Below are positions 1-64,000 of a stretch of DNA of 64,000 nucleotides, in pieces; the first letter of the stretch is position 1; the number at the start of each line of letters is the position of its first letter. The translations under genes were made by a program, and so were the position numbers. Under the pieces are notes generated by a model, which saw only the letters and a list, made by a program, of their open reading frames with translations, made no database searches and was not told the origin of the DNA. Location of the stretch: assembly GCA_947498505.1 (NCBI GenBank), contig CANMKG010000001.1, forward strand, positions 124,001 to 188,000, in the 5' to 3' direction. This stretch comes from an uncultured Maribacter sp. GTDB taxonomy: Bacteria > Bacteroidota > Bacteroidia > Flavobacteriales > Flavobacteriaceae.

Positions 1-495
1 AATAAAATGGTTAAAAATTCGGACCCTAAAGTTTTTATTAACGGCGGACTAATAAAAAAAACAGAGAATTCTCAGAGTGATTTAAAGAATAAGCTTGAGA
101 CGAAATCAATTTTAGAAATATTGCTTTCTAGGTTTGTTGTTGAAGGAGACATAAGTGTTTCAAAAAAGGATAAGGGAGATTTAAATAAAGTGTTAGTTTA
201 CATTGCTGAAAACTTATCTGGGAATCTTTCCGTGGAGGATTTGTCGAATTTTTGTAATTTAAATACTGATTATTTCTCAAGAAGTTTTAAAGCTAAATAT
301 GGTATAAGACCAATTAGATTTATTCAATTAAAACGAATAGAACGTTCTCAGTTTTTATTGCTTACCACTAAAAAATCATTAAAACAAATAGCCGAAGAGG
401 TAGGTATGTATGATGTTGCTTACTTTTCAAAGACTTTTAAAAAGTTAACGGGAGTTACTCCTGCTGGTTTTAGAAAACAACAATTAAACAATTAG
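1..495 (+). CDS. AraC-family regulator, C-terminal part (5' end outside window)
   Basis: The reading frame is open to the window edge, so the true start lies upstream; the first internal ATG is at position 7. The visible protein ends in a complete AraC-type double helix-turn-helix of about 100 residues, with a YFSRSFKAKYG segment in the first HTH and YFSKTFKKLTGVTP in the second. It is a clear paralogue of the next gene along the whole visible length (same LKRIER, LLLTT and YFSK.FKK blocks). Only 5 bp separate the two genes, so they are probably co-transcribed. The missing N-terminus should be the same cupin-like sensing domain seen in the neighbour. Regulator identity is secure; the ligand is unknown. 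Confidence 0.85.
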   Translation, partial: NKMVKNSDPKVFINGGLIKKTENSQSDLKNKLETKSILEILLSRFVVEGDISVSKKDKGDLNKVLVYIAENLSGNLSVEDLSNFCNLNTDYFSRSFKAKYGIRPIRFIQLKRIERSQFLLLTTKKSLKQIAEEVGMYDVAYFSKTFKKLTGVTPAGFRKQQLNN

Positions 496-500
496 TTTAT

Positions 501-1376
501 ATGTTTTTACCTATAGAATCATTAAAGGTTAGCTTGTTAAATATTGGATACGCCAAACTGGATAGTAATTGGAACTATGTTAATGTTATAAGTCCGTTTA
601 CACGATTGTATTTAATTACAAAAGGAGAAGCAAATGTTTATCATAATAACAAAGAGTATGTTCTTAAGCCAGGAAATTTGTACTTAATACCAAGTTATAC
701 CTATAGCAGTTACAAATGCAATTTACATCACGAACAATACTACATAAGTTTTTTTGAAGAGATGGAGAATGGTTTGTCCATTTATAATTTAATGCATTTT
801 TTGTATGAGGTTAAAGCGAGTAAATTGGACGTTAAGTGTTTTAAGCGACTTCTTAAAATAAATCCGGGAAGAGATTTAGTTCAAAGTAACCCAGAAAGTT
901 ATGATAACTACCCAGCTTTGTATTCATTTCAGAAGAAAAACGAACTTTTATCAACCAATAAGTTTATAGAAACTCAAGCTATTATAAAGCTTTTGTTGTC
1001 AAAGTTTATAGACTACAGGTTTAAACCTAAAAAAAAGAACGAACATAATTTAACTAGGGTTTTAAATTATATTTCTGAACACTTACATGAAACAATTACG
1101 TTAGATGTTTTGGCGGCATATTGTAATTTAAGTAAGGATTATTTTTCTAGAAGTTTTAAAAAGCAATATGGTTTGGGGCCAAATCAATATATCCAGCTAA
1201 AACGCATAGAAAGAGCTCAACTTTTATTATTGACTACGGATGATTCTTTAAAGGAAATTTCTAATAAAGTAGGGTTCTATAACTTTTCTTATTTTTCTAA
1301 GTTATTTAAAAAAATAACAGGGCAAACTCCTGTTTATTTTCGAAAGCAAGGACTTAATAAATATCAATCAAAATAG
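501..1376 (+). CDS. AraC-family transcriptional regulator with N-terminal cupin-like domain
   Basis: This full-length regulator has 291 residues. The N-terminal third looks like an AraC-type cupin arm (LYLITKGEANVYHNN, then LKPGNLYLIPS), which usually binds a small ligand such as a sugar. The last 100 residues are the two-HTH DNA-binding domain (DYFSRSFKKQYG and YFSKLFKKITGQTP). It sits 5 bp behind a paralogous AraC gene and converges on the sulfatase/HTCS operon, overlapping the 3' end of that operon's last gene by 13 bp. The neighbourhood suggests control of glycan use, but no operator can be assigned. The tandem paralogy implies local duplication. Confidence 0.88.
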   Translation: MFLPIESLKVSLLNIGYAKLDSNWNYVNVISPFTRLYLITKGEANVYHNNKEYVLKPGNLYLIPSYTYSSYKCNLHHEQYYISFFEEMENGLSIYNLMHFLYEVKASKLDVKCFKRLLKINPGRDLVQSNPESYDNYPALYSFQKKNELLSTNKFIETQAIIKLLLSKFIDYRFKPKKKNEHNLTRVLNYISEHLHETITLDVLAAYCNLSKDYFSRSFKKQYGLGPNQYIQLKRIERAQLLLLTTDDSLKEISNKVGFYNFSYFSKLFKKITGQTPVYFRKQGLNKYQSK

Positions 1377-2566
1377 AGATCTTTTAATTCTATATTAAAA
1401 AGTTTTGAGCACAGTTTATTAAGTTCTTTTTTATCTCCGGTAAAATGAAATGTTTTGTGCGTATGCGATATTCGTTCATTACTTTTTAGTGTTTTGCCAT
1501 GAGCAGCACTTTCCAATTCAAAAAAAGTAGCATTTCCCTGTTCATTTAGTCCATTATTATATGAATTTGTAACATCTCCATTCCAGAGACCACTTTTTAA
1601 ATCTCTATCATCTGAACTTAAAAAACGTTCCTTTTTGTTGAAGGAAAACGTTATAACGGTAAGCACTTTATTGATGTCATCGTAGTTTCCGAAAATCGGG
1701 AGTGCGTTTTTTGGTTTAAGTCCAATTTTACTTCGGTAAGCACCGTCGGTTTTAAATAAAATGTTTCCCTTTTTACGAATTAACCTATCTGTTTTTATAT
1801 CATTTAAATATGTAGAAATTTTAACAGAAGTTGAATCCGTCTCTTTATATGGAAAAATAGCTGTTGATTTTTTATTCCCCTTAAACATGCCCAATACCCA
1901 TGGAGCTATAAGTCCTTTTTCTTCAGACCAATCAGTTCCTAGATTAGTAATTGTATGTTTAGATTGAAAACCAACAAAATTTATTACGGAACTGATTTCT
2001 ATATTGAGTTCTTTCTCTATTTCAGTTTTTGAAAAAATATTGATTTCTCTTTCTATTTTGATATCGAATGAAGTCCCAATATTATTGGTTATTGAAACTT
2101 TTTTTTGAAAACTTAGAGCGGTGGGCGTTTTTGAATTTAATGTGTATGGCGTTGCGTCAAAGGCTTTAGGAATAAACCAATTTTTGTCTTCAATGGGGTT
2201 TTGTTTATAGAATAATGTAAACTTACTGCCAAGGGGAGCTAGCCATAGACGATCTTCACCACCATATTGATTACCTCCAGGGTGGATTATATTTTCAGAA
2301 ATTTGTTTTTTGTTTAAATAACCATTACTAAACCCATTGTCTCCGGATGTTGTACTAGTTAATACAATGGCTTCATAATCTGGGGCCACTAGAATACTAC
2401 TTGTACCACTTTTTAAAAGTATTGGGCTTGTAAATTTTTTAACAAATTTTAAGTCTTCTAAAAAAGTGGTATAGGTAGTTGCTTTTTCTTTTTTAATGGA
2501 GCAATTGATGTTTAGTAGAACTAAACAAACTAACACCATTAATTTTGGTAATGTTTTCCTATTCAA
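1364..2566 (-). CDS. Uncharacterised lipoprotein in sulfatase operon (possibly DUF6786 family)
   Basis: This is a 400-residue exported protein. The N-terminus is a lipoprotein signal (LVLLNINC, Cys near residue 22). The body is rich in beta-strand patterns and contains HPGGNQYGGEDRLWLAP and NLGTDWSEEKGL, recalling the galactose-mutarotase-like beta-sandwich fold. From memory it resembles proteins annotated DUF6786 that occur next to sulfatases and glycoside hydrolases in marine Bacteroidota, but I cannot verify the family. It overlaps the upstream sulfatase by 8 bp, so it is translationally coupled and last in the operon. A role in binding or processing a sulfated sugar in the periplasm or at the cell surface is inference only. 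Confidence 0.6.
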   Translation of the reverse strand: MNRKTLPKLMVLVCLVLLNINCSIKKEKATTYTTFLEDLKFVKKFTSPILLKSGTSSILVAPDYEAIVLTSTTSGDNGFSNGYLNKKQISENIIHPGGNQYGGEDRLWLAPLGSKFTLFYKQNPIEDKNWFIPKAFDATPYTLNSKTPTALSFQKKVSITNNIGTSFDIKIEREINIFSKTEIEKELNIEISSVINFVGFQSKHTITNLGTDWSEEKGLIAPWVLGMFKGNKKSTAIFPYKETDSTSVKISTYLNDIKTDRLIRKKGNILFKTDGAYRSKIGLKPKNALPIFGNYDDINKVLTVITFSFNKKERFLSSDDRDLKSGLWNGDVTNSYNNGLNEQGNATFFELESAAHGKTLKSNERISHTHKTFHFTGDKKELNKLCSKLFNIELKDLYFD

Positions 2567-4061
2567 TATCGTAAAATTGACTCAAATCTAGAGGGTCATT
2601 CAGTTCTTTTTGAAGTTTCACTAAATCATTATATAGTGTAGAAATTTTATCTTTATAATTTTCGTTTGAAGCTAAATCATTCATTTCTTCAGGGTCGTTT
2701 TTCAAATCAAAAAGGAGAACTTTTTTTAATTTAGGATATAACAAGAGTTTAAAACCATCTTTACGAATCATTCTTTGATAATTAATGTATCCACCGTAAA
2801 TACTTTGGTAATGACTTTTGTTGCTATCTGCATTAATTAAATCTAAAACACTATTGAAAAAAACGAAATCTGGTTTTTTTGAGCCCGCAATTTCTAAACT
2901 TGTTGCCATAGCATCTTGAATGTAAATATCGGTATCTATTTTTTGTCCTTTTGGAATATTTGGACCAACTATCATGAAAGGAGCTCTTATACTATGGTCA
3001 AACAGTGTTTGTTTTCCTAAAAGTCCGTGCCTTCCTTCAGCTAAACCGTGATCGGCGGAAAATATTATGTACGTATTGTCCATTTTTCCTGAGGCTTCTA
3101 AACTATTTAATATTTCTCCTACCTGTTCATCTAAATGGGAGATTAGTGCATAGTATTCTCGAACATGTGTTTTTGTTGCGTATTCTGTTCGCGGAAATGG
3201 CCCTAAAGCCTCATCTCGTAAATCTTGACCGTTACCAATACTATCTTTAAATGGGTATTGCGGAAGCCAGCTTTTTGGTAACTGAATGCTATCCACGGGA
3301 TACATGTCCAAATATTTTTGAGGAGCCTGCCGAGGATCATGAGGCGCATTGAATGCTAAATACATAAAGAAAGGGTTTTCACTTTTCTTTGCTTTATTAA
3401 TATAAGTAATAGCGTCATTTTTTAAGACTTCGCTCCAATGTTTTCCTCCTTCCCAAAAGCCTCCATATTTTTTGTCAGCTGCATTCCATGTAGTGTCATT
3501 TTTGCTTAATGGCCTATTGTAGCCCACTGGCATTAGTGTTGCGGGGTCTACATTAGTTCCTTGGATATCTTTAAATTTTTGGACCATTTCATCATGATTC
3601 CAAGCATCACCAGGCATTCCTGGTCGAACATGAGTTACATTGTTAAAAACAGAATCTGCTTTGGCATCAATATGCCATTTACCCGTCATATAAGTTTCAT
3701 AACCTTCTTTTTCCATTAATTTAGGCCATGTTTTGTCAAAGTTTTGGTTGGCTATCCAACTCTTTCGGAAATTATCTATATTCCAAACACTTCTTCCTGA
3801 TAGTAGCATAGCTCTTGAAGCTTGACATACTGCTCCATTCCAGGCACCCATATTATACGCATGTGTAAAAGTGGTACCTTGATTTACTAGTTTATCAAGA
3901 TTTGGAGTTTTTATTTGCTTGTTTCCTAGAGCATTAATCGCTGAATAGGTCATGTCATCAGCAAAAATAAAGACTACGTTAGGTTTTACTGGTTGGACTT
4001 TTTTGTCAGGAGAGCATCCAATACATAGTAGTATTATAAGTGCACTTAAAAGGTTTTTCAT
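2559..4061 (-). CDS. S1-family sulfatase lipoprotein (formylglycine type)
   Basis: The protein hydrolyses sulfate esters, probably on a polysaccharide fragment. It has 500 residues and starts with a lipobox (LCIGC, Cys16). The alkaline-phosphatase-like fold is marked by the metal-binding pair FADD (Asp35, Asp36), the formylglycine motif CQASR at Cys79, and later GKWH, HDPRQAP and SADHGLAEG with a final H..LGKQ segment. Cys-type activation needs an anaerobic-type or FGE maturase, which is not in this window. It lies 11 bp behind the second sulfatase and overlaps the following lipoprotein gene, so it belongs to the HTCS operon. Residues around the active site do not let me name the sugar or the sulfate position. 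Confidence 0.92.
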   Translation of the reverse strand: MKNLLSALIILLCIGCSPDKKVQPVKPNVVFIFADDMTYSAINALGNKQIKTPNLDKLVNQGTTFTHAYNMGAWNGAVCQASRAMLLSGRSVWNIDNFRKSWIANQNFDKTWPKLMEKEGYETYMTGKWHIDAKADSVFNNVTHVRPGMPGDAWNHDEMVQKFKDIQGTNVDPATLMPVGYNRPLSKNDTTWNAADKKYGGFWEGGKHWSEVLKNDAITYINKAKKSENPFFMYLAFNAPHDPRQAPQKYLDMYPVDSIQLPKSWLPQYPFKDSIGNGQDLRDEALGPFPRTEYATKTHVREYYALISHLDEQVGEILNSLEASGKMDNTYIIFSADHGLAEGRHGLLGKQTLFDHSIRAPFMIVGPNIPKGQKIDTDIYIQDAMATSLEIAGSKKPDFVFFNSVLDLINADSNKSHYQSIYGGYINYQRMIRKDGFKLLLYPKLKKVLLFDLKNDPEEMNDLASNENYKDKISTLYNDLVKLQKELNDPLDLSQFYDIE

Positions 4062-4072
4062 AAAAGTATGGT

Positions 4073-5872
4073 CTATTTTAAAGTTTGTATTTGAGTATAA
4101 TAGGCAGGAACCTCATTTCCGTCTGATAGTAAAAATGAACTCTCCATTTTGTAATTTCCTTTTTTTAATGTTGCTTCTATTTGAATAAACTCATCATTAG
4201 TATTATTTAATCCATTGAAAGTTAAGTCATTCATTTTTATAATCCCAGTTGAAACTGAAATTTGATTTCCTTCCGGAGATCCATCAATATAAGGAGTTTC
4301 GGGCATAGACGTTACTGCTTGATTTAATTTAAATGAGGAATCAAATGGGTATCTTTTTAATTTAAAACTATAAGTTCCGTCTTTTACAACTTTAATGCTA
4401 TAATAACCTTTAGGATAAAATTTTCCTTCTCTAATTTGTACTTGATTCCAAGGAATGTTTTCAGTTGAATGCATATCATGAACGGTAATGTCTACCGGCT
4501 CATGTTCAGAATAGCCAATAGGAATTTTGGCATGGGTAAATTCAGGTTCAATAGATGCCCACCAGTTATTGTAAAATTTTTGCATTTTAGCCACAATTTC
4601 TGGGTTTTCGTTAGCAATGTTTACTTTTTGCCCTGGATCATTTATGGTATTGTATAGTTCGGAGTTATTTACCAATCTATATGTAGTAGACATTACGGAA
4701 CTATTTTTATTTTTTTTTGGCCATTGGTTGCGCTGAGTGTCAATAACTAACATTCTTTCTATATTATCTTTTTCCCCAGTTAATGTCTGAGAAATATCTG
4801 TCCCATCTAATGTATTTTTTGGTTTAAAGGGTATTTTGGACAAGCTGGTAAGTGTGGGTAGCAAATCTACATGTGCGGCTAGCGTATTTAGGCTTTTATT
4901 TTTCAGTATTTCACCATTTGGCCAGCTTATAAAAAATGGTACACGATGACCTCCATCGTAATGACTTCCTTTTGTGCCTTTTAAACCTGCGTTGTAACCA
5001 ATTTCAAGATTTCTGATTTTGTCATAGGTGATACCAGCCGCAGTACCATTGTCTGTTGTAAAAACTATAATAGTATTATCGTATTCCCCCTTTTTTTTAA
5101 GATACTCTATTAGTTTTCCAAAGTTATCATCAATATTGGTAATCATGCCGTAAAACCTTTTTTGATAATCCATGAGTTCAGTGTTCTCATACATTTTGGC
5201 GTATTCCTCAGGAACATTGAAAGGATGATGAGCAGCGTTGGTTGCGAGATATACGAAAAAGGGAGCTGAGTTATTTTTAGAAATAAAATCCTTGGCTTCA
5301 TTGAACCAAACATCAGTGCAATATCCTTCAAATTTTTCAGGTATTCCGTTTCTAAAATAAGTGTCGTTAAAATAATTGTTGTCCCATAAATCTGGGGTTT
5401 GTCCAATACCACCACCTCCATGATATATTGCGTTTTGAAAACCTCTGTCATGTGGTCTATATGGATAATTGTCACCTAGATGCCATTTGCCGAACATGGC
5501 AGTTTTATATCCATTTTTTTCAAAAACTTGAGCCATGGTTTCTTCTTCTGGTTTTAAAATAGAACACCCAGCTATTGTATGCCATGCATTACTTCTATTT
5601 GCATTTCGCCCTGTCATGATTCCTGCTCTAGTGGGTGCACAGGTGGTACCAACATGAAAATTAGTAAGCTCCAGAGATTGCGCAGCAAACTTGTCTAAAT
5701 TTGGAGTTTTTATCCAAGGATTTCCATGGTGCCCTAAGTCTCCATAGCCCTGATCATCTGTAACAATAACAATAATGTTTGGCTTTTGTTTTTTATCACC
5801 AGTTACTTTTGTATTGCAGCTTGGTAACAATAAGAGTAATATAGGTATAAACAGAACGTTTGTGATTCTCAT
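4073..5872 (-). CDS. S1-family arylsulfatase-like lipoprotein with C-terminal extension
   Basis: This 599-residue sulfatase has a lipobox LLPSC (Cys19) and a metal pair TDD at residues 39-40. The formylglycine motif is CAPTR with Cys78, followed by the signature-2 region GYKTAMFGKWHLG. A second metal site lies in FTTDNGTAAG. About 150 extra residues follow the catalytic domain and look like a beta-rich accessory domain, which makes the enzyme longer than its neighbour. The motif differs from that of the adjacent sulfatase (CAPTR versus CQASR), so the two are not recent duplicates and probably remove different sulfates. It begins 10 bp after the HTCS sensor gene on the same strand. The substrate is not identifiable from sequence alone. 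Confidence 0.93.
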   Translation of the reverse strand: MRITNVLFIPILLLLLPSCNTKVTGDKKQKPNIIVIVTDDQGYGDLGHHGNPWIKTPNLDKFAAQSLELTNFHVGTTCAPTRAGIMTGRNANRSNAWHTIAGCSILKPEEETMAQVFEKNGYKTAMFGKWHLGDNYPYRPHDRGFQNAIYHGGGGIGQTPDLWDNNYFNDTYFRNGIPEKFEGYCTDVWFNEAKDFISKNNSAPFFVYLATNAAHHPFNVPEEYAKMYENTELMDYQKRFYGMITNIDDNFGKLIEYLKKKGEYDNTIIVFTTDNGTAAGITYDKIRNLEIGYNAGLKGTKGSHYDGGHRVPFFISWPNGEILKNKSLNTLAAHVDLLPTLTSLSKIPFKPKNTLDGTDISQTLTGEKDNIERMLVIDTQRNQWPKKNKNSSVMSTTYRLVNNSELYNTINDPGQKVNIANENPEIVAKMQKFYNNWWASIEPEFTHAKIPIGYSEHEPVDITVHDMHSTENIPWNQVQIREGKFYPKGYYSIKVVKDGTYSFKLKRYPFDSSFKLNQAVTSMPETPYIDGSPEGNQISVSTGIIKMNDLTFNGLNNTNDEFIQIEATLKKGNYKMESSFLLSDGNEVPAYYTQIQTLK

Positions 5873-5882
5873 AGATGTTACT

Positions 5883-8800
5883 TTATAAATTTTCCCCGTT
5901 AACCACTTTCTTTTTTTTGAGCTCTTTTACATACTCTCGGGGTATTACTCCAAACTGCTTTTTAAAGCATTTGGAAAAATAAGAGGCCGTGTTGAACCCG
6001 GTCATGTACATGATTTCTTTAACAGAAAGGTCACTGCTTTCAAGAAGTTGTACAGCTCTTTTTAATCGTACATTTCGTATAAATTCACTTGACGAAAGTC
6101 CTGTGAGTTCTTTAAATTTTAAATACAGATTACTACGACTAAGACCCATTTCTTTTACCAACATTTCAACATTAAAATCGGTGTTCATCATGTGTTTTTC
6201 AGCAATTTCAATGGCATTATTTAAGAATTTTTCATCCATTGAAGTCACTGTAACTTCTGATGGCTGAAGGGATATTTTTCTATTGAATAATTTTCTCATT
6301 TCATCTCTATGAGAAATTATATTACTTAATTTTATTTTAAGTAAATCCATATTAAATGGCTTGGTTAAATAGTCGTCAGCACCAATTTTTAGCCCTTCCA
6401 TTTCAGTTTTTTCAGAGGATTTAGCTGTTAGTAATATTACGGGAATATGACTTGTGCCTTGTTGCGATTTTACTTTTTGACAAAATTCTATACCATCCAT
6501 TTCTGGCATTATTACATCACTTAAAATAACATTTGGAATTACATCATTTGCGATTTTTAATGCCTTAACTCCATTTTCTGCTTCATATATTGAATAATCT
6601 TCGTCAAGTGATTGTCGAATATATCTGCGAATGTCTGGGTTGTCGTCAACAACTAATAAAACAGGTAGGTTAGGTCTTAGTTTGGATAAGCTTTCGTCTA
6701 ATATTTCGTCATTAATACCAATGGCAAATGATTCTGTTTCTGAGGAACGAACTAAAAAGTCATTATCAGATATTTCCTTACAACTAATTTCTTCAATGTT
6801 TTCATAAATGAATTTGTCAATGGGGAGCTTAATATTAAAAGTTGTTCCCAGCCCTTCTTCACTAGTAACTTCTATGCGTCCCTGATGTAGTTCTATAAGG
6901 TTTTTAGTAAATGATAAACCAATGCCTACCCCTTCCCGATTTGACTTTGATTCATTTTTTTCAATATAGAAGCGTTCAAAAATATTGTTTATCTTATTTT
7001 TTTTAATACCTGGACCGTTATCTATTATTTGGATTTCGATACATTCAATGTGTTTTTTAGTCTTTTTTAAAAAATCAGGACTTGGTAAATTGTTGTTAAC
7101 ACTAACTACAATACTTATAAGACCGTCATTGGGTGTAAATTTAAATGCATTAGATAAAATGTTGTTCATTATTTTCTCTAGTGCATCATGATCAAACCAA
7201 GACATTAGTATGTTGTTGGTTGAAGTAATTCTAAAATCGATACTTTTCTTAAGCGCAAGGAACTGAAAAGGCTCTGCGATTTCTTTTATGAACTCTACAA
7301 TATTACTATTGCGTACAACCAATCGCATTTTTCCTTGATTTATTTTTCTAAAATCTAACAATTGGTTTACCAAACGCATTAAATAATTCGTGTTTTTATG
7401 CATTAAGGTGTATTGTTCTTGAACTTTTTGTTGATCTAGTTGTGTCCCTTTTTTTTGAAGATACTCTAACGGGCCTTTGATTAGTGTGAGTGGAGTTCTA
7501 AATTCATGAGAAATGTTTGTAAAAAATTCAAGTTTAATACGTTGCATCTCCTCGGATTGTTCTTTTTCTAAATGTTCTAATTCTAGTTGGTGTTTTTCAG
7601 TTGTGCGTATAAAGGTATATCTCCAAAAAAGTAAAAGGATTCCACCAGCCATTAATAGATAAATAAAATAGGCAAAATTGGTTTTCCATATAGGCGGAAT
7701 AACAGTGATTAATATTTCAGAAGGAGATTCATCCCATAATCCATCGTTGTTCGAAGCCTTTACCTTTAATTTATAATCTCCAGGCTCTAAATTAGTATAG
7801 TTCGCAAATCTTTTATCAGAGGTAGTGTAAACCCAATTCTCATCAAAACCTTCAAGCATGTATGCGAAATTATTTTTGTCAGGAGCTGCAAAATGAAGGG
7901 ACGAAAATTCAAACGAAAAACTATTTTCATTGTGCTTAAGCTTAATTTCTTCTATTTTGTTGATGTTCTTTTCAAGAATAACTCTACCCTTAAAAGATTT
8001 TCCTATTTCAACCTTTTTATTAAAGATGGAAAAATTGGTCACGACGGTTTCTGCTCTGAAACCATTTTCCGAAATATCTTTGGGGTAAAAGGCGTTAAAC
8101 CCATTTATTCCACCAAAAAGCATTTCACCACTTTTACGTTTTATGCATGCTAATTCTTGAAATTCATTACTCTGTAACCCATCTCCTGTATCGTAGTTTT
8201 GAATTTTTTCATGCTCAATATTAAACTTAGATAATCCTTTATTGGTGGAAAGCCAGAGGTTATTATTATCATCTTCAAGAATTCCTTTTATAACATTGTT
8301 TGGTAACCCATCTTTTTCAGAAAATCGGATGAAATTTCCTTTTGAGCCCTCTTTGCCAGGCACAAATTTGTTTAAACCTCCTCCAAAAGTTCCAACCCAC
8401 AAATCACCATTTTCACTTTGATATATTGCTAAGGAATAGTTGTGGCTAAGGGAGTTTACGTCGTTAGGGTTATTCTTGTAGATTTCGAAGCGTGGTGTTT
8501 TTTTTACCTTTTCTTCCGTAGAAAGTTTACATAAACCATCACCAGTTGCAAACCAAATATTTCCATAACTATCTTCGAAAATATCTCTAATGATATCATT
8601 AGAAATAGAACTAGCATTGTTGGTGTTATGCTTAATATTGTCTTTTTGATATTCTGATGTTCCTTCTTTTTTTACCCATCTATGAACCCCACCATTATAT
8701 GTCCCTATCCATAAATTATCATCGGAATCTTTAAGTAAAGAGAAGACACTTCGACTTACACTTCGAACAGGGCTCAATTTAGATTTATTAATTTCATGAG

Positions 8801-10139
8801 GGTTAGAAATATCTAGCATGTTTAATCCGCTGGCATTTTCACCACCAATTAACAGCATTTTTTTATCGTTAAATGAAATTTCTTCTAGGGCAAAGGACAT
8901 AGGTGTAAAACCGAAAGATTGAAAATTTGAATAACTTCCATCATCATTGTCTTTAGCTAACATATTTAGGCCCCCACCTTCTGTACCAATCCATAAACAA
9001 CCATTGCTATCCTCATAAAACGATCTTATTTTGTCATAACTTAAACTATTTTCTTCGAGAGTTTTTCTTATATGCTTAAATTGTTTTCTGGTAGGATCGT
9101 ATTTATTGAGTCCTCCACCATTGGTTCCAATCCACAATACACCAGTTTTGTCCTTGTACAATGACTTTATTACATCTTTACTAAGGCTGTTGGAGCTTCT
9201 AGGGCTATAATTATATTTCCTTGTTAACTTTGGGAATTCTTGATTTGGAAGGTTTTCAAGAAAGTATAGTCCTGTATTTGTTCCGGCCCAGATGTTGTTA
9301 TTATCATCAATTAAGAGACTGTTCATGTGTCCGTAAGCATTTAAACTGTAAACTTTTTGGTCATTTGGGTTTCTTGACTGACAATATAACTGGATACCAT
9401 TACCTATTAAAAACCGACCCGGGCTTAGTTCTTTAATTGTTCTTACTGCTACATTTTCTAATTCTAAAACATTATTAATGTTCTTAAAATAGTTGTCACC
9501 AGATGCGTTTCTTGATAATTTAAATAGCCCACCACTTGCGCCAACAAGAATTTGCCCTTGGCTGTCTTCATATATTACGGATACGGCATTGCCTATAGTG
9601 TCAAAGTTGAAATTGTCATATTCTGGTACAAAACGCTGAAAATCTTTGTTTTTTAGGCTATTTTGGTTGTTTAAATCTAATAAAGAAATACCATTAAAAG
9701 TTCCAACCCATAACCTGTTTTTACTATCCAAAAGAATTGAGGTTACGTAATCGTCGCTAAGACTTTTAATGTTTTTTTTATCGTGTTTAAAATGTGTGAA
9801 TTTTTCCGTTTTTTTATTAAATAAATTTAATCCTCCACCAGTTGTTCCAATCCAAATATTACCATTTTTATCACCTTCAATACAGTATACAAGGTTGCTG
9901 CTAATACTTTGATTATTAATTTCTGGAGTATATGTGGTAAAAGTATAACCGTCATATTTATTCAGTCCATCGTGGGTAGCAAACCACATAAAACCATCAT
10001 TATCTTGATAAATACCATTGATATCACTTTGAGATAATCCATCCTCAGTAGAAATATGGTCAAAATGAATATTATTTTGCGAAACTAAAAATTGAGTAAA
10101 CCCAAGTAGTATTGGTAAAATGCTTTTTAAATACTTCAT
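5883..10139 (-). CDS. Hybrid two-component system (HTCS) sensor/regulator
   Basis: This single 1418-residue protein combines a glycan sensor and a transcription factor. It has a signal peptide (residues 1-20) and many Reg_prop beta-propeller blades (repeated WIGT, WFAT and LWVGT strands) to about residue 690. A Y_Y_Y domain follows to about 815 and one membrane helix lies at about 822-842. The cytoplasmic part holds a HisKA domain with the phospho-acceptor NISHEFRTP (His878), a HATPase_c domain (NNILSNAFKF, DNGPGI, GVGIGLS) and a receiver with VVDDN (1165-1166) and LSDVIMP (Asp1208). An AraC HTH makes up the last 100 residues. HTCS proteins bind oligosaccharides in the periplasm and switch on glycan-use genes. 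Here the gene is 10 bp upstream of two sulfatases, suggesting a sulfated glycan fragment as the signal. Confidence 0.95.
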   Translation of the reverse strand: MKYLKSILPILLGFTQFLVSQNNIHFDHISTEDGLSQSDINGIYQDNDGFMWFATHDGLNKYDGYTFTTYTPEINNQSISSNLVYCIEGDKNGNIWIGTTGGGLNLFNKKTEKFTHFKHDKKNIKSLSDDYVTSILLDSKNRLWVGTFNGISLLDLNNQNSLKNKDFQRFVPEYDNFNFDTIGNAVSVIYEDSQGQILVGASGGLFKLSRNASGDNYFKNINNVLELENVAVRTIKELSPGRFLIGNGIQLYCQSRNPNDQKVYSLNAYGHMNSLLIDDNNNIWAGTNTGLYFLENLPNQEFPKLTRKYNYSPRSSNSLSKDVIKSLYKDKTGVLWIGTNGGGLNKYDPTRKQFKHIRKTLEENSLSYDKIRSFYEDSNGCLWIGTEGGGLNMLAKDNDDGSYSNFQSFGFTPMSFALEEISFNDKKMLLIGGENASGLNMLDISNPHEINKSKLSPVRSVSRSVFSLLKDSDDNLWIGTYNGGVHRWVKKEGTSEYQKDNIKHNTNNASSISNDIIRDIFEDSYGNIWFATGDGLCKLSTEEKVKKTPRFEIYKNNPNDVNSLSHNYSLAIYQSENGDLWVGTFGGGLNKFVPGKEGSKGNFIRFSEKDGLPNNVIKGILEDDNNNLWLSTNKGLSKFNIEHEKIQNYDTGDGLQSNEFQELACIKRKSGEMLFGGINGFNAFYPKDISENGFRAETVVTNFSIFNKKVEIGKSFKGRVILEKNINKIEEIKLKHNENSFSFEFSSLHFAAPDKNNFAYMLEGFDENWVYTTSDKRFANYTNLEPGDYKLKVKASNNDGLWDESPSEILITVIPPIWKTNFAYFIYLLMAGGILLLFWRYTFIRTTEKHQLELEHLEKEQSEEMQRIKLEFFTNISHEFRTPLTLIKGPLEYLQKKGTQLDQQKVQEQYTLMHKNTNYLMRLVNQLLDFRKINQGKMRLVVRNSNIVEFIKEIAEPFQFLALKKSIDFRITSTNNILMSWFDHDALEKIMNNILSNAFKFTPNDGLISIVVSVNNNLPSPDFLKKTKKHIECIEIQIIDNGPGIKKNKINNIFERFYIEKNESKSNREGVGIGLSFTKNLIELHQGRIEVTSEEGLGTTFNIKLPIDKFIYENIEEISCKEISDNDFLVRSSETESFAIGINDEILDESLSKLRPNLPVLLVVDDNPDIRRYIRQSLDEDYSIYEAENGVKALKIANDVIPNVILSDVIMPEMDGIEFCQKVKSQQGTSHIPVILLTAKSSEKTEMEGLKIGADDYLTKPFNMDLLKIKLSNIISHRDEMRKLFNRKISLQPSEVTVTSMDEKFLNNAIEIAEKHMMNTDFNVEMLVKEMGLSRSNLYLKFKELTGLSSSEFIRNVRLKRAVQLLESSDLSVKEIMYMTGFNTASYFSKCFKKQFGVIPREYVKELKKKKVVNGENL

Positions 10140-10663
10140 TTAAATTCTTTTGTTCTAAAATATGGGTATTTAAATATAGTCGTAAATATCATGGCTCTAC
10201 ACTATATATGGTTTTGATAACGTAACATATGTTTATTTTTTACATAATAATTGGTATATGAGCACTTGTTTTTTACGGTTTGTATAGGCTTTATGGTTCA
10301 CATAAATTAACTTGTTGGGAGGAGTTAAATAAGAGGGTTATTAACAATTGTTTTGCTTAAGAAAATAAACCACCTTAGTTTTTTAAAAATAAATAAATCT
10401 CTTATCAGCTGCTTCAGTTGAAATAACAGCAGGTTTAAAATAATTTTATTCTATTCTTTTTAATTGGGGATTTGATTTTATTGTGCTGTATATGAATTGT
10501 TTACGGTAGTTTGTGCCTGAGGTAATTTCTACCAGGAAAAAACAAAATTTTTAATTTAGGTTGTATTGTGAAGTCCTGACTGGGTTGGAAGTAATATTTT
10601 ACAGGTATTCTTTTGTTATATTTTCAGAACTAGATGTAATTGTTAAATAATTCTCTTTTTTCA

Positions 10664-10696
10664 TTGACTTTAAGAAGCTTAAAACAGGTATATTTG
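10664..10696 (+). promoter_or_regulatory. Putative Bacteroidota-type promoter of transketolase operon
   Basis: A TTG at 10664-10666 and an exact TAnnTTTG box (TATATTTG, 10689-10696) are separated by 22 bp, slightly longer than the usual spacing for the Bacteroidota primary sigma factor. The box ends 83 bp before the transketolase ATG. Confidence 0.5.
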
Positions 10697-10700
10697 GGGG

Positions 10701-10724
10701 CAAAATTCATGTAGATGAATTTTG
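10701..10724 (+). repeat. Perfect 10-bp inverted repeat in the probable tkt leader
   Basis: CAAAATTCAT (10701-10710), a four-base loop GTAG and ATGAATTTTG (10715-10724) form a perfect hairpin that begins 4 bp after the TATATTTG box. It could be a 5'-leader stem or a protein operator overlapping the start site. There is no T-tract, so it is not a standard terminator. Confidence 0.6.
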
Positions 10725-10779
10725 AATAAAAACAAACATAAAATAAAACTTTTATCAAGTTAAAATTACTTCAAAACAA

Positions 10780-12804
10780 ATGAACAAAGAATTAGATCAG
10801 TTATCTGCGGATAATATCAGAGCGTTGGCCATTTCTATGGTAGAAAAAGCCCAGTCTGGACATCCAGGTGGACCAATGGGGGGAGCGGACTTTATGCATA
10901 TTTTGTATTCGGAGTTTTTTAATTTTGATCCTTCTGATATGGAATGGTCGTTTAGAGACCGTTTTTTTATGGATGCGGGGCATTTATCCTCTTTAATGTA
11001 TGCTCAGTATTATTTACTGGGTAATTATAAGAAAGATGATGTTGCAAGTTTTAGACAATGGGGTTCTGTAACACCCGGTCACCCAGAGGTTGATGTAAAA
11101 AGAGGAGTTGAAAATACGTCTGGACCACTAGGTCAGGGGCATACTATGGGAGTTGGAGCTGCAATTGCAGCAAAGTTTTTGGCAGCAAAGTTTGGTGACT
11201 GGATGAACCATAAGGTATACGGTTTTATCTCTGATGGAGGCGTGCAAGAAGAAATATCTCAAGGTGCGGGTAGAATAGCAGGGCACTTAGGTTTGAACAA
11301 CTTTATTATGTTCTATGATGCTAATGATGTTCAATTATCTTCAATGACGGATGAGGTTACTTCAGAAGATACCGCAATGAAGTATGAATCTTGGGGGTGG
11401 AAAGTTGTAACTATTGATGGTCACGACCACGAACAAATAAGAAAAGCTTTAAAAGATGCTAATGCAGAAACTGAAAAACCTACCTTAATAATAGGAAAAA
11501 CTATTATGGGTAAAGGTTGTGTTACTGCAGAAGGGGAGATGTTTGAAGGTTATTGTGAGTTACACGGTCAACCAATTGGAAATACTGGAGCTGACTATGT
11601 TAAAACATTACTTAATTTAAAGGCAGATCCAGAAAACCCATTTGATATTTATGAAGATGTTCAGAAATATTATGATACTATTTTAGCATCGAAAAAAGAA
11701 AGTGCGGCTAAAAAGAAAGCTGAGATTAGTGCTTGGAGAGCTAGTAATGAAGATTTAGCAGCTAAAATGGATAAATTTTTCTCTGGAGAAATACCTGAGT
11801 TAGATTTTAGTGGTATTGAGCATAAGCAAGGTTTGGCAACTAGAGCGGCCTCTTCAAATGTTTTAGGTTACTTGGCAGAAAATGTAGAAAACATGATTGT
11901 TTCGTCTGCTGATTTATCTAATAGTGATAAAACTGATGGCTTCTTAAAGAAAACTACGGTTATTCAAAAGAATAATTTTTCAGGAGGCTTTTTACAGGCA
12001 GGTGTTGCTGAATTAACAATGGCTTCAATTGCAAATGGTATAGCGCTTCATGGAGGTGTTATTCCTGTAGTTGCTACGTTCTTTGTTTTCTCTGATTATA
12101 TGAAACCAGCAATTCGTTTAAGTTGTATTCAAGAGTTGCCAGTTAAATTTGTTTGGACCCATGATGCGTTTAGAGTAGGAGAAGATGGACCTACACACCA
12201 GCCAATTGAGCAAGAAGCTCAGATTAGACTATTGGAAAAGTTGAAAAATCATAGTCATGAACAAAGTTTTGTGGCGTTACGTCCTGCGGATTCTTCAGAA
12301 ACAAGTGTTGCTTGGAAAATGGCACTTGAAAACACGAAGACACCTACTGGCTTAATTTTATCAAGACAAGGTATTAAAGATATTGATGCTCCAGAAAGGT
12401 ACAATCAAGCATTAGCAGCTCAAAAAGGAGGATATTTAGTTAAAGAGGTGGAAAACCCAGACGTTGTATTAATAGCAAATGGATCAGAGGTTGCAACCTT
12501 AATTGAAGCAACTGCCTTGTTAGAAGAGAAAGAAGGATTAAAAGTAAACATTGCGTCCATACCATCTGAAGGCATTTTTAGACAGCAGGATAAGGAATAT
12601 CAAAATAGCATAATTCCTTCTGATAAGCCTATTTTTGGTTTAACAGCGGGTCTTCCTGTAAACTTAGAAGCTTTAGCAGGTCCAAACGGTAAAGTTTTTG
12701 GCTTAGAGCATTTTGGATATTCAGCTCCTGCAAAAGTTTTAGATGATAAGTTTGGATTCACCGGGGAAAAAGTATTTGAACAAGTAGTGAATTTTTTAAA
12801 ATAA
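10780..12804 (+). CDS. tkt: Transketolase
   Basis: The enzyme transfers two-carbon ketol units between sugar phosphates in the non-oxidative pentose phosphate pathway and needs thiamine diphosphate and a divalent metal. The 674-residue length is normal for full transketolase. Visible landmarks are KAQSGHPGGPMG near the N-terminus, GPLGQGHTMGVGAA, and the ThDP/metal-binding stretch SDGGVQEEISQGAG followed by FYDANDVQ. The pyrimidine domain contains THDAFRVGEDGPTHQP. The ATG at 10780 lies directly before MNKELDQLS, a typical N-terminus. A small transaldolase gene follows 25 bp downstream and no terminator is visible between them, so both pentose phosphate enzymes are probably on one mRNA ended by the hairpin after 13483. 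Confidence 0.97.
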   Translation: MNKELDQLSADNIRALAISMVEKAQSGHPGGPMGGADFMHILYSEFFNFDPSDMEWSFRDRFFMDAGHLSSLMYAQYYLLGNYKKDDVASFRQWGSVTPGHPEVDVKRGVENTSGPLGQGHTMGVGAAIAAKFLAAKFGDWMNHKVYGFISDGGVQEEISQGAGRIAGHLGLNNFIMFYDANDVQLSSMTDEVTSEDTAMKYESWGWKVVTIDGHDHEQIRKALKDANAETEKPTLIIGKTIMGKGCVTAEGEMFEGYCELHGQPIGNTGADYVKTLLNLKADPENPFDIYEDVQKYYDTILASKKESAAKKKAEISAWRASNEDLAAKMDKFFSGEIPELDFSGIEHKQGLATRAASSNVLGYLAENVENMIVSSADLSNSDKTDGFLKKTTVIQKNNFSGGFLQAGVAELTMASIANGIALHGGVIPVVATFFVFSDYMKPAIRLSCIQELPVKFVWTHDAFRVGEDGPTHQPIEQEAQIRLLEKLKNHSHEQSFVALRPADSSETSVAWKMALENTKTPTGLILSRQGIKDIDAPERYNQALAAQKGGYLVKEVENPDVVLIANGSEVATLIEATALLEEKEGLKVNIASIPSEGIFRQQDKEYQNSIIPSDKPIFGLTAGLPVNLEALAGPNGKVFGLEHFGYSAPAKVLDDKFGFTGEKVFEQVVNFLK

Positions 12805-12829
12805 AATAACCAAATAAATACGAGGTCTA

Positions 12830-13483
12830 ATGAAATTTTTTATTGATACAGCAAACCTAGAAGAAATTAAAGAAGCTCAAGATTTGGGTGTTTTAGATGG
12901 TGTTACTACCAATCCATCTTTAATGGCTAAAGAAGGTATTACTGGTGCGGATAATATATTAAATCACTACAAAAAAATATGTGACGTAGTTGATGGTCAC
13001 GTTAGTGCTGAGGTTATTTCTACAGATTTTGAGGGAATGGTTAAAGAAGGGGAAGCTTTAGCCGCTCTAAACCCTCAAATTGTAGTAAAACTTCCAATGA
13101 TTGCCGACGGAGTAAAAGCATGTAGATACTTTTCTGATAAAGGCATCAAAACCAACGTTACTTTAGTGTTTTCTGCTGGACAAGCACTTTTGGCAGCAAA
13201 GGCTGGTGCAACCTATGTATCTCCTTTTATAGGTCGTTTAGATGATATTTCTACAGATGGTTTAGGTTTAATTTCTGATATCAGACTTATTTACGATAAT
13301 TATGGTTTTGATACTGAGATTTTAGCAGCGTCAGTTCGTCATACTATGCACGTGTTAGATTGTGCTAAAATTGGTGCGGATGTTATGACAGGACCTCTTA
13401 GTTCAATAAAAGGATTATTAAAGCACCCTTTAACAGATAGTGGATTGGCTAAATTTTTGGCAGATTACAATAAAGGAAACTAA
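12830..13483 (+). CDS. fsa: Transaldolase / fructose-6-phosphate aldolase-type (TalC/FSA family)
   Basis: This 217-residue TIM-barrel protein belongs to the short transaldolase subfamily. It begins [16 protein letters not shown] and shows [14 protein letters not shown], the Schiff-base lysine segment VVKLPM, and [19 protein letters not shown] with PFIGRLDD. Members act as transaldolase or as fructose-6-phosphate aldolase, and the sequence alone does not fully separate the two. Its place directly behind transketolase favours a transaldolase role in the pentose phosphate pathway. It is the last gene before a strong intrinsic terminator. Confidence 0.93.
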
Positions 13484-13510
13484 ACTATAAGATACTATTT
13501 AGTATTAAGT

Positions 13511-13550
13511 AAAGGCCTACTGTTATTAATAACGGTAGGCTTTTCGTTTA
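13511..13550 (+). terminator. Intrinsic terminator after tkt-fsa
   Basis: GCCTAC-T-GTTAT (13515-13526) pairs with ATAAC-G-GTAGGC (13529-13540) around a short AT loop. It is preceded by AAA and followed by TTTTCGTTT. Confidence 0.85.
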
Positions 13551-13603
13551 ATATGTTTTTAGTTATTTGGTTTTGAGTTATTTAAATAATTTTTGAATTG
13601 TTC

Positions 13604-13663
13604 TAGATTGAATTATTGAGTACCTTTTACACTAGAATTCTAGTAAATAATTTATTCAATCTA
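13604..13663. promoter_or_regulatory. Nested inverted repeats upstream of Gfo/Idh/MocA gene
   Basis: An outer pair, TAGATTGAAT (13604-13613) and ATTCAATCTA (13654-13663), encloses a perfect 14-bp palindrome ACTAGAATTCTAGT (13631-13644). The block ends 10 bp before the ATG at 13674. It looks like an operator or a leader structure. There is no T-tract after it. Confidence 0.5.
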
Positions 13664-13673
13664 AACGTACAAA

Positions 13674-15008
13674 ATGAAAAACTCTGCAACCAAAGAAAAA
13701 AAGAACCCCACATCAAGAAGGAATTTTTGCAAAAACACAGCTTTGATTACAGGAGCTACGATGCTTCCCGTAACCCAAATGAATGCTATGTTTAATGTAG
13801 CGAATGATAAAAAATTAAAGATTGCTGTTGTAGGTTGTGGAGGGCGAGGGACTGGAGCCGCAATACAGGCTTTAAAAGCAGACGAAAATGTGGAATTGAT
13901 TGCAATTGCGGATGCTTTTGAAGATAATTTAAAAAAGAGTTTAACACGTATTTCAGAGGCTGTTGAAAACAGTAAGGTAAAAGTGAAACCTAAACACCAA
14001 TTTGTTGGTTTTGACGCAGCTGAAAGGGCGATGGAATTGGCTGATGTAGTTATTTTGGCTACACCTCCTGGTTTTAGACCGCAACATTTTGAATACGCAA
14101 TAGCAAATGACAAACATGTTTTTATGGAAAAACCTGTGGCGACTGATGTTCCAGGGGTACGAAAAGTATTGGCTTCCGCAAAACTTGCAAAAGAGAAAAA
14201 ATTAAATGTAGTAGTTGGATTGCAAAGACGATATCAAACCAATTATTTGGAAGCGTACAAAAAATTAAAGGAGGGAAACATTGGAAAAATTGTTTCTGGT
14301 CAAGTTTATTGGAATAGTGCTGGTGTTTGGGTACGTAATAGAAAAGAGGGACAGTCAGAGTTAGAGTACCAAATGAGAAACTGGTATTATTTTAATTGGC
14401 TATGCGGAGATCATATATTAGAGCAACATATTCATAATATTGATATAGCGAATTGGTTTGTAGGTGAGTATCCAATATCTGCGCAAGGTATGGGGGGTAG
14501 ACAAGTTAGAAATGGTAAGGATCATGGAGAGATTTTTGACCATCACTTCGTGGAATACACCTATCCAAGTGGAGCGGTAATTGCAAGTCAATGTAGACAC
14601 CAACCAAATACAATGCGGAAGGTTTCCGAATTTTTCCAAGGAGCAAAAGGTACTGTTTCAACAGCTGGAAAAAACTCGGAAATAAAGGATTGGAATGGAA
14701 CTACTCTTTTCGAATACAATGGAGAAAATGATGTAAACTCACAACAAATAGAACACAATCGTTTATTTGCTTCTATTCGCAACAAAGAAGTAATCGCTGA
14801 TGGAGAAAATGGAGCTAAGGCGACAATGAGCGCTATTATGGGTAGAATGGCTACTTATTCAGGAAAAGTTATTACATGGGATGAAGCCATGAAATCTAAC
14901 CTAAGTTTAGTGCCAAATACATTAACATGGGATTCTCCTGCACCTGTTCAACCTAATACTGATGGAACATATAACATTCCAGTTCCAGGTAAAAGTATAG
15001 TTCTGTAA
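13674..15008 (+). CDS. Gfo/Idh/MocA-family oxidoreductase with Tat signal
   Basis: A 444-residue NAD(P)-dependent sugar/inositol-type oxidoreductase. The N-terminus has a twin-arginine motif, TSRRNFCKN (around residues 14-22), followed by a hydrophobic stretch, so it is probably exported folded with its cofactor. The Rossmann motif is IAVVGCGGRGTG, and the family hallmark FMEKPVATD (EKP) follows. Further landmarks are QRRYQ and GDHILEQHIHNIDIANW, the latter typical of periplasmic family members. It stands alone, preceded by a terminator and a nested palindrome. The substrate is unknown; related proteins act on glycosides or sugar derivatives in Bacteroidota. Confidence 0.92.
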   Translation: MKNSATKEKKNPTSRRNFCKNTALITGATMLPVTQMNAMFNVANDKKLKIAVVGCGGRGTGAAIQALKADENVELIAIADAFEDNLKKSLTRISEAVENSKVKVKPKHQFVGFDAAERAMELADVVILATPPGFRPQHFEYAIANDKHVFMEKPVATDVPGVRKVLASAKLAKEKKLNVVVGLQRRYQTNYLEAYKKLKEGNIGKIVSGQVYWNSAGVWVRNRKEGQSELEYQMRNWYYFNWLCGDHILEQHIHNIDIANWFVGEYPISAQGMGGRQVRNGKDHGEIFDHHFVEYTYPSGAVIASQCRHQPNTMRKVSEFFQGAKGTVSTAGKNSEIKDWNGTTLFEYNGENDVNSQQIEHNRLFASIRNKEVIADGENGAKATMSAIMGRMATYSGKVITWDEAMKSNLSLVPNTLTWDSPAPVQPNTDGTYNIPVPGKSIVL

Positions 15009-15191
15009 TACCTCTAAATTCTAATGATATTGTAAAAGTCTATATCGTGATGTAATTTTTTTTAATTATTACGACAATATTTGTGTAAAATAATAGAACA
15101 AGTAAAACTTTTAATAACTTTAAGTTTATGCTTTTTTGCAAAGCCTTATTTTTGCTTTACTGAAAAATGGTTAGGAAATAATTTTAAGAAT

Positions 15192-16157
15192 ATGTCTGAT
15201 AAAATTGAAAGAATAAAAACGTTGATTATAGGTTCAGGTCCTGCGGGTTATACTGCTGCTATTTATGCTTCTAGAGCAGATTTAAAGCCTGTTTTATATA
15301 CAGGAATGGAACCAGGAGGACAGTTAACAACTACCACAGAAGTAGATAATTTTCCTGGATATCCAGAAGGTATTGATGGCCCTACAATGATGGTTCAGTT
15401 ACAACAGCAAGCTGAGCGTTTTGGGACAGAAGTTCGTATAGGAATGATTACTGCTACTGAATTAAGTGATAAGGTAGGAGGAATTCATAAGGTAACAGTC
15501 GATAACGATAAAGTAATTGAAGCGGAAACCATTATTATTTCTACAGGAGCTACAGCAAAGTATTTAGGATTGCCTAGTGAACAAAAGCTAAGAGGTGGCG
15601 GAGTATCTGCTTGTGCAGTTTGTGATGGATTCTTTTATAAAGGACAAGATGTAGCCATTGTTGGAGCAGGTGATACTGCAGCGGAAGAAGCATCTTATTT
15701 AGCAAACATATGTAGAAAAGTGACAATGTTAGTTCGTAAAGATCATATGAGAGCTTCAAAAGCTATGCAGCATAGAGTTAATAGCATTTCTAATATTGAG
15801 GTAAAATATAATACTGAAGTTGATGAAGTTTTAGGTAATCAGGTTGTTGAAGGCCTACGTATGGTTAATAACCAAACAGGAGAAAAAGAAGATATTGAGA
15901 TAACTGGTTTATTTATAGCTATTGGGCATAAACCAAATACTGATATTTTTAAAGGTCAGTTGGATATGGACGAAACCGGTTATTTAATTACGGAGGGAAA
16001 ATCTACTAAAACGAACTTACCTGGTGTGTTTGCATGTGGAGATGCTCAAGATAAGGAATACAGACAAGCCGTTACTGCTGCTGGAACAGGTTGTATGGCT
16101 GCATTGGATGCAGAACGTTATTTGGCTACTATTGAAACTCCAGAAGAAGTAGCTTAA
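15192..16157 (+). CDS. trxB: Thioredoxin-disulfide reductase
   Basis: This FAD enzyme uses NADPH to reduce thioredoxin in the cytoplasm. From the ATG at 15192 the protein has 321 residues, normal for the low-molecular-weight type. Landmarks are the FAD site GSGPAGYTAAIYASRA, the redox motif CAVC (Cys141, Cys144), the NADPH site GAGDTAAEEA and the C-terminal FAD segment GVFACGDAQD. An in-frame TTG start 111 bp upstream would add a non-homologous hydrophobic leader, so I reject it. A hairpin terminator follows the stop. The gene is monocistronic. Confidence 0.96.
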   Translation: MSDKIERIKTLIIGSGPAGYTAAIYASRADLKPVLYTGMEPGGQLTTTTEVDNFPGYPEGIDGPTMMVQLQQQAERFGTEVRIGMITATELSDKVGGIHKVTVDNDKVIEAETIIISTGATAKYLGLPSEQKLRGGGVSACAVCDGFFYKGQDVAIVGAGDTAAEEASYLANICRKVTMLVRKDHMRASKAMQHRVNSISNIEVKYNTEVDEVLGNQVVEGLRMVNNQTGEKEDIEITGLFIAIGHKPNTDIFKGQLDMDETGYLITEGKSTKTNLPGVFACGDAQDKEYRQAVTAAGTGCMAALDAERYLATIETPEEVA

Positions 16158-16184
16158 ATAGTATCTTTTTGAAAAGTAAAAATT

Positions 16185-16215
16185 AAATCCAGTACAATTA
16201 TGTACTGGATTTTTT
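16185..16215. terminator. Bidirectional intrinsic terminator
   Basis: AAATCCAGTACA (16185-16196), loop ATTA, TGTACTGGATTT (16201-16212): a perfect 12-bp stem. T-rich sequence follows on the plus strand and an A-rich stretch precedes it, so it can stop trxB transcripts and also those of the convergent minus-strand gene. Confidence 0.85.
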
Positions 16216-16216
16216 A

Positions 16217-16663
16217 TTAATCAATTCGTTTGTAATTTTCAGAAAAAGTGGGATGCCCCTCGGCATCTAAAGTAATTTGGCTGTAATAGTTTTTTTCTAA
16301 ATGCAATTCAAATTTAAACACCTGAACAGTATCAATAATTGTCATCATGGCTTTAGAACCATATTCTAATCTTTCGTCAAGTGAGTTTTGTGTATTTGTA
16401 TATGTGCCGTAGCCATACCATTCGTTAGGGTCATCTGGCGAATATCTTGTCCACATGACTTTACCTTTACTGTATATTTTTATCTGACGGTAACCATTAA
16501 TATTTTTTAAAGTGTCAGATACGTTTATCCCATCGTAATGAAAACGATTAACGAGCTCCCAAGTACCTTCCATAGAAGGTTTAACATGCGATTTTGATGA
16601 TGTAAAGTTAGTTGAAGAAACCAAAATAAGCATCAAGAAAACCAATCCTAATATTTTTTTCAT
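16217..16663 (-). CDS. Small exported lipocalin-like protein
   Basis: A 148-residue protein with an N-terminal signal sequence (MKKILGLVFLMLILVSS) and no clear lipobox cysteine, so probably periplasmic. After the signal comes MEGTWELVNRFHYDG, the opening G-x-W pattern of lipocalin-like and DUF4488-like small beta-barrels, and the rest alternates short strands. No catalytic residues stand out. It is convergent with trxB across a shared terminator and sits downstream of the LytTR regulator with a gap of about 117 bp. Function unknown. Confidence 0.6.
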   Translation of the reverse strand: MKKILGLVFLMLILVSSTNFTSSKSHVKPSMEGTWELVNRFHYDGINVSDTLKNINGYRQIKIYSKGKVMWTRYSPDDPNEWYGYGTYTNTQNSLDERLEYGSKAMMTIIDTVQVFKFELHLEKNYYSQITLDAEGHPTFSENYKRID

Positions 16664-16780
16664 GGTTGTCTGTTTTTAAATTGTTAACTACTAATAAGTT
16701 ACATTATTTTTTCGAGATTTTAGTAAAATAAAACAGATTTGTTTTAGATAAGAATAAATTATGGGAGTGTTTTTTTAAGA

Positions 16781-17542
16781 CTAAATTTTTTGAAATAAAT
16801 TAAAAACAGCCTCTTTACGATTTTTACTAACAGGAATTTTGTGATTTTCAATAAAAAGCAAATTTCCTTCAAATCCGCTTACTAGATTAATATTTACAAC
16901 ATAGCTGCGGTGAATTCTAAGAAAGTACTTAGATTGGAGAAATACTTCTATCTTTTTAAGTACAGTGGCATATACATAACTACCATTTTTTGTGTGAATA
17001 GTTGTATAGTTACTATCTGCTTTTAAGAATAAAATTTCTTTTAGTAGCACACGTTCAAAGTGGTTTTCTTTTTTTAAAAAGAGACTATCATCTATTTTTA
17101 ATACTTGATTTTCAGAAGAAGAAAAACCTTTTGACTGTACAAGAGTTCTTTCAACTGTATTTTTAGAAAAATTCATTAAAGCAAGTTCTATAGCAATATT
17201 TACTTGACGGTCATTAAAAGGTTTTAAAATATAAGCGTAGGGCTTAACATTTTTAGCTCGCTCTACTAAATATTGGTCCGCATGTGACGTGAGGAAAATA
17301 AAAGGTATGTTATATTTTTTATTTATTATGCTTGCTAGTTCTATACCATCTCTTTGTCCTTTTATAACAATATCGAGTATAACTAAATCTATTTTTGGGA
17401 ATGTTTCTATTAATTTTATTGCTTTTTCGGCCGTTGCTGCCACACCTATAACCTCATATTCCATAAGTTTTAATCTATATGCAATATCTTGTGCCAAAAT
17501 AGCCTCATCTTCAACAACTAGAACTTTTACTTTTTTAATCAT
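16781..17542 (-). CDS. LytTR-type response regulator
   Basis: The protein has 253 residues. An N-terminal receiver carries the acidic pair VVEDE (11-13), phospho-acceptor LDIVIKG (Asp57) and a TS..A / KP pattern (FLTSHAD, YILKPF). The C-terminal part is a LytTR DNA-binding domain (residues about 150-250, with FLKADSNYTTIHT and FLRIHRSYVVN). It overlaps the histidine kinase gene by 4 bp (ATGA), so the two proteins form a pair. The likely targets are local, either the unknown gene that starts the operon or the divergent cluster from 20421. Confidence 0.93.
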   Translation of the reverse strand: MIKKVKVLVVEDEAILAQDIAYRLKLMEYEVIGVAATAEKAIKLIETFPKIDLVILDIVIKGQRDGIELASIINKKYNIPFIFLTSHADQYLVERAKNVKPYAYILKPFNDRQVNIAIELALMNFSKNTVERTLVQSKGFSSSENQVLKIDDSLFLKKENHFERVLLKEILFLKADSNYTTIHTKNGSYVYATVLKKIEVFLQSKYFLRIHRSYVVNINLVSGFEGNLLFIENHKIPVSKNRKEAVFNLFQKI

Positions 17543-19440
17543 ATACTCTTCTTTAAAAATTGACCTTTACGAGACCGGTAACGAATTTTTTTTAAAATGT
17601 TCTTCTTGACACTTTCTTTTTTAATGGCAGAGAGTATAGAAGTGTCTCTTTTCAAATCATTTTTTAGTTCTATGACCCAATGAGTACCATTACTAGTGTT
17701 TGCCTTATAAATGTTACCTTCTATTTGATTAACCAGAGAGTAAATTAATTTTAATCCAAAAGAATTTTTCTTTTCTTTTTGTTTAGGGGTAAAGCTTTTA
17801 CCATTATCAATAACCTCAATTTTTAAAGTAGAGTTTAACTCATTTACTTTAATAACTAGTTTATTATTATTTGTGTCTGTATATGCATGTTTAATTGCAT
17901 TTATTACTAATTCATTAATTATAAGAGCTAATGGAATAGCGTTATCAATAGCAACAAAAATATCTGCCATTTTAAATGTGGGACTAAATGTGGCATTGTA
18001 CCCATGTAAAAGACCTAGTACTAATTCTTTAATATATTCTTTTAAATTTATTCTAGTATCCGCACCTTCTTGGTATAGTTTACGGTGCACCAAAGACAAA
18101 GCTTCAACTCTATTTTTACTAGCTAATAAGGCAGTTTGAGCTGGGTAATCAGTAAGCTCATTACTTTGTAAATTGAGTAGACTTGCAATTATTTGTAAAT
18201 TATTTTTCACTCGGTGATTTAATTCTTGAAGAAGTAATGCTTTCTCTTGTTCTCGTTGGCTAATTATTTTTTTTTGCTTGGATAAATGGGTATTAGCGAT
18301 TTGTATTTTTTTATTTCCTTGGTGTAGTAAGTATAAAAATATAAGGACAGTAAGAACGGTGATACTTAAGATTATTACAAGATTTCTTTGGTTACTATTT
18401 GTAGCATTTAAGATGCTAATTTTAGATTCTCTTTTATCAATCTCATAACTAGCTTTTAAACGTTCAATTTGTTGTATATTTTCTTTATTGACTATACTAT
18501 CTTGATAAATTTGAAATTGCTTTTGATAGTATAAGGCTTTGGAGTACTTACCTTGATTTTCATAAAACATTGTAAGTTTTTGGCTAAAATTTCTAATCTG
18601 ATCTTTTAATCCAGCATCTTGAGCTATTTTATAAGCTTTTAAAAATTTTGCTTCTGCAACTTTAGGGTTTCCTTTTTTTTGAATTACATCCCCTAATTCA
18701 GCAATGAATACAGAGCTGGCATATGCATCTTCTAATTTAGTTAAAGTGGTAATCGCATCTTGTAAATAATTTTTAGCTAATGATAAACTATCTTGAGTAT
18801 TATAGACCATACCTAAGTTGCCCTGAGAATAGCTTTTCGCAATTAAATTGTTGTTTTTTTCACTTTTTATAATAACACTTTTAAAGCATACTTTGGCACT
18901 ATCCAAGTGGCCAGCCAATCGATAGGCTTCCCCTAGATTTGAGGTAGTAAATATTATATTTCCTAACCTATCTTTTTTTTTATAAATCTGCATAGCTTTT
19001 TTTAGATAAAAGATAGCTTTTACGTATTCATTATCTGTCATATAATTACTTGCGAGTTGATTATATGATGCAGCACTATATTCGGTCATTTTAAGAGATT
19101 GGTATATTTTTATGGCATCTAGCGCCGCGTTAAACGATAATCCATTATTACCTAAAACACGGTGGATATGACTAATTTCTTCTAAGGCAGCAGCCTCTAG
19201 AGAATCTGACTTAATTTCTTTTGCTATTTTAAGAGACTTTTTAGCAAAGAGTAAAGCAGTATCTGGGTTTGTATGGGAATAGGCAATATTAGCATATAAT
19301 ACGGCTCTTTTTTCTATTGATATTTCGGAAGTTTTTAGTTGGTTTAATAAACTATCCACTTGACAGAAAATCGATGTAGGGTAAAAAACGTATATAATAA
19401 AAAGAGTTTTATATAAATATGAAACTATAAATTTTAGCAC
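17539..19440 (-). CDS. TPR-containing sensor histidine kinase (HisKA_2 type)
   Basis: A 633-residue sensor. It has an N-terminal signal or anchor segment, then about seven TPR-like helical repeats up to residue 330 that form an extracytoplasmic sensor. One membrane helix follows at about 350-372, then a coiled linker, a HisKA_2 dimerisation domain with LNHRVKNNLQ (His409) and a HATPase domain (LALIINELVINAIKHAY, NGKSFTPKQ, FGLKLI). This architecture is common in Bacteroidota, and TPRs may sense peptides or proteins. The gene is coupled to the LytTR regulator by ATGA overlap and follows the upstream small gene by 6 bp, so all three are one operon. Confidence 0.93.
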   Translation of the reverse strand: MLKFIVSYLYKTLFIIYVFYPTSIFCQVDSLLNQLKTSEISIEKRAVLYANIAYSHTNPDTALLFAKKSLKIAKEIKSDSLEAAALEEISHIHRVLGNNGLSFNAALDAIKIYQSLKMTEYSAASYNQLASNYMTDNEYVKAIFYLKKAMQIYKKKDRLGNIIFTTSNLGEAYRLAGHLDSAKVCFKSVIIKSEKNNNLIAKSYSQGNLGMVYNTQDSLSLAKNYLQDAITTLTKLEDAYASSVFIAELGDVIQKKGNPKVAEAKFLKAYKIAQDAGLKDQIRNFSQKLTMFYENQGKYSKALYYQKQFQIYQDSIVNKENIQQIERLKASYEIDKRESKISILNATNSNQRNLVIILSITVLTVLIFLYLLHQGNKKIQIANTHLSKQKKIISQREQEKALLLQELNHRVKNNLQIIASLLNLQSNELTDYPAQTALLASKNRVEALSLVHRKLYQEGADTRINLKEYIKELVLGLLHGYNATFSPTFKMADIFVAIDNAIPLALIINELVINAIKHAYTDTNNNKLVIKVNELNSTLKIEVIDNGKSFTPKQKEKKNSFGLKLIYSLVNQIEGNIYKANTSNGTHWVIELKNDLKRDTSILSAIKKESVKKNILKKIRYRSRKGQFLKKSI

Positions 19441-19446
19441 AAAAAT

Positions 19447-20001
19447 TTATTTTTTGCGCGTGGCGCTAACTTTTATTATTGGATCCAAAATGTAATAATA
19501 GGGGCGCTTTCCATTATCCAAAGCAATGGAGAATATAATACTATACGAAACATAAGAGTCAATTGCATTTTTCTTGGTAGCAATAGTACAAATGCCATTA
19601 TTATCAGGAGATACATATAAAAAATTATCTGGAGTAGCATATATGTGTGCGCTATTTATATTAAAAATTTTACTCCAATATTTCTTTGGCGGGTTAATTA
19701 GGTTATTAAATTCTTTACCTACATTTTTAATTTTAGAACATATCAATTTCCCAATAATAAAATTAAAGCGTTCTTCTATATTTTCGTTTTCTAAGCTAAT
19801 AGATATTTTAGTGTTTTTATCAATACTGGGAAATTCATAATTATCTAGATTAATAAAATTATCTGCTCTAATAGGATCATAGCTTGTTCCTAAATTTAAA
19901 TAACTGGTTTTTATTGCAGTAACCAAACCATTGGTATTAATTGGAAATTTAACGATAAGGGGGTCTTGACTATTTTGTTGTAATACAAATTGAATAAACA
20001 T
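19447..20001 (-). CDS. Unknown protein, first gene of kinase/regulator operon (possible DP-EP or AidA/PixA-like end)
   Basis: A 184-residue protein with no signal peptide and no membrane segment. I do not recognise it firmly. The C-terminus, YSIIFSIALDNGK followed by YYYILDPIIKV, resembles the closing strands of small beta-sandwich families such as DP-EP proteins or AidA/PixA-type inclusion body proteins, which end in a similar aromatic-DP-I-V pattern. The N-terminal part does not show their usual motifs. It stands at the head of the operon with the TPR kinase and LytTR regulator (6-bp gap) and is divergent from the unknown cluster at 20421. It may be a partner or a target of that cluster. 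Confidence 0.5.
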   Translation of the reverse strand: MFIQFVLQQNSQDPLIVKFPINTNGLVTAIKTSYLNLGTSYDPIRADNFINLDNYEFPSIDKNTKISISLENENIEERFNFIIGKLICSKIKNVGKEFNNLINPPKKYWSKIFNINSAHIYATPDNFLYVSPDNNGICTIATKKNAIDSYVSYSIIFSIALDNGKRPYYYILDPIIKVSATRKK

Positions 20002-20420
20002 TTCTGTGGTTTTTAAAATATTTTGGAATATACTTTAAATATATTGAAAGTTTATAAAACATTGTAAATAAGTTTTTTCTTACTAGTGTTTATTTGACAC
20101 CCACTAAATAAACAACCCCGTTCACTCATTTATTTTTTAAAAGTAGTATTTAACTTACATATTAGCGGCAGTCAATTTAAAGAATAGGAGTTCCTAATGA
20201 GTTGATGAACATCTCACCTGGCCAAGAAGAGATAGCATATTATTAAGCAAGTAAAAGGTTTTAATCACTGCTGTATTTAAATACTTAAAAAAAGCAATGG
20301 TATAATAACAGACTAGCTTATTTGTCTTAATAAATTTTAAATGTAAGAGTAAATTAAATATTAATTAGGATGTAAGTAAATGATTGGTTTCATCTTATAT
20401 CATTAAAAAAACAATGAATT
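20002..20420. other. 419-bp divergent intergenic region
   Basis: This region lies between the kinase operon (minus) and the unknown cluster (plus) and should hold both promoters. I found no exact TAnnTTTG box on either strand. The minus strand has TATATTTA, one mismatch from the box, about 45 bp upstream of the ATG at 20001. No ORF of useful size and no strong palindrome are visible. Confidence 0.5.
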
Positions 20421-21818
20421 ATGGCTTTTTCATCAGAACAAGTGTGGGCAAAGTTTTTCGAAGATTTAGTACAAACGGCAGTACCAAATTTTGACAGCGA
20501 CACCCAAGCAGTATCTATTGCAGGAACTACTCTAAGTGCAGACCTGGCAAATGCGGATCCAGAAATTAGCAATGCTAATATTTATAACATTGGTAATTTG
20601 CTACCTGCACAAGGACCAACATATGCACCTGCGGGGGATTTAATTACTTCATATGCTTTATTTCTTCAGAATATAGATTTAGGTGGGGATACAAATCCAG
20701 CATTACAAACAGAAATTAATAGTGCGGCCGCGGAAGTAAGTGCCAACCAAAATAATTTTGATAAAGTTCAGAAAGAAGCCGTAGCGGCTTACACGGATTA
20801 TAAAACTATAAATCCGGATTTTGATCAAGGGTTCTCGGAGTATGCTAATGCAAACTATCCTACTTTTAATGCAGCTAAAAATTCGTTAACAGCTGCCGTA
20901 ACAAGGTATAATGGACTTTTGACGAAGGCTTATGGTCCTGGATATGCAACAATACAAAATGCGGAGTCAGCAGTAAGTTTTATTTCAGGAGCTAGAAGCA
21001 TATCTGGAAAAAATGTGTATAACATGAATGTTAAAGTGGGTACGGTAGCGCCATCTGGAAGTAAACAGGTATTACCCGGACAAGACCCAGCTGCACCACT
21101 TAGTACTTTAACGAAAACATTTAGACCTGCGTTTAGTCTTGGGGGAAATTTGCCAGGTGTGCTTAAATCATGGCAGCAAGCTAGCGTAGAGGAGACTTTC
21201 CCGGTTTCTTTTAGTTTATCTGGGGATTTTTCAAACGGTAACTATAGAGACTTTGGCTGGAGTGAACAGGCAAAGGCATCGTATAGATCATGGTTTTCGG
21301 TTAAAGTGTCTCAAGAAGCTTCATATGAGTCAGTAAAAGTAGATTTAAATGCATCTTCTTTTGATTGTACAATTTCTTTTAACGGATTGCAAACATTTCC
21401 TATTAATGCAGATAGTAATTGGTTTCAGAGCGGAATTATTCAAAATTATAAGGATAAACTTGATAAAAACAGTCCCAAGTTTTTTGGAGACGGGGGGAGT
21501 TTATATGTAGTACCTTCTTCAGTAATTCTTGCGTATGGTTTAAAAATTACTATTAAGGTAGATAATGCAAGTTACAATTCATTAAAAACTGCATTTCAAC
21601 AACATGCTTCAGTTTCTGTTGGGGTTGGCCCTTTCAGTTTTAGCGGCTCAGAATCCTCACATTTAAACACTTCTAGTTTTACATATGATGCGGATTCTAA
21701 CTCTATCAGTATTGAACCAAAAAACACCAATATTCCTTTTCTTTTAGGGGTTATAAACAATAAATATGGTGTTTCAGAAAGTGCTGTGAAGGAAAAAGTA
21801 ATGCAGACTAGTAAATAA
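20421..21818 (+). CDS. Unknown protein, long paralogue of the 20.4-24 kb cluster
   Basis: This 465-residue protein belongs to no family I can name. It has no signal peptide, lipobox or membrane segment. Residues 1-85 include NIYNIGNLLPAQ and GDLITSYALFLQN. Residues about 95-180 are Ala/Asn-rich and helical, probably coiled-coil, and are absent from the paralogue. From 185 come SAVSFISGARS and YNM, then strand-rich segments with WFQSGII, KFFGDGGSLYVVPSSV and GVGPFSFSGSESS. It closes with IPFLLGVINNKYG. The gene 80 bp downstream shares these blocks in the same order. The beta-rich C-terminal half and conserved FFG..GSL motif suggest a structural or binding protein rather than an obvious enzyme. 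Confidence 0.75.
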   Translation: MAFSSEQVWAKFFEDLVQTAVPNFDSDTQAVSIAGTTLSADLANADPEISNANIYNIGNLLPAQGPTYAPAGDLITSYALFLQNIDLGGDTNPALQTEINSAAAEVSANQNNFDKVQKEAVAAYTDYKTINPDFDQGFSEYANANYPTFNAAKNSLTAAVTRYNGLLTKAYGPGYATIQNAESAVSFISGARSISGKNVYNMNVKVGTVAPSGSKQVLPGQDPAAPLSTLTKTFRPAFSLGGNLPGVLKSWQQASVEETFPVSFSLSGDFSNGNYRDFGWSEQAKASYRSWFSVKVSQEASYESVKVDLNASSFDCTISFNGLQTFPINADSNWFQSGIIQNYKDKLDKNSPKFFGDGGSLYVVPSSVILAYGLKITIKVDNASYNSLKTAFQQHASVSVGVGPFSFSGSESSHLNTSSFTYDADSNSISIEPKNTNIPFLLGVINNKYGVSESAVKEKVMQTSK

Positions 21819-21830
21819 TAACTGCTTTTA

Positions 21831-21872
21831 AATAGGCTCTAAGGTATTCATGGAGATTTCCTGGAGCCTATT
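21831..21872 (+). repeat. Intergenic hairpin between the two paralogues
   Basis: AATAGGCTC (21831-21839) pairs with GAGCCTATT (21864-21872) across a 24-nt loop that itself offers AAGG/CCTG pairing. No T-tract follows. It may act as a processing or attenuation site that separates expression of the two genes. Confidence 0.55.
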
Positions 21873-21898
21873 CATCTAAAGTTTAGTTAAAAAACACT

Positions 21899-22999
21899 AT
21901 GAGTTTCGAAAACGTTTCAACTAATTCATATGACATTTTATATCAAAAAATTCTTGAAATGTTGGGGATAGCAAATTTGACACAAGAAGGTTATAATTTA
22001 TCTGAGGTAGGTTTTTTACAATTTTCTGATTTGGCAAATGTAAATGAGGCTGTAAGTAATGAAAACTTATATTACTTATGTAATAATACGCCTTTATTGA
22101 GTTCGTCATACGTACCAAATGGAGACTTAATTACTTCATATGCACTCTTTTTAAACAATTTGTCATCAGCATCAAAGCAATCAAAAACAAATGGAGTTAT
22201 ATCAATTTCAGAAGCTAAGAATGTGGTAAGTTTTTTGACTGGGGCAAGAAATAGAAGTGTTAAAAACAATTATAATATGCCTGTAAATTCTATTCCCATA
22301 TCAGGAAAAGACAGCTATTTACCATATTATAAATTAATGGGTTTGAAAGAAGCTTTACCAATTTGGGAGGAAAATCAAAATCAAAGCAAGTATCCTTACA
22401 ATATAAGTGTACTGGGTGTTTTGGAAAATGGTAATAAAGTAGATGGAGGTATTGAGTTAGCTATTGAAGACTATTCTAAGTTAAAACTATCTAGTCCCGT
22501 TCTTACTAAAAAAACAGAAAATTCCAATGATGAATCTTTAGAATTTTCGGTATATGAAATTCATGCTAAATTTTCAGGGCTTGGAAATTTTAAGGTTGCA
22601 CCTGTAAATTGGTTTTTTCCATCTTTTTTTAAAAATAAAGCATATAGTTTATTACCAAATTCACCAGATTTTTTTGGAATAAATGGGAGTTTATCAGCAG
22701 TAGTAACTTCTCTGCTGTTAGGCTATAATTTGGAAGTAAAAATAATGCTTACAGAAGAAAGCTTTAAAAATTTTTCTGATGTGATTAGTAAAATAAGTAA
22801 ATCAACCAAAGCAAGTATATCTGTTGGAAAACTAAATTTTGATATTTCTGGAGTTGATAAAAATACTAGAATAGAAAAAGTTAAGGAGCAAAATACAATG
22901 TATTTAACACCCATTGATATTCATTTGCCCAATTTACTAGGGGTGATTTCAAAAAGCACACAGGATTATATTCAAGGCAACCAACCCTTTTATAAATAA
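21899..22999 (+). CDS. Unknown protein, short paralogue of the 20.4-24 kb cluster
   Basis: A 366-residue cytoplasmic-looking protein. It shares ordered blocks with the preceding gene: NLYYLCNNTPLL, GDLITSYALFLNN, VVSFLTGARNRS, NWFFPSFF, DFFGINGSLSAVVTSLLLGY, KASISVGKLNFDISG and HLPNLLGVIS. The central helical region of the paralogue is missing, which explains most of the length difference. Identity by eye is modest, so the duplication is old. No catalytic motif, signal peptide or membrane span is visible. Because both copies stay together and in order, they may form a hetero-complex or act as alternative subunits. Function unknown. Confidence 0.72.
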   Translation: MSFENVSTNSYDILYQKILEMLGIANLTQEGYNLSEVGFLQFSDLANVNEAVSNENLYYLCNNTPLLSSSYVPNGDLITSYALFLNNLSSASKQSKTNGVISISEAKNVVSFLTGARNRSVKNNYNMPVNSIPISGKDSYLPYYKLMGLKEALPIWEENQNQSKYPYNISVLGVLENGNKVDGGIELAIEDYSKLKLSSPVLTKKTENSNDESLEFSVYEIHAKFSGLGNFKVAPVNWFFPSFFKNKAYSLLPNSPDFFGINGSLSAVVTSLLLGYNLEVKIMLTEESFKNFSDVISKISKSTKASISVGKLNFDISGVDKNTRIEKVKEQNTMYLTPIDIHLPNLLGVISKSTQDYIQGNQPFYK

Positions 23000-23053
23000 C
23001 CGGCGTAATCTGAAAAGCCAATATAACAGAGTAAGAAAAAACAAAATAATATT

Positions 23054-23440
23054 ATGAAAAGAGCAATTTTAGTTGCCCATGGTCAAGGTGGGCAAGGAAC
23101 ATTTTCTATTCCAAAAACAAAAACAATCACGAGAGCTAATACTCCTTTAACCTTTAAAGCGGCAAGAGAGTATATAGATAGCACAAAAACATACCCAGAA
23201 TATAGTTCTACAAGTTTTGGTGAATTTGGCCCATTAACAGATGAACAATGCAACTATTTGTTTGAAAAAGTGCCAACGGGTACGGGAATAGTATCTACAG
23301 GCATAAGAAGAGGTAAAGATGTTGCTGGACCTTTAGTATATACGCTAAGAGGTGGGGTAAACATAAACAGAGATGATATCTCGGCGTTTATTAAGGCAAA
23401 TGATATTACTTCATTAATTCTACTTGCATGTAGAAGTTAA
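23054..23440 (+). CDS. Small protein with HG...ACRS motifs (possible Stv-like or caspase-fold-like domain)
   Basis: The protein has 128 residues. It opens with a hydrophobic strand ending in a His-Gly pair (LVAHGQGGQG, His9), followed by TFSIPKTKTIT. It ends, at the very C-terminus, with another hydrophobic strand and LILLACRS (Cys126). A strand-HG and strand-ACxS pair recalls clan CD cysteine peptidases, and the HG-x-F-x-IP pattern recalls small 'Stv' domains found at the ends of bacterial toxins and putative adhesins. The spacing between His and Cys is long for a caspase core, so catalytic function is only a guess. It lies 54 bp behind the short paralogue and ahead of a hairpin, so it likely shares their mRNA. 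Confidence 0.6.
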   Translation: MKRAILVAHGQGGQGTFSIPKTKTITRANTPLTFKAAREYIDSTKTYPEYSSTSFGEFGPLTDEQCNYLFEKVPTGTGIVSTGIRRGKDVAGPLVYTLRGGVNINRDDISAFIKANDITSLILLACRS

Positions 23441-23459
23441 TACCTAGTTTATGGAATGT

Positions 23460-23491
23460 TAAGTCTGCGAATAGTAATGTTCGCAGACTTA
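23460..23491 (+). terminator. Hairpin after the HG/ACRS gene (probable terminator)
   Basis: TAAGTCTGCGAA (23460-23471) and TTCGCAGACTTA (23480-23491) make a perfect 12-bp stem with an 8-nt loop. The following sequence is AT-rich but has no true T-run, so termination may be incomplete and the membrane-protein gene downstream may still be read. Confidence 0.6.
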
Positions 23492-23551
23492 TTAAATAAG
23501 TATTAAAGACTAAAATGTAATACCCTTAGTAAGATTTAAAAAACGCGGATA

Positions 23552-24031
23552 ATGACAAATACATCAATAATTATAAAAAGATTATTCTTTACCTGTTTCA
23601 TTGTAATAGCATGGATAATACTATTTTATTTACTCAATTTTTTTTATTCTGAAGTTAATTTTTGGGCAATTATGCTAATCGGAGCATCAATAATTACTTT
23701 TTTTGGATTACTTGGTTTACCTGGTGGAATAACAACTAATGGAACCTTAGAAGAGGCAAAAATACGATTTGCTATTACTGGAAGTCTGGTTATAGTATAT
23801 CTGGTTTATTTTGGTAGTGTTGTATATCTTCATAAGGATGCTCAAAGTGAGGATGATTTAACCATTGGCAGTTTTGCCTCAACCATGATACCAACATTAT
23901 CTAACTTGTTAATGGTTGTTGTATCATTTTATTTTGGTTCTACTGCTGCTATCGAAATAGCAAATACAGTTTCTAAAAATGGAGGTAAAGTGCAAAATGG
24001 AGAAGAAGAGAAGGATGATACATTACAGTAA
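23552..24031 (+). CDS. Small membrane protein of unknown function
   Basis: A 159-residue integral membrane protein with about four hydrophobic helices (roughly residues 9-30, 36-55, 70-90 and 108-130). A hydrophilic loop containing DAQSEDDLTIG precedes the last helix, and the C-terminal tail is acidic, GEEEKDD. The last helix region SFYFGSTAAIEIAN resembles a pattern seen in small membrane proteins of unknown role. It is the last plus-strand gene of the cluster, 111 bp after the preceding stop and behind a hairpin, and it overlaps the convergent epimerase gene by 9 bp. Membership in the cluster is inferred from orientation only. Confidence 0.65.
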   Translation: MTNTSIIIKRLFFTCFIVIAWIILFYLLNFFYSEVNFWAIMLIGASIITFFGLLGLPGGITTNGTLEEAKIRFAITGSLVIVYLVYFGSVVYLHKDAQSEDDLTIGSFASTMIPTLSNLLMVVVSFYFGSTAAIEIANTVSKNGGKVQNGEEEKDDTLQ

Positions 24032-25033
24032 TGTTACACCGGTTCCAGGAGTTTTCGGAAATACTATTTTGCCGTTTTCTTTGACAACAACGCCCTTAGC
24101 AATATCATTTTTGAGTAAAAGAGCGCCATCCATATCAACATAATCTAGTTGCGGTAAAAGTTGTGCGATGGCAGATATACCAACGGTGGATTCTGTCATA
24201 CAACCTGTCATAACTTTGAGTCCAAGTGCTTTTCCTTTTGCTATCATACGAAGGGCAGGTGTTAATCCGCCACATTTGGTAAGTTTTATATTTATTCCAG
24301 AAAAATGTGAAGCACATTTTTCAACATCGGTCTCTATAATACAACTTTCATCAGCTATCGTTGGTAGAGCACTTTTTTGCGCTACTTTTTTCATGCCCTC
24401 CCAATCAGTTGCTTTTAGAGGTTGTTCAATGAATTCTACATCTAGTTCTTTTAACATATCAGCGTTATCAATAGTTTCTTCAGCTGTCCACGCGCAGTTA
24501 GCATCAATTCTAAAAATAGCATTGGTATGTTTTCGTAATTCCTTTACAATGGCAACATCATTTTCGGTGCCCAGTTTTATTTTATATATAGGCCAAGGTT
24601 TTTCTTTAATTTTTTCCATCATTTTTGGAATGGAATCTATTCCGATAGTGTAATTGGTTATGGGGTAGGAGTTAGTTTGGGTATTCCATATTTGATGTAA
24701 AGGTTTGTTCTTTAACTTACCATACATGTCGTGGGCGGCAATATCTAATGCACAAATCGCAAAATTAGAAAGTGCCTTATTAGTTAGAAAGGAATGAAAG
24801 TTTCCCGGCGTTGTAAAATTAAATGTTTCAATATCGTTCTTAATTTTTTCTATCTCTAGAATCATGCTTTCAACAGTAATATTGTAATATTTACTTGCAG
24901 TTGCCTCACCATATCCTGTTTTTCCATTTAAACTTAAACATACAATTAATGTATCTTGTTGATTTCTAGATTCTCTAGAGATGGAAAAGGTATGTTTTAA
25001 TTGTAGTTGGTATTTTTTAAGAAGAATTTGCAT
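24023..25033 (-). CDS. Dipeptide epimerase (L-Ala-D/L-Glu epimerase type, enolase superfamily)
   Basis: A 336-residue muconate-lactonising-type enolase superfamily enzyme. Acid-base lysines lie in YKIKLG and NIKLTKCGG. Metal ligands are in FRIDANCAW (Asp), FIEQP (Glu) and ADES (Asp), with the DMDG strand near the end. The KIKLG, EQP and TGCMTES combination fits L-Ala-D/L-Glu epimerases, which recycle murein peptides by converting L-Ala-D-Glu to L-Ala-L-Glu in the cytoplasm. Other dipeptide specificities occur in this family, so the exact substrate is open. It is convergent with the membrane-protein gene and is not obviously in an operon. Confidence 0.88.
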   Translation of the reverse strand: MQILLKKYQLQLKHTFSISRESRNQQDTLIVCLSLNGKTGYGEATASKYYNITVESMILEIEKIKNDIETFNFTTPGNFHSFLTNKALSNFAICALDIAAHDMYGKLKNKPLHQIWNTQTNSYPITNYTIGIDSIPKMMEKIKEKPWPIYKIKLGTENDVAIVKELRKHTNAIFRIDANCAWTAEETIDNADMLKELDVEFIEQPLKATDWEGMKKVAQKSALPTIADESCIIETDVEKCASHFSGINIKLTKCGGLTPALRMIAKGKALGLKVMTGCMTESTVGISAIAQLLPQLDYVDMDGALLLKNDIAKGVVVKENGKIVFPKTPGTGVTLL

Positions 25034-25072
25034 GGAACTAATATAAAGATATAACTATATGAAAAAACAAAA

Positions 25073-25094
25073 ACCCATTGAAATTTCAATGGGT
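25073..25094 (-). terminator. Intrinsic terminator for the GIN-domain lipoprotein gene
   Basis: A perfect 22-bp palindrome (ACCCATTGAAA plus its complement). Read on the minus strand it is followed by TTTGTTTTTTC, a good T-tract, 26 bp after the stop codon. Confidence 0.82.
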
Positions 25095-25119
25095 CTATAT
25101 TGTTTAATATGTGTTAGTT

Positions 25120-25836
25120 TTAATATTTGTGGACACTACCTGAAACCGACTTTTTCTTATGAACTTCAGCATCTCCAGAATAAGATATGTTTCCGCCACT
25201 AGAAGCATCAGCTGTAAGATTTTTTGAAACATTTACGTTTAAATTGGCTCCGCTGCTTGCTTGGGCATTGCAACGTTCAGATAATAAATCTTTAGCTCTA
25301 ATGTTTGCTCCACTACTGCCATCAATATCAGCGTTAGAAGCTTTTCCACTTAGATTTATGTTTGCTCCACTGCTAGCATCTATTTCCAAATCTTCAGTTT
25401 CAATTTCAGCGGTTAAAATAGAGCCGCTGCTGGCATTCAAATCTAATTGACTTGTAGTTATTACATTTTTGGAACTTAAATGTGCGCCACTTGAGCTGGA
25501 AATAGCATTTATTTTAGGCATTGAAACGTAAACTTTTTTTGTAGCATTACCAATGTTACGAATAGCATGAATGCGTAATTTACCGTTGTTAATATCCGTG
25601 CCAATTAAATCAATAATGTTTTCATCGGCTTCAATGGCAATGTCAAAATTGTTCGCCTGCGTGACAAAAACTCTAATGCCTTCAGAAGCAGAAATTTGAG
25701 TGAATTCGCTCGTGATTTCCCTAGATTCCTCTACGATGTTACCATTTCCTTTTTCTCCGGTGCTAAAATCAAAAGCGCAGGAAGATAAAAATAGTGATAG
25801 TACTAATGCGATTGCAATTCTAATTAAGGTTGTCAT
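25120..25836 (-). CDS. GIN-domain (DUF2807) lipoprotein
   Basis: A 238-residue outer-envelope protein. It has a lipoprotein signal (LFLSSC, Cys20) and then a right-handed parallel beta-helix-like GIN/auto-transporter adhesin head domain. The repeats are plain: SSSGAHL, ASSGSIL, ASSGANI, GSSGANI, ASSGANL and ASSGGNI, each about 20 residues apart, as expected for stacked rungs. The family often sits next to PspC and PadR genes in Bacteroidota, as here. The exact role is unknown, perhaps envelope integrity or surface binding. Confidence 0.88.
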   Translation of the reverse strand: MTTLIRIAIALVLSLFLSSCAFDFSTGEKGNGNIVEESREITSEFTQISASEGIRVFVTQANNFDIAIEADENIIDLIGTDINNGKLRIHAIRNIGNATKKVYVSMPKINAISSSSGAHLSSKNVITTSQLDLNASSGSILTAEIETEDLEIDASSGANINLSGKASNADIDGSSGANIRAKDLLSERCNAQASSGANLNVNVSKNLTADASSGGNISYSGDAEVHKKKSVSGSVHKY

Positions 25837-25929
25837 GATGTTGTTTTTTATTGTTGATGTAAAGATGAATTTTTCTGTATTTGTTTAATTGTTTTTATTA
25901 CCCAGTTGTTAATTTAAGTGACTGGACTG

Positions 25930-27708
25930 TTATTTGTTATCGGTTTTTACCTTAACTCCTTCTTCATTAATTTTCATTTTAAAGGACTCGCCGTTTTCGT
26001 TAATATCAATGTCAACGCCGTTTTTGTCAATTTTAATTTTATTGTTTTCTCCGTTTTCGTTAATATTAATATTTATCCCTTCTGAGTTAATAATTACTTT
26101 ATCATTATCGTTTTTAAACTCAGCTTCATGTTCAGGGCAGTCCAGACATTTTAGCTCCCCATTTGAGGACATTTTCCAGCTATACTTTTGTAAATCACAT
26201 CCATTTAAATTATGGTCATTTTTAGTTCTAATGGTGTAACATCTGGAGCTTAATGATTCGTATTTTAAAACCGTATTCATAGGAATGTAAAGTGTAGCTT
26301 TAACTTCTAAATCTTGAAGTTTATTGGCGTCAGGTATAATACTAAAATCGTTAAGTGTTATGGTATTACCATTTACCTTATACGTATATTCAATGGCATC
26401 CGCATTATCTCTTGCTTCACTGAACGATGGACCATTAGCTTCTTTTCGTATTTCCATTTTAATGATAGAATCTTTTGATCTTTTTATACGAATTCTTACA
26501 TCTTCAGATAACAATACCTCTTCACCATCATCATTATGAGTCATAATAATGTGGTTCATTCGCATTATTCCTCTATTTTCTTTATATCTAGAGGAAACTA
26601 AATTGATGTTTAAGGTATCCATAGGGTTATCAACAATCAACTCATTTTCGGTTGTAACTGTTCCTGAATATGCGTGAGCTGATGCTTCTTTTACTCCAAT
26701 TATTATTCCGCCGATAATCGCAACTATCCACAAACCAAGCAGTGAAAATTTAGCAATGTTTCCAATGGATTTTAAATTAGTTACTAATATTTTTAATCCA
26801 AGATATAGTAAAAAGAAAAATGGGATTCCGATTGCAAAAAATACAATCATCGAAGTTAGCCATACAGGTGCGTGTACTGGGTTTTGGATAAAATCGTCCA
26901 TTCCAGGAATATGAATAAAATTTAATGAACGTATTAGAAGTCCAATGAACAAACCTATTACAACAACGGCTCCAACAATAATTAAAATAACACCAATAAA
27001 CTTACCAATAACTTTAAAGAAAAACATAATAATGTCACCGAGGGTTTCGAAAAATGTTTTTCCTCCGTTTTTAACCTTGTTGCCTACTTTTTCGTAATCT
27101 ACGCTTTTTACTTTTTCGGCAACGTCGTCAAAACCCTCTTTAACCTTTTTTTCAATATTACTTATATTTACAGCTTCGCCTTGCATATCAAGCTTTTGCG
27201 CTGTTGTTAAGGCTTCTGGGATTAGCAGCCATAGTAACCCGTAAATTAAAATAAAGCCACCCCATGAAAATATGGTTAGAAAAATCCATAATAGTCTAAC
27301 CCATAAAGCATCAATACCTAAATAGTGACCTAAACCAGCGGATACACCTGCAACATATTTTGTAGAAGTATCCCTGTAGAGTTTTTTAACCCTAGTGGTC
27401 TGAGCGGATTTTTTTGATTTTGGTTCATCATCAAAAATATCCTCATCAACCATATAATCTTCTGGTTGGCCCATAATGGTAATTACTTCATCAACCTCTT
27501 TAATGGTGATTACTTGACGCTCATTTTCTAGTTTTTCGTAAAATAACTCGGCAATTCTAGCTTCGATATCGGCTAAGATTTCATCACTACCAGAGGTATT
27601 TGCAAAGGAACGTTTTATGGATTCTAAATATCGTCGCATTTTGTTATACGCCTCTTCGTCCATATGAAAAAGGGTATTAGCGAGATTTATATTTACTGTC
27701 TTGTTCAT
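25930..27708 (-). CDS. PspC-domain membrane protein with repetitive C-terminus
   Basis: This 592-residue protein has an N-terminal cytoplasmic helical region (1-100), then a PspC domain (about 107-167: KLYRDTSTKYVAGVSAG, ALWVRLLW and a membrane hairpin). Three to four further membrane helices lie at about 230-350, followed by a DUF-type extracytoplasmic beta region. The last 60 residues are a degenerate repeat of about 17 residues, ININENGE, DIDINENGE, KINEEGV. PspC proteins take part in envelope stress sensing. It overlaps the padR gene by 4 bp, so the regulator and its likely partner are co-translated. Confidence 0.85.
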   Translation of the reverse strand: MNKTVNINLANTLFHMDEEAYNKMRRYLESIKRSFANTSGSDEILADIEARIAELFYEKLENERQVITIKEVDEVITIMGQPEDYMVDEDIFDDEPKSKKSAQTTRVKKLYRDTSTKYVAGVSAGLGHYLGIDALWVRLLWIFLTIFSWGGFILIYGLLWLLIPEALTTAQKLDMQGEAVNISNIEKKVKEGFDDVAEKVKSVDYEKVGNKVKNGGKTFFETLGDIIMFFFKVIGKFIGVILIIVGAVVVIGLFIGLLIRSLNFIHIPGMDDFIQNPVHAPVWLTSMIVFFAIGIPFFFLLYLGLKILVTNLKSIGNIAKFSLLGLWIVAIIGGIIIGVKEASAHAYSGTVTTENELIVDNPMDTLNINLVSSRYKENRGIMRMNHIIMTHNDDGEEVLLSEDVRIRIKRSKDSIIKMEIRKEANGPSFSEARDNADAIEYTYKVNGNTITLNDFSIIPDANKLQDLEVKATLYIPMNTVLKYESLSSRCYTIRTKNDHNLNGCDLQKYSWKMSSNGELKCLDCPEHEAEFKNDNDKVIINSEGINININENGENNKIKIDKNGVDIDINENGESFKMKINEEGVKVKTDNK

Positions 27709-28046
27709 TTTTTAGCTGTTTTTGTGTTGGTTACCACATTAGTGGCGTTTCTTAATTCATCCCATGTAGTATCTAATTCTTTAAGAAACAATTTTCCTGT
27801 TTCGGTTAATGTGTAATACTTTCTAGGTGGACCCGAAGTTGACTCTTCCCAACGGTAGTTGAGTAAGCCAGCGTTCTTTAACCTTGTTAATAGTGGATAT
27901 ATGGTTCCTTCTACAACAAGCATTTTTGCGTCTTTTAACGTGCTTAGAATTTCTGATGCATATTTATCATGACCATTTAAAATGGAAAGTATGCAATACT
28001 CTAGCACGCCTTTGCGCATTTGTGCTTTTGTGTTTTCTACATTCAT
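27705..28046 (-). CDS. PadR-family transcriptional regulator
   Basis: A 113-residue winged-helix repressor. It begins MNVENTKAQMRKGVLEYCIL and includes the wing segment GTIYPLLTRLKNAGLL followed by GPPRKYYTLTETGK, the hallmark of PadR proteins. It lacks the long C-terminal dimerisation helix bundle of PadR-s1 types and so belongs to the short subfamily. It is first in a minus-strand operon with the PspC protein (4-bp overlap) and probably controls this operon. A 9-bp inverted repeat lies about 42 bp upstream. Confidence 0.93.
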   Translation of the reverse strand: MNVENTKAQMRKGVLEYCILSILNGHDKYASEILSTLKDAKMLVVEGTIYPLLTRLKNAGLLNYRWEESTSGPPRKYYTLTETGKLFLKELDTTWDELRNATNVVTNTKTAKK

Positions 28047-28087
28047 AATTTCATAATTCTATTAAATTAACTGTTCGTTTTTCGTAA

Positions 28088-28141
28088 ACCGTACTTGACA
28101 ACATATGGGTCTGTGATTAGTAGACTGCGGTAAAGTACGGT
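28088..28141. promoter_or_regulatory. Long-spaced inverted repeat upstream of padR
   Basis: ACCGTACTT (28088-28096) and AAGTACGGT (28133-28141) are exact reverse complements separated by 36 bp, with partial extension outward (CGT/ACG). It lies between the DUF4870 gene and padR on the minus strand. It could be a pair of operator half-sites or a weak transcript-ending stem. Confidence 0.4.
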
Positions 28142-28204
28142 AGACGTTGATTGATGATTAAACTCCTTTTTGATTTGATGAATAGTTTTATCGTTTTTTG
28201 ATTA

Positions 28205-28684
28205 TTATTTAATAAACTGTATGGTAAACGGATATTTAAAATATTCTCCTTCATTAGTTTTTATTGTGGCCAATATGGTGTAAACAATATTAACAATAAA
28301 CAACCCTGCGTGTAAAAGTCCTGCTATGCCCAGTGGAAACATCCAGTTGCGTAATCCGATATTGTGAAAATCAAAATCAAAATCAAAATTGAAATTGTCA
28401 AAATGATGTGTTCCCCAATTGTTGAAATTGAAAAATTCAGGAAAAAAACCAAAAAATATTGGAATGCTTACTAAACCAAGTAGTATGGAATAGAGTAGTA
28501 GACTTATCTGAAAATTTAAAACTTGTTTTCCATTATAGTCTACAAAATTGTATTCCTTTTTATTTGCGGTCCAAAGTACTAAGGGAATAATAAAATGCCC
28601 AAACGGAATAATGCATCTAGAAAAGGTAGAGGCATGTAATATTGCGGACAAATTTCGCTCGTGTTTTGATAAAGTCTCTGTCAT
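28205..28684 (-). CDS. DUF4870-family membrane protein
   Basis: A 159-residue membrane protein of the DUF4870 type. It has an N-terminal amphipathic segment (KHERNLSAILHASTF), then hydrophobic helices containing IPFGHFIIPLVLW and YNGKQVLNFQISLLLY, the family's conserved N-x-Q-x-S-L pattern, and a last helix pair near the C-terminus. An unusual acidic-aromatic insert NFDFDFDFHN lies in the loop, encoded by a 6-bp tandem repeat. The gene has its own Bacteroidota promoter upstream and is co-oriented with padR and pspC. The family has no known biochemical role. Confidence 0.82.
   Translation of the reverse strand: MTETLSKHERNLSAILHASTFSRCIIPFGHFIIPLVLWTANKKEYNFVDYNGKQVLNFQISLLLYSILLGLVSIPIFFGFFPEFFNFNNWGTHHFDNFNFDFDFDFHNIGLRNWMFPLGIAGLLHAGLFIVNIVYTILATIKTNEGEYFKYPFTIQFIK
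28367..28390 (-). repeat. 6-bp tandem repeat inside DUF4870 gene
   Basis: Three AAAATC units and one AAAATT unit on the plus strand encode alternating Asp-Phe on the minus strand. Gain or loss of a unit would keep the reading frame. Confidence 0.8.
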
Positions 28685-28703
28685 GGCATATTAGTTTCTT
28701 ATA

Positions 28704-28736
28704 CAAATATATGTCTAAAAGAAGGTACTTTGCAAA
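28704..28736 (-). promoter_or_regulatory. Bacteroidota-type promoter of DUF4870 gene
   Basis: Read on the minus strand, TTTG (28736-28733) is followed by 21 bp and an exact TAnnTTTG box, TATATTTG (28711-28704). This is one of the best matches in the window. The box ends about 19 bp before the ATG, giving a very short leader. Confidence 0.65.
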
Positions 28737-28818
28737 ACATAGTACTAAAATTTAACATAATTTAACATTTCGGAGTTTGGATTATATCCTTTATATTTAG
28801 TAAAAAATAAATAGTATT

Positions 28819-29274
28819 ATGCCTGTATCTGCCCCTAAATTCAACATGTTTACCTTTTTTAAATTGCCGTCTGCATGGTGGTGCGGAGTACGTGTACAGT
28901 ATGTAGATCAAAAGAAAGCCATAGTAACCGTACGGCACCGTTGGATAAATCAAAATCCATTTAAATCTATGTTTTGGGCTGTTCAAGGTATGGCAGCAGA
29001 GCTAACCACAGGAGCTATGATGATAAGTCAAATTAAGGAAAGTGGAAAAAAAATTTCCATGTTAGTTGCTAATAATAATGCCAACTTTTCTAAAAAAGCA
29101 ACGGGAAAAATCACGTTTGTTTGCGAAGACGGACACAAAATAAAAGAGGCTTTAGATAAAACCATTGCAACTGGTGAAGGTGAAACCTTGTGGATGCAAG
29201 TTGTTGGTTCAAATACAGATGGGGTGGTGGTATCTACATTTAATTTTGAATGGACGGTTAAACTAAAGCACTAG
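28819..29274 (+). CDS. DUF4442 hotdog-fold thioesterase-like protein
   Basis: A 151-residue protein that resembles the DUF4442/PaaI-like hotdog group. It has WWCGVRVQYVD near the N-terminus, an aromatic-rich helix NPFKSMFWAVQGMAAELTTG, and closing strands with ISMLVANNNANF. No signal peptide. Hotdog proteins usually act as acyl-CoA thioesterases, but the active-site Asp/Glu is not clear, so activity is uncertain. It is divergent from DUF4870 and converges on the lipocalin-like lipoprotein gene with a 5-bp gap. Confidence 0.75.
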   Translation: MPVSAPKFNMFTFFKLPSAWWCGVRVQYVDQKKAIVTVRHRWINQNPFKSMFWAVQGMAAELTTGAMMISQIKESGKKISMLVANNNANFSKKATGKITFVCEDGHKIKEALDKTIATGEGETLWMQVVGSNTDGVVVSTFNFEWTVKLKH

Positions 29275-29279
29275 TATAG

Positions 29280-29696
29280 TTATCTTTCAAAAACAGTTAA
29301 CAAACCATCAGCTGCTATACCATCATCTAGTTGTAAACTATCGTTAATTATTAATACAATTCCTCTTTTATTGTCATTAATATATAATGTGCGAACTTTT
29401 TCTATTTCTTGAATTTCATAATCGTAAACCCCACTATCTAAACCAGCATAGATATCTTCTGGTCCAGTAGTTAGAATGTTATTTTCGACAGTAAGTTTAC
29501 TATTAGACTCCTTAAAAGTCCATTTTACCAGATTTCTGTTATACTCAATATTAATTCCTGCTATACCCCCAGTGACATTTTTTAAATGCCATATTCCAGC
29601 TATTGGGTCTTCAGATACATTGTTATCGTCATCATCACAACTTGTATAAAGCAAAAAGGATATAATCAAAAAGAAAATAGAAAAGCGTATTTTCAT
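29280..29696 (-). CDS. Lipocalin-like lipoprotein
   Basis: A 138-residue surface or periplasmic lipoprotein. The signal ends FLLYTSC (Cys20) and is followed by an acidic DDDDNN stretch, which in Bacteroidota may act as a lipoprotein export signal to the cell surface. The mature part begins GIWHLKNVTGG, the G-x-W opening of lipocalin-like domains, and continues as short beta-strands. No ligand can be predicted. It is convergent with the DUF4442 gene and has about 138 bp of upstream sequence shared with the divergent AIM24-like gene. Confidence 0.72.
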   Translation of the reverse strand: MKIRFSIFFLIISFLLYTSCDDDDNNVSEDPIAGIWHLKNVTGGIAGINIEYNRNLVKWTFKESNSKLTVENNILTTGPEDIYAGLDSGVYDYEIQEIEKVRTLYINDNKRGIVLIINDSLQLDDGIAADGLLTVFER

Positions 29697-29833
29697 AACT
29701 TGTAGTTTTCTAGTTAGATACGCTATTTGTAAAATAGTTGCGCTAATAATTTTATAAATAAACTATAACTGATTGTAACAAATACCACAATAAGACATAC
29801 CAATAAGCATCGATCATAAAAAACAATATAAAA

Positions 29834-30631
29834 ATGAATGCACACGAAATAGATTACCACATTTATGGAGAAGAAATGCAATATGTAGAAATAGAACTAG
29901 ACCCTCAAGAGGCTGTAGTGGCTGAAGCTGGTAGTTTTATGATGATGGACTCCGAAATTAAAATGGATACCATTTTTGGAGATGGGTCTAACCAAGATAC
30001 TAGTGTTTTGGGTAAAATATTTTCGGCAGGTAAACGCATGCTTACTGGTGAGAGTTTATTTATGACAGCTTTCTTAAATATTGGTCAAGGTAAAAAGAAG
30101 GTGAGTTTTGCCTCACCATATCCTGGTAAAATTGTGGCTATAGATTTGTCAGAAAAGCAAGGTAAATTTATTTGTCAAAAAGATGCTTTTTTATGTGCGG
30201 CTAAAGGAGTTTCCGTAGGTATTGAATTTTCAAAAAAAATAGGCAGAGGTCTTTTTGGTGGAGAAGGTTTTATTATGCAAAAACTGGAAGGCGATGGTAT
30301 GGCATTTGTACATGCTGGGGGTACTTTGGCCAGAAAAGAATTGCAGGCGGGAGAAGTGTTAAAAGTAGATACCGGTTGTATTGTAGGTTTTAGTCAAACC
30401 GTTGATTATGATATAGAATTTGTGGGTGGAATTAAAAATACTGTTTTTGGAGGGGAAGGTTTATTTTTTGCAACTCTAAGAGGTCCTGGAACGGTTTACA
30501 TACAATCGTTACCATTTAGTAGATTAGCCGGCAGAGTTATTGCTGCTTTACCACGAGGAGGTAACAGCAAGGGAGAGGGTAGCATATTAGGAGGTATTGG
30601 AGATTTGTTAGATGGAGATAATAGATTTTAA
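29834..30631 (+). CDS. AIM24 / TIGR00266 family protein
   Basis: A 265-residue beta-rich protein of the AIM24/TIGR00266 family. Its motifs are EAVVAEAGSFMMMDSEIKMDT near residue 30, CQKDAFLCAAKGVSV, GEGFIMQKLEGDGMAFVHAGG and LRGPGTVYIQSLPFSRLAGR at the C-terminus. Mitochondrial AIM24 supports inner-membrane organisation; bacterial members have no established role and are cytoplasmic. The C-terminal tail is glycine-rich. It stands alone and converges on the threonine dehydratase-like gene with an 11-bp gap and only a weak 6-bp stem between them. Confidence 0.9.
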   Translation: MNAHEIDYHIYGEEMQYVEIELDPQEAVVAEAGSFMMMDSEIKMDTIFGDGSNQDTSVLGKIFSAGKRMLTGESLFMTAFLNIGQGKKKVSFASPYPGKIVAIDLSEKQGKFICQKDAFLCAAKGVSVGIEFSKKIGRGLFGGEGFIMQKLEGDGMAFVHAGGTLARKELQAGEVLKVDTGCIVGFSQTVDYDIEFVGGIKNTVFGGEGLFFATLRGPGTVYIQSLPFSRLAGRVIAALPRGGNSKGEGSILGGIGDLLDGDNRF

Positions 30632-30642
30632 AAATAGAAATC

Positions 30643-31641
30643 TTATGGTCTTTGCTGTAGAAAATCGGTTTTCCAAATTTTTTGATTCGTTTGTTGGTCA
30701 ATATTTCCACCAGAAAGAATAACTAACACTTTTGATTTTTCAGATTGTTTGGATAACCATTTTTGTGCAGCTACCATTCCTAATGCGCTGGTAGGCTCTA
30801 CTCTAATTTTTAGCAAATGCGTAAGCCATTGCGTCCAATAAATCATATCGTTTTCAGTAATTTCATAAAAAGCATCGAGTTGTTTAAGGTACTCAAAAGT
30901 AATTTCACCTACTGAAAGCGTCATTGCTCCATCGGCCAGCGTATTTGGTGTATTAGCTAATTTTTGAATGGATGATTTTCGTATTGATTGGGCAGCATCA
31001 TTGGCATTTAGTGGTTCAGCTCCAATAACTTTAGTTTCAGGAAAAAGCCCTTTAGTTGCAACAAATGTTCCCGACAATAGCCCACCACCACCACAGGGGG
31101 CAAAAACAGCACTGACTTTCCCAATTTCCATTAAAGTTTCATAGGCCGCTGTACCTTGGCCTGAAATCACTTGGTTGTGATTATATGGAGGAATCCAATA
31201 CGTACCTTCTACTTTTGATGCTTCAACAACTTTTTCGTTAGCTATTGCTCGAGATTCGCACAAAACAACTTTTGCTCCATAAGATTGTGTAGCCTGTATT
31301 TTTACCTTAGAACAATGTTTAGGCATGTATATTGTAGCGGGGATTTTATTCATAGCGGACGCCCAGGCTACTGCTTGAGCATGATTACCAGAACTATTGG
31401 CAACAATGTGTTTTGGTTTTTGGTCATTTTCAATGAGCCATGAAACTGTGTTAAGCGCTCCTCTTGCTTTAAAAGCACCAATTTTTTGCATTCCCTCTGC
31501 TTTAAAATAAATTTCATGCCCCAGCCATTTATTTAGCAATGTAGATGTTAGAATGGGAGTTTTATTTATAAACGGTTTAACACGTTCATAAGCTTTTTCA
31601 ACATCAGTTAATGAAAGCAGGTTTTTCATTCTTAAATGCAT
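30643..31641 (-). CDS. Threonine/serine dehydratase-like PLP enzyme
   Basis: A fold-type II pyridoxal-phosphate enzyme of 332 residues. The Schiff-base lysine lies in KIGAFKARGA, the substrate loop in SSGNHAQA, and the phosphate-binding glycine loop in PCGGGGLLSG. There is no C-terminal ACT or regulatory domain, so it is of the short catabolic threonine dehydratase or serine racemase type, making 2-oxobutanoate or pyruvate, or epimerising serine. The start is uncertain: the ATG at 31641 overlaps the upstream gene by 10 bp, and a second ATG at 31629 gives MKNLLSLTDVEKA, a more typical N-terminus. It is coupled to the 2H phosphoesterase gene upstream. Confidence 0.88.
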   Translation of the reverse strand: MHLRMKNLLSLTDVEKAYERVKPFINKTPILTSTLLNKWLGHEIYFKAEGMQKIGAFKARGALNTVSWLIENDQKPKHIVANSSGNHAQAVAWASAMNKIPATIYMPKHCSKVKIQATQSYGAKVVLCESRAIANEKVVEASKVEGTYWIPPYNHNQVISGQGTAAYETLMEIGKVSAVFAPCGGGGLLSGTFVATKGLFPETKVIGAEPLNANDAAQSIRKSSIQKLANTPNTLADGAMTLSVGEITFEYLKQLDAFYEITENDMIYWTQWLTHLLKIRVEPTSALGMVAAQKWLSKQSEKSKVLVILSGGNIDQQTNQKIWKTDFLQQRP

Positions 31642-32315
31642 TTAAATTGATGTAGAGTTTTAACATACTTTGCCCGTTGATACCAATCGTTGAAAACAAG
31701 TTCAAAATTGTTAACCTCAAAAGTACCAAAATCGTAGTGTAAATATTCGTCCAACGTTTGTATAAACAACTCTTTTTGTTTTAATTTTTCTTTAAAACGA
31801 ACAACGGTTGAGTGTGCTGTTTGAATAGCATAACGAGCATCAATACTTTGTTCAAGATTAGAATTTTTGAAAGCTGTTCTTAAATTATTTCTAGTATCAT
31901 TCAACACCGAGTTATTCATGTGTCCCTGTAACATAACACAAGAACTGGAAGCCGTAACGCCTTTAAAATTTATTTCGATTTTTTGGTTTTTTATCATGCA
32001 TTTTTCTACAATTTCAATATAGTCCTCTAAATTAATAGAAGAAAGCTTAAAGCCATTATAGCACGAAATTATAGACATTACGGTAATGTGTATGTCGGAA
32101 TTTGGATAGTAATATTGCTGCGGTTCTACCAGCTTAAGTTTGCTTAAAAAAAACTGAATCGCATTTTTAATTTCTTCAGGAGGCCTAATCAATAGTGTAA
32201 TACCAAACCTTTGGTCTAAGTCAGAATCTATTAAAGTGTCAACATCGTATTTTTCTGAAGCAATTTTAGCTTTGGAATTTTTGTATAAATCCAAATAATG
32301 CGGCTTAAGATTCAT
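31632..32315 (-). CDS. 2H phosphoesterase (2'-5' RNA ligase-like)
   Basis: A 227-residue protein with the two H-x-T/S motifs that define the 2H superfamily: HITVMS in the first half and HSTVVRF in the second, in a duplicated beta-alpha fold. There is no signal peptide, so it is cytoplasmic. Members include RNA 2',3'-cyclic phosphodiesterases, LigT-type ligases and anti-phage or tRNA-repair enzymes; this one cannot be assigned further. It overlaps the dehydratase gene by 10 bp, but I see no metabolic link between them. Confidence 0.78.
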   Translation of the reverse strand: MNLKPHYLDLYKNSKAKIASEKYDVDTLIDSDLDQRFGITLLIRPPEEIKNAIQFFLSKLKLVEPQQYYYPNSDIHITVMSIISCYNGFKLSSINLEDYIEIVEKCMIKNQKIEINFKGVTASSSCVMLQGHMNNSVLNDTRNNLRTAFKNSNLEQSIDARYAIQTAHSTVVRFKEKLKQKELFIQTLDEYLHYDFGTFEVNNFELVFNDWYQRAKYVKTLHQFKCI

Positions 32316-32443
32316 TTTAAATATTTAGCAGGAATAAAACTATTGAAGCTTAAATATAAAGTGAATTATTTAATTCGCAATGTATTAATAACATATAAGT
32401 TAAGGATTGGTTTTTACATGATAGAGCGTGATAAAATAGAAAA

Positions 32444-32468
32444 AGATGCCGCAAAAATAGCGGCATCT
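32444..32468 (-). terminator. Intrinsic terminator after cupin-azoR operon
   Basis: AGATGCCGC (32444-32452), a 7-nt A-rich loop, and GCGGCATCT (32460-32468). On the minus strand it is followed by a T-rich stretch, TTTTCTATTTTATC. It begins 4 bp after the cupin stop. Confidence 0.85.
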
Positions 32469-32472
32469 AGTA

Positions 32473-32982
32473 TTATTCCCTAATAGGAATCATGTTGGAG
32501 GTGTCTACGGGAAAACTATCATATTTATTGTAGAGTTTTAAGTATTTCTCTGGATTTATTGGAGTTTCGTTCAACGTTTCGTATAAACCTTTAAAAAAGC
32601 CTTCCCGTTTCTGCGATGGGTTAAAAATTAGTGTAAGTTTTACTGTTTCGTTGGTATCATTTTTAAATCCATGTGGTGTAAATCTTGGTATATATGCTAC
32701 CGTTTCTGGTTTAGCTTGATATTCTTTATCTCCTATTTGTATAGTTAACGTTCCTTTATTAACTATAAAAGTTTCATCCATAAACCTGTGGTAATGTAAC
32801 TTTGCACCAATTGCCATAGGTGGAAGCGATATTTCGTAAACACCCAATTGGTCATTTGATAGTTCGCTGGTTACTTTAAAAGTTATGGAAATTGTATTGA
32901 GCTCTAATTTTTCACCTTTATCAGGTGAAATTATAACAGCTTTATTTTCTAATTGATCTTCAAAATAGTTTTCAGTTTTCAT
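32473..32982 (-). CDS. Cupin-domain protein
   Basis: A 169-residue single-domain cupin. The metal site is suggested by KLHYHRFMDETFIV (H-x-H and E) in the first cupin motif and YIPRFTPHGF (His) in the second. No signal peptide. Cupins of this size range from dioxygenases and isomerases to simple binding proteins; the substrate is not apparent. The gene overlaps azoR by 11 bp and follows the ECF41 sigma factor, so it is very likely expressed from the sigma-controlled promoter and may act with the azoreductase on a quinone or aromatic compound. Confidence 0.85.
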   Translation of the reverse strand: MKTENYFEDQLENKAVIISPDKGEKLELNTISITFKVTSELSNDQLGVYEISLPPMAIGAKLHYHRFMDETFIVNKGTLTIQIGDKEYQAKPETVAYIPRFTPHGFKNDTNETVKLTLIFNPSQKREGFFKGLYETLNETPINPEKYLKLYNKYDSFPVDTSNMIPIRE

Positions 32983-33595
32983 TTTTGTTAGTTAAGGTTT
33001 GTTTAATACTATTTTCAACGGCAAGCCTGTTGGAGCTTAATAAGTCGTTATTACTTGTACTTTCAAGGGAATACATTTCTTGAACTTGAATTCCCATATG
33101 ATTTAGAATTGCATTTAAATAAGGCTCCTGGAAATCAAAATTCTCCATAGGTGTTCCTCTATATGTACCGCCTTTTGTTGTTACCAAATACGCTTTTTTA
33201 TCAGTTAACAGTCCATAATACCCATTTTCATTAATGTTAAAGGTGTGACCAATTCTTACTACTTGGTCTAAATATGCTTTTAAGTTAGATGGAACATTTA
33301 AGTTGTATAATGGGCTACTAATAACGATTTCATCTGCAGATTTCAACTCGGTTATGAGTTCATCAGATAATGCTGTGGCATTTATGGTTTCTGAAGTGAC
33401 GTATTCCGCAGGTGTATAAAAACCTTCAATAGTATTATTTTGGATATGTGGTAAGGTGAATAATGCTAAATCTCTTTTTATTACAACACCTTTGGGGTTA
33501 ACAATTTTCCACTGTTGTTCAAAACAATCTGCCAGCGCCCTTGAGTGTGAGCCATGAGTTCTAGAACTGCAATCAATTCTTAATAATGTTTTCAT
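32972..33595 (-). CDS. azoR: FMN-dependent NADH-azoreductase family protein
   Basis: A 207-residue flavodoxin-fold reductase of the AzoR type. It starts MKTLLRIDCSSRTHGSHSRALA (an FMN phosphate loop) and continues with SSPLYNLNVPSNLKAYLDQVVR and TTKGGTYRG, the motifs around the isoalloxazine ring. These enzymes reduce quinones and azo dyes with NADH and protect against thiol-reactive electrophiles. The promoter upstream has the same GTCACG element and spacing as that of the ECF41 gene directly behind. The start is at 33595, 57 bp after the sigma-factor stop. Confidence 0.9.
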   Translation of the reverse strand: MKTLLRIDCSSRTHGSHSRALADCFEQQWKIVNPKGVVIKRDLALFTLPHIQNNTIEGFYTPAEYVTSETINATALSDELITELKSADEIVISSPLYNLNVPSNLKAYLDQVVRIGHTFNINENGYYGLLTDKKAYLVTTKGGTYRGTPMENFDFQEPYLNAILNHMGIQVQEMYSLESTSNNDLLSSNRLAVENSIKQTLTNKNEN

Positions 33596-33620
33596 TCCTT
33601 TAATTTTATAAATTCAAAAG

Positions 33621-33649
33621 AATAACAAAACAGTTACTAAAAACGTGAC
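33621..33649 (-). promoter_or_regulatory. Predicted ECF41 promoter of azoR-cupin
   Basis: On the minus strand GTCACGTTTTTA, 10 bp, then TGTTATT. The preceding base gives TGTCACG, one mismatch from the ECF41 -35 consensus TGTCACA that I recall from the literature. The -10 half (TGTTATT) does not match the recalled CGTC. The same two blocks with identical spacing stand upstream of the sigma gene. Confidence 0.6.
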
Positions 33650-33652
33650 ATT

Positions 33653-34495
33653 TTATTTTTTAAGATGATTTAATTTTAAAGGGTCAATAACGGAATAGAT
33701 GTTTTGTATTTTGTTTTGATTCCATTCGAAAACTTGACAGTTAATAAGGGTTTCTTTATTGTAAAAGAGCAAAGCAGGTTGATGAGCAATTTCCGTTATC
33801 TTAATGGATAAGGTTTTTTGATGAGTTTCAAAAACATATAAAATTAGTTGTAATGTAGCTACTTTTCCTAAGGTTAATTCTCGAACAACCTGAATATCTT
33901 TTCCTCCATCCGCACTTAGTGTAATGTCTTCAGAAAGCATTTTTTCCAAACTTTTAACATCCCCATTTTTAATACTTTCAATATAAGCTTTCATGGACTC
34001 TGAAATTTCCACATTTTTTAGACTTAGGTGTTTTGGTGTGGCATCCAGCTTAATTTTTGCTCTACTTAGTAATTTTCTTGAATTTTCCACTGTAAACATA
34101 ATAAGTTCAGCAATTTCTTTGTGCGAATAGTTAAAAGCTTCTTTTAAAATAAAAACAGCTCTTTCCTTTGCAGTAAGCTTTTCAAGAAGAACCAATAAAG
34201 AGTAGGTTATAATTTTTTCTTTATCAATATTTTCATCCGTTTTAACAGTTGACAGGGGTTCTGGTAGCCATAAAACATTAGTGTTGAATTTAGATTTTCT
34301 CTTCTTTAGGTTTATAGAAGTGTTGATAACCGATTTTGTTAAATAACCAATTTCGTTTTCTAAATGCGCTTTGTCAGCAGAAAGGTGTTTAACTAATACA
34401 TCTTGTACAGTATCTTTTGCATCTTCAACAGAACCTAAAATATTATAGGCATATGGAAATAGTTTTGCTTGGTAGTTTTTCAATTTTAGTTTCAT
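33653..34495 (-). CDS. ECF41-type RNA polymerase sigma factor with fused SnoaL-like domain
   Basis: A 280-residue extracytoplasmic-function sigma factor. Region 2 is at the N-terminus (YAYNILGSVEDAKDTVQDVL). The linker contains WLPEPL, a hallmark of group ECF41. Region 4 follows (LEKLTAKERAVFILKEAF with YSHKEIAELI). The C-terminal SnoaL/NTF2-like domain contains DGGK and a final DPLKL, matching the conserved DGGGR and NPDKL motifs known for ECF41, where this domain replaces an anti-sigma factor. ECF41 genes are usually linked to a COE-type gene (carboxymuconolactone decarboxylase, oxidoreductase or epimerase). Here the linked genes are azoR and cupin, transcribed behind it. Confidence 0.92.
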   Translation of the reverse strand: MKLKLKNYQAKLFPYAYNILGSVEDAKDTVQDVLVKHLSADKAHLENEIGYLTKSVINTSINLKKRKSKFNTNVLWLPEPLSTVKTDENIDKEKIITYSLLVLLEKLTAKERAVFILKEAFNYSHKEIAELIMFTVENSRKLLSRAKIKLDATPKHLSLKNVEISESMKAYIESIKNGDVKSLEKMLSEDITLSADGGKDIQVVRELTLGKVATLQLILYVFETHQKTLSIKITEIAHQPALLFYNKETLINCQVFEWNQNKIQNIYSVIDPLKLNHLKK

Positions 34496-34510
34496 TAAGG
34501 AATTATGTTA

Positions 34511-34539
34511 AATAACAATTGAAAAGATAAAAACGTGAC
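34511..34539 (-). promoter_or_regulatory. Predicted autoregulated promoter of the ECF41 sigma gene
   Basis: On the minus strand GTCACGTTTTTA, 10 bp, then TGTTATT: the same two blocks and spacing as the azoR promoter. It lies 15 bp from the ATG of the sigma gene. It implies positive autoregulation. Confidence 0.6.
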
Positions 34540-34613
34540 GTCTTTAATGATGAAATATAATGAATTCTAAAAAGGTATTTTGAATGAAAACTAGTCTGGA
34601 ACAAAAAAATAAA

Positions 34614-34663
34614 GCATTTGTAATGCATATGAATATTAGTCGAATTCATAGAAGAACAAATGC
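34614..34663 (-). terminator. Nested hairpin terminator of FMN reductase-DoxX operon
   Basis: Outer stem GCATTTGT (34614-34621) with ACAAATGC (34656-34663), inner stem TATGAAT (34628-34634) with ATTCATA (34644-34650). On the minus strand the outer stem is followed by TTTATTTTTTTGT, so it terminates transcription coming from 34676. Confidence 0.7.
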
Positions 34664-34675
34664 CTTGGTAAATAA

Positions 34676-35227
34676 TTAATATGCAGTACTTACTGTATTC
34701 ACGGAATTTTGAAAAAGGGTTACTTTTTCGTTTAAAATAGAGTTTAAAGATTCGTTGATAACTTGATTATCTGAAAAATTATCGTAGAATGAAGGAAATG
34801 CAAGGTCAGCAATTATATTTCCACCTAAAAATGGAAAAGAAGTTTTTGCACTTTCTAAAACTGTAGCTCCTCCGCGTGCTCCAGGAGAAGTTGACATAAG
34901 AAACATTGGTTTGTTTTTCCATACCTCCTTATCAATTCTAGATAACCAATCAAAGGCGTTTTTAAAGACAGCAGCATATGAGCCATTATGCTCCGCTAAA
35001 GAAATAACAATTCCGTCTGCGTTTTCAATTATACTATTTAATTTCAATGCATTTTCAGGAATTCCTTTTTCGTTTTCCTCATCTATACCATACATGGGCA
35101 TGGGATAATCATTTAAATCTAAAGTTAATACTTCTGCCTGTTCTATTTGATTAGCAGTGTAAGTTGCTAGTGTTTTGTTTATTGAGTTTCTGTTATTGCT
35201 CGCTCCAAGTGCTATTATTTTCTTCAT
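34676..35227 (-). CDS. NADPH-dependent FMN reductase family protein
   Basis: A 183-residue flavodoxin-like reductase. The phosphate-binding loop is GASNNRNSINK near the N-terminus, the flavin motif is ISLAEHNGSYAAVFKNAFDW, and STSPGARGGA follows in the usual place. These proteins reduce quinones, chromate or FMN with NADPH. The start codon lies 4 bp after the DoxX stop, so the two are one operon. It is the second of three flavodoxin-fold genes within 4 kb. Confidence 0.9.
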   Translation of the reverse strand: MKKIIALGASNNRNSINKTLATYTANQIEQAEVLTLDLNDYPMPMYGIDEENEKGIPENALKLNSIIENADGIVISLAEHNGSYAAVFKNAFDWLSRIDKEVWKNKPMFLMSTSPGARGGATVLESAKTSFPFLGGNIIADLAFPSFYDNFSDNQVINESLNSILNEKVTLFQNSVNTVSTAY

Positions 35228-35231
35228 GATT

Positions 35232-35684
35232 TTATTTTTTAATTTTTTCGTTAATTTTAGAGTCTATTGAAAATTTACCGCTGCCATTTACCAATATAGC
35301 CGCTGCTAATCCTATAACAAGCAATGCATATTCATAACCTTCCCCTTGTTGGTTTCCAAACCAATTCATAAAGAAACCATGCTCTAAATGAGTGGTGAAA
35401 ATTATTCCAATAAATAGCCCAATAAATGATATTGCCCAGAATCTACTTGCAAATCCTATTAGCAAACTAATTGCTCCAAAAAACTCAATAATAATTATTA
35501 AAAATGCAATAATCCATGGTAGTTGCATGGTTTGTGTAAAGAAATCCATAGTGGCGTTAAAACCATAACCTCCATACATGCCAATCATTTTTTGAGCACC
35601 GTGAGGAAACATTACAATACCTAGTGTTACACGAGTTATAAACCCAGCCCAATCGTTTTTAGTTGTAAATATTTTTTCTAGCAT
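35232..35684 (-). CDS. DoxX-family membrane protein
   Basis: A 150-residue membrane protein with four helices (about residues 15-33, 52-72, 77-97 and 115-133). It has the family's N-terminal RVTLGIVMFPHGAQK segment, and FFGAISLLIGFASRFWA marks the second and third helices. DoxX proteins occur in thiosulfate:quinone oxidoreductase and in many unrelated redox operons, where their role is not settled. It is transcribed ahead of the FMN reductase gene with a 4-bp gap, which suggests a membrane-linked redox function. Confidence 0.88.
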   Translation of the reverse strand: MLEKIFTTKNDWAGFITRVTLGIVMFPHGAQKMIGMYGGYGFNATMDFFTQTMQLPWIIAFLIIIIEFFGAISLLIGFASRFWAISFIGLFIGIIFTTHLEHGFFMNWFGNQQGEGYEYALLVIGLAAAILVNGSGKFSIDSKINEKIKK

Positions 35685-35782
35685 AATGTTTTATATTAAT
35701 TGTACACTGCAAAGATTGAGAGGAACAGAATGAAAAAAAATAATGTACATTAAGATTATTTTTTTTATGAAACCTTTTGGTT

Positions 35783-36403
35783 TTAACTTGGGAACCAGCT
35801 GTTGACTACTCCTTTTATTTCGGACTTAGCATTCGTTAAAATGTTATCTATTTGATCTCTGTTTTGGTCAACGCCATATGCTAGGACCAGGCTTGAGGCT
35901 ATTCCAATAAAATCAAAGTTTTGTTGTATGGTTTTAGAAGCATATTCTTTAACCTCGTTTGAAGGTTGATAGTTAAATCCTGCTACAATAATAGATAATG
36001 CCCTTTTACTTTTGCATAAACCACTAAATCCAGTATCAGGATTAAAAGAAAAAGTTTTATTGCTAACTACAATAGCATCTATCCATGCCTTAATGGTTGC
36101 TGGCATTGAAAAGTTGTATATAGGAAAGGCCAAAACAATATTGTCTGCCTCAATTACTTGATCAATAAGTTTGTTATGGTTGGCGAGCACTAATAGCTCT
36201 GACTCAGAAAAATTTGTTTTCCCCATGTTCCATTCCATAATTAGATTCAAATTTTCTTCTAATAGTAAATCTGGTGGCGTTTTACTTAAATCTAAAAAAC
36301 TAAGTGTTGTTTTGTTTTTACTCAACTTTACAAATTCATTAAATAAAATTTTTGTGTAAGAACCTTTTCGTGGACTGTAATTTATTACTAATGTTTTAGT
36401 CAT
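35783..36403 (-). CDS. NAD(P)H-dependent oxidoreductase (flavodoxin fold, AzoR-related)
   Basis: A 206-residue flavin reductase related to AzoR and MdaB-type quinone reductases. The N-terminus INYSPRKGSYTKILF binds the FMN phosphate, and LAFPIYNFSMPATIKAWIDA is the flavin-contacting loop. The gene stands alone and is divergent from the LysR gene starting at 36484, with about 80 bp between them. The arrangement is typical of a LysR regulator and its target. It is the third flavodoxin-fold protein of the redox group. A substrate cannot be named. Confidence 0.88.
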   Translation of the reverse strand: MTKTLVINYSPRKGSYTKILFNEFVKLSKNKTTLSFLDLSKTPPDLLLEENLNLIMEWNMGKTNFSESELLVLANHNKLIDQVIEADNIVLAFPIYNFSMPATIKAWIDAIVVSNKTFSFNPDTGFSGLCKSKRALSIIVAGFNYQPSNEVKEYASKTIQQNFDFIGIASSLVLAYGVDQNRDQIDNILTNAKSEIKGVVNSWFPS

Positions 36404-36483
36404 GATTTATATTTTTTTTCAAATGTAAATCTTGCTAATTGATAATTTTAATTATTTTTATTTACTTATTAATAACTGTAGTT

Positions 36484-37368
36484 ATGATTAATTTGGAATG
36501 GTTTAGAACGTTTAGTGCTATTTACGAGTGTAGTAGTATAACAGAAGCTTCAAAAAAAGTAAACATGACTCAGCCCGGAGTAAGTAAGCACCTATCTGCA
36601 TTGGAGGGTTATATAGGTAATAAATTGTTCAACAGAACTACTCGAAAATTAGTACCGACCGAATATGGTAAATTTTTATATGCTCAAATAAACAATCCTT
36701 TGCAACAGTTAGAAAAGGTTGAATATTACTCAAACCGAAGAGCAAAAAAAGCCAAACCTGCAATAACAATTGGCTGTACCTCTGACTTTTTTAAAAACGA
36801 ATTGAAGCACAAGATTTATGCTTTTGATATGTACATTGTTTCTTATTTTGCAGGAGAGGATGAATTGATTGAAGCTCTTGAAGCGGACAAAATTCAATTA
36901 TTAATTGGTACTAAGATGTATGATTCATATGGGCATGAATTTTCGTTTTTAAAAAGTGAAGAATTAGTATTAATATGTTCTAATGATATTGATGTTCCAA
37001 AAGATATTCAAGTAGATGATTTGCAACTTATTAAGTGGTTGCAAAAACAAGTTTGGTTTAGCTATAGTAATAGGCAACAAGAGATAAAAAAGTTTTGGAA
37101 TGCAAAATTTAACGTAAATCCTAAAATTGTACCTAGATATATATTACCGTCTTATTCAGAAATTGTTTCTGTCCTGAAAAGAAATACTGGGTTTAGTGTA
37201 GTTCCAAAGAGTTTTTGTAAAGAAGAGTTACGGAACAATACTATAAAAATGCCATTACAGAATTCCGAAAATGTAACCCAAAAACAGTTTTATTCGTATA
37301 AATTAAAAAACAGTAACCTAAAAGAAATTACATTGTTTATGGAGAAAATGAAAGTGATTGAAGTTTAA
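36484..37368 (+). CDS. LysR-family transcriptional regulator
   Basis: From the ATG at 36484 the protein has 294 residues and starts MINLEWFRTFSAIYE, with the winged HTH TEASKKVNMTQPGVSKHLSALE. The rest is a periplasmic-binding-protein-like effector domain. An in-frame ATG 45 bp further upstream would add a hydrophobic 15-residue leader (MIILIIFIYLLITVV) that is not part of any LysR N-terminus, so I prefer the later start. It is divergent from the oxidoreductase gene and probably controls it. The effector is unknown. Confidence 0.9.
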   Translation: MINLEWFRTFSAIYECSSITEASKKVNMTQPGVSKHLSALEGYIGNKLFNRTTRKLVPTEYGKFLYAQINNPLQQLEKVEYYSNRRAKKAKPAITIGCTSDFFKNELKHKIYAFDMYIVSYFAGEDELIEALEADKIQLLIGTKMYDSYGHEFSFLKSEELVLICSNDIDVPKDIQVDDLQLIKWLQKQVWFSYSNRQQEIKKFWNAKFNVNPKIVPRYILPSYSEIVSVLKRNTGFSVVPKSFCKEELRNNTIKMPLQNSENVTQKQFYSYKLKNSNLKEITLFMEKMKVIEV

Positions 37369-37388
37369 AACACATACACACAAAAAAA

Positions 37389-37985
37389 TTACTTCTCTTT
37401 TATTTTCTTTTTTAAAACACTCAAAAATTCAGGCGTAACTCCGAGGTACGATGCCATATTTTTTTGAGAAACCCGCTGTTCAATTTGTGGATATTTTTCT
37501 TTAAAATTTAAATACTTTTCTTCCGTACTTAACGAAATGTTATCGTTAGCCCTTTCAATATGATTTACCAGTGAGCGTTGATACAAGATTCTAAAAAAAC
37601 GTTCAAATTTTGGAACCTTAACATATAAATGTTCTAAATTATCTTGTGAAATTTGTAAAACCTGAGAATCTTCGGTTGCTTGAAGATAATGTTTTGAAGG
37701 CTTTTTGGTAATAAAACTATGTAAATCACCAGTCCAGTAATCTTCTCCTGCAAAAGCGGTTATATGTTCTCCTCCTTTTTCATCAATAGTATAATTTTTG
37801 ATACAACCACTAACAATAAAATACTCGTAATAAGCCAGTTTACCAGCCTGTAAAAGAAAGTCCTTTTTTTTAACTGATTTATACTGCAACAATGAGATAA
37901 AAATGTTGATTTCCTCTTGAGTAAGATTAACAAAACGATTTATATTCTTTAGAATGAGCGTATGATATGGTTTTAATTCCATCAA
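37389..37985 (-). CDS. Crp/Fnr-family regulator (cyclic nucleotide-binding domain)
   Basis: The protein has 198 residues. The first 130 are a cNMP-binding jelly roll (LLQAGKLAYYEYFIVSGCIKNYTI, then FAGEDYWTGDLHSF), but the arginine-containing phosphate-binding cassette is not clear, so it may not bind cAMP. The C-terminal part contains the recognition HTH (VSQKNMASYLGVTPEFLSVLKK). Such short Crp-like proteins are common in Bacteroidota. It lies 11 bp downstream of the HAD gene on the same strand and converges with LysR. Confidence 0.87.
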   Translation of the reverse strand: MMELKPYHTLILKNINRFVNLTQEEINIFISLLQYKSVKKKDFLLQAGKLAYYEYFIVSGCIKNYTIDEKGGEHITAFAGEDYWTGDLHSFITKKPSKHYLQATEDSQVLQISQDNLEHLYVKVPKFERFFRILYQRSLVNHIERANDNISLSTEEKYLNFKEKYPQIEQRVSQKNMASYLGVTPEFLSVLKKKIKEK

Positions 37986-37996
37986 GAATTTTGGTA

Positions 37997-38647
37997 TTAA
38001 GAAATTACTGTTTTTAACCAGTTGGAAAAAGCGGTAAAGGAATTGAAAATTTTATCTGGTTGTAAGGCTTCCAACTTTTCTTTTTCAGCTGTTTCTGCCC
38101 AAGCAGCAGCTATAATGGGGACTTTAACTTGTCTGCAGGCACTAATATCACTCGGAGCATCACCAACGTATATGATTTCGTCTCTTGCTATATTCTTAAA
38201 AGTATCAATAATGTTTAGGATACCTTGGGGTTTTCGAGGACCACTTGCCATACCTGTTTCTACACTTTCAAAATAGGATTTTATTTTAAATTTTTGCAAA
38301 GATATTTCTGTACTGTGTTCTCCTTTTCCGGTTACCATAGCGACGCGAATATTGTTGGATTTGAGGTGCTCTAGTAATTCTACAACTCCATCAAAAGGAG
38401 CGGGGCACATTTCATGAAAATCCTTATAGTATTTTAAATAGGCATCAATTCCTTTTTGATATTGGTTGGGAGCTAAGGCCATAATGGTGCCTTCCTCAGA
38501 AGGTCCAAAAGTTGCAACAATCTCAGCATCTGAAACTGTTCTTCCAATAAGGGGTTGAATAGCTTGTTTAAAAGCTTTAATACATAGGGGAAGAGTATTT
38601 CCAATAGTTCCATCTAAATCAAAAATTACCGCTTTTATTTTTGTCAT
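37997..38647 (-). CDS. HAD-superfamily hydrolase (phosphoglycolate phosphatase-like)
   Basis: A 216-residue HAD phosphatase of the Gph/beta-phosphoglucomutase-like subgroup. Motif I is VIFDLDGTIGNT (nucleophile Asp), motif II is AMVTGKGEHS, and motif IV is IYVGDAPSDISAC. A helical cap lies between residues 20 and 90. It probably removes phosphate from a small metabolite. It is followed 11 bp later by the Crp-like gene, so the two are co-transcribed. Substrate not predictable. Confidence 0.9.
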   Translation of the reverse strand: MTKIKAVIFDLDGTIGNTLPLCIKAFKQAIQPLIGRTVSDAEIVATFGPSEEGTIMALAPNQYQKGIDAYLKYYKDFHEMCPAPFDGVVELLEHLKSNNIRVAMVTGKGEHSTEISLQKFKIKSYFESVETGMASGPRKPQGILNIIDTFKNIARDEIIYVGDAPSDISACRQVKVPIIAAAWAETAEKEKLEALQPDKIFNSFTAFSNWLKTVIS

Positions 38648-38747
38648 TCAGGTTATATTTTAATGTAAATAAGTAAAACTTTATTTTAAAATAAGAAAAC
38701 TTACTGTGTTGTAACCAAACATAAATAATTTGGTTTGTCAAATTGAA

Positions 38748-39104
38748 CTATTTCGATAGCATTTTTAGTGCTTCAGAACTTGTGGACACAAAGTTTATTA
38801 ATTTCCCTTTGTTGCTTTCATAAATAAAATCATGGAATATTTTTTTGCACTCTGAAAAATCGCCAACAATTATTAACTGAACGCGTAAATTTGAAAGTTT
38901 TTGTAGAATTTCTCCAGCAATTCCATTTCTTAATTCAAAAAAATCTTCTGTGATATGTTTCTTGTTGATTATTATATTATCAAAGTTTTGATAATATAAA
39001 TTACCTAGAAATTCTTGTCCGTCTTTGACTGAATTGATAATAATTTTTTCAGAAGTTACTTCTGCAATTTTCTTATTAGAAATTTGATGAGATTTTACCT
39101 TCAT
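38748..39104 (-). CDS. DUF4180-family protein
   Basis: The preferred start at 39104 gives a 118-residue protein beginning MKVKSHQISNKKIAEVTS, which fits the DUF4180 family. It shows FDNIIINKKHITEDFFELRNGIAGEILQKL in two pieces and the strand VQLIIVGDFSE. A longer in-frame start at 39206 would add 34 residues rich in Leu/Ile and Arg/Lys that overlap the next gene; I reject it. The family is cytoplasmic and its function is unknown. It is followed by no clear partner. Confidence 0.82.
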   Translation of the reverse strand: MKVKSHQISNKKIAEVTSEKIIINSVKDGQEFLGNLYYQNFDNIIINKKHITEDFFELRNGIAGEILQKLSNLRVQLIIVGDFSECKKIFHDFIYESNKGKLINFVSTSSEALKMLSK

Positions 39105-39180
39105 TATGTTAGAGAATATTTTATTTAACAAGGATGATATGAGTACTCTTATTATAAATGTTAACTGTTTCCGCAATAAA

Positions 39181-40452
39181 TTAATAATGATTTTTAATAC
39201 CCTCAAATATAAATTCTATTTGTTTTTTTATTTTGTAGGAGGGCTGCGTAAAGTGATTATTCATGAAACTAAAAATAAGCGTTTTACCTGAGTTGGTTAT
39301 AAGGTATCCGCTTAAACAATAATTATTGCCTAAACTACCCGATTTTGCATGAATGTAAGGTTTTGCGTTTCCTTTAAACATATTTTTAATAGTACCATTA
39401 ACGCCTCCTGCAGGGAAAAGGGTAAATATTTTTTTTTCGGGTAGCTGCGTATATATTTTATCTAAAACATAAACCATAGACTCTGGTGTAAATAAATTAT
39501 AACGAGACAGCCCGGAACCATCTACCCATCTAGGTTTTTGAGGTAAACCACTAAGATGTTTTTGTATTACAAATTCTCGGGTGGTTTTACTATTTAAGGT
39601 GTCCGATAGTGTAGAGGCGCCAACTAACAATAATTGTTCTCCAATAAAATTATCGCTTTCATGGAGCAGTCTTTTATAGAGTGAATCTGTAGGCACGCTG
39701 TAAACTGTTTTTTTATCGCCATTGGGCATTTTTGGGATAATATCTATTTTCCGATTAATCGTAGCTTCAAGTAATTTTTTTGCAAGCGCATGGTTAGTTA
39801 TAAAAGGAATTTTTATAGTGTCTTTAGCGTTAAGATTTATATAAAATTTATTTTCAGAATAAGCTCGGTTAAATGAGTGGTTTTCAAGGGCGAAAACGTT
39901 GTTTTTAAAATATTTGGGATATACATTTTGTATATTATTATTAGAAATGGTTACAACGTTTCCAAACAAAGGTAAGCCACTTCGTTCAGGAGAATAATAC
40001 CAACTAAAATCTTCCCAGGCCCAACCAGGAGCATACTTTTGTTCCTTAAAATTGTTAAGATGTAACTTTATGTGTTTATGTTTTTTTAAGAAGTTTAAAG
40101 TCGTGTTATCTTTAAAATAAGTGTTCAAAAAGGATGGGTCTCCTGTTCCTTCAATATAAAGAGTATCATTTTTTGTAATGTATTTAAGCGCAGGGGTATT
40201 TTTAGGGAGCAGTTGTAGCGATGCAAACAATGTAAATAGTTTTACGTTACTGCCAGGAGTAAAGTATTTACGGCCATTGTAATTATATAAGGTATCCTTT
40301 GTTTTAGCATCAATCAATAAAAACCCAGTAAAACTGTTATTGAAAACATTAGATTGTAGTGAAGTATTAATTTTGGAACTCACCAATTTTTTAGAACTTA
40401 CACATCCCGTTAGTAAACAGACTGTTATATAAAAAAGTATGTTTTTTTTCAT
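39181..40452 (-). CDS. dacB: D-alanyl-D-alanine carboxypeptidase/endopeptidase, PBP4 (S13) type
   Basis: A penicillin-binding protein of the S13 family, 423 residues from the ATG at 40452. The signal carries a lipobox (LLTGC, Cys17), so it is likely an envelope lipoprotein. The catalytic motifs are SNVK (Ser68, Lys71), SDN in HESDNFIGEQ and KSG in HAKSGSLGN. The enzyme trims or cleaves peptidoglycan cross-links. It is shorter than E. coli PBP4, with a reduced insert domain. An alternative start 24 bp upstream is possible. Monocistronic. Confidence 0.9.
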   Translation of the reverse strand: MKKNILFYITVCLLTGCVSSKKLVSSKINTSLQSNVFNNSFTGFLLIDAKTKDTLYNYNGRKYFTPGSNVKLFTLFASLQLLPKNTPALKYITKNDTLYIEGTGDPSFLNTYFKDNTTLNFLKKHKHIKLHLNNFKEQKYAPGWAWEDFSWYYSPERSGLPLFGNVVTISNNNIQNVYPKYFKNNVFALENHSFNRAYSENKFYINLNAKDTIKIPFITNHALAKKLLEATINRKIDIIPKMPNGDKKTVYSVPTDSLYKRLLHESDNFIGEQLLLVGASTLSDTLNSKTTREFVIQKHLSGLPQKPRWVDGSGLSRYNLFTPESMVYVLDKIYTQLPEKKIFTLFPAGGVNGTIKNMFKGNAKPYIHAKSGSLGNNYCLSGYLITNSGKTLIFSFMNNHFTQPSYKIKKQIEFIFEGIKNHY

Positions 40453-40596
40453 GATTTTAAAAATACTAAATAACAAGATTGTATTTTATCGATGTTTAAC
40501 AACTTATTATCTAATTTTTAACGTATTGGGTATACTAAGAAATTAATTTTTTAGTTAACTTTACTACAACATCCTAATTATAAAATATTTATAAAT

Positions 40597-40794
40597 ATGG
40601 CGAGAGCAATGCTTGATTACACCAAGACTGTACTAAAAAAAGTAAGTTTTGATACCAAACTATTTTGTAAGGAAGTAAAAAAGGCAATTTCAAGACTACA
40701 ACCAGGCGAAATTGAAGAACTCAAAATTTGGTTAAAATCTTTTATAACAGATAAACCAGAATTAGAACAAAGTTTAATTTATTTAAAAGCATAA
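40597..40794 (+). CDS. Small conserved-looking protein of unknown function
   Basis: A 65-residue, strongly charged, helical protein (MARAMLDYTKTVLKKVSFD, later LQPGEIEELKIWLKSF). It has no signal and no membrane segment. The ATG is well placed behind about 120 bp of leader and a strong terminator follows 6 bp after the stop, which supports it as a real gene. I recall similar short proteins in other Flavobacteriaceae but know no function. Confidence 0.7.
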   Translation: MARAMLDYTKTVLKKVSFDTKLFCKEVKKAISRLQPGEIEELKIWLKSFITDKPELEQSLIYLKA

Positions 40795-40799
40795 AAAAG

Positions 40800-40823
40800 A
40801 AGCCACCCATGAGGTGGCTTTTT
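40800..40823. terminator. Strong intrinsic terminator between small gene and oxyR
   Basis: AAGCCACC (40800-40807), loop CATGA... closing with GGTGGCTT (40813-40820) and a run of T. A-rich sequence precedes it, so it can also stop the minus-strand oxyR transcript. Confidence 0.88.
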
Positions 40824-40842
40824 ACTTTTGTATATTTTGCTT

Positions 40843-41784
40843 TTATTTTGAACTTATAGGACTAATTATTTTTACGTCTTGAAAAGCTATTGCTCCACGA
40901 ACAACACTGGCGATAACATCTCGCAAAGCTTCGGTTATCTGCATTTTTAATTCACTTTTGTGATATATTAGACTAACCTCTCGAGCAGGAGAAGGATCCA
41001 TAAAATATTTTAAATACTGCTTTTTGGTTTGGTCTAACTCTAAAGTATTTAAATAGGGCAGAAGCGTCATTCCTAATCCTTCGTTAGATAAATTTATAAG
41101 TGTCTCAAAACTTCCGCTTTGCAGTTGAAAATGATCATCGTTATAATTTTTTGGAGCTTTGCATAAATTTACCACACCATCTCTAAAGCAATGTCCGTCT
41201 TGCAGCAATAAAATGTCTTCAATATTTAAATCGTCAGGAGATAATTTTTCTTGATTACCAAGTCTATGATTTTTAGGGACGTATCCAACAAAAGGCTCAT
41301 AATATAATGGACGTTCTTTAATATATTCAATTTCTAAAGGGGTGGCAGCAATTGCGGCATCAATATGTCCATCATGTATATTTTGAATAATACTTTCAGT
41401 GGTTAATTCTTTTATAATTAGATTAACCTTAGGGTATCTGTTAATAAAAGCCTTTAAAAACATTGGAAGTAAGGTTGGCATTATAGTAGGAATTATACCT
41501 AAAACAAAATCGCCACCTATAAACCCTTTTTCTTGGTCAACAATGTCTTTAATTCTATCAGCCTCATTTACAATATTTTTTGCTTGAGCTACAATTTTTT
41601 TACCTACTTCAGTAATTGAAATGGGTTTTTTTCCACGATCAAAAATTTGTACATCTAATTCATCTTCAAGTTTTTGCACTTGCATACTTAAAGTAGGTTG
41701 CGTTACAAAACTCTTTTCAGCTGCAAGAGTAAAATTTTGATATTCGGCTACTGCTATTACATATTGTAATTGTGTAATGGTCAT
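40843..41784 (-). CDS. oxyR: OxyR-type LysR regulator (hydrogen peroxide sensor)
   Basis: A 313-residue LysR-family protein. The N-terminal winged HTH is TLAAEKSFVTQPTLSMQVQKLE. The effector domain has the OxyR redox site LQDGHCFRDGVVNLC: by my count Cys199 and Cys208, the same numbers as in E. coli OxyR, with C-x8-C spacing. OxyR senses peroxide by forming this disulfide and then activates peroxide defence genes. The usual targets (catalase, peroxiredoxin, Dps) are not visible nearby, so it acts from a distance. It is divergent from a TonB receptor gene 226 bp away. Confidence 0.93.
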   Translation of the reverse strand: MTITQLQYVIAVAEYQNFTLAAEKSFVTQPTLSMQVQKLEDELDVQIFDRGKKPISITEVGKKIVAQAKNIVNEADRIKDIVDQEKGFIGGDFVLGIIPTIMPTLLPMFLKAFINRYPKVNLIIKELTTESIIQNIHDGHIDAAIAATPLEIEYIKERPLYYEPFVGYVPKNHRLGNQEKLSPDDLNIEDILLLQDGHCFRDGVVNLCKAPKNYNDDHFQLQSGSFETLINLSNEGLGMTLLPYLNTLELDQTKKQYLKYFMDPSPAREVSLIYHKSELKMQITEALRDVIASVVRGAIAFQDVKIISPISSK

Positions 41785-42010
41785 ATGTTATAAATTATGA
41801 GCGGTAAAGGTATCAATATTATCTATAGATTTTCTTTATAACATGCGAATTTTTTATGCTATAAATACGGATTAAATAGGTTAATGGTTTGGAAAGTGAG
41901 TTTGTTTAATTACGCATTTCAGACGTTTAATTCATCAGTTGGGTATATAAATTTAGTATTCGTTTCGTGTGGATTGCACTTTTGTCTCATCAATTTAAAA
42001 TCGTAGACAA

Positions 42011-44173
42011 ATGTTTAAAAGTATCTGTGCTGTAATTATAAGTTTAGTATCTGTAGTTGTTTCCAGCCAAACCACAGTATCTGGGATTGTTACTAATGGT
42101 AAAGGGGTTCCTTTGGTTGGTGCGAATGTATATTTAGAAGGAACATATGATGGAGCTTCAACCTCGGCCGATGGTAAATTTTCATTTGAGACCTCAGAAA
42201 CGGGAACGCAAACTTTAGTTGTTTCTATGATTTCATACGAAACGTATTATTCATCAGGAGATGTTACGATGCTTAATGGTGTTACAATTTCGCTTAGGGA
42301 AGCTATAAACCAACTTACTGGAGTTACACTTAGTGCAGGAACGTTTAAGGCGGGAGATAATTCAAAAGTTTCTGTTTTAAAACCGTTAGATATTGTGACT
42401 ACAGCGGGTGCTTTAGGAGATTTTTTAGGAGCATTACAAACTCTGCCAGGAACAAGTACTGTGAGTGAGGACGGTAGGTTGTTTGTTCGTGGCGGAAGAG
42501 CTGAAGAAACTCAGGTTTTTATTGATGGTTTACGTGTTTTTCAGCCGTTTAGCGCTACCGCAAACAATATGCCTACAAGGGGCAGATTTTCTCCCTTTTT
42601 GTTTAAAGGAATAACCTTTAGTACCGGCGGATATTCAGCAGAATATGGTCAGGCTTTATCAAGTGTTTTGTTACTAAACACTACAGATTTGCCAAAACAG
42701 GAAAAAACAGATGTTTCCATAATGTCTGTTGGGGGAGGTTTGGGACATACAGAGATATGGGATAACCAATCATTAAGTATTAATACATCATATATAAATT
42801 TAGCACCTTATCAAAAATTGTTACCTGATAATCAAGACGTAAAGTGGAATAAACCCTATGAATCTCTTTCTGGTGAAGCTGTATATCGTAACAAGGGAGA
42901 AAAAAGTATGCTTAAACTGTATACTAGCTTTAACTACACCAATCTTGATATTGAGCAAGAGGATATTAATTTTGATGATTTTGTAGGTTTTACATTGAAA
43001 AACAACAATTTGTATTTTAATACGTCATACCGCTATTTTTTTGATAACGAATGGACATTATCAAGTGGTGCAAGTATTTCTTCGGATAAAAATAATATTG
43101 GTTTTGAGACAGATGTTATAAAAATAGAGGAAACCGCATCACATCTAAAGCTTAAATTAAGAAAGAGTTTTAGCAATCGTTTTCAGCTAAATTTTGGAGC
43201 AGAGCATTTTGCAACACGTTATGATGATAAATTAAATACTATGGAGGATTTAGAATTTACGAGCTCTTTGGATGACAATTTAAGTGGTGTTTTTACAGAG
43301 GCCGATATATTTTTTAGTAATCGTTTTGCAGTGAAACTAGGACTAAGAGGAGAGCATTCTAAAATTTTAGATGATTTTACATTATCGCCCAGAGTTTCTT
43401 TGGCATATAAAAGTAGCGATAAAGGGCAGTTTTCATTGGCCTATGGTGATTTTTATCAAAACCCTTTAACCGCATATTTGAAATTTGACAACTCACTAAA
43501 ATCTGAAAAAACATCGCATTATGTTTTAAACTACCAATATTTAAATGATGGAAAAACTTTTAGGGCTGAGGCATTTTATAAGCGGTATAACAATCTCGTA
43601 AAGTATGATACACCTGAACCTCAATTTAATAGTGTTTATAGTAACGCAGGGGATGGGTATTCATCAGGATTAGACCTTTTTTGGAGGGATAATAAAAACA
43701 TTAAAAATCTTGATTACTGGGTGTCTTATTCTTACTTAAACACGGAGCGTGATTATTTAAGTTTTAGAGAAAGAGCTACTCCTGATTTTGCACCAAAGCA
43801 CAATTTTTCTCTAGTAACTAAATATTGGATAGAAGATTGGCGTTCGCAAGTTGGTGCTTCTTATAATTTTGCTTCAGGGAGGTATTATGATAATCCAAAT
43901 TCTACGAGATTTATGGCAGAAAAAACCAAAAGTTATAACAACCTAAGTATTAATTGGGCATACTTAATATCACCTCAAAAAATTCTGTATTTTTCAGTAA
44001 ACAATGTTTTAAGCTTTAATAATATAAATGGTTATCAATATGCAAACGAACCTAATGCAGTAGGTGATTTTGATAGACGAGCTATTCGGCCAACCTCGGA
44101 TTCTTTTTTCTTTGTTGGCTTCTTTTGGACTATTAGTGCAGATAAAAAGAGTAATCAATTGGATAATTTATAA
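42011..44173 (+). CDS. TonB-dependent receptor with N-terminal carboxypeptidase-regulatory domain
   Basis: A 720-residue outer-membrane receptor. It has a signal peptide (ending VVVSSQ), then a CarboxypepD_reg-like domain (TVSGIVTNGKGVPLVGANVYLEG, residues about 23-105). A plug domain follows (LGALQTLPGTSTV, RLFVRGGRAEETQVFIDGLRV), then a 22-strand barrel. No SusD-type or DUF4249 gene is next to it, so it is a solitary receptor, and the ligand is unknown. It lies behind a long leader divergent from oxyR, and a terminator-like hairpin follows. Confidence 0.93.
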   Translation: MFKSICAVIISLVSVVVSSQTTVSGIVTNGKGVPLVGANVYLEGTYDGASTSADGKFSFETSETGTQTLVVSMISYETYYSSGDVTMLNGVTISLREAINQLTGVTLSAGTFKAGDNSKVSVLKPLDIVTTAGALGDFLGALQTLPGTSTVSEDGRLFVRGGRAEETQVFIDGLRVFQPFSATANNMPTRGRFSPFLFKGITFSTGGYSAEYGQALSSVLLLNTTDLPKQEKTDVSIMSVGGGLGHTEIWDNQSLSINTSYINLAPYQKLLPDNQDVKWNKPYESLSGEAVYRNKGEKSMLKLYTSFNYTNLDIEQEDINFDDFVGFTLKNNNLYFNTSYRYFFDNEWTLSSGASISSDKNNIGFETDVIKIEETASHLKLKLRKSFSNRFQLNFGAEHFATRYDDKLNTMEDLEFTSSLDDNLSGVFTEADIFFSNRFAVKLGLRGEHSKILDDFTLSPRVSLAYKSSDKGQFSLAYGDFYQNPLTAYLKFDNSLKSEKTSHYVLNYQYLNDGKTFRAEAFYKRYNNLVKYDTPEPQFNSVYSNAGDGYSSGLDLFWRDNKNIKNLDYWVSYSYLNTERDYLSFRERATPDFAPKHNFSLVTKYWIEDWRSQVGASYNFASGRYYDNPNSTRFMAEKTKSYNNLSINWAYLISPQKILYFSVNNVLSFNNINGYQYANEPNAVGDFDRRAIRPTSDSFFFVGFFWTISADKKSNQLDNL

Positions 44174-44183
44174 CTATAATAAA

Positions 44184-44213
44184 AAGCGGGATAACAATAG
44201 TGTTATCCCGCTT
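44184..44213 (-). terminator. Intrinsic terminator of TonB receptor-DUF4249 operon
   Basis: AAGCGGGATAACA (44184-44196), loop ATAG, TGTTATCCCGCTT (44201-44213): a 13-bp perfect stem. On the minus strand TTTTATTATAG follows, a good T-tract. It may also reduce read-through from the plus-strand receptor gene. Confidence 0.85.
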
Positions 44214-44234
44214 CCAACCAAAAACCAAAAATAA

Positions 44235-45074
44235 TCACTCAAAAATATAATCAGTTTTAACGACTTGAGTGAGTCGGAAAAAACCATGTGCGTAGTTATC
44301 TTTATTGGTAACATTTATACAGTTTCCTTTTAATGCAACAGGTATTGACCCAAATAATCCAACACCTTCTGATTGCTCTATTAAAGTTCTGATGTAGTTA
44401 AAATAACCTTCAGATATACCATACATTTCTACAAAGACTCTATCTCCAGCTATAAAGTTTTCTTCATCTTCATCTTCATCTTCTTTTTCATACCACCAAC
44501 TTACTTCATTGCCATTAACAAATTCATCATCAATATCTTCCAATTCGTATAATAAATCACCTTCTTCTTTATATTTAAATAAATAAAAGTTGTCTTCATC
44601 TTCTGGATCATCAAACACAATATTAACTTCTAAGGCTTCATCATCAAAGCCCTTTTCAGTTGATTGTCTAACATCTTTAATATCTACAACCGGTATTAAC
44701 TTTTCCATTGCCTCATAAGTTTCTCCGTTATAAATAATTTGTAAAGTATAAGTGTTATTTACAATTGGAACAAAGTTGTTAATAGTATAATTACCATCGT
44801 TTTGATTCGAGAAAATAAATTCCTCGTTGGTGTCCGTGTTGGTTACTATTACTGTTGCATTTGTTACCGCATTGTTTCTATCCTTATCAAAATACTCTGA
44901 AGAGGTGGATAACTTTATAGTTTGATTGTTTCCAGAAGTTCCTTTTTCCCAATCTAAAGAAGCTTCAACGGTAAGTCGCGGTTCTTCTGTTTGTAAATCA
45001 ACATCAATTACGTCTTCACAAGAGATAAAGCTTGCAATAATTAATAGGACTGTAATTTTTATATATAATTTCAT
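44235..45074 (-). CDS. DUF4249-family lipoprotein
   Basis: A 279-residue lipoprotein (lipobox FISC, Cys19) followed by EDVIDVDLQTEEPRLTVEAS. This is the standard start of the DUF4249 family, which is nearly always encoded next to a TonB receptor. The mature protein is strongly acidic (a DEDEDEEN segment near residue 200). It follows the receptor gene by 3 bp, so they form one operon and probably one outer-membrane complex, in which DUF4249 plays the part SusD does for glycan receptors. Ligand unknown. Confidence 0.92.
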   Translation of the reverse strand: MKLYIKITVLLIIASFISCEDVIDVDLQTEEPRLTVEASLDWEKGTSGNNQTIKLSTSSEYFDKDRNNAVTNATVIVTNTDTNEEFIFSNQNDGNYTINNFVPIVNNTYTLQIIYNGETYEAMEKLIPVVDIKDVRQSTEKGFDDEALEVNIVFDDPEDEDNFYLFKYKEEGDLLYELEDIDDEFVNGNEVSWWYEKEDEDEDEENFIAGDRVFVEMYGISEGYFNYIRTLIEQSEGVGLFGSIPVALKGNCINVTNKDNYAHGFFRLTQVVKTDYIFE

Positions 45075-45077
45075 GTC

Positions 45078-47477
45078 TTAAAATTTAAAGTTATAGGTTG
45101 CAGAGGGTACCATTCCAAAAATGGCAGTTCTTGTGGCTTCGTTTACACCAGTATCTGTGTTTTGACCAAAAGATATTGAAGCTGCATTTTTTCGGTTATA
45201 GGCATTGTAGATACCAAAAACCCATTCGCCCTTCCAACGCCTATTTGGTTTTTTATTAGGTTTGTATGTTGCTGATAGATCTAACCTATGATAAAGTGGT
45301 AGCCGATCAGAGTTTCTATCCGAATAACTAGCAATAGAAAGACCCTCATATTCATACTGTCCGTTAGGATACGTTACAGGTCTACCTGATTGTAGTGCAA
45401 AATTAGCACTAAAGGACCATTTTTTGTTTAATTGAAAAGATCCAGTAGCTGATAAATCATGTAATCGGTCATAAGGTGTACTATACCAATTTCCATTACT
45501 TATACCTGGTCCACCAGCGTTTTCATCTTTTGTTCTTTGTTCAGATTTAGAAAGGGTATATGAAATCCAACCTGTAAATTTTCCAGTATTTTTTCGAAAT
45601 AAAACTTCAAGACCATATGCTCTTGATTCTCCATTTAAAATTTCAGTTTCAATAGTATTGTTACCAATTAAATCAGACCCATCTATATAGTCAATTCGAT
45701 TATCTGTGGTTTTGTAGTAGGTTTCTACTTCCAAAGAGTAATCTTCATCATTAAAGTTTTTAAAATAACCAACTGCAAATTGGTCAGATAGTTGAGGTTT
45801 TATGTATTTGCCACTTGGTGTCCATACATCTAATGGAGTTACAGAAGTTGTATTGGATAGTAGGTGTATATACTGTGCAGATCTGGAATATCCAAGCTTA
45901 ATAGAGGATTCATTTTTTAATTCGTAAGCAAGGGCAACTCGCGGCTCAAAATTTCCATAATTGGCAATTGATTTTCCTTTTTCATAGTTAGTTTCTCCAC
46001 TGGCTTCACCTCTTTCATAAATACCTAAAGTACTGTTATATGTTACAGGTTGATTATTAGTATAGTCCTGCATCGGTTGTCCACCTAGTCTGTTAAAATA
46101 GCTGTGACGTAAACCATATTGTGCCGTTAACTTGTCAGTTATTTTGTGTTCCGCAGTTATGTATAAACCAGTTTCATACGCTTTTTTCTGGTCTAATTTC
46201 ATAGCGTTTACCGATGATGATTCAGAAGTAGGTTTTATTTGACCAGGGTTAAAGTGATAATAGATACCACTAGCACCAAAATCTAACTTAAACTTATCAC
46301 TTGCATAGTATTTAAAATCATACTTTAGATTGTAATTGTCAATGGAGGAAATCCAATCGAACTCTTCAATTAAAATACCAATATCATAATCGTATCTACT
46401 GTAAATAGCAGATAGGTTAGAGAAAAGTCTTTCATTAAAAATATGATTCCATCTTAGGTTTCCTGAAGCATTACCATATGTGGTTTCAAAAGAACTCCCA
46501 AGTTTAAATATATCTCTTCCAAAATAACCAGAGAGGTAAAGCTTATTATTTTCACTTAATCTGTAATTACTTTTTAAGTTTAAGTCATAAAACCCAACTC
46601 TGTTTTTATTATTTGAAGCAGCAAGAAATAAATTAACATACGAGGATCTTCCAGCAACTAAAAAGGAACCCTTCTTGTTGAACATTGGCCCCTCTAATGC
46701 TAGCCTACTAGATATTAAACCAACACCTCCTGTAGCAGCAAATCTTTTATTATTACCATCTTTTTGTCTAACATCTAGTACTGAAGATACCCTACCTCCG
46801 AATTTAGCTGGAATTCCACCTTTATGGAGCTTAATATCCTTAATTGCGTCTGCGTTAAAAACCGAAAAGAAGCCTAATAGGTGAGAGGTGTTGTAGATAA
46901 TGGCCTCATCCAAAAGTACCAGATTTTGGTCAACAGCGCCACCTCTTACATTAAAACCACTAGAACCTTCACCATTGTTGGTAACTCCTGGTAGCATTTG
47001 CAGCGACTTAATAATGTCAACTTCACCTAGTACCACCGGCATTTGCTTTACAGTTTTAATGTTAAGCTTGTTAACACTCATTTCGGGTTGTCTAATATTA
47101 ACATGTTCTTTTTCATCTGCTGTTAAAACTACTTCGTCTAATTGAGTGGCAAATTCTTTAATTTCAAAGTTTAGCTTTTGATTTTTGTCCAAAACAATAT
47201 CAATACTTTTTTCTTCAAAACCCACATATGAAATTATTAATGTGTAGTTACCTTTTGGAGCAGTAAGTGAATAGAAACCGTATTCGTTTGTAATGACCCC
47301 AGTTGTAGAGCCCTTTAAAAATACAGATGCTCCAAAGAGCGTTTCCCCGTTTGCAGCATCAGAGACTGTGCCATTAATGGTGTAGTTCTCCTGCGCGTGC
47401 ACAAAGCAACTTAAAAGTAAGAGAAAGGCATATAAAATTTGTTTTTTTTGATGTGCCAATTTAGTTTTTTTAGGCAT
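45078..47477 (-). CDS. TonB-dependent receptor (DUF4249-partnered)
   Basis: The protein has 799 residues. A signal peptide (ending CFVHAQ) precedes a CarboxypepD_reg domain (NGTVSDAANGETLFGASVFL, residues about 32-115). The plug has MPVVLGEVDIIKSLQMLPGV and GFNVRGGAVDQNLVLLDEA, and the remainder is a beta-barrel ending in an aromatic (NFKF). It imports an unknown substrate across the outer membrane using TonB energy. It is followed by DUF4249 (3 bp). It differs from the plus-strand receptor at 42011, so they are not recent copies. Confidence 0.94.
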   Translation of the reverse strand: MPKKTKLAHQKKQILYAFLLLLSCFVHAQENYTINGTVSDAANGETLFGASVFLKGSTTGVITNEYGFYSLTAPKGNYTLIISYVGFEEKSIDIVLDKNQKLNFEIKEFATQLDEVVLTADEKEHVNIRQPEMSVNKLNIKTVKQMPVVLGEVDIIKSLQMLPGVTNNGEGSSGFNVRGGAVDQNLVLLDEAIIYNTSHLLGFFSVFNADAIKDIKLHKGGIPAKFGGRVSSVLDVRQKDGNNKRFAATGGVGLISSRLALEGPMFNKKGSFLVAGRSSYVNLFLAASNNKNRVGFYDLNLKSNYRLSENNKLYLSGYFGRDIFKLGSSFETTYGNASGNLRWNHIFNERLFSNLSAIYSRYDYDIGILIEEFDWISSIDNYNLKYDFKYYASDKFKLDFGASGIYYHFNPGQIKPTSESSSVNAMKLDQKKAYETGLYITAEHKITDKLTAQYGLRHSYFNRLGGQPMQDYTNNQPVTYNSTLGIYERGEASGETNYEKGKSIANYGNFEPRVALAYELKNESSIKLGYSRSAQYIHLLSNTTSVTPLDVWTPSGKYIKPQLSDQFAVGYFKNFNDEDYSLEVETYYKTTDNRIDYIDGSDLIGNNTIETEILNGESRAYGLEVLFRKNTGKFTGWISYTLSKSEQRTKDENAGGPGISNGNWYSTPYDRLHDLSATGSFQLNKKWSFSANFALQSGRPVTYPNGQYEYEGLSIASYSDRNSDRLPLYHRLDLSATYKPNKKPNRRWKGEWVFGIYNAYNRKNAASISFGQNTDTGVNEATRTAIFGMVPSATYNFKF

Positions 47478-47644
47478 AATTTATTATTTGCGTTAAGGTT
47501 TACGACTTTATAGACAAATGAAAGCATAAAAGGTTGCACCTATGTCACTATTTTTTTACAATTAACTTAGGTTTAACATTGTAGGAAGAGTTCTTTTTTT
47601 TCAAAGAATAGTAACTTCATCATTTATGTATAGAATTCAATAAG

Positions 47645-47652
47645 TATCTTTG
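47645..47652 (+). promoter_or_regulatory. TAnnTTTG box of the cyclase gene, near-leaderless
   Basis: TATCTTTG (47645-47652) is an exact Bacteroidota -7 box that lies only 6 bp before the GTG proposed as the start. No good TTG is seen at the usual distance upstream. This promoter-to-start distance points to a leaderless or nearly leaderless mRNA. Confidence 0.5.
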
Positions 47653-47658
47653 TTTTTC

Positions 47659-48756
47659 GTGAAAATTCATCCAAAATATATTAGACATTTTGAGCAGATT
47701 ATAACCTTTGCTGGTATATGGTTAGTATTTGGATTGGTCTATGTTTTTATTGAATATGGTTTGCTTGGCGACCTTACGCATTATCCAACTACTGGAGATA
47801 AATACGATTACAAAACCTCTCTTATTTATATTTGTGCAGGGAGTTTTATTACAGGTCTTATCCAAGGGGCTATAGAAGTTTTGTGGTTTAGAAGGTTGTT
47901 TGAGCGAAATTCTTTTAAAACCAAAATATTTTTTAAAAGCATGTTTTATATGCTTTTTATTATCGTTTTTCTTTCGTTAAATATCACGGTTGTGAATATA
48001 GAGCGTTATGATAGCTCTCTTTTTTCTCCATTTGTTTGGGAGAGACTGCTTTTGTTCATGCAAAAATTTTCCTTTTGGAGTGTTGTTGTTTATGCTAGTG
48101 TAATTTTAGATGTAGCTTTATTTTATTCAGAAATAAGAGCATATTTAGGAAATAGTGTTTTGTATAATTATTCCTTTGGGAAATATCATAATCCAAAGAA
48201 AGAAACGCGAATTTTTATGTTTCTTGATATGAAATCTTCTACGAGTATTGCGGAACGTATTGGACATGAAAAATATTTTCATTTGTTAAAGTCGTATTAC
48301 GAAGATATGACTGATGCAATTTTAGAAACCTCTGGAGTAATTTATCAATATGTGGGAGACGAAATTGTTATTACCTGGTCTATAAAAGACGGTGTATATA
48401 GGAATAATTGTATTGAATGTTTTTCTAAAATATCTAAAGTGTTAGAAAAGAATAAAGCACGTTATGAAGAACAATATAGTTTACTACCAGAATTTAAAGC
48501 AGGATACCACATTGGAGAAGTTACCATTGGAGAAATTGGCATTATTAAAAAAGAACTTATATATACTGGTGATGTACTGAATACTACGGCCAGAATACAA
48601 GAAGAATGTAATACTTATAATGCCAAGGCTCTTATTTCAGGAGATTTATTAAAAGAATTACAAAAAAAAGACCCTATAACGTACTCCAAAATTGGTAAAC
48701 TTACTTTACGTGGAAAAAAAGATGAAATACAACTGTATAGCGTAATTTTTTCTTAG
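47659..48756 (+). CDS. Membrane-bound class III adenylate/guanylate cyclase
   Basis: A 365-residue protein from the GTG at 47659 (a TTG 9 bp upstream lies inside the promoter box). The N-terminal half has about four membrane helices. The C-terminal half is a class III cyclase domain with metal-binding aspartates in FLDMKSST (Asp190) and VGDEIVITW (Asp234), and the substrate and transition-state segment GDVLNTTARIQEECN. The Lys/Asp adenine selectivity residues are not unambiguous, so cAMP or cGMP is open. Crp-like proteins elsewhere in the window are possible receivers, but this is conjecture. It is convergent with the helicase gene with no spacing to speak of. Confidence 0.88.
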   Translation: MKIHPKYIRHFEQIITFAGIWLVFGLVYVFIEYGLLGDLTHYPTTGDKYDYKTSLIYICAGSFITGLIQGAIEVLWFRRLFERNSFKTKIFFKSMFYMLFIIVFLSLNITVVNIERYDSSLFSPFVWERLLLFMQKFSFWSVVVYASVILDVALFYSEIRAYLGNSVLYNYSFGKYHNPKKETRIFMFLDMKSSTSIAERIGHEKYFHLLKSYYEDMTDAILETSGVIYQYVGDEIVITWSIKDGVYRNNCIECFSKISKVLEKNKARYEEQYSLLPEFKAGYHIGEVTIGEIGIIKKELIYTGDVLNTTARIQEECNTYNAKALISGDLLKELQKKDPITYSKIGKLTLRGKKDEIQLYSVIFS

Positions 48757-48757
48757 C

Positions 48758-50038
48758 TTATTCCTTGTCTCTTGATCTGGAAGGTTTGGAATTACGATTG
48801 TTTTTACCTCTATAGTTGGACTTATTTCTGCGATTATTTTTATGCTTGGAGTTGTTGTTTTTGGGTTGTTGTTTTTCTTTGGGAGGAGGTGTGGTTATTA
48901 GGTCGTCCATGAAAGGATGTTCGGGCATTCTTGGTACTTCCTGTTTAATAAGCTTTTCTATATCTTTTAAATATGGACGTTCTTCAACATCACAAAAAGA
49001 TATGGCTATGCCACTTGCACTAGCTCTACCTGTTCTACCAATTCTATGCACATAGGTTTCTGGAACATTTGGTAAGTCATAATTAATAACTAGCGAAAGT
49101 TCTTCCACATCTATACCTCTTGCTGCAATATCAGTAGCGACTAAAACATTTAAATTACCATCTTTAAAATCGCCCAAGGCTTTTTGCCTAGCTGTTTGTG
49201 ATTTATTGCCATGTATGGCAGCAGACTTAATATCTGCTTGTGCAAGTTTTTTTACAATTTTATTTGCGCCATGTTTTGTTCTTGAAAATACTAGAACCGA
49301 ATCATTTGGTTTTTCCTGAAGTAAATGTGTAAGTAATTTTACTTTATTTGATTTATTTACAAAGTAAAGACCCTGTTCCACTTTTTCAGCAGTAGCTTGT
49401 TTAGGTTTTATAGTTACTCGTTCAAAATCACCAAGCATTTTTTTTGACAGCTCAACAATGTCTTTAGGCATTGTTGCTGAGAAAAATAGCGATTGTCGTT
49501 GCGTAGGGAGTTTTGCAATTATTTTTTTAATGTCATGAATAAACCCCATGTCCAGCATTTGGTCTGCTTCATCTAAAACAACATACTCAATATCTCTAAG
49601 CGATAGTATTCCTTGGTTCATTAAATCTAATAAACGTCCAGGGGTGGCAATAAGGGCATCAACACCATTTCGTAAAGCGTTCACTTGACGTTGTTGCTTT
49701 ACTCCACCAAAAATTACGGTATTTTTGATTGAAGTATGTATGCTGTAAGCGGTGAAGTTTTCTGCTATTTGAATAGCAAGTTCTCTAGTTGGTGTTACAA
49801 TTAATGCTTTTATTTTTTTTCGTCCTTTTGACTGAAAAGAATCATTATGTAAATGGTGTATAATAGGAATACTGAAAGCAGCAGTTTTACCTGTACCAGT
49901 TTGAGCAACGCCTAACAGGTCTTTTCGTTTAAGTAAAATTGGGATTGCTTGTTGTTGTATTGGGGTTGGATTTACATATCCTTGTTGACTAATTGCTTTT
50001 TGAATAGGTGGGGCGATACCCAGGTCTTTAAATGTCAT
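48758..50038 (-). CDS. rhlE: DEAD-box RNA helicase, RhlE type
   Basis: The protein has 426 residues. It shows the Q motif (NPTPIQQQAIP), motif I AQTGTGKT, motif II DEAD, motif III SAT, and motifs V and VI (ATDIAARGIDV, HRIGRTGR). The C-terminal 60 residues are a basic, Asn/Lys/Arg-rich RNA-binding tail. These helicases act in ribosome assembly and RNA turnover. The subfamily name RhlE is by overall resemblance. The gene has a short 40-bp gap to the FAD dehydrogenase gene upstream on the same strand. Confidence 0.94.
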   Translation of the reverse strand: MTFKDLGIAPPIQKAISQQGYVNPTPIQQQAIPILLKRKDLLGVAQTGTGKTAAFSIPIIHHLHNDSFQSKGRKKIKALIVTPTRELAIQIAENFTAYSIHTSIKNTVIFGGVKQQRQVNALRNGVDALIATPGRLLDLMNQGILSLRDIEYVVLDEADQMLDMGFIHDIKKIIAKLPTQRQSLFFSATMPKDIVELSKKMLGDFERVTIKPKQATAEKVEQGLYFVNKSNKVKLLTHLLQEKPNDSVLVFSRTKHGANKIVKKLAQADIKSAAIHGNKSQTARQKALGDFKDGNLNVLVATDIAARGIDVEELSLVINYDLPNVPETYVHRIGRTGRASASGIAISFCDVEERPYLKDIEKLIKQEVPRMPEHPFMDDLITTPPPKEKQQPKNNNSKHKNNRRNKSNYRGKNNRNSKPSRSRDKE

Positions 50039-50078
50039 GTATGGTTAGATAAGCTGCGAAGATACAGCTAATGTTTGA

Positions 50079-51632
50079 CTATAGCCCAACAATTGCAGCT
50101 TCAGCACAACGTTCACCATCCATTGCCGCAGAAACAATTCCGCCAGCGTAACCGCCACCTTCACCACACGGAAATAGTCCCTGAATTTCTGGGTGTTCTA
50201 AATTTTCATTTCTAGGAATGCTAACAGGAGATGATGTTCTAGACTCAACACCAACAATATTAGCTTCAGAAGTATAATACCCTTTCATTTTTTCACCAAA
50301 AGCTTTGAAGCCTCCTCTTAATCTTGCGCCTATAAGTTTTGGGAGTAGTGAATGCATGGGAGCAGACTTTAACCCTGGTTGGTATGATGTAGGATTTAAA
50401 TCTGTTGATAATCTTCCTTCAACAAAATCGGTTAATCTTTGCGCGGGCGCTGTCTGTGTTCTGCCACCTGATGTATAAGCTAGTCGTTCAAGGTCCTTTT
50501 GATATTCTAGCCCTTTTAATACGCCGTACTTTTCATATTTGCCAATATCTTCATTTACGTTGATTTCTACGACAATACCTGAATTTGCGAATGTGTTATT
50601 CCTTTTTGAAGGAGACATTCCGTTTACCACAACTTCACCAGGAGCAGTAGCTGCTGGAACAATAAACCCTCCTGGACACATGCAAAAAGAATAAACCCCT
50701 CTGTTTTTAACTTGCTCTACCAGACTATATGCAGCCGCAGGTAACAACTCATTTCGTTCTCCCTTACAATGGTATTGAATACTATCTATAATATGTTGTG
50801 GATGCTCAACACGAACTCCCATAGCAAATGACTTTGCTTTAAGGCTAATTTTTTTATCATTCAATAAATAATAGATGTCTCTAGCAGAATGACCCGTAGC
50901 TAGAATAACTCGACTTACCTTTATTTCATCACTATTATTTAGTTGTATGGTTTCAATTTTATTGTTTTTAACGGTGAGGTCTGTAACACGAGAGTTAAAA
51001 TGAATTTCTCCTCCATGTTTTAATATGGTTTCCCTTATATTTTGTACAACCTTAGGGAGTTTGTTTGTACCAATATGAGGGTGGGCGTCTATTAAAATTT
51101 GGGCTGTAGCTCCGTGGTATACAAGACTTTCAAAAATACGGCGAACATCACCACGCTTTAGACTTCGGGTATATAATTTTCCATCAGAATATGTTCCAGC
51201 ACCACCTTCGCCAAAGCAATAATTAGAATCCTCTCCAACAATATGGTCTCTATTAATAGCTTTTAAATCTCGTCTACGTTCTTGAACATTTTTCCCGCGC
51301 TCTAGTACTATAGGTTTGTAACCAAGTTCTAAACATCTAAGAGCTGCCCACATTCCTGCTGGACCAAAACCAATAATGTGAATTTTGTTAGCGTTGGAAA
51401 CATCTTTATAATCAAAGGAGTAATCTGGAATTTTAGATGGTTTTTCTTTTATGTAAACTTCAATTTTGTAATTAAAGTAAATAGTAGGCTTTCGAGCATC
51501 AATTGATTTACGTTGTACTTTTACAATAATGTCTTCTTCATCTTCTCCTAAATATTTCGCAGCTTTTTTAAGTATAATGTTTTTCTGCGCTTCTTCTTTT
51601 AAAGACACACGTAATTGAATGTTTCTAACCAT
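50079..51632 (-). CDS. FAD-dependent dehydrogenase (COG2509-like)
   Basis: A 517-residue flavoprotein of the uncharacterised FAD-dependent dehydrogenase group. After an N-terminal domain of about 90 residues (RNIQLRVSLKEEAQK, KVQRKSIDARKPTIYFNYK) comes the FAD motif HIIGFGPAGMWAALRCLELG, then EGGAGTYSDGKLYTR, and near the C-terminus LFPCGEGGGYAGGIVSAAMDG. Members are cytoplasmic; the substrate is unknown. It is followed by the helicase gene 40 bp later. Confidence 0.9.
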   Translation of the reverse strand: MVRNIQLRVSLKEEAQKNIILKKAAKYLGEDEEDIIVKVQRKSIDARKPTIYFNYKIEVYIKEKPSKIPDYSFDYKDVSNANKIHIIGFGPAGMWAALRCLELGYKPIVLERGKNVQERRRDLKAINRDHIVGEDSNYCFGEGGAGTYSDGKLYTRSLKRGDVRRIFESLVYHGATAQILIDAHPHIGTNKLPKVVQNIRETILKHGGEIHFNSRVTDLTVKNNKIETIQLNNSDEIKVSRVILATGHSARDIYYLLNDKKISLKAKSFAMGVRVEHPQHIIDSIQYHCKGERNELLPAAAYSLVEQVKNRGVYSFCMCPGGFIVPAATAPGEVVVNGMSPSKRNNTFANSGIVVEINVNEDIGKYEKYGVLKGLEYQKDLERLAYTSGGRTQTAPAQRLTDFVEGRLSTDLNPTSYQPGLKSAPMHSLLPKLIGARLRGGFKAFGEKMKGYYTSEANIVGVESRTSSPVSIPRNENLEHPEIQGLFPCGEGGGYAGGIVSAAMDGERCAEAAIVGL

Positions 51633-51664
51633 GTCGCAAAATTAACTCAATTTCTGCGATGTGT

Positions 51665-51709
51665 AATACCTGATGCAAACATGATACATAAAGTTATACA
51701 TCAGGTATT
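51665..51709. repeat. 11-bp inverted repeat with 23-nt loop
   Basis: AATACCTGATG (51665-51675) and CATCAGGTATT (51699-51709) are perfect complements. The hairpin lies between the NTF2-like gene and the FAD dehydrogenase gene, both on the minus strand. No T-tract follows on that strand, so it may be a weak terminator or a leader structure. Confidence 0.55.
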
Positions 51710-51722
51710 TTATTTAATTAGT

Positions 51723-52250
51723 TTATTCGGAAGGGGGAGTTACTGTATACCCCAAATTTTTGATAATGTTTAAACGGTTGTAGTAAAAGTACATTTCAGT
51801 AATTTTGCCGTTTTCAATGAGACATGAAGTATGGTAAGGTACTCGTATTGTTTTATCGGTTTCTTTTTCCGTAAGTGTATTTACTCCCCATGACAAAACC
51901 CATTCTCCCTTAACAGGACTATCCGCTGTGTTAACTTTTACAGGTAAAAAAGTTTGATTGGAAAATGAATGGTTAAAGTTGTTTATGCTTTCTAGCATGT
52001 ACGTTTTGTGTTGCGTTACGTTTAAGGAGTCGGCATCGCCTAAACCGTAAATCATGGCACTTGGAGCAAATTGATTGTTCATTCTGTCAGCATTTCCTTC
52101 TTGAAGTGCGGTGGTGTAATTTTTTACCGTTTCTAGAGAAGCCGCTGAGCTTTCAAAATCTAGAGTTACATCGTCTCCTTGACTAAATGACATTGCTGGT
52201 AAAAACAATAGTGTAAGAACTATTGCAATTGTGGTTTTGATTGTTCTCAT
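51723..52250 (-). CDS. Exported NTF2/SnoaL-like protein
   Basis: A 175-residue protein with a signal peptide (LTLLFLPAMSFSQG) and no lipobox, so periplasmic. The mature part has the NTF2-like start AASLETVKNYTTALQEGNADRM in two halves, then FAPSAMIYGLGD and WGVNTLTEKETDK and TSCLIENGKITEMYFYYNR, consistent with a cone-shaped alpha+beta barrel. Catalytic residues are not evident. It is monocistronic and well separated from its neighbours. Confidence 0.78.
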   Translation of the reverse strand: MRTIKTTIAIVLTLLFLPAMSFSQGDDVTLDFESSAASLETVKNYTTALQEGNADRMNNQFAPSAMIYGLGDADSLNVTQHKTYMLESINNFNHSFSNQTFLPVKVNTADSPVKGEWVLSWGVNTLTEKETDKTIRVPYHTSCLIENGKITEMYFYYNRLNIIKNLGYTVTPPSE

Positions 52251-52461
52251 AATACTATATTTAGTTGATTAATATTCAATAATATTTGTAAACGAAAGTG
52301 AGCTTTAAAAGAAGAATCTGCTGAAAGCTAAGTGAAGGGAACTAGAAGGATTCTAATTTTAATAGAGAGCAAATAAAAGGTAAAATATTAGTAATATGTG
52401 TTTTACTAAATATAAGCATAAATTTTTAATAATCAATGCTTTATAGAAAAGGTGTGAGAAG

Positions 52462-52496
52462 AAAAAGAGTGCTTTGTTTTATGAAGCACTCTTTTT
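52462..52496 (-). terminator. Intrinsic terminator of metE-VOC operon
   Basis: AAAAAGAGTGCTT (52462-52474), a 9-nt loop, AAGCACTCTTTTT (52484-52496). Reading on the minus strand the stem runs into TTTTTC, and the stop of the VOC gene is 11 bp away. Confidence 0.85.
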
Positions 52497-52506
52497 ACAA
52501 TTCTAT

Positions 52507-52923
52507 CTAAAATTGAAAATCAGAAAAGTGTAAAATAAATCCGTTTAAATCTTTAATTACAAATTCGGTAGCGCCATTATAGGTTGTAATACCTAAAGGC
52601 CTTATAACTTTGCATTTGTCTTTTATCTCTTCAAACCAGTGTTTAATATTGTTTACCTGAAACCACAATGTCAATACTCCTCCTTTTTTATTGGAGTTAA
52701 GTTCAGGAAACTCTTCTGATAATGAATTAATGTTTTGAAACATTAACTGCGTGTTGTCCTTTTGAACCAGTCCCCATTCCACTTCTCCAGTTTCAGGAAA
52801 TTTAAGCAAAGTAGCAAAACCAATGCTTTCATAAAATTGCAGTGTTTTGTCAACGTTTTTTGCTCCTAAATTCGCGGTAATGGAGATGGTTTTACTTCTG
52901 TTTTTATTTTGAACAGTTACCAT
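52507..52923 (-). CDS. VOC-family (glyoxalase/bleomycin resistance-like) protein
   Basis: A 138-residue single VOC protein. It shows VDKTLQFYESIGF, then VEWGLVQKDNTQLMF, and FVIKDLNGFILHFSD, the usual paired beta-alpha-beta-beta-beta units. Metal-binding positions cannot be confirmed. It lies 7 bp behind metE, so it is co-transcribed, yet I know of no enzymatic link between a VOC protein and methionine synthesis. It may simply be a small detoxifying enzyme or binding protein. Confidence 0.83.
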   Translation of the reverse strand: MVTVQNKNRSKTISITANLGAKNVDKTLQFYESIGFATLLKFPETGEVEWGLVQKDNTQLMFQNINSLSEEFPELNSNKKGGVLTLWFQVNNIKHWFEEIKDKCKVIRPLGITTYNGATEFVIKDLNGFILHFSDFQF

Positions 52924-52930
52924 AATATTA

Positions 52931-55249
52931 CTATACTATTGCTAATTCTCTACATTCTTTTGCTGCCGCAACCATCTCAGTTAATGCCGTTTTAGTTTCT
53001 TCCCAATGTCTGGTTTTTAATCCACAATCTGGATTAATCCATAATTGTTCTTTTGGAATAAGTGCACTAGCTTTTTGCATTAAAGCAACCATTTCTTGCT
53101 TTTTGGGAACTCTAGGAGAGTGGATATCGTAAACTCCCGGTCCTATTTCGTTTGGATATTTAAAGTCTGAAAAAGCATCTAGCAATTCCATTTGTGAACG
53201 TGAGCATTCAATGGTAATGACATCAGCGTCCATATCTGCTATGTTTTGAATGATGTCATTAAATTCAGAATAACACATGTGCGTGTGTATTTGAGTGATG
53301 TCCTTTACGCCACTAGCAGAAATTCTAAAAGCTTTAATAGCCCAATTTAAATAGGTATTCCAGTCCGATTTACGTAATGGTAGCCCTTCTCGAATAGCAG
53401 GTTCATCAATTTGAATAACTTTTAACCCAGATTTTTCCAAATCAATTACTTCATCACGAATGGCTAATGCAATTTGTGTACAGGTTTGTGATCGTGGTTG
53501 GTCGTCACGTACAAACGACCATTGTAAAATAGTTACCGGGCCTGTAAGCATTCCTTTTACAGGTTTTGTTGTTAATGATTGGGCGTAGGATGTCCATTTT
53601 ACGGTCATTGAGTTTTTTCTAGAAACATCACCATAAATTATAGGTGGTTTTACACAACGACTACCATAACTTTGTACCCAACCAAAGCTGGTGAAGGCAA
53701 AACCTTCAAGTTGTTCGCCAAAATATTCCACCATATCGTTACGTTCAAATTCTCCATGTACTAAAACGTCTAAACCAGCTTCCTCTTGAAAAGCTATAGT
53801 TTGTTGGGTCTCTTTTCGAAGCAAAGCCTCATATTCTGCTAGTTTTAATGCTCCTTTTTTAAATTTGGCGCGCCAACTTCTTACTTCTTTAGTTTGGGGA
53901 AATGAACCAATAGTTGTAGTAGGGTAAGCAGGTAATTTTAAAGCCTCTTTCTGCAACATTTGACGAATGGAAAATGGATTCGCACGCTTATCATCTTTAC
54001 TAGTAAGATTTGTTACCCTATTTTTCACAGTAGAATTGTGAATTAAAGTAGAGGTTTTTCTATTTTCATTTGCTTTGACATTTTTTTCTAATGCTTCCAA
54101 ATTGCTTTTTAGGTTTTCTTTACTAGCTATTTGCCTTAATGTTTGAATCTCATTAAGTTTTTGCTTTGCAAAGGCTAACCACTGTTTTACTTCATCTGGA
54201 AGGTTAGTAGTGTTGTTTTCCGAATCTAAATCACAAGGGGAATGTAATAAAGAACAGGATGGCGCAATAATAATGCGATTGTCACCAATACGGTCAATTG
54301 CTTTTTGTATAAGTTGAAGCGATTTTTCAAAATCATTTATCCATACATTTCGTCCATCTACGACACCTAAAGAAAGGTTAACGCTAGTGTTAAGGTTTGT
54401 TGAATTTAAAATATCGTCTAACTGTAGGTGACAACGAACTAAATCTAAATGTAAGGTATCAACAGGAAGTTGCAGAGCTAGGTCTAAATTCTCTCCAAAA
54501 CAATCAAAGTAATTGGCTATTGTTATTTTAATTTCAGGGAATTTGGAGTTAAAATGATTATACACTTTAGTAATACACTTTTGTTCATCTTTTGATAAGT
54601 CCAGAGCTAGATAGGGCTCATCAAATTGAAGGTGCTCTACTTCTAAATGAGTAAGTTGTTCTAGCAGTGCATCATAGGCAACGAGTACTTCCTCTAACAA
54701 GTCAATACGGTTGAATCCACTTTCTTTTTCTTTTCCCAGCAATAAAAATGAAACGGGTCCTATTAATACAGGTTTAGTTTTTATGCCTAAGGCTAAAGCT
54801 TCTTTGTACTCATTTATTACTTTGGAAGCGTTTAAAGTAAATTTTTGAGTTTTTACAAACTCAGGAACAATGTAATGGTAATTTGTATCAAACCATTTTG
54901 TCATTTCCATTGCGGTAATATCAAAATCGTTATTCTGTATACCCCTTGCCATTGCAAAGTATAGTTCTTCTTGCTTTTTTGAAGGATTATTGGCAATAAC
55001 CGCATATCTCTCAGGAATACAACCTAAGGTAACACACATGTCTAAAACTTGATCGTACAATGAAAAATCATTTGAAGGAATAATATCTATTCCAGCGTTC
55101 TTTTGAAGTAGCCAATTATTTTGTCTAATGTGCTTTGCTGTGGTTTGTAATGAATCATAATTTTCATCTCCCGACCAATACTTTTCAAGAGATTTTTTTA
55201 ATTCTCTTTTATCACCGATTCTTGGGTATCCTAAGTTGGTAGTTTTCAT
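52931..55249 (-). CDS. metE: Cobalamin-independent methionine synthase
   Basis: The enzyme transfers a methyl group from 5-methyltetrahydrofolate (triglutamate) to homocysteine to form methionine. The 772-residue length is normal. Zinc ligands match E. coli spacing: His657 and Cys659 in HTHMCYSEF, Glu681 in ITIECSRS and Cys742 in NPDCGLK (offsets 2, 24 and 85, as in E. coli). The substrate region TTIGSFPQTKEVR and VHGEFERNDMVEYF are also plain. It is divergent from an Lrp-type gene and has a close-by TAATTTTG box. Presence of metE suggests growth without B12 is possible. Confidence 0.97.
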   Translation of the reverse strand: MKTTNLGYPRIGDKRELKKSLEKYWSGDENYDSLQTTAKHIRQNNWLLQKNAGIDIIPSNDFSLYDQVLDMCVTLGCIPERYAVIANNPSKKQEELYFAMARGIQNNDFDITAMEMTKWFDTNYHYIVPEFVKTQKFTLNASKVINEYKEALALGIKTKPVLIGPVSFLLLGKEKESGFNRIDLLEEVLVAYDALLEQLTHLEVEHLQFDEPYLALDLSKDEQKCITKVYNHFNSKFPEIKITIANYFDCFGENLDLALQLPVDTLHLDLVRCHLQLDDILNSTNLNTSVNLSLGVVDGRNVWINDFEKSLQLIQKAIDRIGDNRIIIAPSCSLLHSPCDLDSENNTTNLPDEVKQWLAFAKQKLNEIQTLRQIASKENLKSNLEALEKNVKANENRKTSTLIHNSTVKNRVTNLTSKDDKRANPFSIRQMLQKEALKLPAYPTTTIGSFPQTKEVRSWRAKFKKGALKLAEYEALLRKETQQTIAFQEEAGLDVLVHGEFERNDMVEYFGEQLEGFAFTSFGWVQSYGSRCVKPPIIYGDVSRKNSMTVKWTSYAQSLTTKPVKGMLTGPVTILQWSFVRDDQPRSQTCTQIALAIRDEVIDLEKSGLKVIQIDEPAIREGLPLRKSDWNTYLNWAIKAFRISASGVKDITQIHTHMCYSEFNDIIQNIADMDADVITIECSRSQMELLDAFSDFKYPNEIGPGVYDIHSPRVPKKQEMVALMQKASALIPKEQLWINPDCGLKTRHWEETKTALTEMVAAAKECRELAIV

Positions 55250-55272
55250 TTCGTATTAGATTATTTTTTGTT

Positions 55273-55280
55273 CAAAATTA
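55273..55280 (-). promoter_or_regulatory. TAnnTTTG box upstream of metE
   Basis: On the minus strand TAATTTTG (55280-55273) is an exact match to the Bacteroidota -7 box, 23 bp before the ATG. The -33 element is not clear. Confidence 0.45.
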
Positions 55281-55341
55281 CAATCAATAGGTGTTTTAAT
55301 TGATAATAATATTTAATAAGGATTATTTAACTTTTTAAATC

Positions 55342-55349
55342 TATTTTTG
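55342..55349 (+). promoter_or_regulatory. TAnnTTTG box upstream of the Lrp gene
   Basis: TATTTTTG (55342-55349) is an exact match to the Bacteroidota -7 box, 55 bp before the ATG at 55405. No good TTG at the expected upstream distance. Confidence 0.4.
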
Positions 55350-55404
55350 TAGAATAAATTGTTTTGTAAAACCGAATAAAGGGTAATTGAGAGAAAATTT
55401 ATCT

Positions 55405-55866
55405 ATGGAAAATTTAGATGTAACGGATTTAGAGATATTGAATCACCTTCAAGAAAATTCAAATCTAACAACAAAAGAGCTAGCTGCTTTGGTGAATTTG
55501 TCGTCCACACCAGTTTATGAGCGGGTTAAAAAATTGGAAAAGGAAGGGTATATTAAAAAATATATGGCATTACTAGATCCTGATAAGTTGAATAGAGAGC
55601 TTATAGTGTTTTGTAATATTACCTTGAAACAACACACCAAAGAAATAGGAAACCAATTTGTACAAGATATTGTGGCGTTAAAAGAGGTGACAGAATGTTA
55701 TAATATTTCTGGGGATTATGATTTTAAACTAAAGGTTATGGTCAAAGACATGAAACATTATCAAGAATTTGTAATTAACAGTTTAGGGTCGGTTGAAAAT
55801 ATTGGGAGTGCTCATAGTACATTTGTAATAGGTACTATTAAGCATGGATATAATGTGCCTATCTAG
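55405..55866 (+). CDS. Lrp/AsnC-family transcriptional regulator
   Basis: A 153-residue protein from the ATG at 55405; an in-frame TTG at 55387 would add six residues. The N-terminal HTH is DVTDLEILNHLQENSN, with LAALVNLSSTPVYERVKKLEKEG. The C-terminal RAM domain has VTECYNISGDYDFKLKVMVKD. Lrp-type proteins respond to amino acids. It is divergent from metE with about 155 bp between them and is therefore the natural candidate for control of methionine synthesis. Confidence 0.92.
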   Translation: MENLDVTDLEILNHLQENSNLTTKELAALVNLSSTPVYERVKKLEKEGYIKKYMALLDPDKLNRELIVFCNITLKQHTKEIGNQFVQDIVALKEVTECYNISGDYDFKLKVMVKDMKHYQEFVINSLGSVENIGSAHSTFVIGTIKHGYNVPI

Positions 55867-55970
55867 CCATAAATGCGATTCGGGGTTAAATAACTACAGT
55901 TGAGTATTTCTTTTTTCTATTCAAGGTTCAAATATTTCACTTTTGAAGTGTTAATCTAAACTTTAAAAAA

Positions 55971-56594
55971 ATGAAAAAAGTAGTTACAATCGCTTTGTTT
56001 TTAGTTGCAACAGTGGCAATGGCACAAGATCAATACACTAAAGGCATGCAAAAGGCTTTTCAATTATGGGGAGAAGGTAAAATTAGTGAAGCATCAAATC
56101 TTTTTGAACGCATAGCAACTGCCGAAAAAGATAATTGGTTACCTGCGTACTATGTTTCACAGGTAAATACAGTGGACTCTTTTGGTGAAAAAGACAAAGA
56201 AACGCTGGTAAAACAATTGGAGAAAGCTCAAGAGTTTGTTGATATTGCTAAAGCAATTTCTCCAGATAATTCAGAAATATTAGTACAGCAAGCAATGATT
56301 CATACTGCATATGTGGCTTTTGATGGCGCTACTTATGGTATGACGCTTTCGGGAGAGGTTGTCGCGCTTTACCAAAAAGCGGCAAAACTTGCACCAGAAA
56401 ATCCTCGTGTGGTTCTGTCTAAGGCAGAGTGGGATATGGGTTCGGCTAGGTTTTTTGGTCAAGATGTAACACCATATTGTAAAGAGGTAGAGCGTTCGTT
56501 AGAACTTTTTGCTAACTTTAAACCAGAGTCAGAATTTCATCCGAATTGGGGAAAAGAAAGAGCTCAAGCGGTTATTGAGAACTGTGGGAAATAA
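55971..56594 (+). CDS. Periplasmic TPR-like protein
   Basis: A 207-residue exported protein. The signal peptide is MKKVVTIALFLVATVAMAQ. The mature part is helical with degenerate TPR-like pairs (GMQKAFQLWGEGKISEASNLF, LAPENPRVVLSKAEWDMGS). It sits 9 bp upstream of the kinase gene and is the first gene of the 2TM signalling operon, so it may be its periplasmic or membrane-linked sensor partner. Function otherwise unknown. Confidence 0.75.
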   Translation: MKKVVTIALFLVATVAMAQDQYTKGMQKAFQLWGEGKISEASNLFERIATAEKDNWLPAYYVSQVNTVDSFGEKDKETLVKQLEKAQEFVDIAKAISPDNSEILVQQAMIHTAYVAFDGATYGMTLSGEVVALYQKAAKLAPENPRVVLSKAEWDMGSARFFGQDVTPYCKEVERSLELFANFKPESEFHPNWGKERAQAVIENCGK

Positions 56595-56603
56595 AAATAA
56601 TTG

Positions 56604-57938
56604 ATGAATCAATTTTTAAGACATATTGCCAGAGCCTTAATTATAGGAACAATAATATATATTGCCTTTATAGGGTTTTATTATTGGACTGGAGATTTAG
56701 GGATCAATTTTGGACCAAAATTAGCATGGAAATTATATTGGCAGAATATGATTTTTGCACTTATCCTGTATTTCGTAAATGCATTTTGGTTGCAATACTT
56801 ATTAGCAAGTAGAAGTAATGGATTATTTACTATTAAAGGTTTTTTAATTGGTTTTTCTGGCAACGTTTTTTTGTCATTGGTAGGTGTTTTTTTGGCTAAG
56901 TTTATACTGCAAATTGTAATACATCAGATACCATTTGCTGATTTTATTAAAAGACAGTCTTTTAGTGATTACATGTTGTCAATGCTAATTTCTGTTGTTA
57001 TAGCGTTGATTTTTTATGCTATATGGTTTTATAAGTACCGTCAAGAAAATAAAGTTAAAGAGCAAAAAATTATTGCAGGTACGGCGTCAGCAAAGTTTGA
57101 TGCGTTAAAAAATCAACTGGACCCTCATTTTTTATTTAATAGTCTAAATGTTTTAACCAGTTTAATAGAAGAAGACCCTTATCAGGCTCAAAAATTTACA
57201 ACTTCGCTTTCAAAAGTATATCGGTATGTTTTAGAGCAAAAAAATAAAGATTTAGTTTCTGTAGATGAGGAATTGCAATTTGCCAAAATCTATATTAAGC
57301 TACTTAAGATGCGATTTGAGAATAGTATTATTCTTGATATTCCTGAAAATTGTTCCGATCCAGAGGCGAAAATAGTGCCTTTGTCACTTCAATTATTATT
57401 AGAAAATGCTGTTAAACACAACGTGGTAACTTCGGAAAAACCTTTGTCTATTAAGGTCTATGAAGAAGATGGTTGTCTTCGTGTTAGTAATAATATACAG
57501 GAAAAAAGAGTGGTTAAAAAGAGTAGCGGAGTGGGATTGGTGAATATACAAGAGCGCTATGCTATTTTAACTGACCGACTTGTAGAAATTGATGCTGAGG
57601 CAAGTACTTTTAGTGTTAAGCTACCAATGTTGACCAAAAAGGTTACCGTTACTGAGGTTCAAGAATCTTATATCGAGGATAAAAGGTATCAAAAAGCAAA
57701 GAAAAAGGTAGAAGCTATTAAAGGGTTTTATGGCAACTTAATAGCTTACTGTGTTGTTATTCCTGTGTTAGCATATTTAAATTATAATACAACAAGATTT
57801 CCTTGGATTATTTTCCCTGCAGTAGGATGGGGCTTTGGTGTTGTAATGCATGGTATGGAAGCTTTTGGTTATAATCCGTTGTGGGGCAAAGACTGGGAGG
57901 AAAGAAAACTTAGGGAATACATGGATAGCGAGGATTAA
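56604..57938 (+). CDS. LytS-type histidine kinase with C-terminal 2TM domain
   Basis: A 444-residue protein from the ATG at 56604 (a TTG three bases earlier is disregarded). Four membrane helices lie at about 9-28, 45-68, 77-107 and 122-143. The His_kinase domain has LDPHFLFNSLN (His175), and the HATPase part contains LQLLLENAVKHNVV and GVGLVNIQERY. After residue 350 comes a 2TM domain (YQKAKKKVEAIKGFYGNL, then two helices, then GKDWEERKLREYM). The same domain is repeated as five free-standing genes directly behind it. The partner regulator is the LytTR gene at the operon end. Confidence 0.9.
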   Translation: MNQFLRHIARALIIGTIIYIAFIGFYYWTGDLGINFGPKLAWKLYWQNMIFALILYFVNAFWLQYLLASRSNGLFTIKGFLIGFSGNVFLSLVGVFLAKFILQIVIHQIPFADFIKRQSFSDYMLSMLISVVIALIFYAIWFYKYRQENKVKEQKIIAGTASAKFDALKNQLDPHFLFNSLNVLTSLIEEDPYQAQKFTTSLSKVYRYVLEQKNKDLVSVDEELQFAKIYIKLLKMRFENSIILDIPENCSDPEAKIVPLSLQLLLENAVKHNVVTSEKPLSIKVYEEDGCLRVSNNIQEKRVVKKSSGVGLVNIQERYAILTDRLVEIDAEASTFSVKLPMLTKKVTVTEVQESYIEDKRYQKAKKKVEAIKGFYGNLIAYCVVIPVLAYLNYNTTRFPWIIFPAVGWGFGVVMHGMEAFGYNPLWGKDWEERKLREYMDSED

Positions 57939-58042
57939 ACCTAGTTATAACAATTCATCCTATTAACACGACAGTTCAGAAAATCTTATTTAACTAAGAA
58001 GGAGTTTATTTGGAAATTTGAATGAATTAAAAAACCAACCTT

Positions 58043-58345
58043 ATGGAAAATCTAGAAAAAGAAAACAAATACTTAAAAGCTAAAGAAAAGGTAGAAGAGC
58101 GAAAAAGGTTTTACACCAATTTAATTTCGTACGCAGGGTTTATAATATTTCTAGCTTTTATTAATTATTGGTCAAACAAGTGGAGTTATCCTTGGTTTTT
58201 ATGGGCAGCTTTTGGTTGGGGAATTGGTGTTGTTGTTCAGGGGGTGAAAATTTTTGGCTTTAATTCCTTTTTTGGTAAGGATTGGGAAGAGCGTAAAATT
58301 AAAGAGTTTATGAATGAAGATAAAAAGTCAGAGCGATGGAAGTAA
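58043..58345 (+). CDS. 2TM-domain protein, copy 1
   Basis: A 100-residue protein made of one 2TM domain: a charged N-terminal helix (YLKAKEKVEERKRFYTN), two membrane helices (about 28-44 and 51-70), and the conserved tail GKDWEERKIKEFMNED at residues 78-93. It closely resembles the C-terminal domain of the upstream kinase. The gene follows the kinase after about 105 bp and overlaps copy 2 by 10 bp, so translation is coupled. Confidence 0.9.
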   Translation: MENLEKENKYLKAKEKVEERKRFYTNLISYAGFIIFLAFINYWSNKWSYPWFLWAAFGWGIGVVVQGVKIFGFNSFFGKDWEERKIKEFMNEDKKSERWK

Positions 58346-58674
58346 AAACATCAACAGAACGGGAAAAGTTACGTAGAGCTAAAAAACGCTTGGCAGATTT
58401 AAAAGGGTATTATGGCCATTTAACGGCTTATATCGCAGTAAATACATTTATTTCAGTAGCTAAAATTATTGGTAATTGGAACAACGGGGAATCTTTTAGT
58501 GAAGCTTTTTTTGAGTTTGAAACCTTTGCCGTGTGGATTTTTTGGGGAATAGGTTTGTTTTTTCATACCGTTAAAATATTTTCTTTAAATCCTTTGTTTG
58601 GCAAAGATTGGGAAGAAAGGCAGATTCGAAAATTTATGGAAGAAGATAAACGAGGATCTGAAAAATATAGATGA
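58336..58674 (+). CDS. 2TM-domain protein, copy 2
   Basis: The protein has 112 residues: helix KLRRAKKRLADLKGYYGHL, two membrane helices separated by a longer, more acidic loop (GESFSEAFFE) than in copy 1, and the tail GKDWEERQIRKFMEED. It overlaps copy 1 by 10 bp and copy 3 by 4 bp (ATGA). The 3' end is part of a 69-bp stretch repeated almost unchanged at the end of copy 3. Function unknown; it probably associates with the kinase's own 2TM part. Confidence 0.88.
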   Translation: MEVKTSTEREKLRRAKKRLADLKGYYGHLTAYIAVNTFISVAKIIGNWNNGESFSEAFFEFETFAVWIFWGIGLFFHTVKIFSLNPLFGKDWEERQIRKFMEEDKRGSEKYR

Positions 58675-58677
58675 TGG
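58609..58677 (+). repeat. 69-bp near-identical repeat, unit 1
   Basis: This stretch covers the tail of copy 2 and the start of copy 3. The second unit is at 58917-58985, offset 308 bp, with one visible mismatch (CGAGGATC versus CGAGAATC). Upstream coding sequence of the two genes is much more different. Confidence 0.9.
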
Positions 58678-58982
58678 AAAATACTAAGATGAAAATAGCA
58701 AGAAAGAAGCTTACTGACCTTAAAAACTGGTATATGCTTATAGTGCTTTTCTCAGTGTCGTCGATTGCTATGTTTTGGTTATCGTTTTACATTCAAAGAT
58801 TAAATACTCCTGAATTTGTGAGTTGGATATATAGATTAATTCCATTGATTTGGTTAATGATTACGGTGCTTCAAAGATTTAACATGGAAAATAAGTTGCC
58901 AAAGCCTTTGAAAAAATGGGAAGAAAGGCAGATTCGAAAATTTATGGAAGAAGATAAACGAGAATCTGAAAAATATAGATGA
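58671..58982 (+). CDS. 2TM-domain protein, copy 3
   Basis: A 103-residue 2TM protein: RKKLTDLKNWYML, two membrane helices, and the tail KKWEERQIRKFMEEDKRE. The membrane part differs from copies 1 and 2 and looks more like copy 4. Overlap with copy 2 and with copy 4 is 4 bp at each side; a second ATG three bases downstream is an equally good start. The GKD of the tail motif is replaced by KKW, so WEERQIRKF is the true core. Confidence 0.86.
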   Translation: MMENTKMKIARKKLTDLKNWYMLIVLFSVSSIAMFWLSFYIQRLNTPEFVSWIYRLIPLIWLMITVLQRFNMENKLPKPLKKWEERQIRKFMEEDKRESEKYR

Positions 58983-58985
58983 TGG
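58917..58985 (+). repeat. 69-bp near-identical repeat, unit 2
   Basis: Second unit of the repeat first seen at 58609-58677. It encodes the tail of copy 3 and the start region of copy 4. Confidence 0.9.
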
Positions 58986-59290
58986 GTAGTGTAAGTGAAG
59001 AATTAGCCAGAAAAAAAGTAAAGGCTCTTAAGCATTGGTATATGTTCATGGTGTTTGCTGTATTTGGTACCGTTTTTCTTTTATGGTTAGGAGAGTATTT
59101 AATAAATGTAGGTTCCCCTTGGTTTGTTCGTTGGTTGGTTATGATAGGGCCTGTTATTTGGTGGATTATAATTATTTACAGAGGGTTACACTTGCATGGA
59201 TATTTGCCCAAGCTTTTAAAAAATTGGGAAGAACGCCAAATAAAAAAGTTTTTGGAGGAAGATGAAAAACAATTACAGAAGTATAAGTAA
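58979..59290 (+). CDS. 2TM-domain protein, copy 4
   Basis: A 103-residue 2TM protein: RKKVKALKHWYMFMV, two membrane helices, and the tail KNWEERQIKKFLEEDEK. It shares the start region and layout of copy 3 (an -HWYM-/-NWYM- pair) and overlaps the next gene by a single base (TAATG). Together with copy 3 it forms a sub-pair in the array. Confidence 0.86.
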   Translation: MMGSVSEELARKKVKALKHWYMFMVFAVFGTVFLLWLGEYLINVGSPWFVRWLVMIGPVIWWIIIIYRGLHLHGYLPKLLKNWEERQIKKFLEEDEKQLQKYK

Positions 59291-59628
59291 TGGAGAAAGA
59301 CCAAACAGAAAACAGTAAGTTTTTAGTAGCTAAGGAAAGAGTTACGGCAGTTAAAAAGTATTATACTGGTTTAGTTAGGCTTGCTATATTTACAATTCTA
59401 CTACTTTTATGTAGAAAACCCATATTGCAAATGTTTATTGATAAGGGATTGGGTGATTCTAATATCTTGTATTGGGTAAACTGGAATGTTTATTTCTTAA
59501 TTCTGGTTTTTGTTATTATTTTTCTAATTAAAGGAGTAATTCTATTTGTGGTAAGAAAAAAATATTTAAAGGAATGGGAAGAGCGGCAAATAGAAAAAAT
59601 AATGAAAGAAGATAATTTTCAAGATTAA
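59290..59628 (+). CDS. 2TM-domain protein, copy 5
   Basis: A 112-residue protein and the most divergent of the array. Its N-terminal helix is FLVAKERVTAVKKYYTGL, the two membrane segments are longer (about 29-46 and 63-92), and the tail is LKEWEERQIEKIMKED. It starts within the stop of copy 4 (TAATG overlap) and is followed after 12 bp by the LytTR regulator, so all five belong to one transcript. Confidence 0.84.
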   Translation: MEKDQTENSKFLVAKERVTAVKKYYTGLVRLAIFTILLLLCRKPILQMFIDKGLGDSNILYWVNWNVYFLILVFVIIFLIKGVILFVVRKKYLKEWEERQIEKIMKEDNFQD

Positions 59629-59640
59629 AATAAACATGGA

Positions 59641-60396
59641 ATGAATGTAATTATAATTGAAGATGAAAAGCCAGCGGCAAGACGTTTGTCACGTTTGTTA
59701 GGTGATTTGGGTGTGGATGTGTCAATCATGTTGCATTCTGTTGAAGAGTCAATAAATTGGTTTCAAAATAATCATCATCCTGATTTAATATTTCTTGATA
59801 TTCAGTTATCTGATGGTTTATCTTTCGAAATTTTTGAAGTCATTGAGGTTAAAAGTGCAATAATTTTTACAACAGCTTATGATGAATACGCACTTCAGGC
59901 ATTTAAGCTAAATAGCATTGATTATTTGTTAAAACCAATAGATGATGAAGAACTTGAAGTCGCATTAAAAAAATATAAAAATTTAAAGCCCGAAACGGAT
60001 AAATTGGCTTTAGATTTTAATGATATAAAAAAACTACTAGTTAATCCTTTAGAAAGAGAGTATAAAAAAAGGTTTACTGCTAGAGTAGGGCAGCATTTAA
60101 AAATTATTAATGCAGACGAAGTTGAATGTTTTTATAGCGAGAATAAGGGGACCTATGCAGCTACTTCAGATGGCAGAAATTACCTTTTAGATATGACGTT
60201 AGAAAATTTGGAAACAGAGCTAGAGCCCAAGACTTTTTTTAGAGTTAGTCGTAAGTTTTATATAAATGTAAATCACATAAAAGATATCGTTTCTTATACC
60301 AATTCTAGGCTTCAAATTAAAGTTAACAAGTTTAATGAGCAAGAAATTATTGTTAGCCGTGAAAAAGTTAAAGACTTCAAGTTGTGGTTGGAGTAA
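59641..60396 (+). CDS. LytTR-type response regulator
   Basis: A 251-residue regulator. The receiver has IIIEDEKPAARRL, phospho-acceptor FLDIQLSDG (Asp53), TTAYDEYALQAF and LLKPIDDEELE. The LytTR domain spans about 145-251 (GQHLKIINADEVECFYSENKG, FRVSRKFYINVNHI). It is the cognate partner of the LytS-type kinase at the operon start. The targets are unknown and may include this operon. Confidence 0.94.
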   Translation: MNVIIIEDEKPAARRLSRLLGDLGVDVSIMLHSVEESINWFQNNHHPDLIFLDIQLSDGLSFEIFEVIEVKSAIIFTTAYDEYALQAFKLNSIDYLLKPIDDEELEVALKKYKNLKPETDKLALDFNDIKKLLVNPLEREYKKRFTARVGQHLKIINADEVECFYSENKGTYAATSDGRNYLLDMTLENLETELEPKTFFRVSRKFYINVNHIKDIVSYTNSRLQIKVNKFNEQEIIVSREKVKDFKLWLE

Positions 60397-60419
60397 AGTG
60401 TTTTAATATTCTGAAAAAC

Positions 60420-60437
60420 AACATGTAATCACATGTT
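60420..60437. terminator. Short hairpin between LytTR and LETM1 genes
   Basis: AACATGT (60420-60426), loop AATC, ACATGTT (60431-60437). A T-rich stretch follows on both strands (GATTTTTC on plus, TTGTTTTTC on minus), so it may end both convergent transcripts. The stem is only 7 bp. Confidence 0.55.
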
Positions 60438-60472
60438 ATAGATTTTTCTTATAGTGAATATTTTTGTTAAAT

Positions 60473-61663
60473 TTAGCGATCTTCTATACGATTATCATCA
60501 AATGATGATGGTAAAAGTTTGGGAATTAGTTTTATGAAAATAGGGAGTAAAATAGCTCCTCCTGGCAGCATAAAAATGGCTAAAGAGGGTATGCTCTTAA
60601 AAACATCTAAAAGTTGTTTTTGAGCTTTCTTTTTTTCTTCAGGAGTTAAATCTCTAATTGTGGATTGCGACAGCAAACCAATTAATTCTTTGCTTTCTGA
60701 TAATTCTTTTTGCAGTCGTTTTTTGTTTCTTAGAATTAGTTTATTGGTGATACTTGTCATGTTGTCATAAAACTGAGAGGCTAAATTATTGTCTTTTAAA
60801 AATGAAATATTTTCTGCATTTTGTGTAAAGAAATATGATATTTCGTTTATTGATTTCTTAATTTCTTTAGGTGTTTTCTTTAGGTCCCTTCCGAGGTCGA
60901 AAATGAATTTTGATTTTCGGTAGTCAATAGATTTGTTTTCCCATATCATTAGGCATGCAAGCTCTAAAAAGTATTGATTCTCCCAGATATTAACATTCTT
61001 TTTAAGGGTGTTTCTGTATTCAGGGTCAAAAGGTTGTTCTTGCTCATTTGTAAAGGTTCGTGAAGCCTTAAATAGTTGGGATAATTTCTCATCCGCTTTA
61101 TTGTGTTCCTTGGTTCCAAGTGCTTGGTAGGTGGTACTTACTGCAAGAATTTCCAAATGCTTAGCGTGTTTTTTTATGTCATTTGAGTTTTCTAAGTAGC
61201 GCTTAAATATTAAAATATCAATGAATAAAAGTGAGTTGGCAAAAATATTATTAAATACTTTTTTGATAAGGTTGTCGCTTACAATTACTCTACCATCAAT
61301 AACTTTTTCTAGTTGAGCAGAATCTGAACTTTCAGAAATAATCTTTTTAAAAAGAGAATTGTTGTGAAGGTCTAGGTCTTTGTAGAATTGCAAAAGAAGC
61401 TTTGTAAAGCTTTTAAAGCCTTTATTGTTGGTATGGGTTTGGTAAGTGTAAAATAACGCAGCTAAAAGATTTATTTTGGCTAACTCGCTTTCAGAGGCAG
61501 AATGTTCTGTAGGTATGTTTTTGAGCGTTCTTATGTTAATTCCATAAGTGAACCCTACTATTTTGAGTTCGTCTAGGAGGTCTCCAAAATTTTGGAAACT
61601 TATTTTATGTTGCTTGGTGAGGTGATCAAACTTGTTAATCCAACCAGAAGTGGATGGGTTCAT
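60473..61663 (-). CDS. Bacterial LETM1-domain protein
   Basis: A 396-residue protein. Residues about 1-330 are helical and not recognised. Residues 339-388 form a LETM1 signature: LTPEEKKKAQKQLLDVFK, a hydrophobic helix IFMLPGGAILLPIFIKLIP, and KLLPSSF. In eukaryotic LETM1 the same segment (EEKKQ.., PF..FLLPV.LKLFPNMLPSTF) includes the single membrane helix of the mitochondrial inner-membrane cation exchanger. I recall LETM1-like proteins being annotated in Bacteroidota, with no known function. Only one membrane segment, at the C-terminus, is visible. The ATG is preceded by a 16-nt A-run on the coding strand. Confidence 0.82.
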   Translation of the reverse strand: MNPSTSGWINKFDHLTKQHKISFQNFGDLLDELKIVGFTYGINIRTLKNIPTEHSASESELAKINLLAALFYTYQTHTNNKGFKSFTKLLLQFYKDLDLHNNSLFKKIISESSDSAQLEKVIDGRVIVSDNLIKKVFNNIFANSLLFIDILIFKRYLENSNDIKKHAKHLEILAVSTTYQALGTKEHNKADEKLSQLFKASRTFTNEQEQPFDPEYRNTLKKNVNIWENQYFLELACLMIWENKSIDYRKSKFIFDLGRDLKKTPKEIKKSINEISYFFTQNAENISFLKDNNLASQFYDNMTSITNKLILRNKKRLQKELSESKELIGLLSQSTIRDLTPEEKKKAQKQLLDVFKSIPSLAIFMLPGGAILLPIFIKLIPKLLPSSFDDNRIEDR

Positions 61664-62096
61664 AGGTTATTTTTTTTTTTTTTTTGGTTTAATACGTTAG
61701 ATGCAATTTAGGAATTACTAGGGTTAGTTTTAATTTATTTTGTTTTTTCATCAATTTTTCTAAAGTTGATGGCTCTTGATAAGTGTGTTGTGTTGGTTTT
61801 CATTGTATTAATTTATAGCTTTATGTAATTGTATATATCTGATTGTTTTTTAATTAATTATAATTGTTTATTTGAAATTTTAATTTAATACTTTATTTTA
61901 AGTGGTTTGTGTTGAAAAGATGTTTTGTATTAATTAAAATGTGTAATAATTGGTTAAATGTTTTATATTTCAGCAAACAGACTATATTTACATAATTGGC
62001 TTTTGTTTTTAACAAAGTAATTGACAATTTTGAAGTTAACATAAAATTAAATGGAAAAGGTTTTTGACTGTTTTAAAACCACTGTAGTAGTTGTAT
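61664..62096. other. 433-bp intergenic region between LETM1 and VOC genes
   Basis: The region is extremely AT-rich. It contains the A/T homopolymer next to the LETM1 start and no ORF or strong palindrome. No exact TAnnTTTG box was found for the VOC gene. Confidence 0.55.
61670..61685 (-). repeat. 16-nt homopolymer (A-tract on coding strand) 6 bp before LETM1 start
   Basis: A run of 16 T on the plus strand, 61670-61685, read as A16 just upstream of the ATG at 61663 on the minus strand. It occupies the ribosome-binding region. Length variation in such runs could alter expression. Confidence 0.85.
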
Positions 62097-63161
62097 ATGG
62101 GTAAGATAATTAACGGAATCCAACAGATTGGAATTGGAGTAAAGAATGTTAACGAAGTATTTAATTGGTACAGAAAAAATTTAGGTTTTGATGTAATGGT
62201 TTTCAATGATGAAGCCACGGCAACATTAATGTCTAAATACACCGGGGATGAACCAAGAAAAAGAAAGGCAGCCTTGGCTTTAAACATGATTGGTGGTGGA
62301 GGTCTTGAAATTTGGCAATTTAAGGATAGAGAACCAATGGCGCCAGTGCAACCAATTTTACTTGGTGACTTGGGAATTAATATAATGAAGCTTCGTTCTA
62401 AAGAGGTGGTTAATATACATAAATCGTTAAAAGAGCTGAATTTAGAATATGTTTCTGAAATAGATATACTATCATACGGTTTTGAACAGTTTATTTTTAC
62501 AGATCCGTGGGGTAATTTAGTTCAGGTTTTAAATGATGACTACTGTTTTAGTGATTCTAAGAGTGACTGTGGAGGTGTGTTAGGTGCCGTTATAGGGGTG
62601 TCTAATATGGATAAATCCATTTCTTTTTATAAAGATTTGTTGGGTTTTGATATAGTTGAATTTGATAAAACACAACAATTTGATGATTTTAAAAACCTTC
62701 CAGAAGGTTATCATGAGTTTAGAAGAGTGCTGTTAAAAAGAGGGTGCGTAAAAAAAGGAGGTTTTGGAGAATTGTTTGGGCCTTCAGAAATTGAATTAAT
62801 TCAGGTTTTAAACAGAACACCGAGTAAAATATATAAGGACCGTTTTTGGGGAGATTTGGGGTATATTCATTTGTGTTTTGATGTGCATGGAATGGAAAAA
62901 CTCAGAAATGATGCTAGTGATTTAAACTATGCCTTTACTGTGGATAGTGCAGACAGTTTTGATATGGGAGATGCAGCTGGTCATTTTAGCTATGTAGAAG
63001 ACCCAGATGGCACGCTAATAGAGTTTGTGGAAACGCATAAGGTACCTATTTTAAAATCGCTTGGAATATACGTAAACCTTAAAAAAAGAAATCCTCAAAA
63101 ACCGCTACCTAGATGGTTGGTTAAAGCAATGAAGGTGCATCAGGTAAAAAAGGACATATAA
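62097..63161 (+). CDS. Two-domain VOC protein (4-HPPD-like architecture)
   Basis: The protein has 354 residues from the ATG at 62097; a TTG two codons earlier is rejected. Two VOC units are seen: IGIGVKNVNEVFNWYRKNLGFD and AVIGVSNMDKSISFYKDLLGFD (each in two parts), each ending with a FTDPWGNLVQV or VEDPDGTLIEFVETH segment. The layout is similar to 4-hydroxyphenylpyruvate dioxygenase and to extradiol-type enzymes. Metal ligands could be the His in GYIHLCFDVHG and Glu in IEFVE, but I could not place a full triad. A GlxA-like regulator follows 31 bp later on the same strand. Confidence 0.78.
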   Translation: MGKIINGIQQIGIGVKNVNEVFNWYRKNLGFDVMVFNDEATATLMSKYTGDEPRKRKAALALNMIGGGGLEIWQFKDREPMAPVQPILLGDLGINIMKLRSKEVVNIHKSLKELNLEYVSEIDILSYGFEQFIFTDPWGNLVQVLNDDYCFSDSKSDCGGVLGAVIGVSNMDKSISFYKDLLGFDIVEFDKTQQFDDFKNLPEGYHEFRRVLLKRGCVKKGGFGELFGPSEIELIQVLNRTPSKIYKDRFWGDLGYIHLCFDVHGMEKLRNDASDLNYAFTVDSADSFDMGDAAGHFSYVEDPDGTLIEFVETHKVPILKSLGIYVNLKKRNPQKPLPRWLVKAMKVHQVKKDI

Positions 63162-63192
63162 TTACAATTATTGATTCCGTTTTAAAAGTACT

Positions 63193-64000
63193 ATGAAGGA
63201 AAGCTTAAAAAAAAGTAAAGTGGTTTTCGTAGTGCCTCCTGAAGTTCAATTATTGGACATTAATGGGCCAATTCAAGTATTTTACGAAGCTAATGATTTA
63301 GGTGCTCTATTTAATTTGCACTATGTCTCGCTATTTCAAAATGAAAGTGAAACAACCAGCGCAGCGGGATTAAAGTTTTCTGGACTTACCAATTTTAATG
63401 AAATTCAGTTAGAACCTAATGACTACATCTTTATTCCTGGAATTACTTTTTATTTATTCTCTGATTATAATTTCATGCAAAAAAGTGAAGCCTTTTTAAA
63501 GTGGTTACAGACACAAAATTCTAGGCATGTTAATATATGCTCTGTCTGTACTGGAGCTTTCTTATTAGGCGAATCAGGTATTTTAAATGATAAATATTGT
63601 ACAACCCATTGGCAAAGGACTAATGAGCTTGAAAAAAAGTATCCAAAGATTAAATTATTGAAAAACAGATTATTTGTTGTAGACGGAAATGTCTATAGCA
63701 GTGCTGGTGTAGCGTCAGGAATAGATTTGTCACTGCATATTATAGAAAAAGAATTAGGACCTAGGTTTGCAGTAGATGTAGCAAAATCAATGGTTGTGTA
63801 TTTTCGTCGTGGAGAATCAGATAGCCAAATTAGTGCCTATTTGGAATATCGAAATCATATGGAAAATAGAATTCATGAAGCGCAATCATTTATTCTAAAT
63901 AACTTAGAAAAGTCAATTACCACCAGTGATATTGCTGAGGAAGTAAACATGAGCGATAGAAACCTTTCTCGTTTATTTAAAAAAACCACTGGAGTAACCA
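63193..64000 (+). CDS. GlxA-like AraC regulator with DJ-1/PfpI domain (3' end outside window)
   Basis: The first 269 codons of an AraC-type regulator, still open at the window end. The N-terminal part is a DJ-1/PfpI-like domain: VVFVVPPEVQLLDINGPIQVF in two parts, YIFIPGITFYLF, and the nucleophile-elbow region ICSVCTGAFLLGESG. The start of the AraC HTH is ITTSDIAEEVNMSDRNLSRLFKKTTG. The architecture matches the FtrA/GlxA group, which controls catabolic genes. It lies 31 bp after the two-domain VOC gene, which is its probable target or co-transcribed partner. Confidence 0.88.
   Translation, partial: MKESLKKSKVVFVVPPEVQLLDINGPIQVFYEANDLGALFNLHYVSLFQNESETTSAAGLKFSGLTNFNEIQLEPNDYIFIPGITFYLFSDYNFMQKSEAFLKWLQTQNSRHVNICSVCTGAFLLGESGILNDKYCTTHWQRTNELEKKYPKIKLLKNRLFVVDGNVYSSAGVASGIDLSLHIIEKELGPRFAVDVAKSMVVYFRRGESDSQISAYLEYRNHMENRIHEAQSFILNNLEKSITTSDIAEEVNMSDRNLSRLFKKTTGVT

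What the first reader, a model, noticed from the sequence alone, without database searches (positions are those of the whole stretch)
19447..24031. Unknown gene cluster divergent to its own two-component system
Seen: four plus-strand genes (two paralogues of no known family, a small HG/ACRS protein, a small membrane protein) face a minus-strand operon of unknown protein, TPR kinase and LytTR regulator, across 419 bp. None of the four products matches a family I can name firmly, and the kinase pair is the only recognisable element. Inference: the kinase may control the cluster, and the set may be a surface, antagonism or defence system. No transposase or phage gene is near.
Basis: partly seen in the sequence, partly recalled or inferred. 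Interest (0 to 1): 0.78.

Follow-up and report, generated by a model that had tools for sequence, protein, structure and literature searches.

The report
Portable switch driving swappable unknown genes
A bacterium carries a self-contained three-gene sensor switch, with what looks like its own DNA docking site, facing four proteins of unknown families; the same switch and docking site recur in related bacteria next to different genes, so it looks like a reusable controller for proteins that may attack membranes or cell walls.

Summary
The genes are real and at the stated places. The minus-strand "unknown protein" (P5), TPR histidine kinase and LytTR regulator form a conserved cassette: in 5 of 5 other genomes with a close kinase, P5, kinase and regulator stand together in the same order. 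Two 9-bp direct repeats 12 bp apart (LytTR geometry) lie in the 419-bp gap; the same motif is the best site in all six cassette loci, two of them out of sample. Genes next to the cassette differ between loci; two of six loci show no clear cargo. The block is absent from 7 congeners; the nearest keeps only its two ends, so regulator and cargo belong to one unit. P1/P2 relatives occur in Bacteroidota and Cupriavidus megaplasmids, P3 in Vibrio plasmids beside a weak MACPF match. P1-P5 reach no cut-off in Pfam or NCBIfam and have no PADLOC hit. Best reading: a dedicated two-component switch for exchangeable, probably envelope-attacking effectors. Regulation is supported in silico only; effector function is inference; structure predictions failed (pLDDT 37 and 44).

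The parts
16781..17542 (-). LytTR response regulator, 253 aa; its last 24 codons survive as a remnant in sister genome G002
   Evidence: Response_reg 8.5e-18, LytTR 3.2e-18; 58-63% identical regulators in 5 other cassette loci; remnant L048 9751-9826
17539..19440 (-). TPR-HisKA_2 sensor histidine kinase, 633 aa (signal peptide and one membrane span by eye)
   Evidence: HisKA_2 7.5e-24, TPR_12, HATPase; 50-53% identical kinases in 5 other loci
19447..20001 (-). P5, 184 aa, member of a family seen here only beside this kinase
   Evidence: 30-43% identical homologue directly before the kinase in 5 of 5 other loci (alignment A8); no Pfam family over cut-off for any of 6 members
20098..20127 (-). 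Predicted LytTR operator GAGTGAACG-N12-TAGTGGGTG
   Evidence: Best site of all 6 cassette loci; motif search above 40 of 40 shuffles; geometry as described for LytTR sites (passage in PMC4847170)
20421..21818 (+). P1, 465 aa, cargo
   Evidence: 35-36% identical relatives over 95% in 3 Cupriavidus plasmid records; profile hits in Bacteroidota; no Pfam/NCBIfam family
21831..21872 (+). RNA hairpin between P1 and P2
   Evidence: fold of 21819-21898: -22.7 kcal/mol, z -3.87
21899..22999 (+). P2, 366 aa, paralogue of P1 that lacks about P1 residues 87-150
   Evidence: alignment A7
23054..23440 (+). P3, 128 aa, conserved H9 (AHG) and C126 (LLACRS)
   Evidence: 55.5% identical full-length relative in 3 Vibrio plasmid records (alignment A2)
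23460..23491 (+). RNA hairpin between P3 and P4 (attenuator or terminator candidate)
   Evidence: fold of 23441-23551: -24.6 kcal/mol, z -3.12
23552..24031 (+). P4, 159 aa multi-spanning membrane protein (by eye); its 3' part survives in frame as a remnant in G002
   Evidence: 57.5% identical homologue in cassette locus L079; no match in plasmids; remnant in L048

Best explanation
The locus is an acquired unit made of (i) a constant regulatory cassette, P5 + TPR-HisKA_2 kinase + LytTR regulator, and (ii) an exchangeable cargo, here P1-P2-P3-P4. Proposed working: an envelope or extracellular signal is read by the kinase, with P5 assisting or gating it (inferred); the phosphorylated LytTR regulator binds GAGTGAACG-N12-TAGTGGGTG in the divergent gap (predicted) and switches the cargo operon and its own operon (inferred). 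The cargo is probably an effector set that acts on membranes or cell walls: P1 and P2 as an unequal partner pair of a new, possibly pore-forming family, P3 as a small Cys/His enzyme, P4 as a membrane partner or immunity protein (all inferred). Shown: gene content, cassette conservation, shared motif, joint gain and loss of the block. Not shown: any expression change, any toxicity, any target.
For: Cassette: 5 of 178 other sampled family genomes have the kinase at E<=1e-60; in 5 of 5 the P5 homologue, kinase and regulator are adjacent in the same order. Operator: ungapped motif search with four regions 139.0 bits against 119.6+-3.0, with six regions 163.6 against 153.1+-3.1, 0 of 40 shuffles as good in either case (the four were picked after seeing the motif). 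A weight matrix from the four hits L078 (26.6 bits) and L081 (22.2), above the best of 200 shuffles of each (19.2, 20.7) and of 21 control loci (17.8); leave-one-out recovers all four. LytTR sites are two 9-11-nt repeats with 11-13-nt spacers (passage in PMC4847170). In L080 and L081 the site lies 65 and 78 bp before the first cargo gene. Unit: block absent from 7 of 7 congeners, the sister G002 keeping only both ends. Effector theme: P1 relatives lie in a row with caspase C14 (4.1e-31), a sub-threshold trypsin match and N-acetylmuramidase (3e-64) in L024, and with YkuD-hemopexin and CHAP/PG-binding genes in L027; P3's relative follows PI-PLC and a sub-threshold MACPF match; the L081 cargo is homologous (1.6e-12) to a protein 4.5 kb from a P1-like pair in L022; a second strong site in G159 precedes an orphan operon followed by a GH25 lysozyme gene.
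Against: Two of six cassette loci (L078, L082) show no obvious cargo next to the cassette. Here the site is 95 bp from P5 but 291 bp from P1, so autoregulation alone is as easy to read from it. Site counts with <=2 mismatches do not separate cassette genomes from others or from the reversed control pattern; one exact match lies in G008, which has no kinase at E<=1e-60; with that looser pattern the own genome has a second 1-mismatch match, inside a 380-aa ORF, at 16.9 bits against 32.6. No -7-type promoter element was seen on the P1 strand of the gap. No cargo protein has a proven toxin fold; the models of P1 and P3 are unusable. P1-P3 have no signal peptide by eye and no secretion genes were identified. 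Most P1 relatives live without this cassette.
Confidence: 0.5

Rival explanations
1. The cassette regulates only itself or distant genes; P1-P4 merely share the island with it.
For: The site is nearer P5 than P1; L078 and L082 lack adjacent cargo; relatives of P1/P2 and P3 occur without this kinase.
Against: P4 recurs divergent to the cassette in L079; the site lies right before cargo in L080 and L081; the best site of the own genome is this one; regulator and cargo ends are gained and lost together.
Confidence: 0.2
2. Self-directed programme: the switch triggers lysis or death of the own cell (gasdermin-like logic, P1/P2 effector with P3 as protease), for example against phage.
For: A P1-like pair lies with a caspase C14 gene in L024; P1-P3 have no signal peptide by eye; P3 has conserved His and Cys.
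Against: No PADLOC hit, no gasdermin or caspase family in the window proteins, control by a membrane sensor kinase rather than an internal phage sensor; no phage relative of P3.
Confidence: 0.2
3. The cargo is metabolic, structural or surface material, not an effector.
For: No fold or activity is known; sequence hints of pore formation are weak.
Against: Recurring association of relatives with peptidoglycan hydrolases, proteases, phospholipase and a weak MACPF match; patchy distribution and replacement between sister genomes.
Confidence: 0.25

Closest known systems
LytTR two-component systems that control toxin or bacteriocin genes (AgrA, VirR type)
   Same: Kinase plus LytTR regulator, direct-repeat operator of the described geometry, effector-like targets nearby (passages seen in PMC4847170 and PMC4227749; VirR-pfoA and a Lactobacillus bacteriocin paper seen only as entries of a reference list).
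   Different: Kinase is TPR-HisKA_2; adds P5; own repeat sequence; cargo families are new and change from locus to locus.
MACPF antimicrobial proteins of Bacteroidales (BSAPs)
   Same: Proposed role only: membrane-attacking proteins of Bacteroidota used against competitors (abstract starts seen in the listing).
   Different: P1/P2 have no MACPF match; BSAPs are single secreted proteins (recalled), P1/P2 a tandem pair without a visible signal peptide.
Bacterial gasdermin with caspase-like protease
   Same: Possible logic of pore former plus protease; one P1-like pair lies beside a caspase C14 gene.
   Different: No gasdermin match; P3 matches no peptidase family; a transcriptional switch stands in front.
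Vibrio plasmid operon PI-PLC / MACPF-like / orphan / P3 relative (L010)
   Same: Contains a 55.5% identical P3.
   Different: Other partners, AraC gene instead of a two-component system.

Membership tests
LytTR two-component system | His kinase and response regulator with LytTR domain in one operon | tested here: met
   HisKA_2 7.5e-24, Response_reg 8.5e-18, LytTR 3.2e-18, all over cut-off; genes overlap by 4 bp
LytTR two-component system | target site of two 9-11-nt repeats with 11-13-nt spacer | tested here: met
   9-12-9 direct repeat conserved in 6 of 6 cassette loci; binding itself not tested
LytTR two-component system | regulator binds the site and changes transcription of the cargo | not testable with these tools
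   needs bench work
MACPF pore-forming proteins (P1, P2) | match to the MACPF model | tested here: not met
   no MACPF match at E<=10 for P1, P2 or at E<=5 for 4 relatives
Bacterial gasdermin system | gasdermin homologue with caspase-like protease | tested here: not met
   no gasdermin or peptidase match in P1-P5; a caspase only beside the distant relative L024
Stv putative adhesin (P3) | match to PF21527 | tested here: inconclusive
   P3 has no Stv match in hmmscan, own genome 0 matches; the phylum search had no positive control
Clan CD cysteine peptidases (P3) | His and Cys on neighbouring strands of a caspase-like fold | tested here: inconclusive
   H9 and C126 conserved in the 2 sequences known; model pLDDT 43.6, Foldseek best E 1.3
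Known anti-phage defence systems | match to a PADLOC model | tested here: not met
   0 hits for P1-P5

The most novel reading that the evidence does not exclude
P5-kinase-LytTR is a mobile regulatory cassette with its own operator that is plugged onto interchangeable envelope-attacking cargo; P1/P2 are the first seen members of a family of unequal tandem pore-forming partners, spread from Bacteroidota to Cupriavidus megaplasmids, that work with small Cys/His enzymes such as P3 and with P4 as membrane partner or immunity protein.
Probability: 0.3. Interest if true: 0.8.

Novelty: new variant of a known kind. Interest (0 to 1): 0.6.

Why it matters
If right, the repeat and the P5-kinase-regulator cassette are a genome-mining handle: they mark unannotated effector operons (one remote candidate already, G159 contig 27) in bacteria whose lytic or antagonistic proteins are poorly known. 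It also defines P5, a family seen here only next to this kinase, and a switch with one clear site in its genome, which makes the function of P1-P4 directly testable.

Tried and rejected
Scans for relatives of P1 and P3 in genome contigs and viral contigs confirmed none, and a DNA pattern for the GIGPF motif found none in viral contigs. P3 had no phage relative, P4 no plasmid relative; P4 and P5 were not searched on their own in genomes. P3 was absent from the other 59 of 60 relatives and the other 394 of 395 phylum genomes. PDB profile searches gave nothing usable for P1, P3, P5. Folds of P1 (two-row window alignment) and P3 (single sequence) were too poor to use; Foldseek with the P3 model gave nothing below E 1.3; no search was made with the P1 model. 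An AgrA-type LytTR consensus did not stand out in the gaps. Homology of the 149-aa lipoprotein of G002 to P5 reaches only E=0.2 and is not claimed. Two-component genes beside P1 relatives in Cupriavidus and L023 were considered as independent support; about 3 of 11 lineages by my count is weak, so it is not used as proof.

Mended after checking: the first motif control gave the real data 150 restarts and the shuffles 40; one search repeats it with 100 each. The trypsin match in L024 is below cut-off, and the L022 neighbours are 4.5 kb or more away.

Rows dropped: G053, G754, G785, G788, G843 (E 6e-4 to 1e-3, frames 205-226 aa) and G422 (1.3e-4) were not treated as P1 relatives; G896 (2.5e-4) and G407 (1e-11) were looked at but not used. 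In one search the loci chosen by the motif (L121-L126), the plasmid loci L007-L010 and loci under 8 kb were left out of the controls.
Full report
Observation. The kinase has TPR, HisKA_2 and HATPase domains, the regulator Response_reg and LytTR. P1-P5 reach no curated cut-off in Pfam or NCBIfam, have no PADLOC hit and only weak PHROGs hits (E>=0.029). P1 and P2 are paralogues; P2 lacks about P1 residues 87-150.

The block is an island. In 7 of 7 congeners the best match to the kinase is at most 38% identical and covers the C-terminal kinase half, while the epimerase-like gene at 24023-25033 is present in all 7. Blastn of window 10-32 kb against the 7 loci shows conserved flanks on both sides and nothing from about 16.8 to 24.0 kb, except at the edges in G002. 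Between the flanks lie 97-99 bp (L051, L053), one gene of 349-351 aa (L049, L050, L054; L049's has no Pfam hit), or a similar gene plus SusC/SusD-like genes by eye (L052). The nearest sister, G002 (L048; 98.0% DNA identity right, 93.8% left), keeps only the ends: the last 24 codons of the regulator, and the 3' part of P4, still in frame, with about 1.1 kb between them that holds a 149-aa lipoprotein-like ORF. So a block reaching from the regulator to P4 was once there too: two-component genes and cargo belong to one unit. The ORF's C-terminus looks like that of P5 by eye, but the profile match is only E=0.2.

The regulator is a cassette. Of 179 sampled genomes of the family, 6 including the own one hold the kinase at E<=1e-60; the other five are 50-53% identical. 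In 5 of 5 a P5 homologue (30-43%), the kinase and a 58-63% identical regulator stand in the same order, so P5 belongs to the switch. What lies next to the cassette differs. L079: divergent 260-aa and 114-aa orphans and a P4 homologue (57.5%). L080: divergent 282-aa, 161-aa (IAHGNG...STC by eye), 359-aa (GAHSRGA by eye, no Pfam hit) and 888-aa protein with an AIM24 domain. L081: 233-aa and 256-aa orphans after the regulator. L078 and L082: no clear cargo. The 233-aa protein of L081 is homologous (E=1.6e-12) to a protein 4.5 kb from a P1-like pair in L022.

The operator. An ungapped 30-bp motif search in the P5-upstream regions converged on ATGAGTGAACG-N12-TAGTGRR. With equal restarts (one search had favoured the real data) it scores 139.0 bits against 119.6 +- 3.0 (largest of 40 shuffles 126.0) for four regions (window, L079, L080, L082; picked after seeing the motif), and 163.6 against 153.1 +- 3.1 (largest 158.3) for all six; in L078 and L081 the site is not upstream of P5. 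A weight matrix from the four sites then finds L078 8218-8250 (26.6 bits, after the regulator gene) and L081 10574-10606 (22.2 bits, between regulator and cargo) as the best sites of these 19-kb loci. 200 shuffles of each reach at most 19.2 and 20.7, 21 control loci at most 17.8, and leaving out each of the four in turn still finds it first. In the window no other site has <=3 mismatches. In the whole genome the strict pattern finds one other match, with 3 mismatches, against 5 for the reversed control; the looser pattern gives three matches, one of them, at contig 8 inside a 380-aa ORF, with 1 mismatch as here (16.9 against 32.6 bits). In 32 genomes <=2-mismatch counts do not differ from the control pattern; exact matches lie at the cassettes of G033, G009 and G159, and once in G008, one of 26 genomes without a known cassette. 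In G159 a second strong site (26.3 bits) on contig 27 precedes a minus-strand operon of orphan proteins (281, 491, 84, 89 aa), further down a GH25 lysozyme gene (6.8e-26). LytTR sites are described as two direct or inverse repeats of 9-11 nt separated by 11-13 nt without a common consensus (passage in PMC4847170); the site fits. Distances: 95 bp from P5 and 291 bp from P1 here; 65 bp from cargo in L080, 78 bp in L081, 177 bp in L079.

The cargo. P1 has relatives at 35-36% identity over 95% in 3 Cupriavidus plasmid records, each followed by a P2-like gene and preceded by a kinase-regulator pair, which in L009 is HisKA_3 and Response_reg-GerE. By search with P1 alone 3 of 299 family genomes match, by profile 7 of 395 phylum and 16 of 376 order genomes, own genome included each time; the weakest are doubtful. 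A P1-like gene in tandem with a diverged partner recurs in L021, L022, L024, L027 and L083. In L024 caspase C14, a sub-threshold trypsin match, a small ORF, the pair, a 231-aa ORF and N-acetylmuramidase form one row; in L027 YkuD-hemopexin and CHAP/PG-binding genes flank the pair's operon; in L022 a trypsin-like gene lies about 7 kb away; in L023 a HisKA_3 kinase and a GerE regulator gene flank P1's relative. Nine of the ten long members looked at keep a recognisable uncharged Gly/Ser-rich stretch of the GIGPF type, which is degraded in the partners (judged by eye); this is the only sequence hint of membrane hairpins. P3 has a 55.5% identical full-length relative in 3 Vibrio plasmid records, in L010 after a PI-PLC gene (6.1e-22), an 881-aa protein with a sub-threshold MACPF match (E=6.6e-4, 20.3 bits, cut-off 21.5) and a 261-aa orphan, with an AraC gene upstream. 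RNA hairpins lie between P1 and P2 and between P3 and P4 (z -3.9 and -3.1), which would suit unequal expression.

Mechanism. Shown: gene content, conservation of the cassette, the shared motif, joint gain and loss. Inferred: the regulator binds the motif; it controls the cargo; P5 takes part in sensing or gating; the cargo attacks membranes or walls of competitors or of the own cell; P4 is a membrane partner or immunity protein. I put control of the cargo at about 0.8 and an envelope-attacking role at about 0.5. Antagonism and self-directed killing cannot be told apart from these data.

Novelty. A LytTR system next to its effector genes is a known kind. New here are the cassette with P5, its operator, its pairing with changing cargo, and the P1/P2 and P3 families. 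Seven literature searches on Stv, the kinase/LytTR combination, bacterial gasdermin, aegerolysin-MACPF in Vibrio, LytTR with toxins, BSAP and LytTR with bacteriocins showed, in their listings and abstract starts, nothing that describes this locus; only passages of PMC4227749 and PMC4847170 were read. The held library lacks most subscription journals, so this is not proof of absence.

Noticed in passing
L048 (G002) 8951-9400: 149-aa lipoprotein-like ORF sits where the block was; its C-terminus resembles that of P5 (profile E=0.2 only).
   Followed up: partly
L123 8217-8249 and 2903-8014 (G159 contig 27): Remote copy of the operator (26.3 bits) before an operon of orphan proteins, several short frames and a GH25 lysozyme gene.
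   Followed up: partly
L121 8626-8679 (G009 contig 76): Three half-sites in tandem (TAGTGAATG every 21 bp), a possible second target of the regulator in G009.
   Followed up: partly
L122 8608-8640 (G008): Exact match to the operator pattern upstream of a 2014-aa gene in a genome without a close kinase.
   Followed up: partly
L024 4978-12169: Caspase C14, weak trypsin match, tandem P1-like pair and N-acetylmuramidase in a row: looks like a lysis or cell-death locus of its own.
   Followed up: partly
L010 3633-8381: Vibrio plasmid operon: PI-PLC, weak MACPF match, 261-aa orphan and P3 relative.
   Followed up: partly
L081 11597-12367: 256-aa cargo ORF with NGCSM and HDHDH motifs, by eye a candidate Cys/His enzyme; no Pfam hit.
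   Followed up: no
window 29834-30631; L080 14895-17561: An AIM24-like gene (by eye) lies 6 kb from the cluster, and an AIM24 domain is in the last cargo protein of L080.
   Followed up: no
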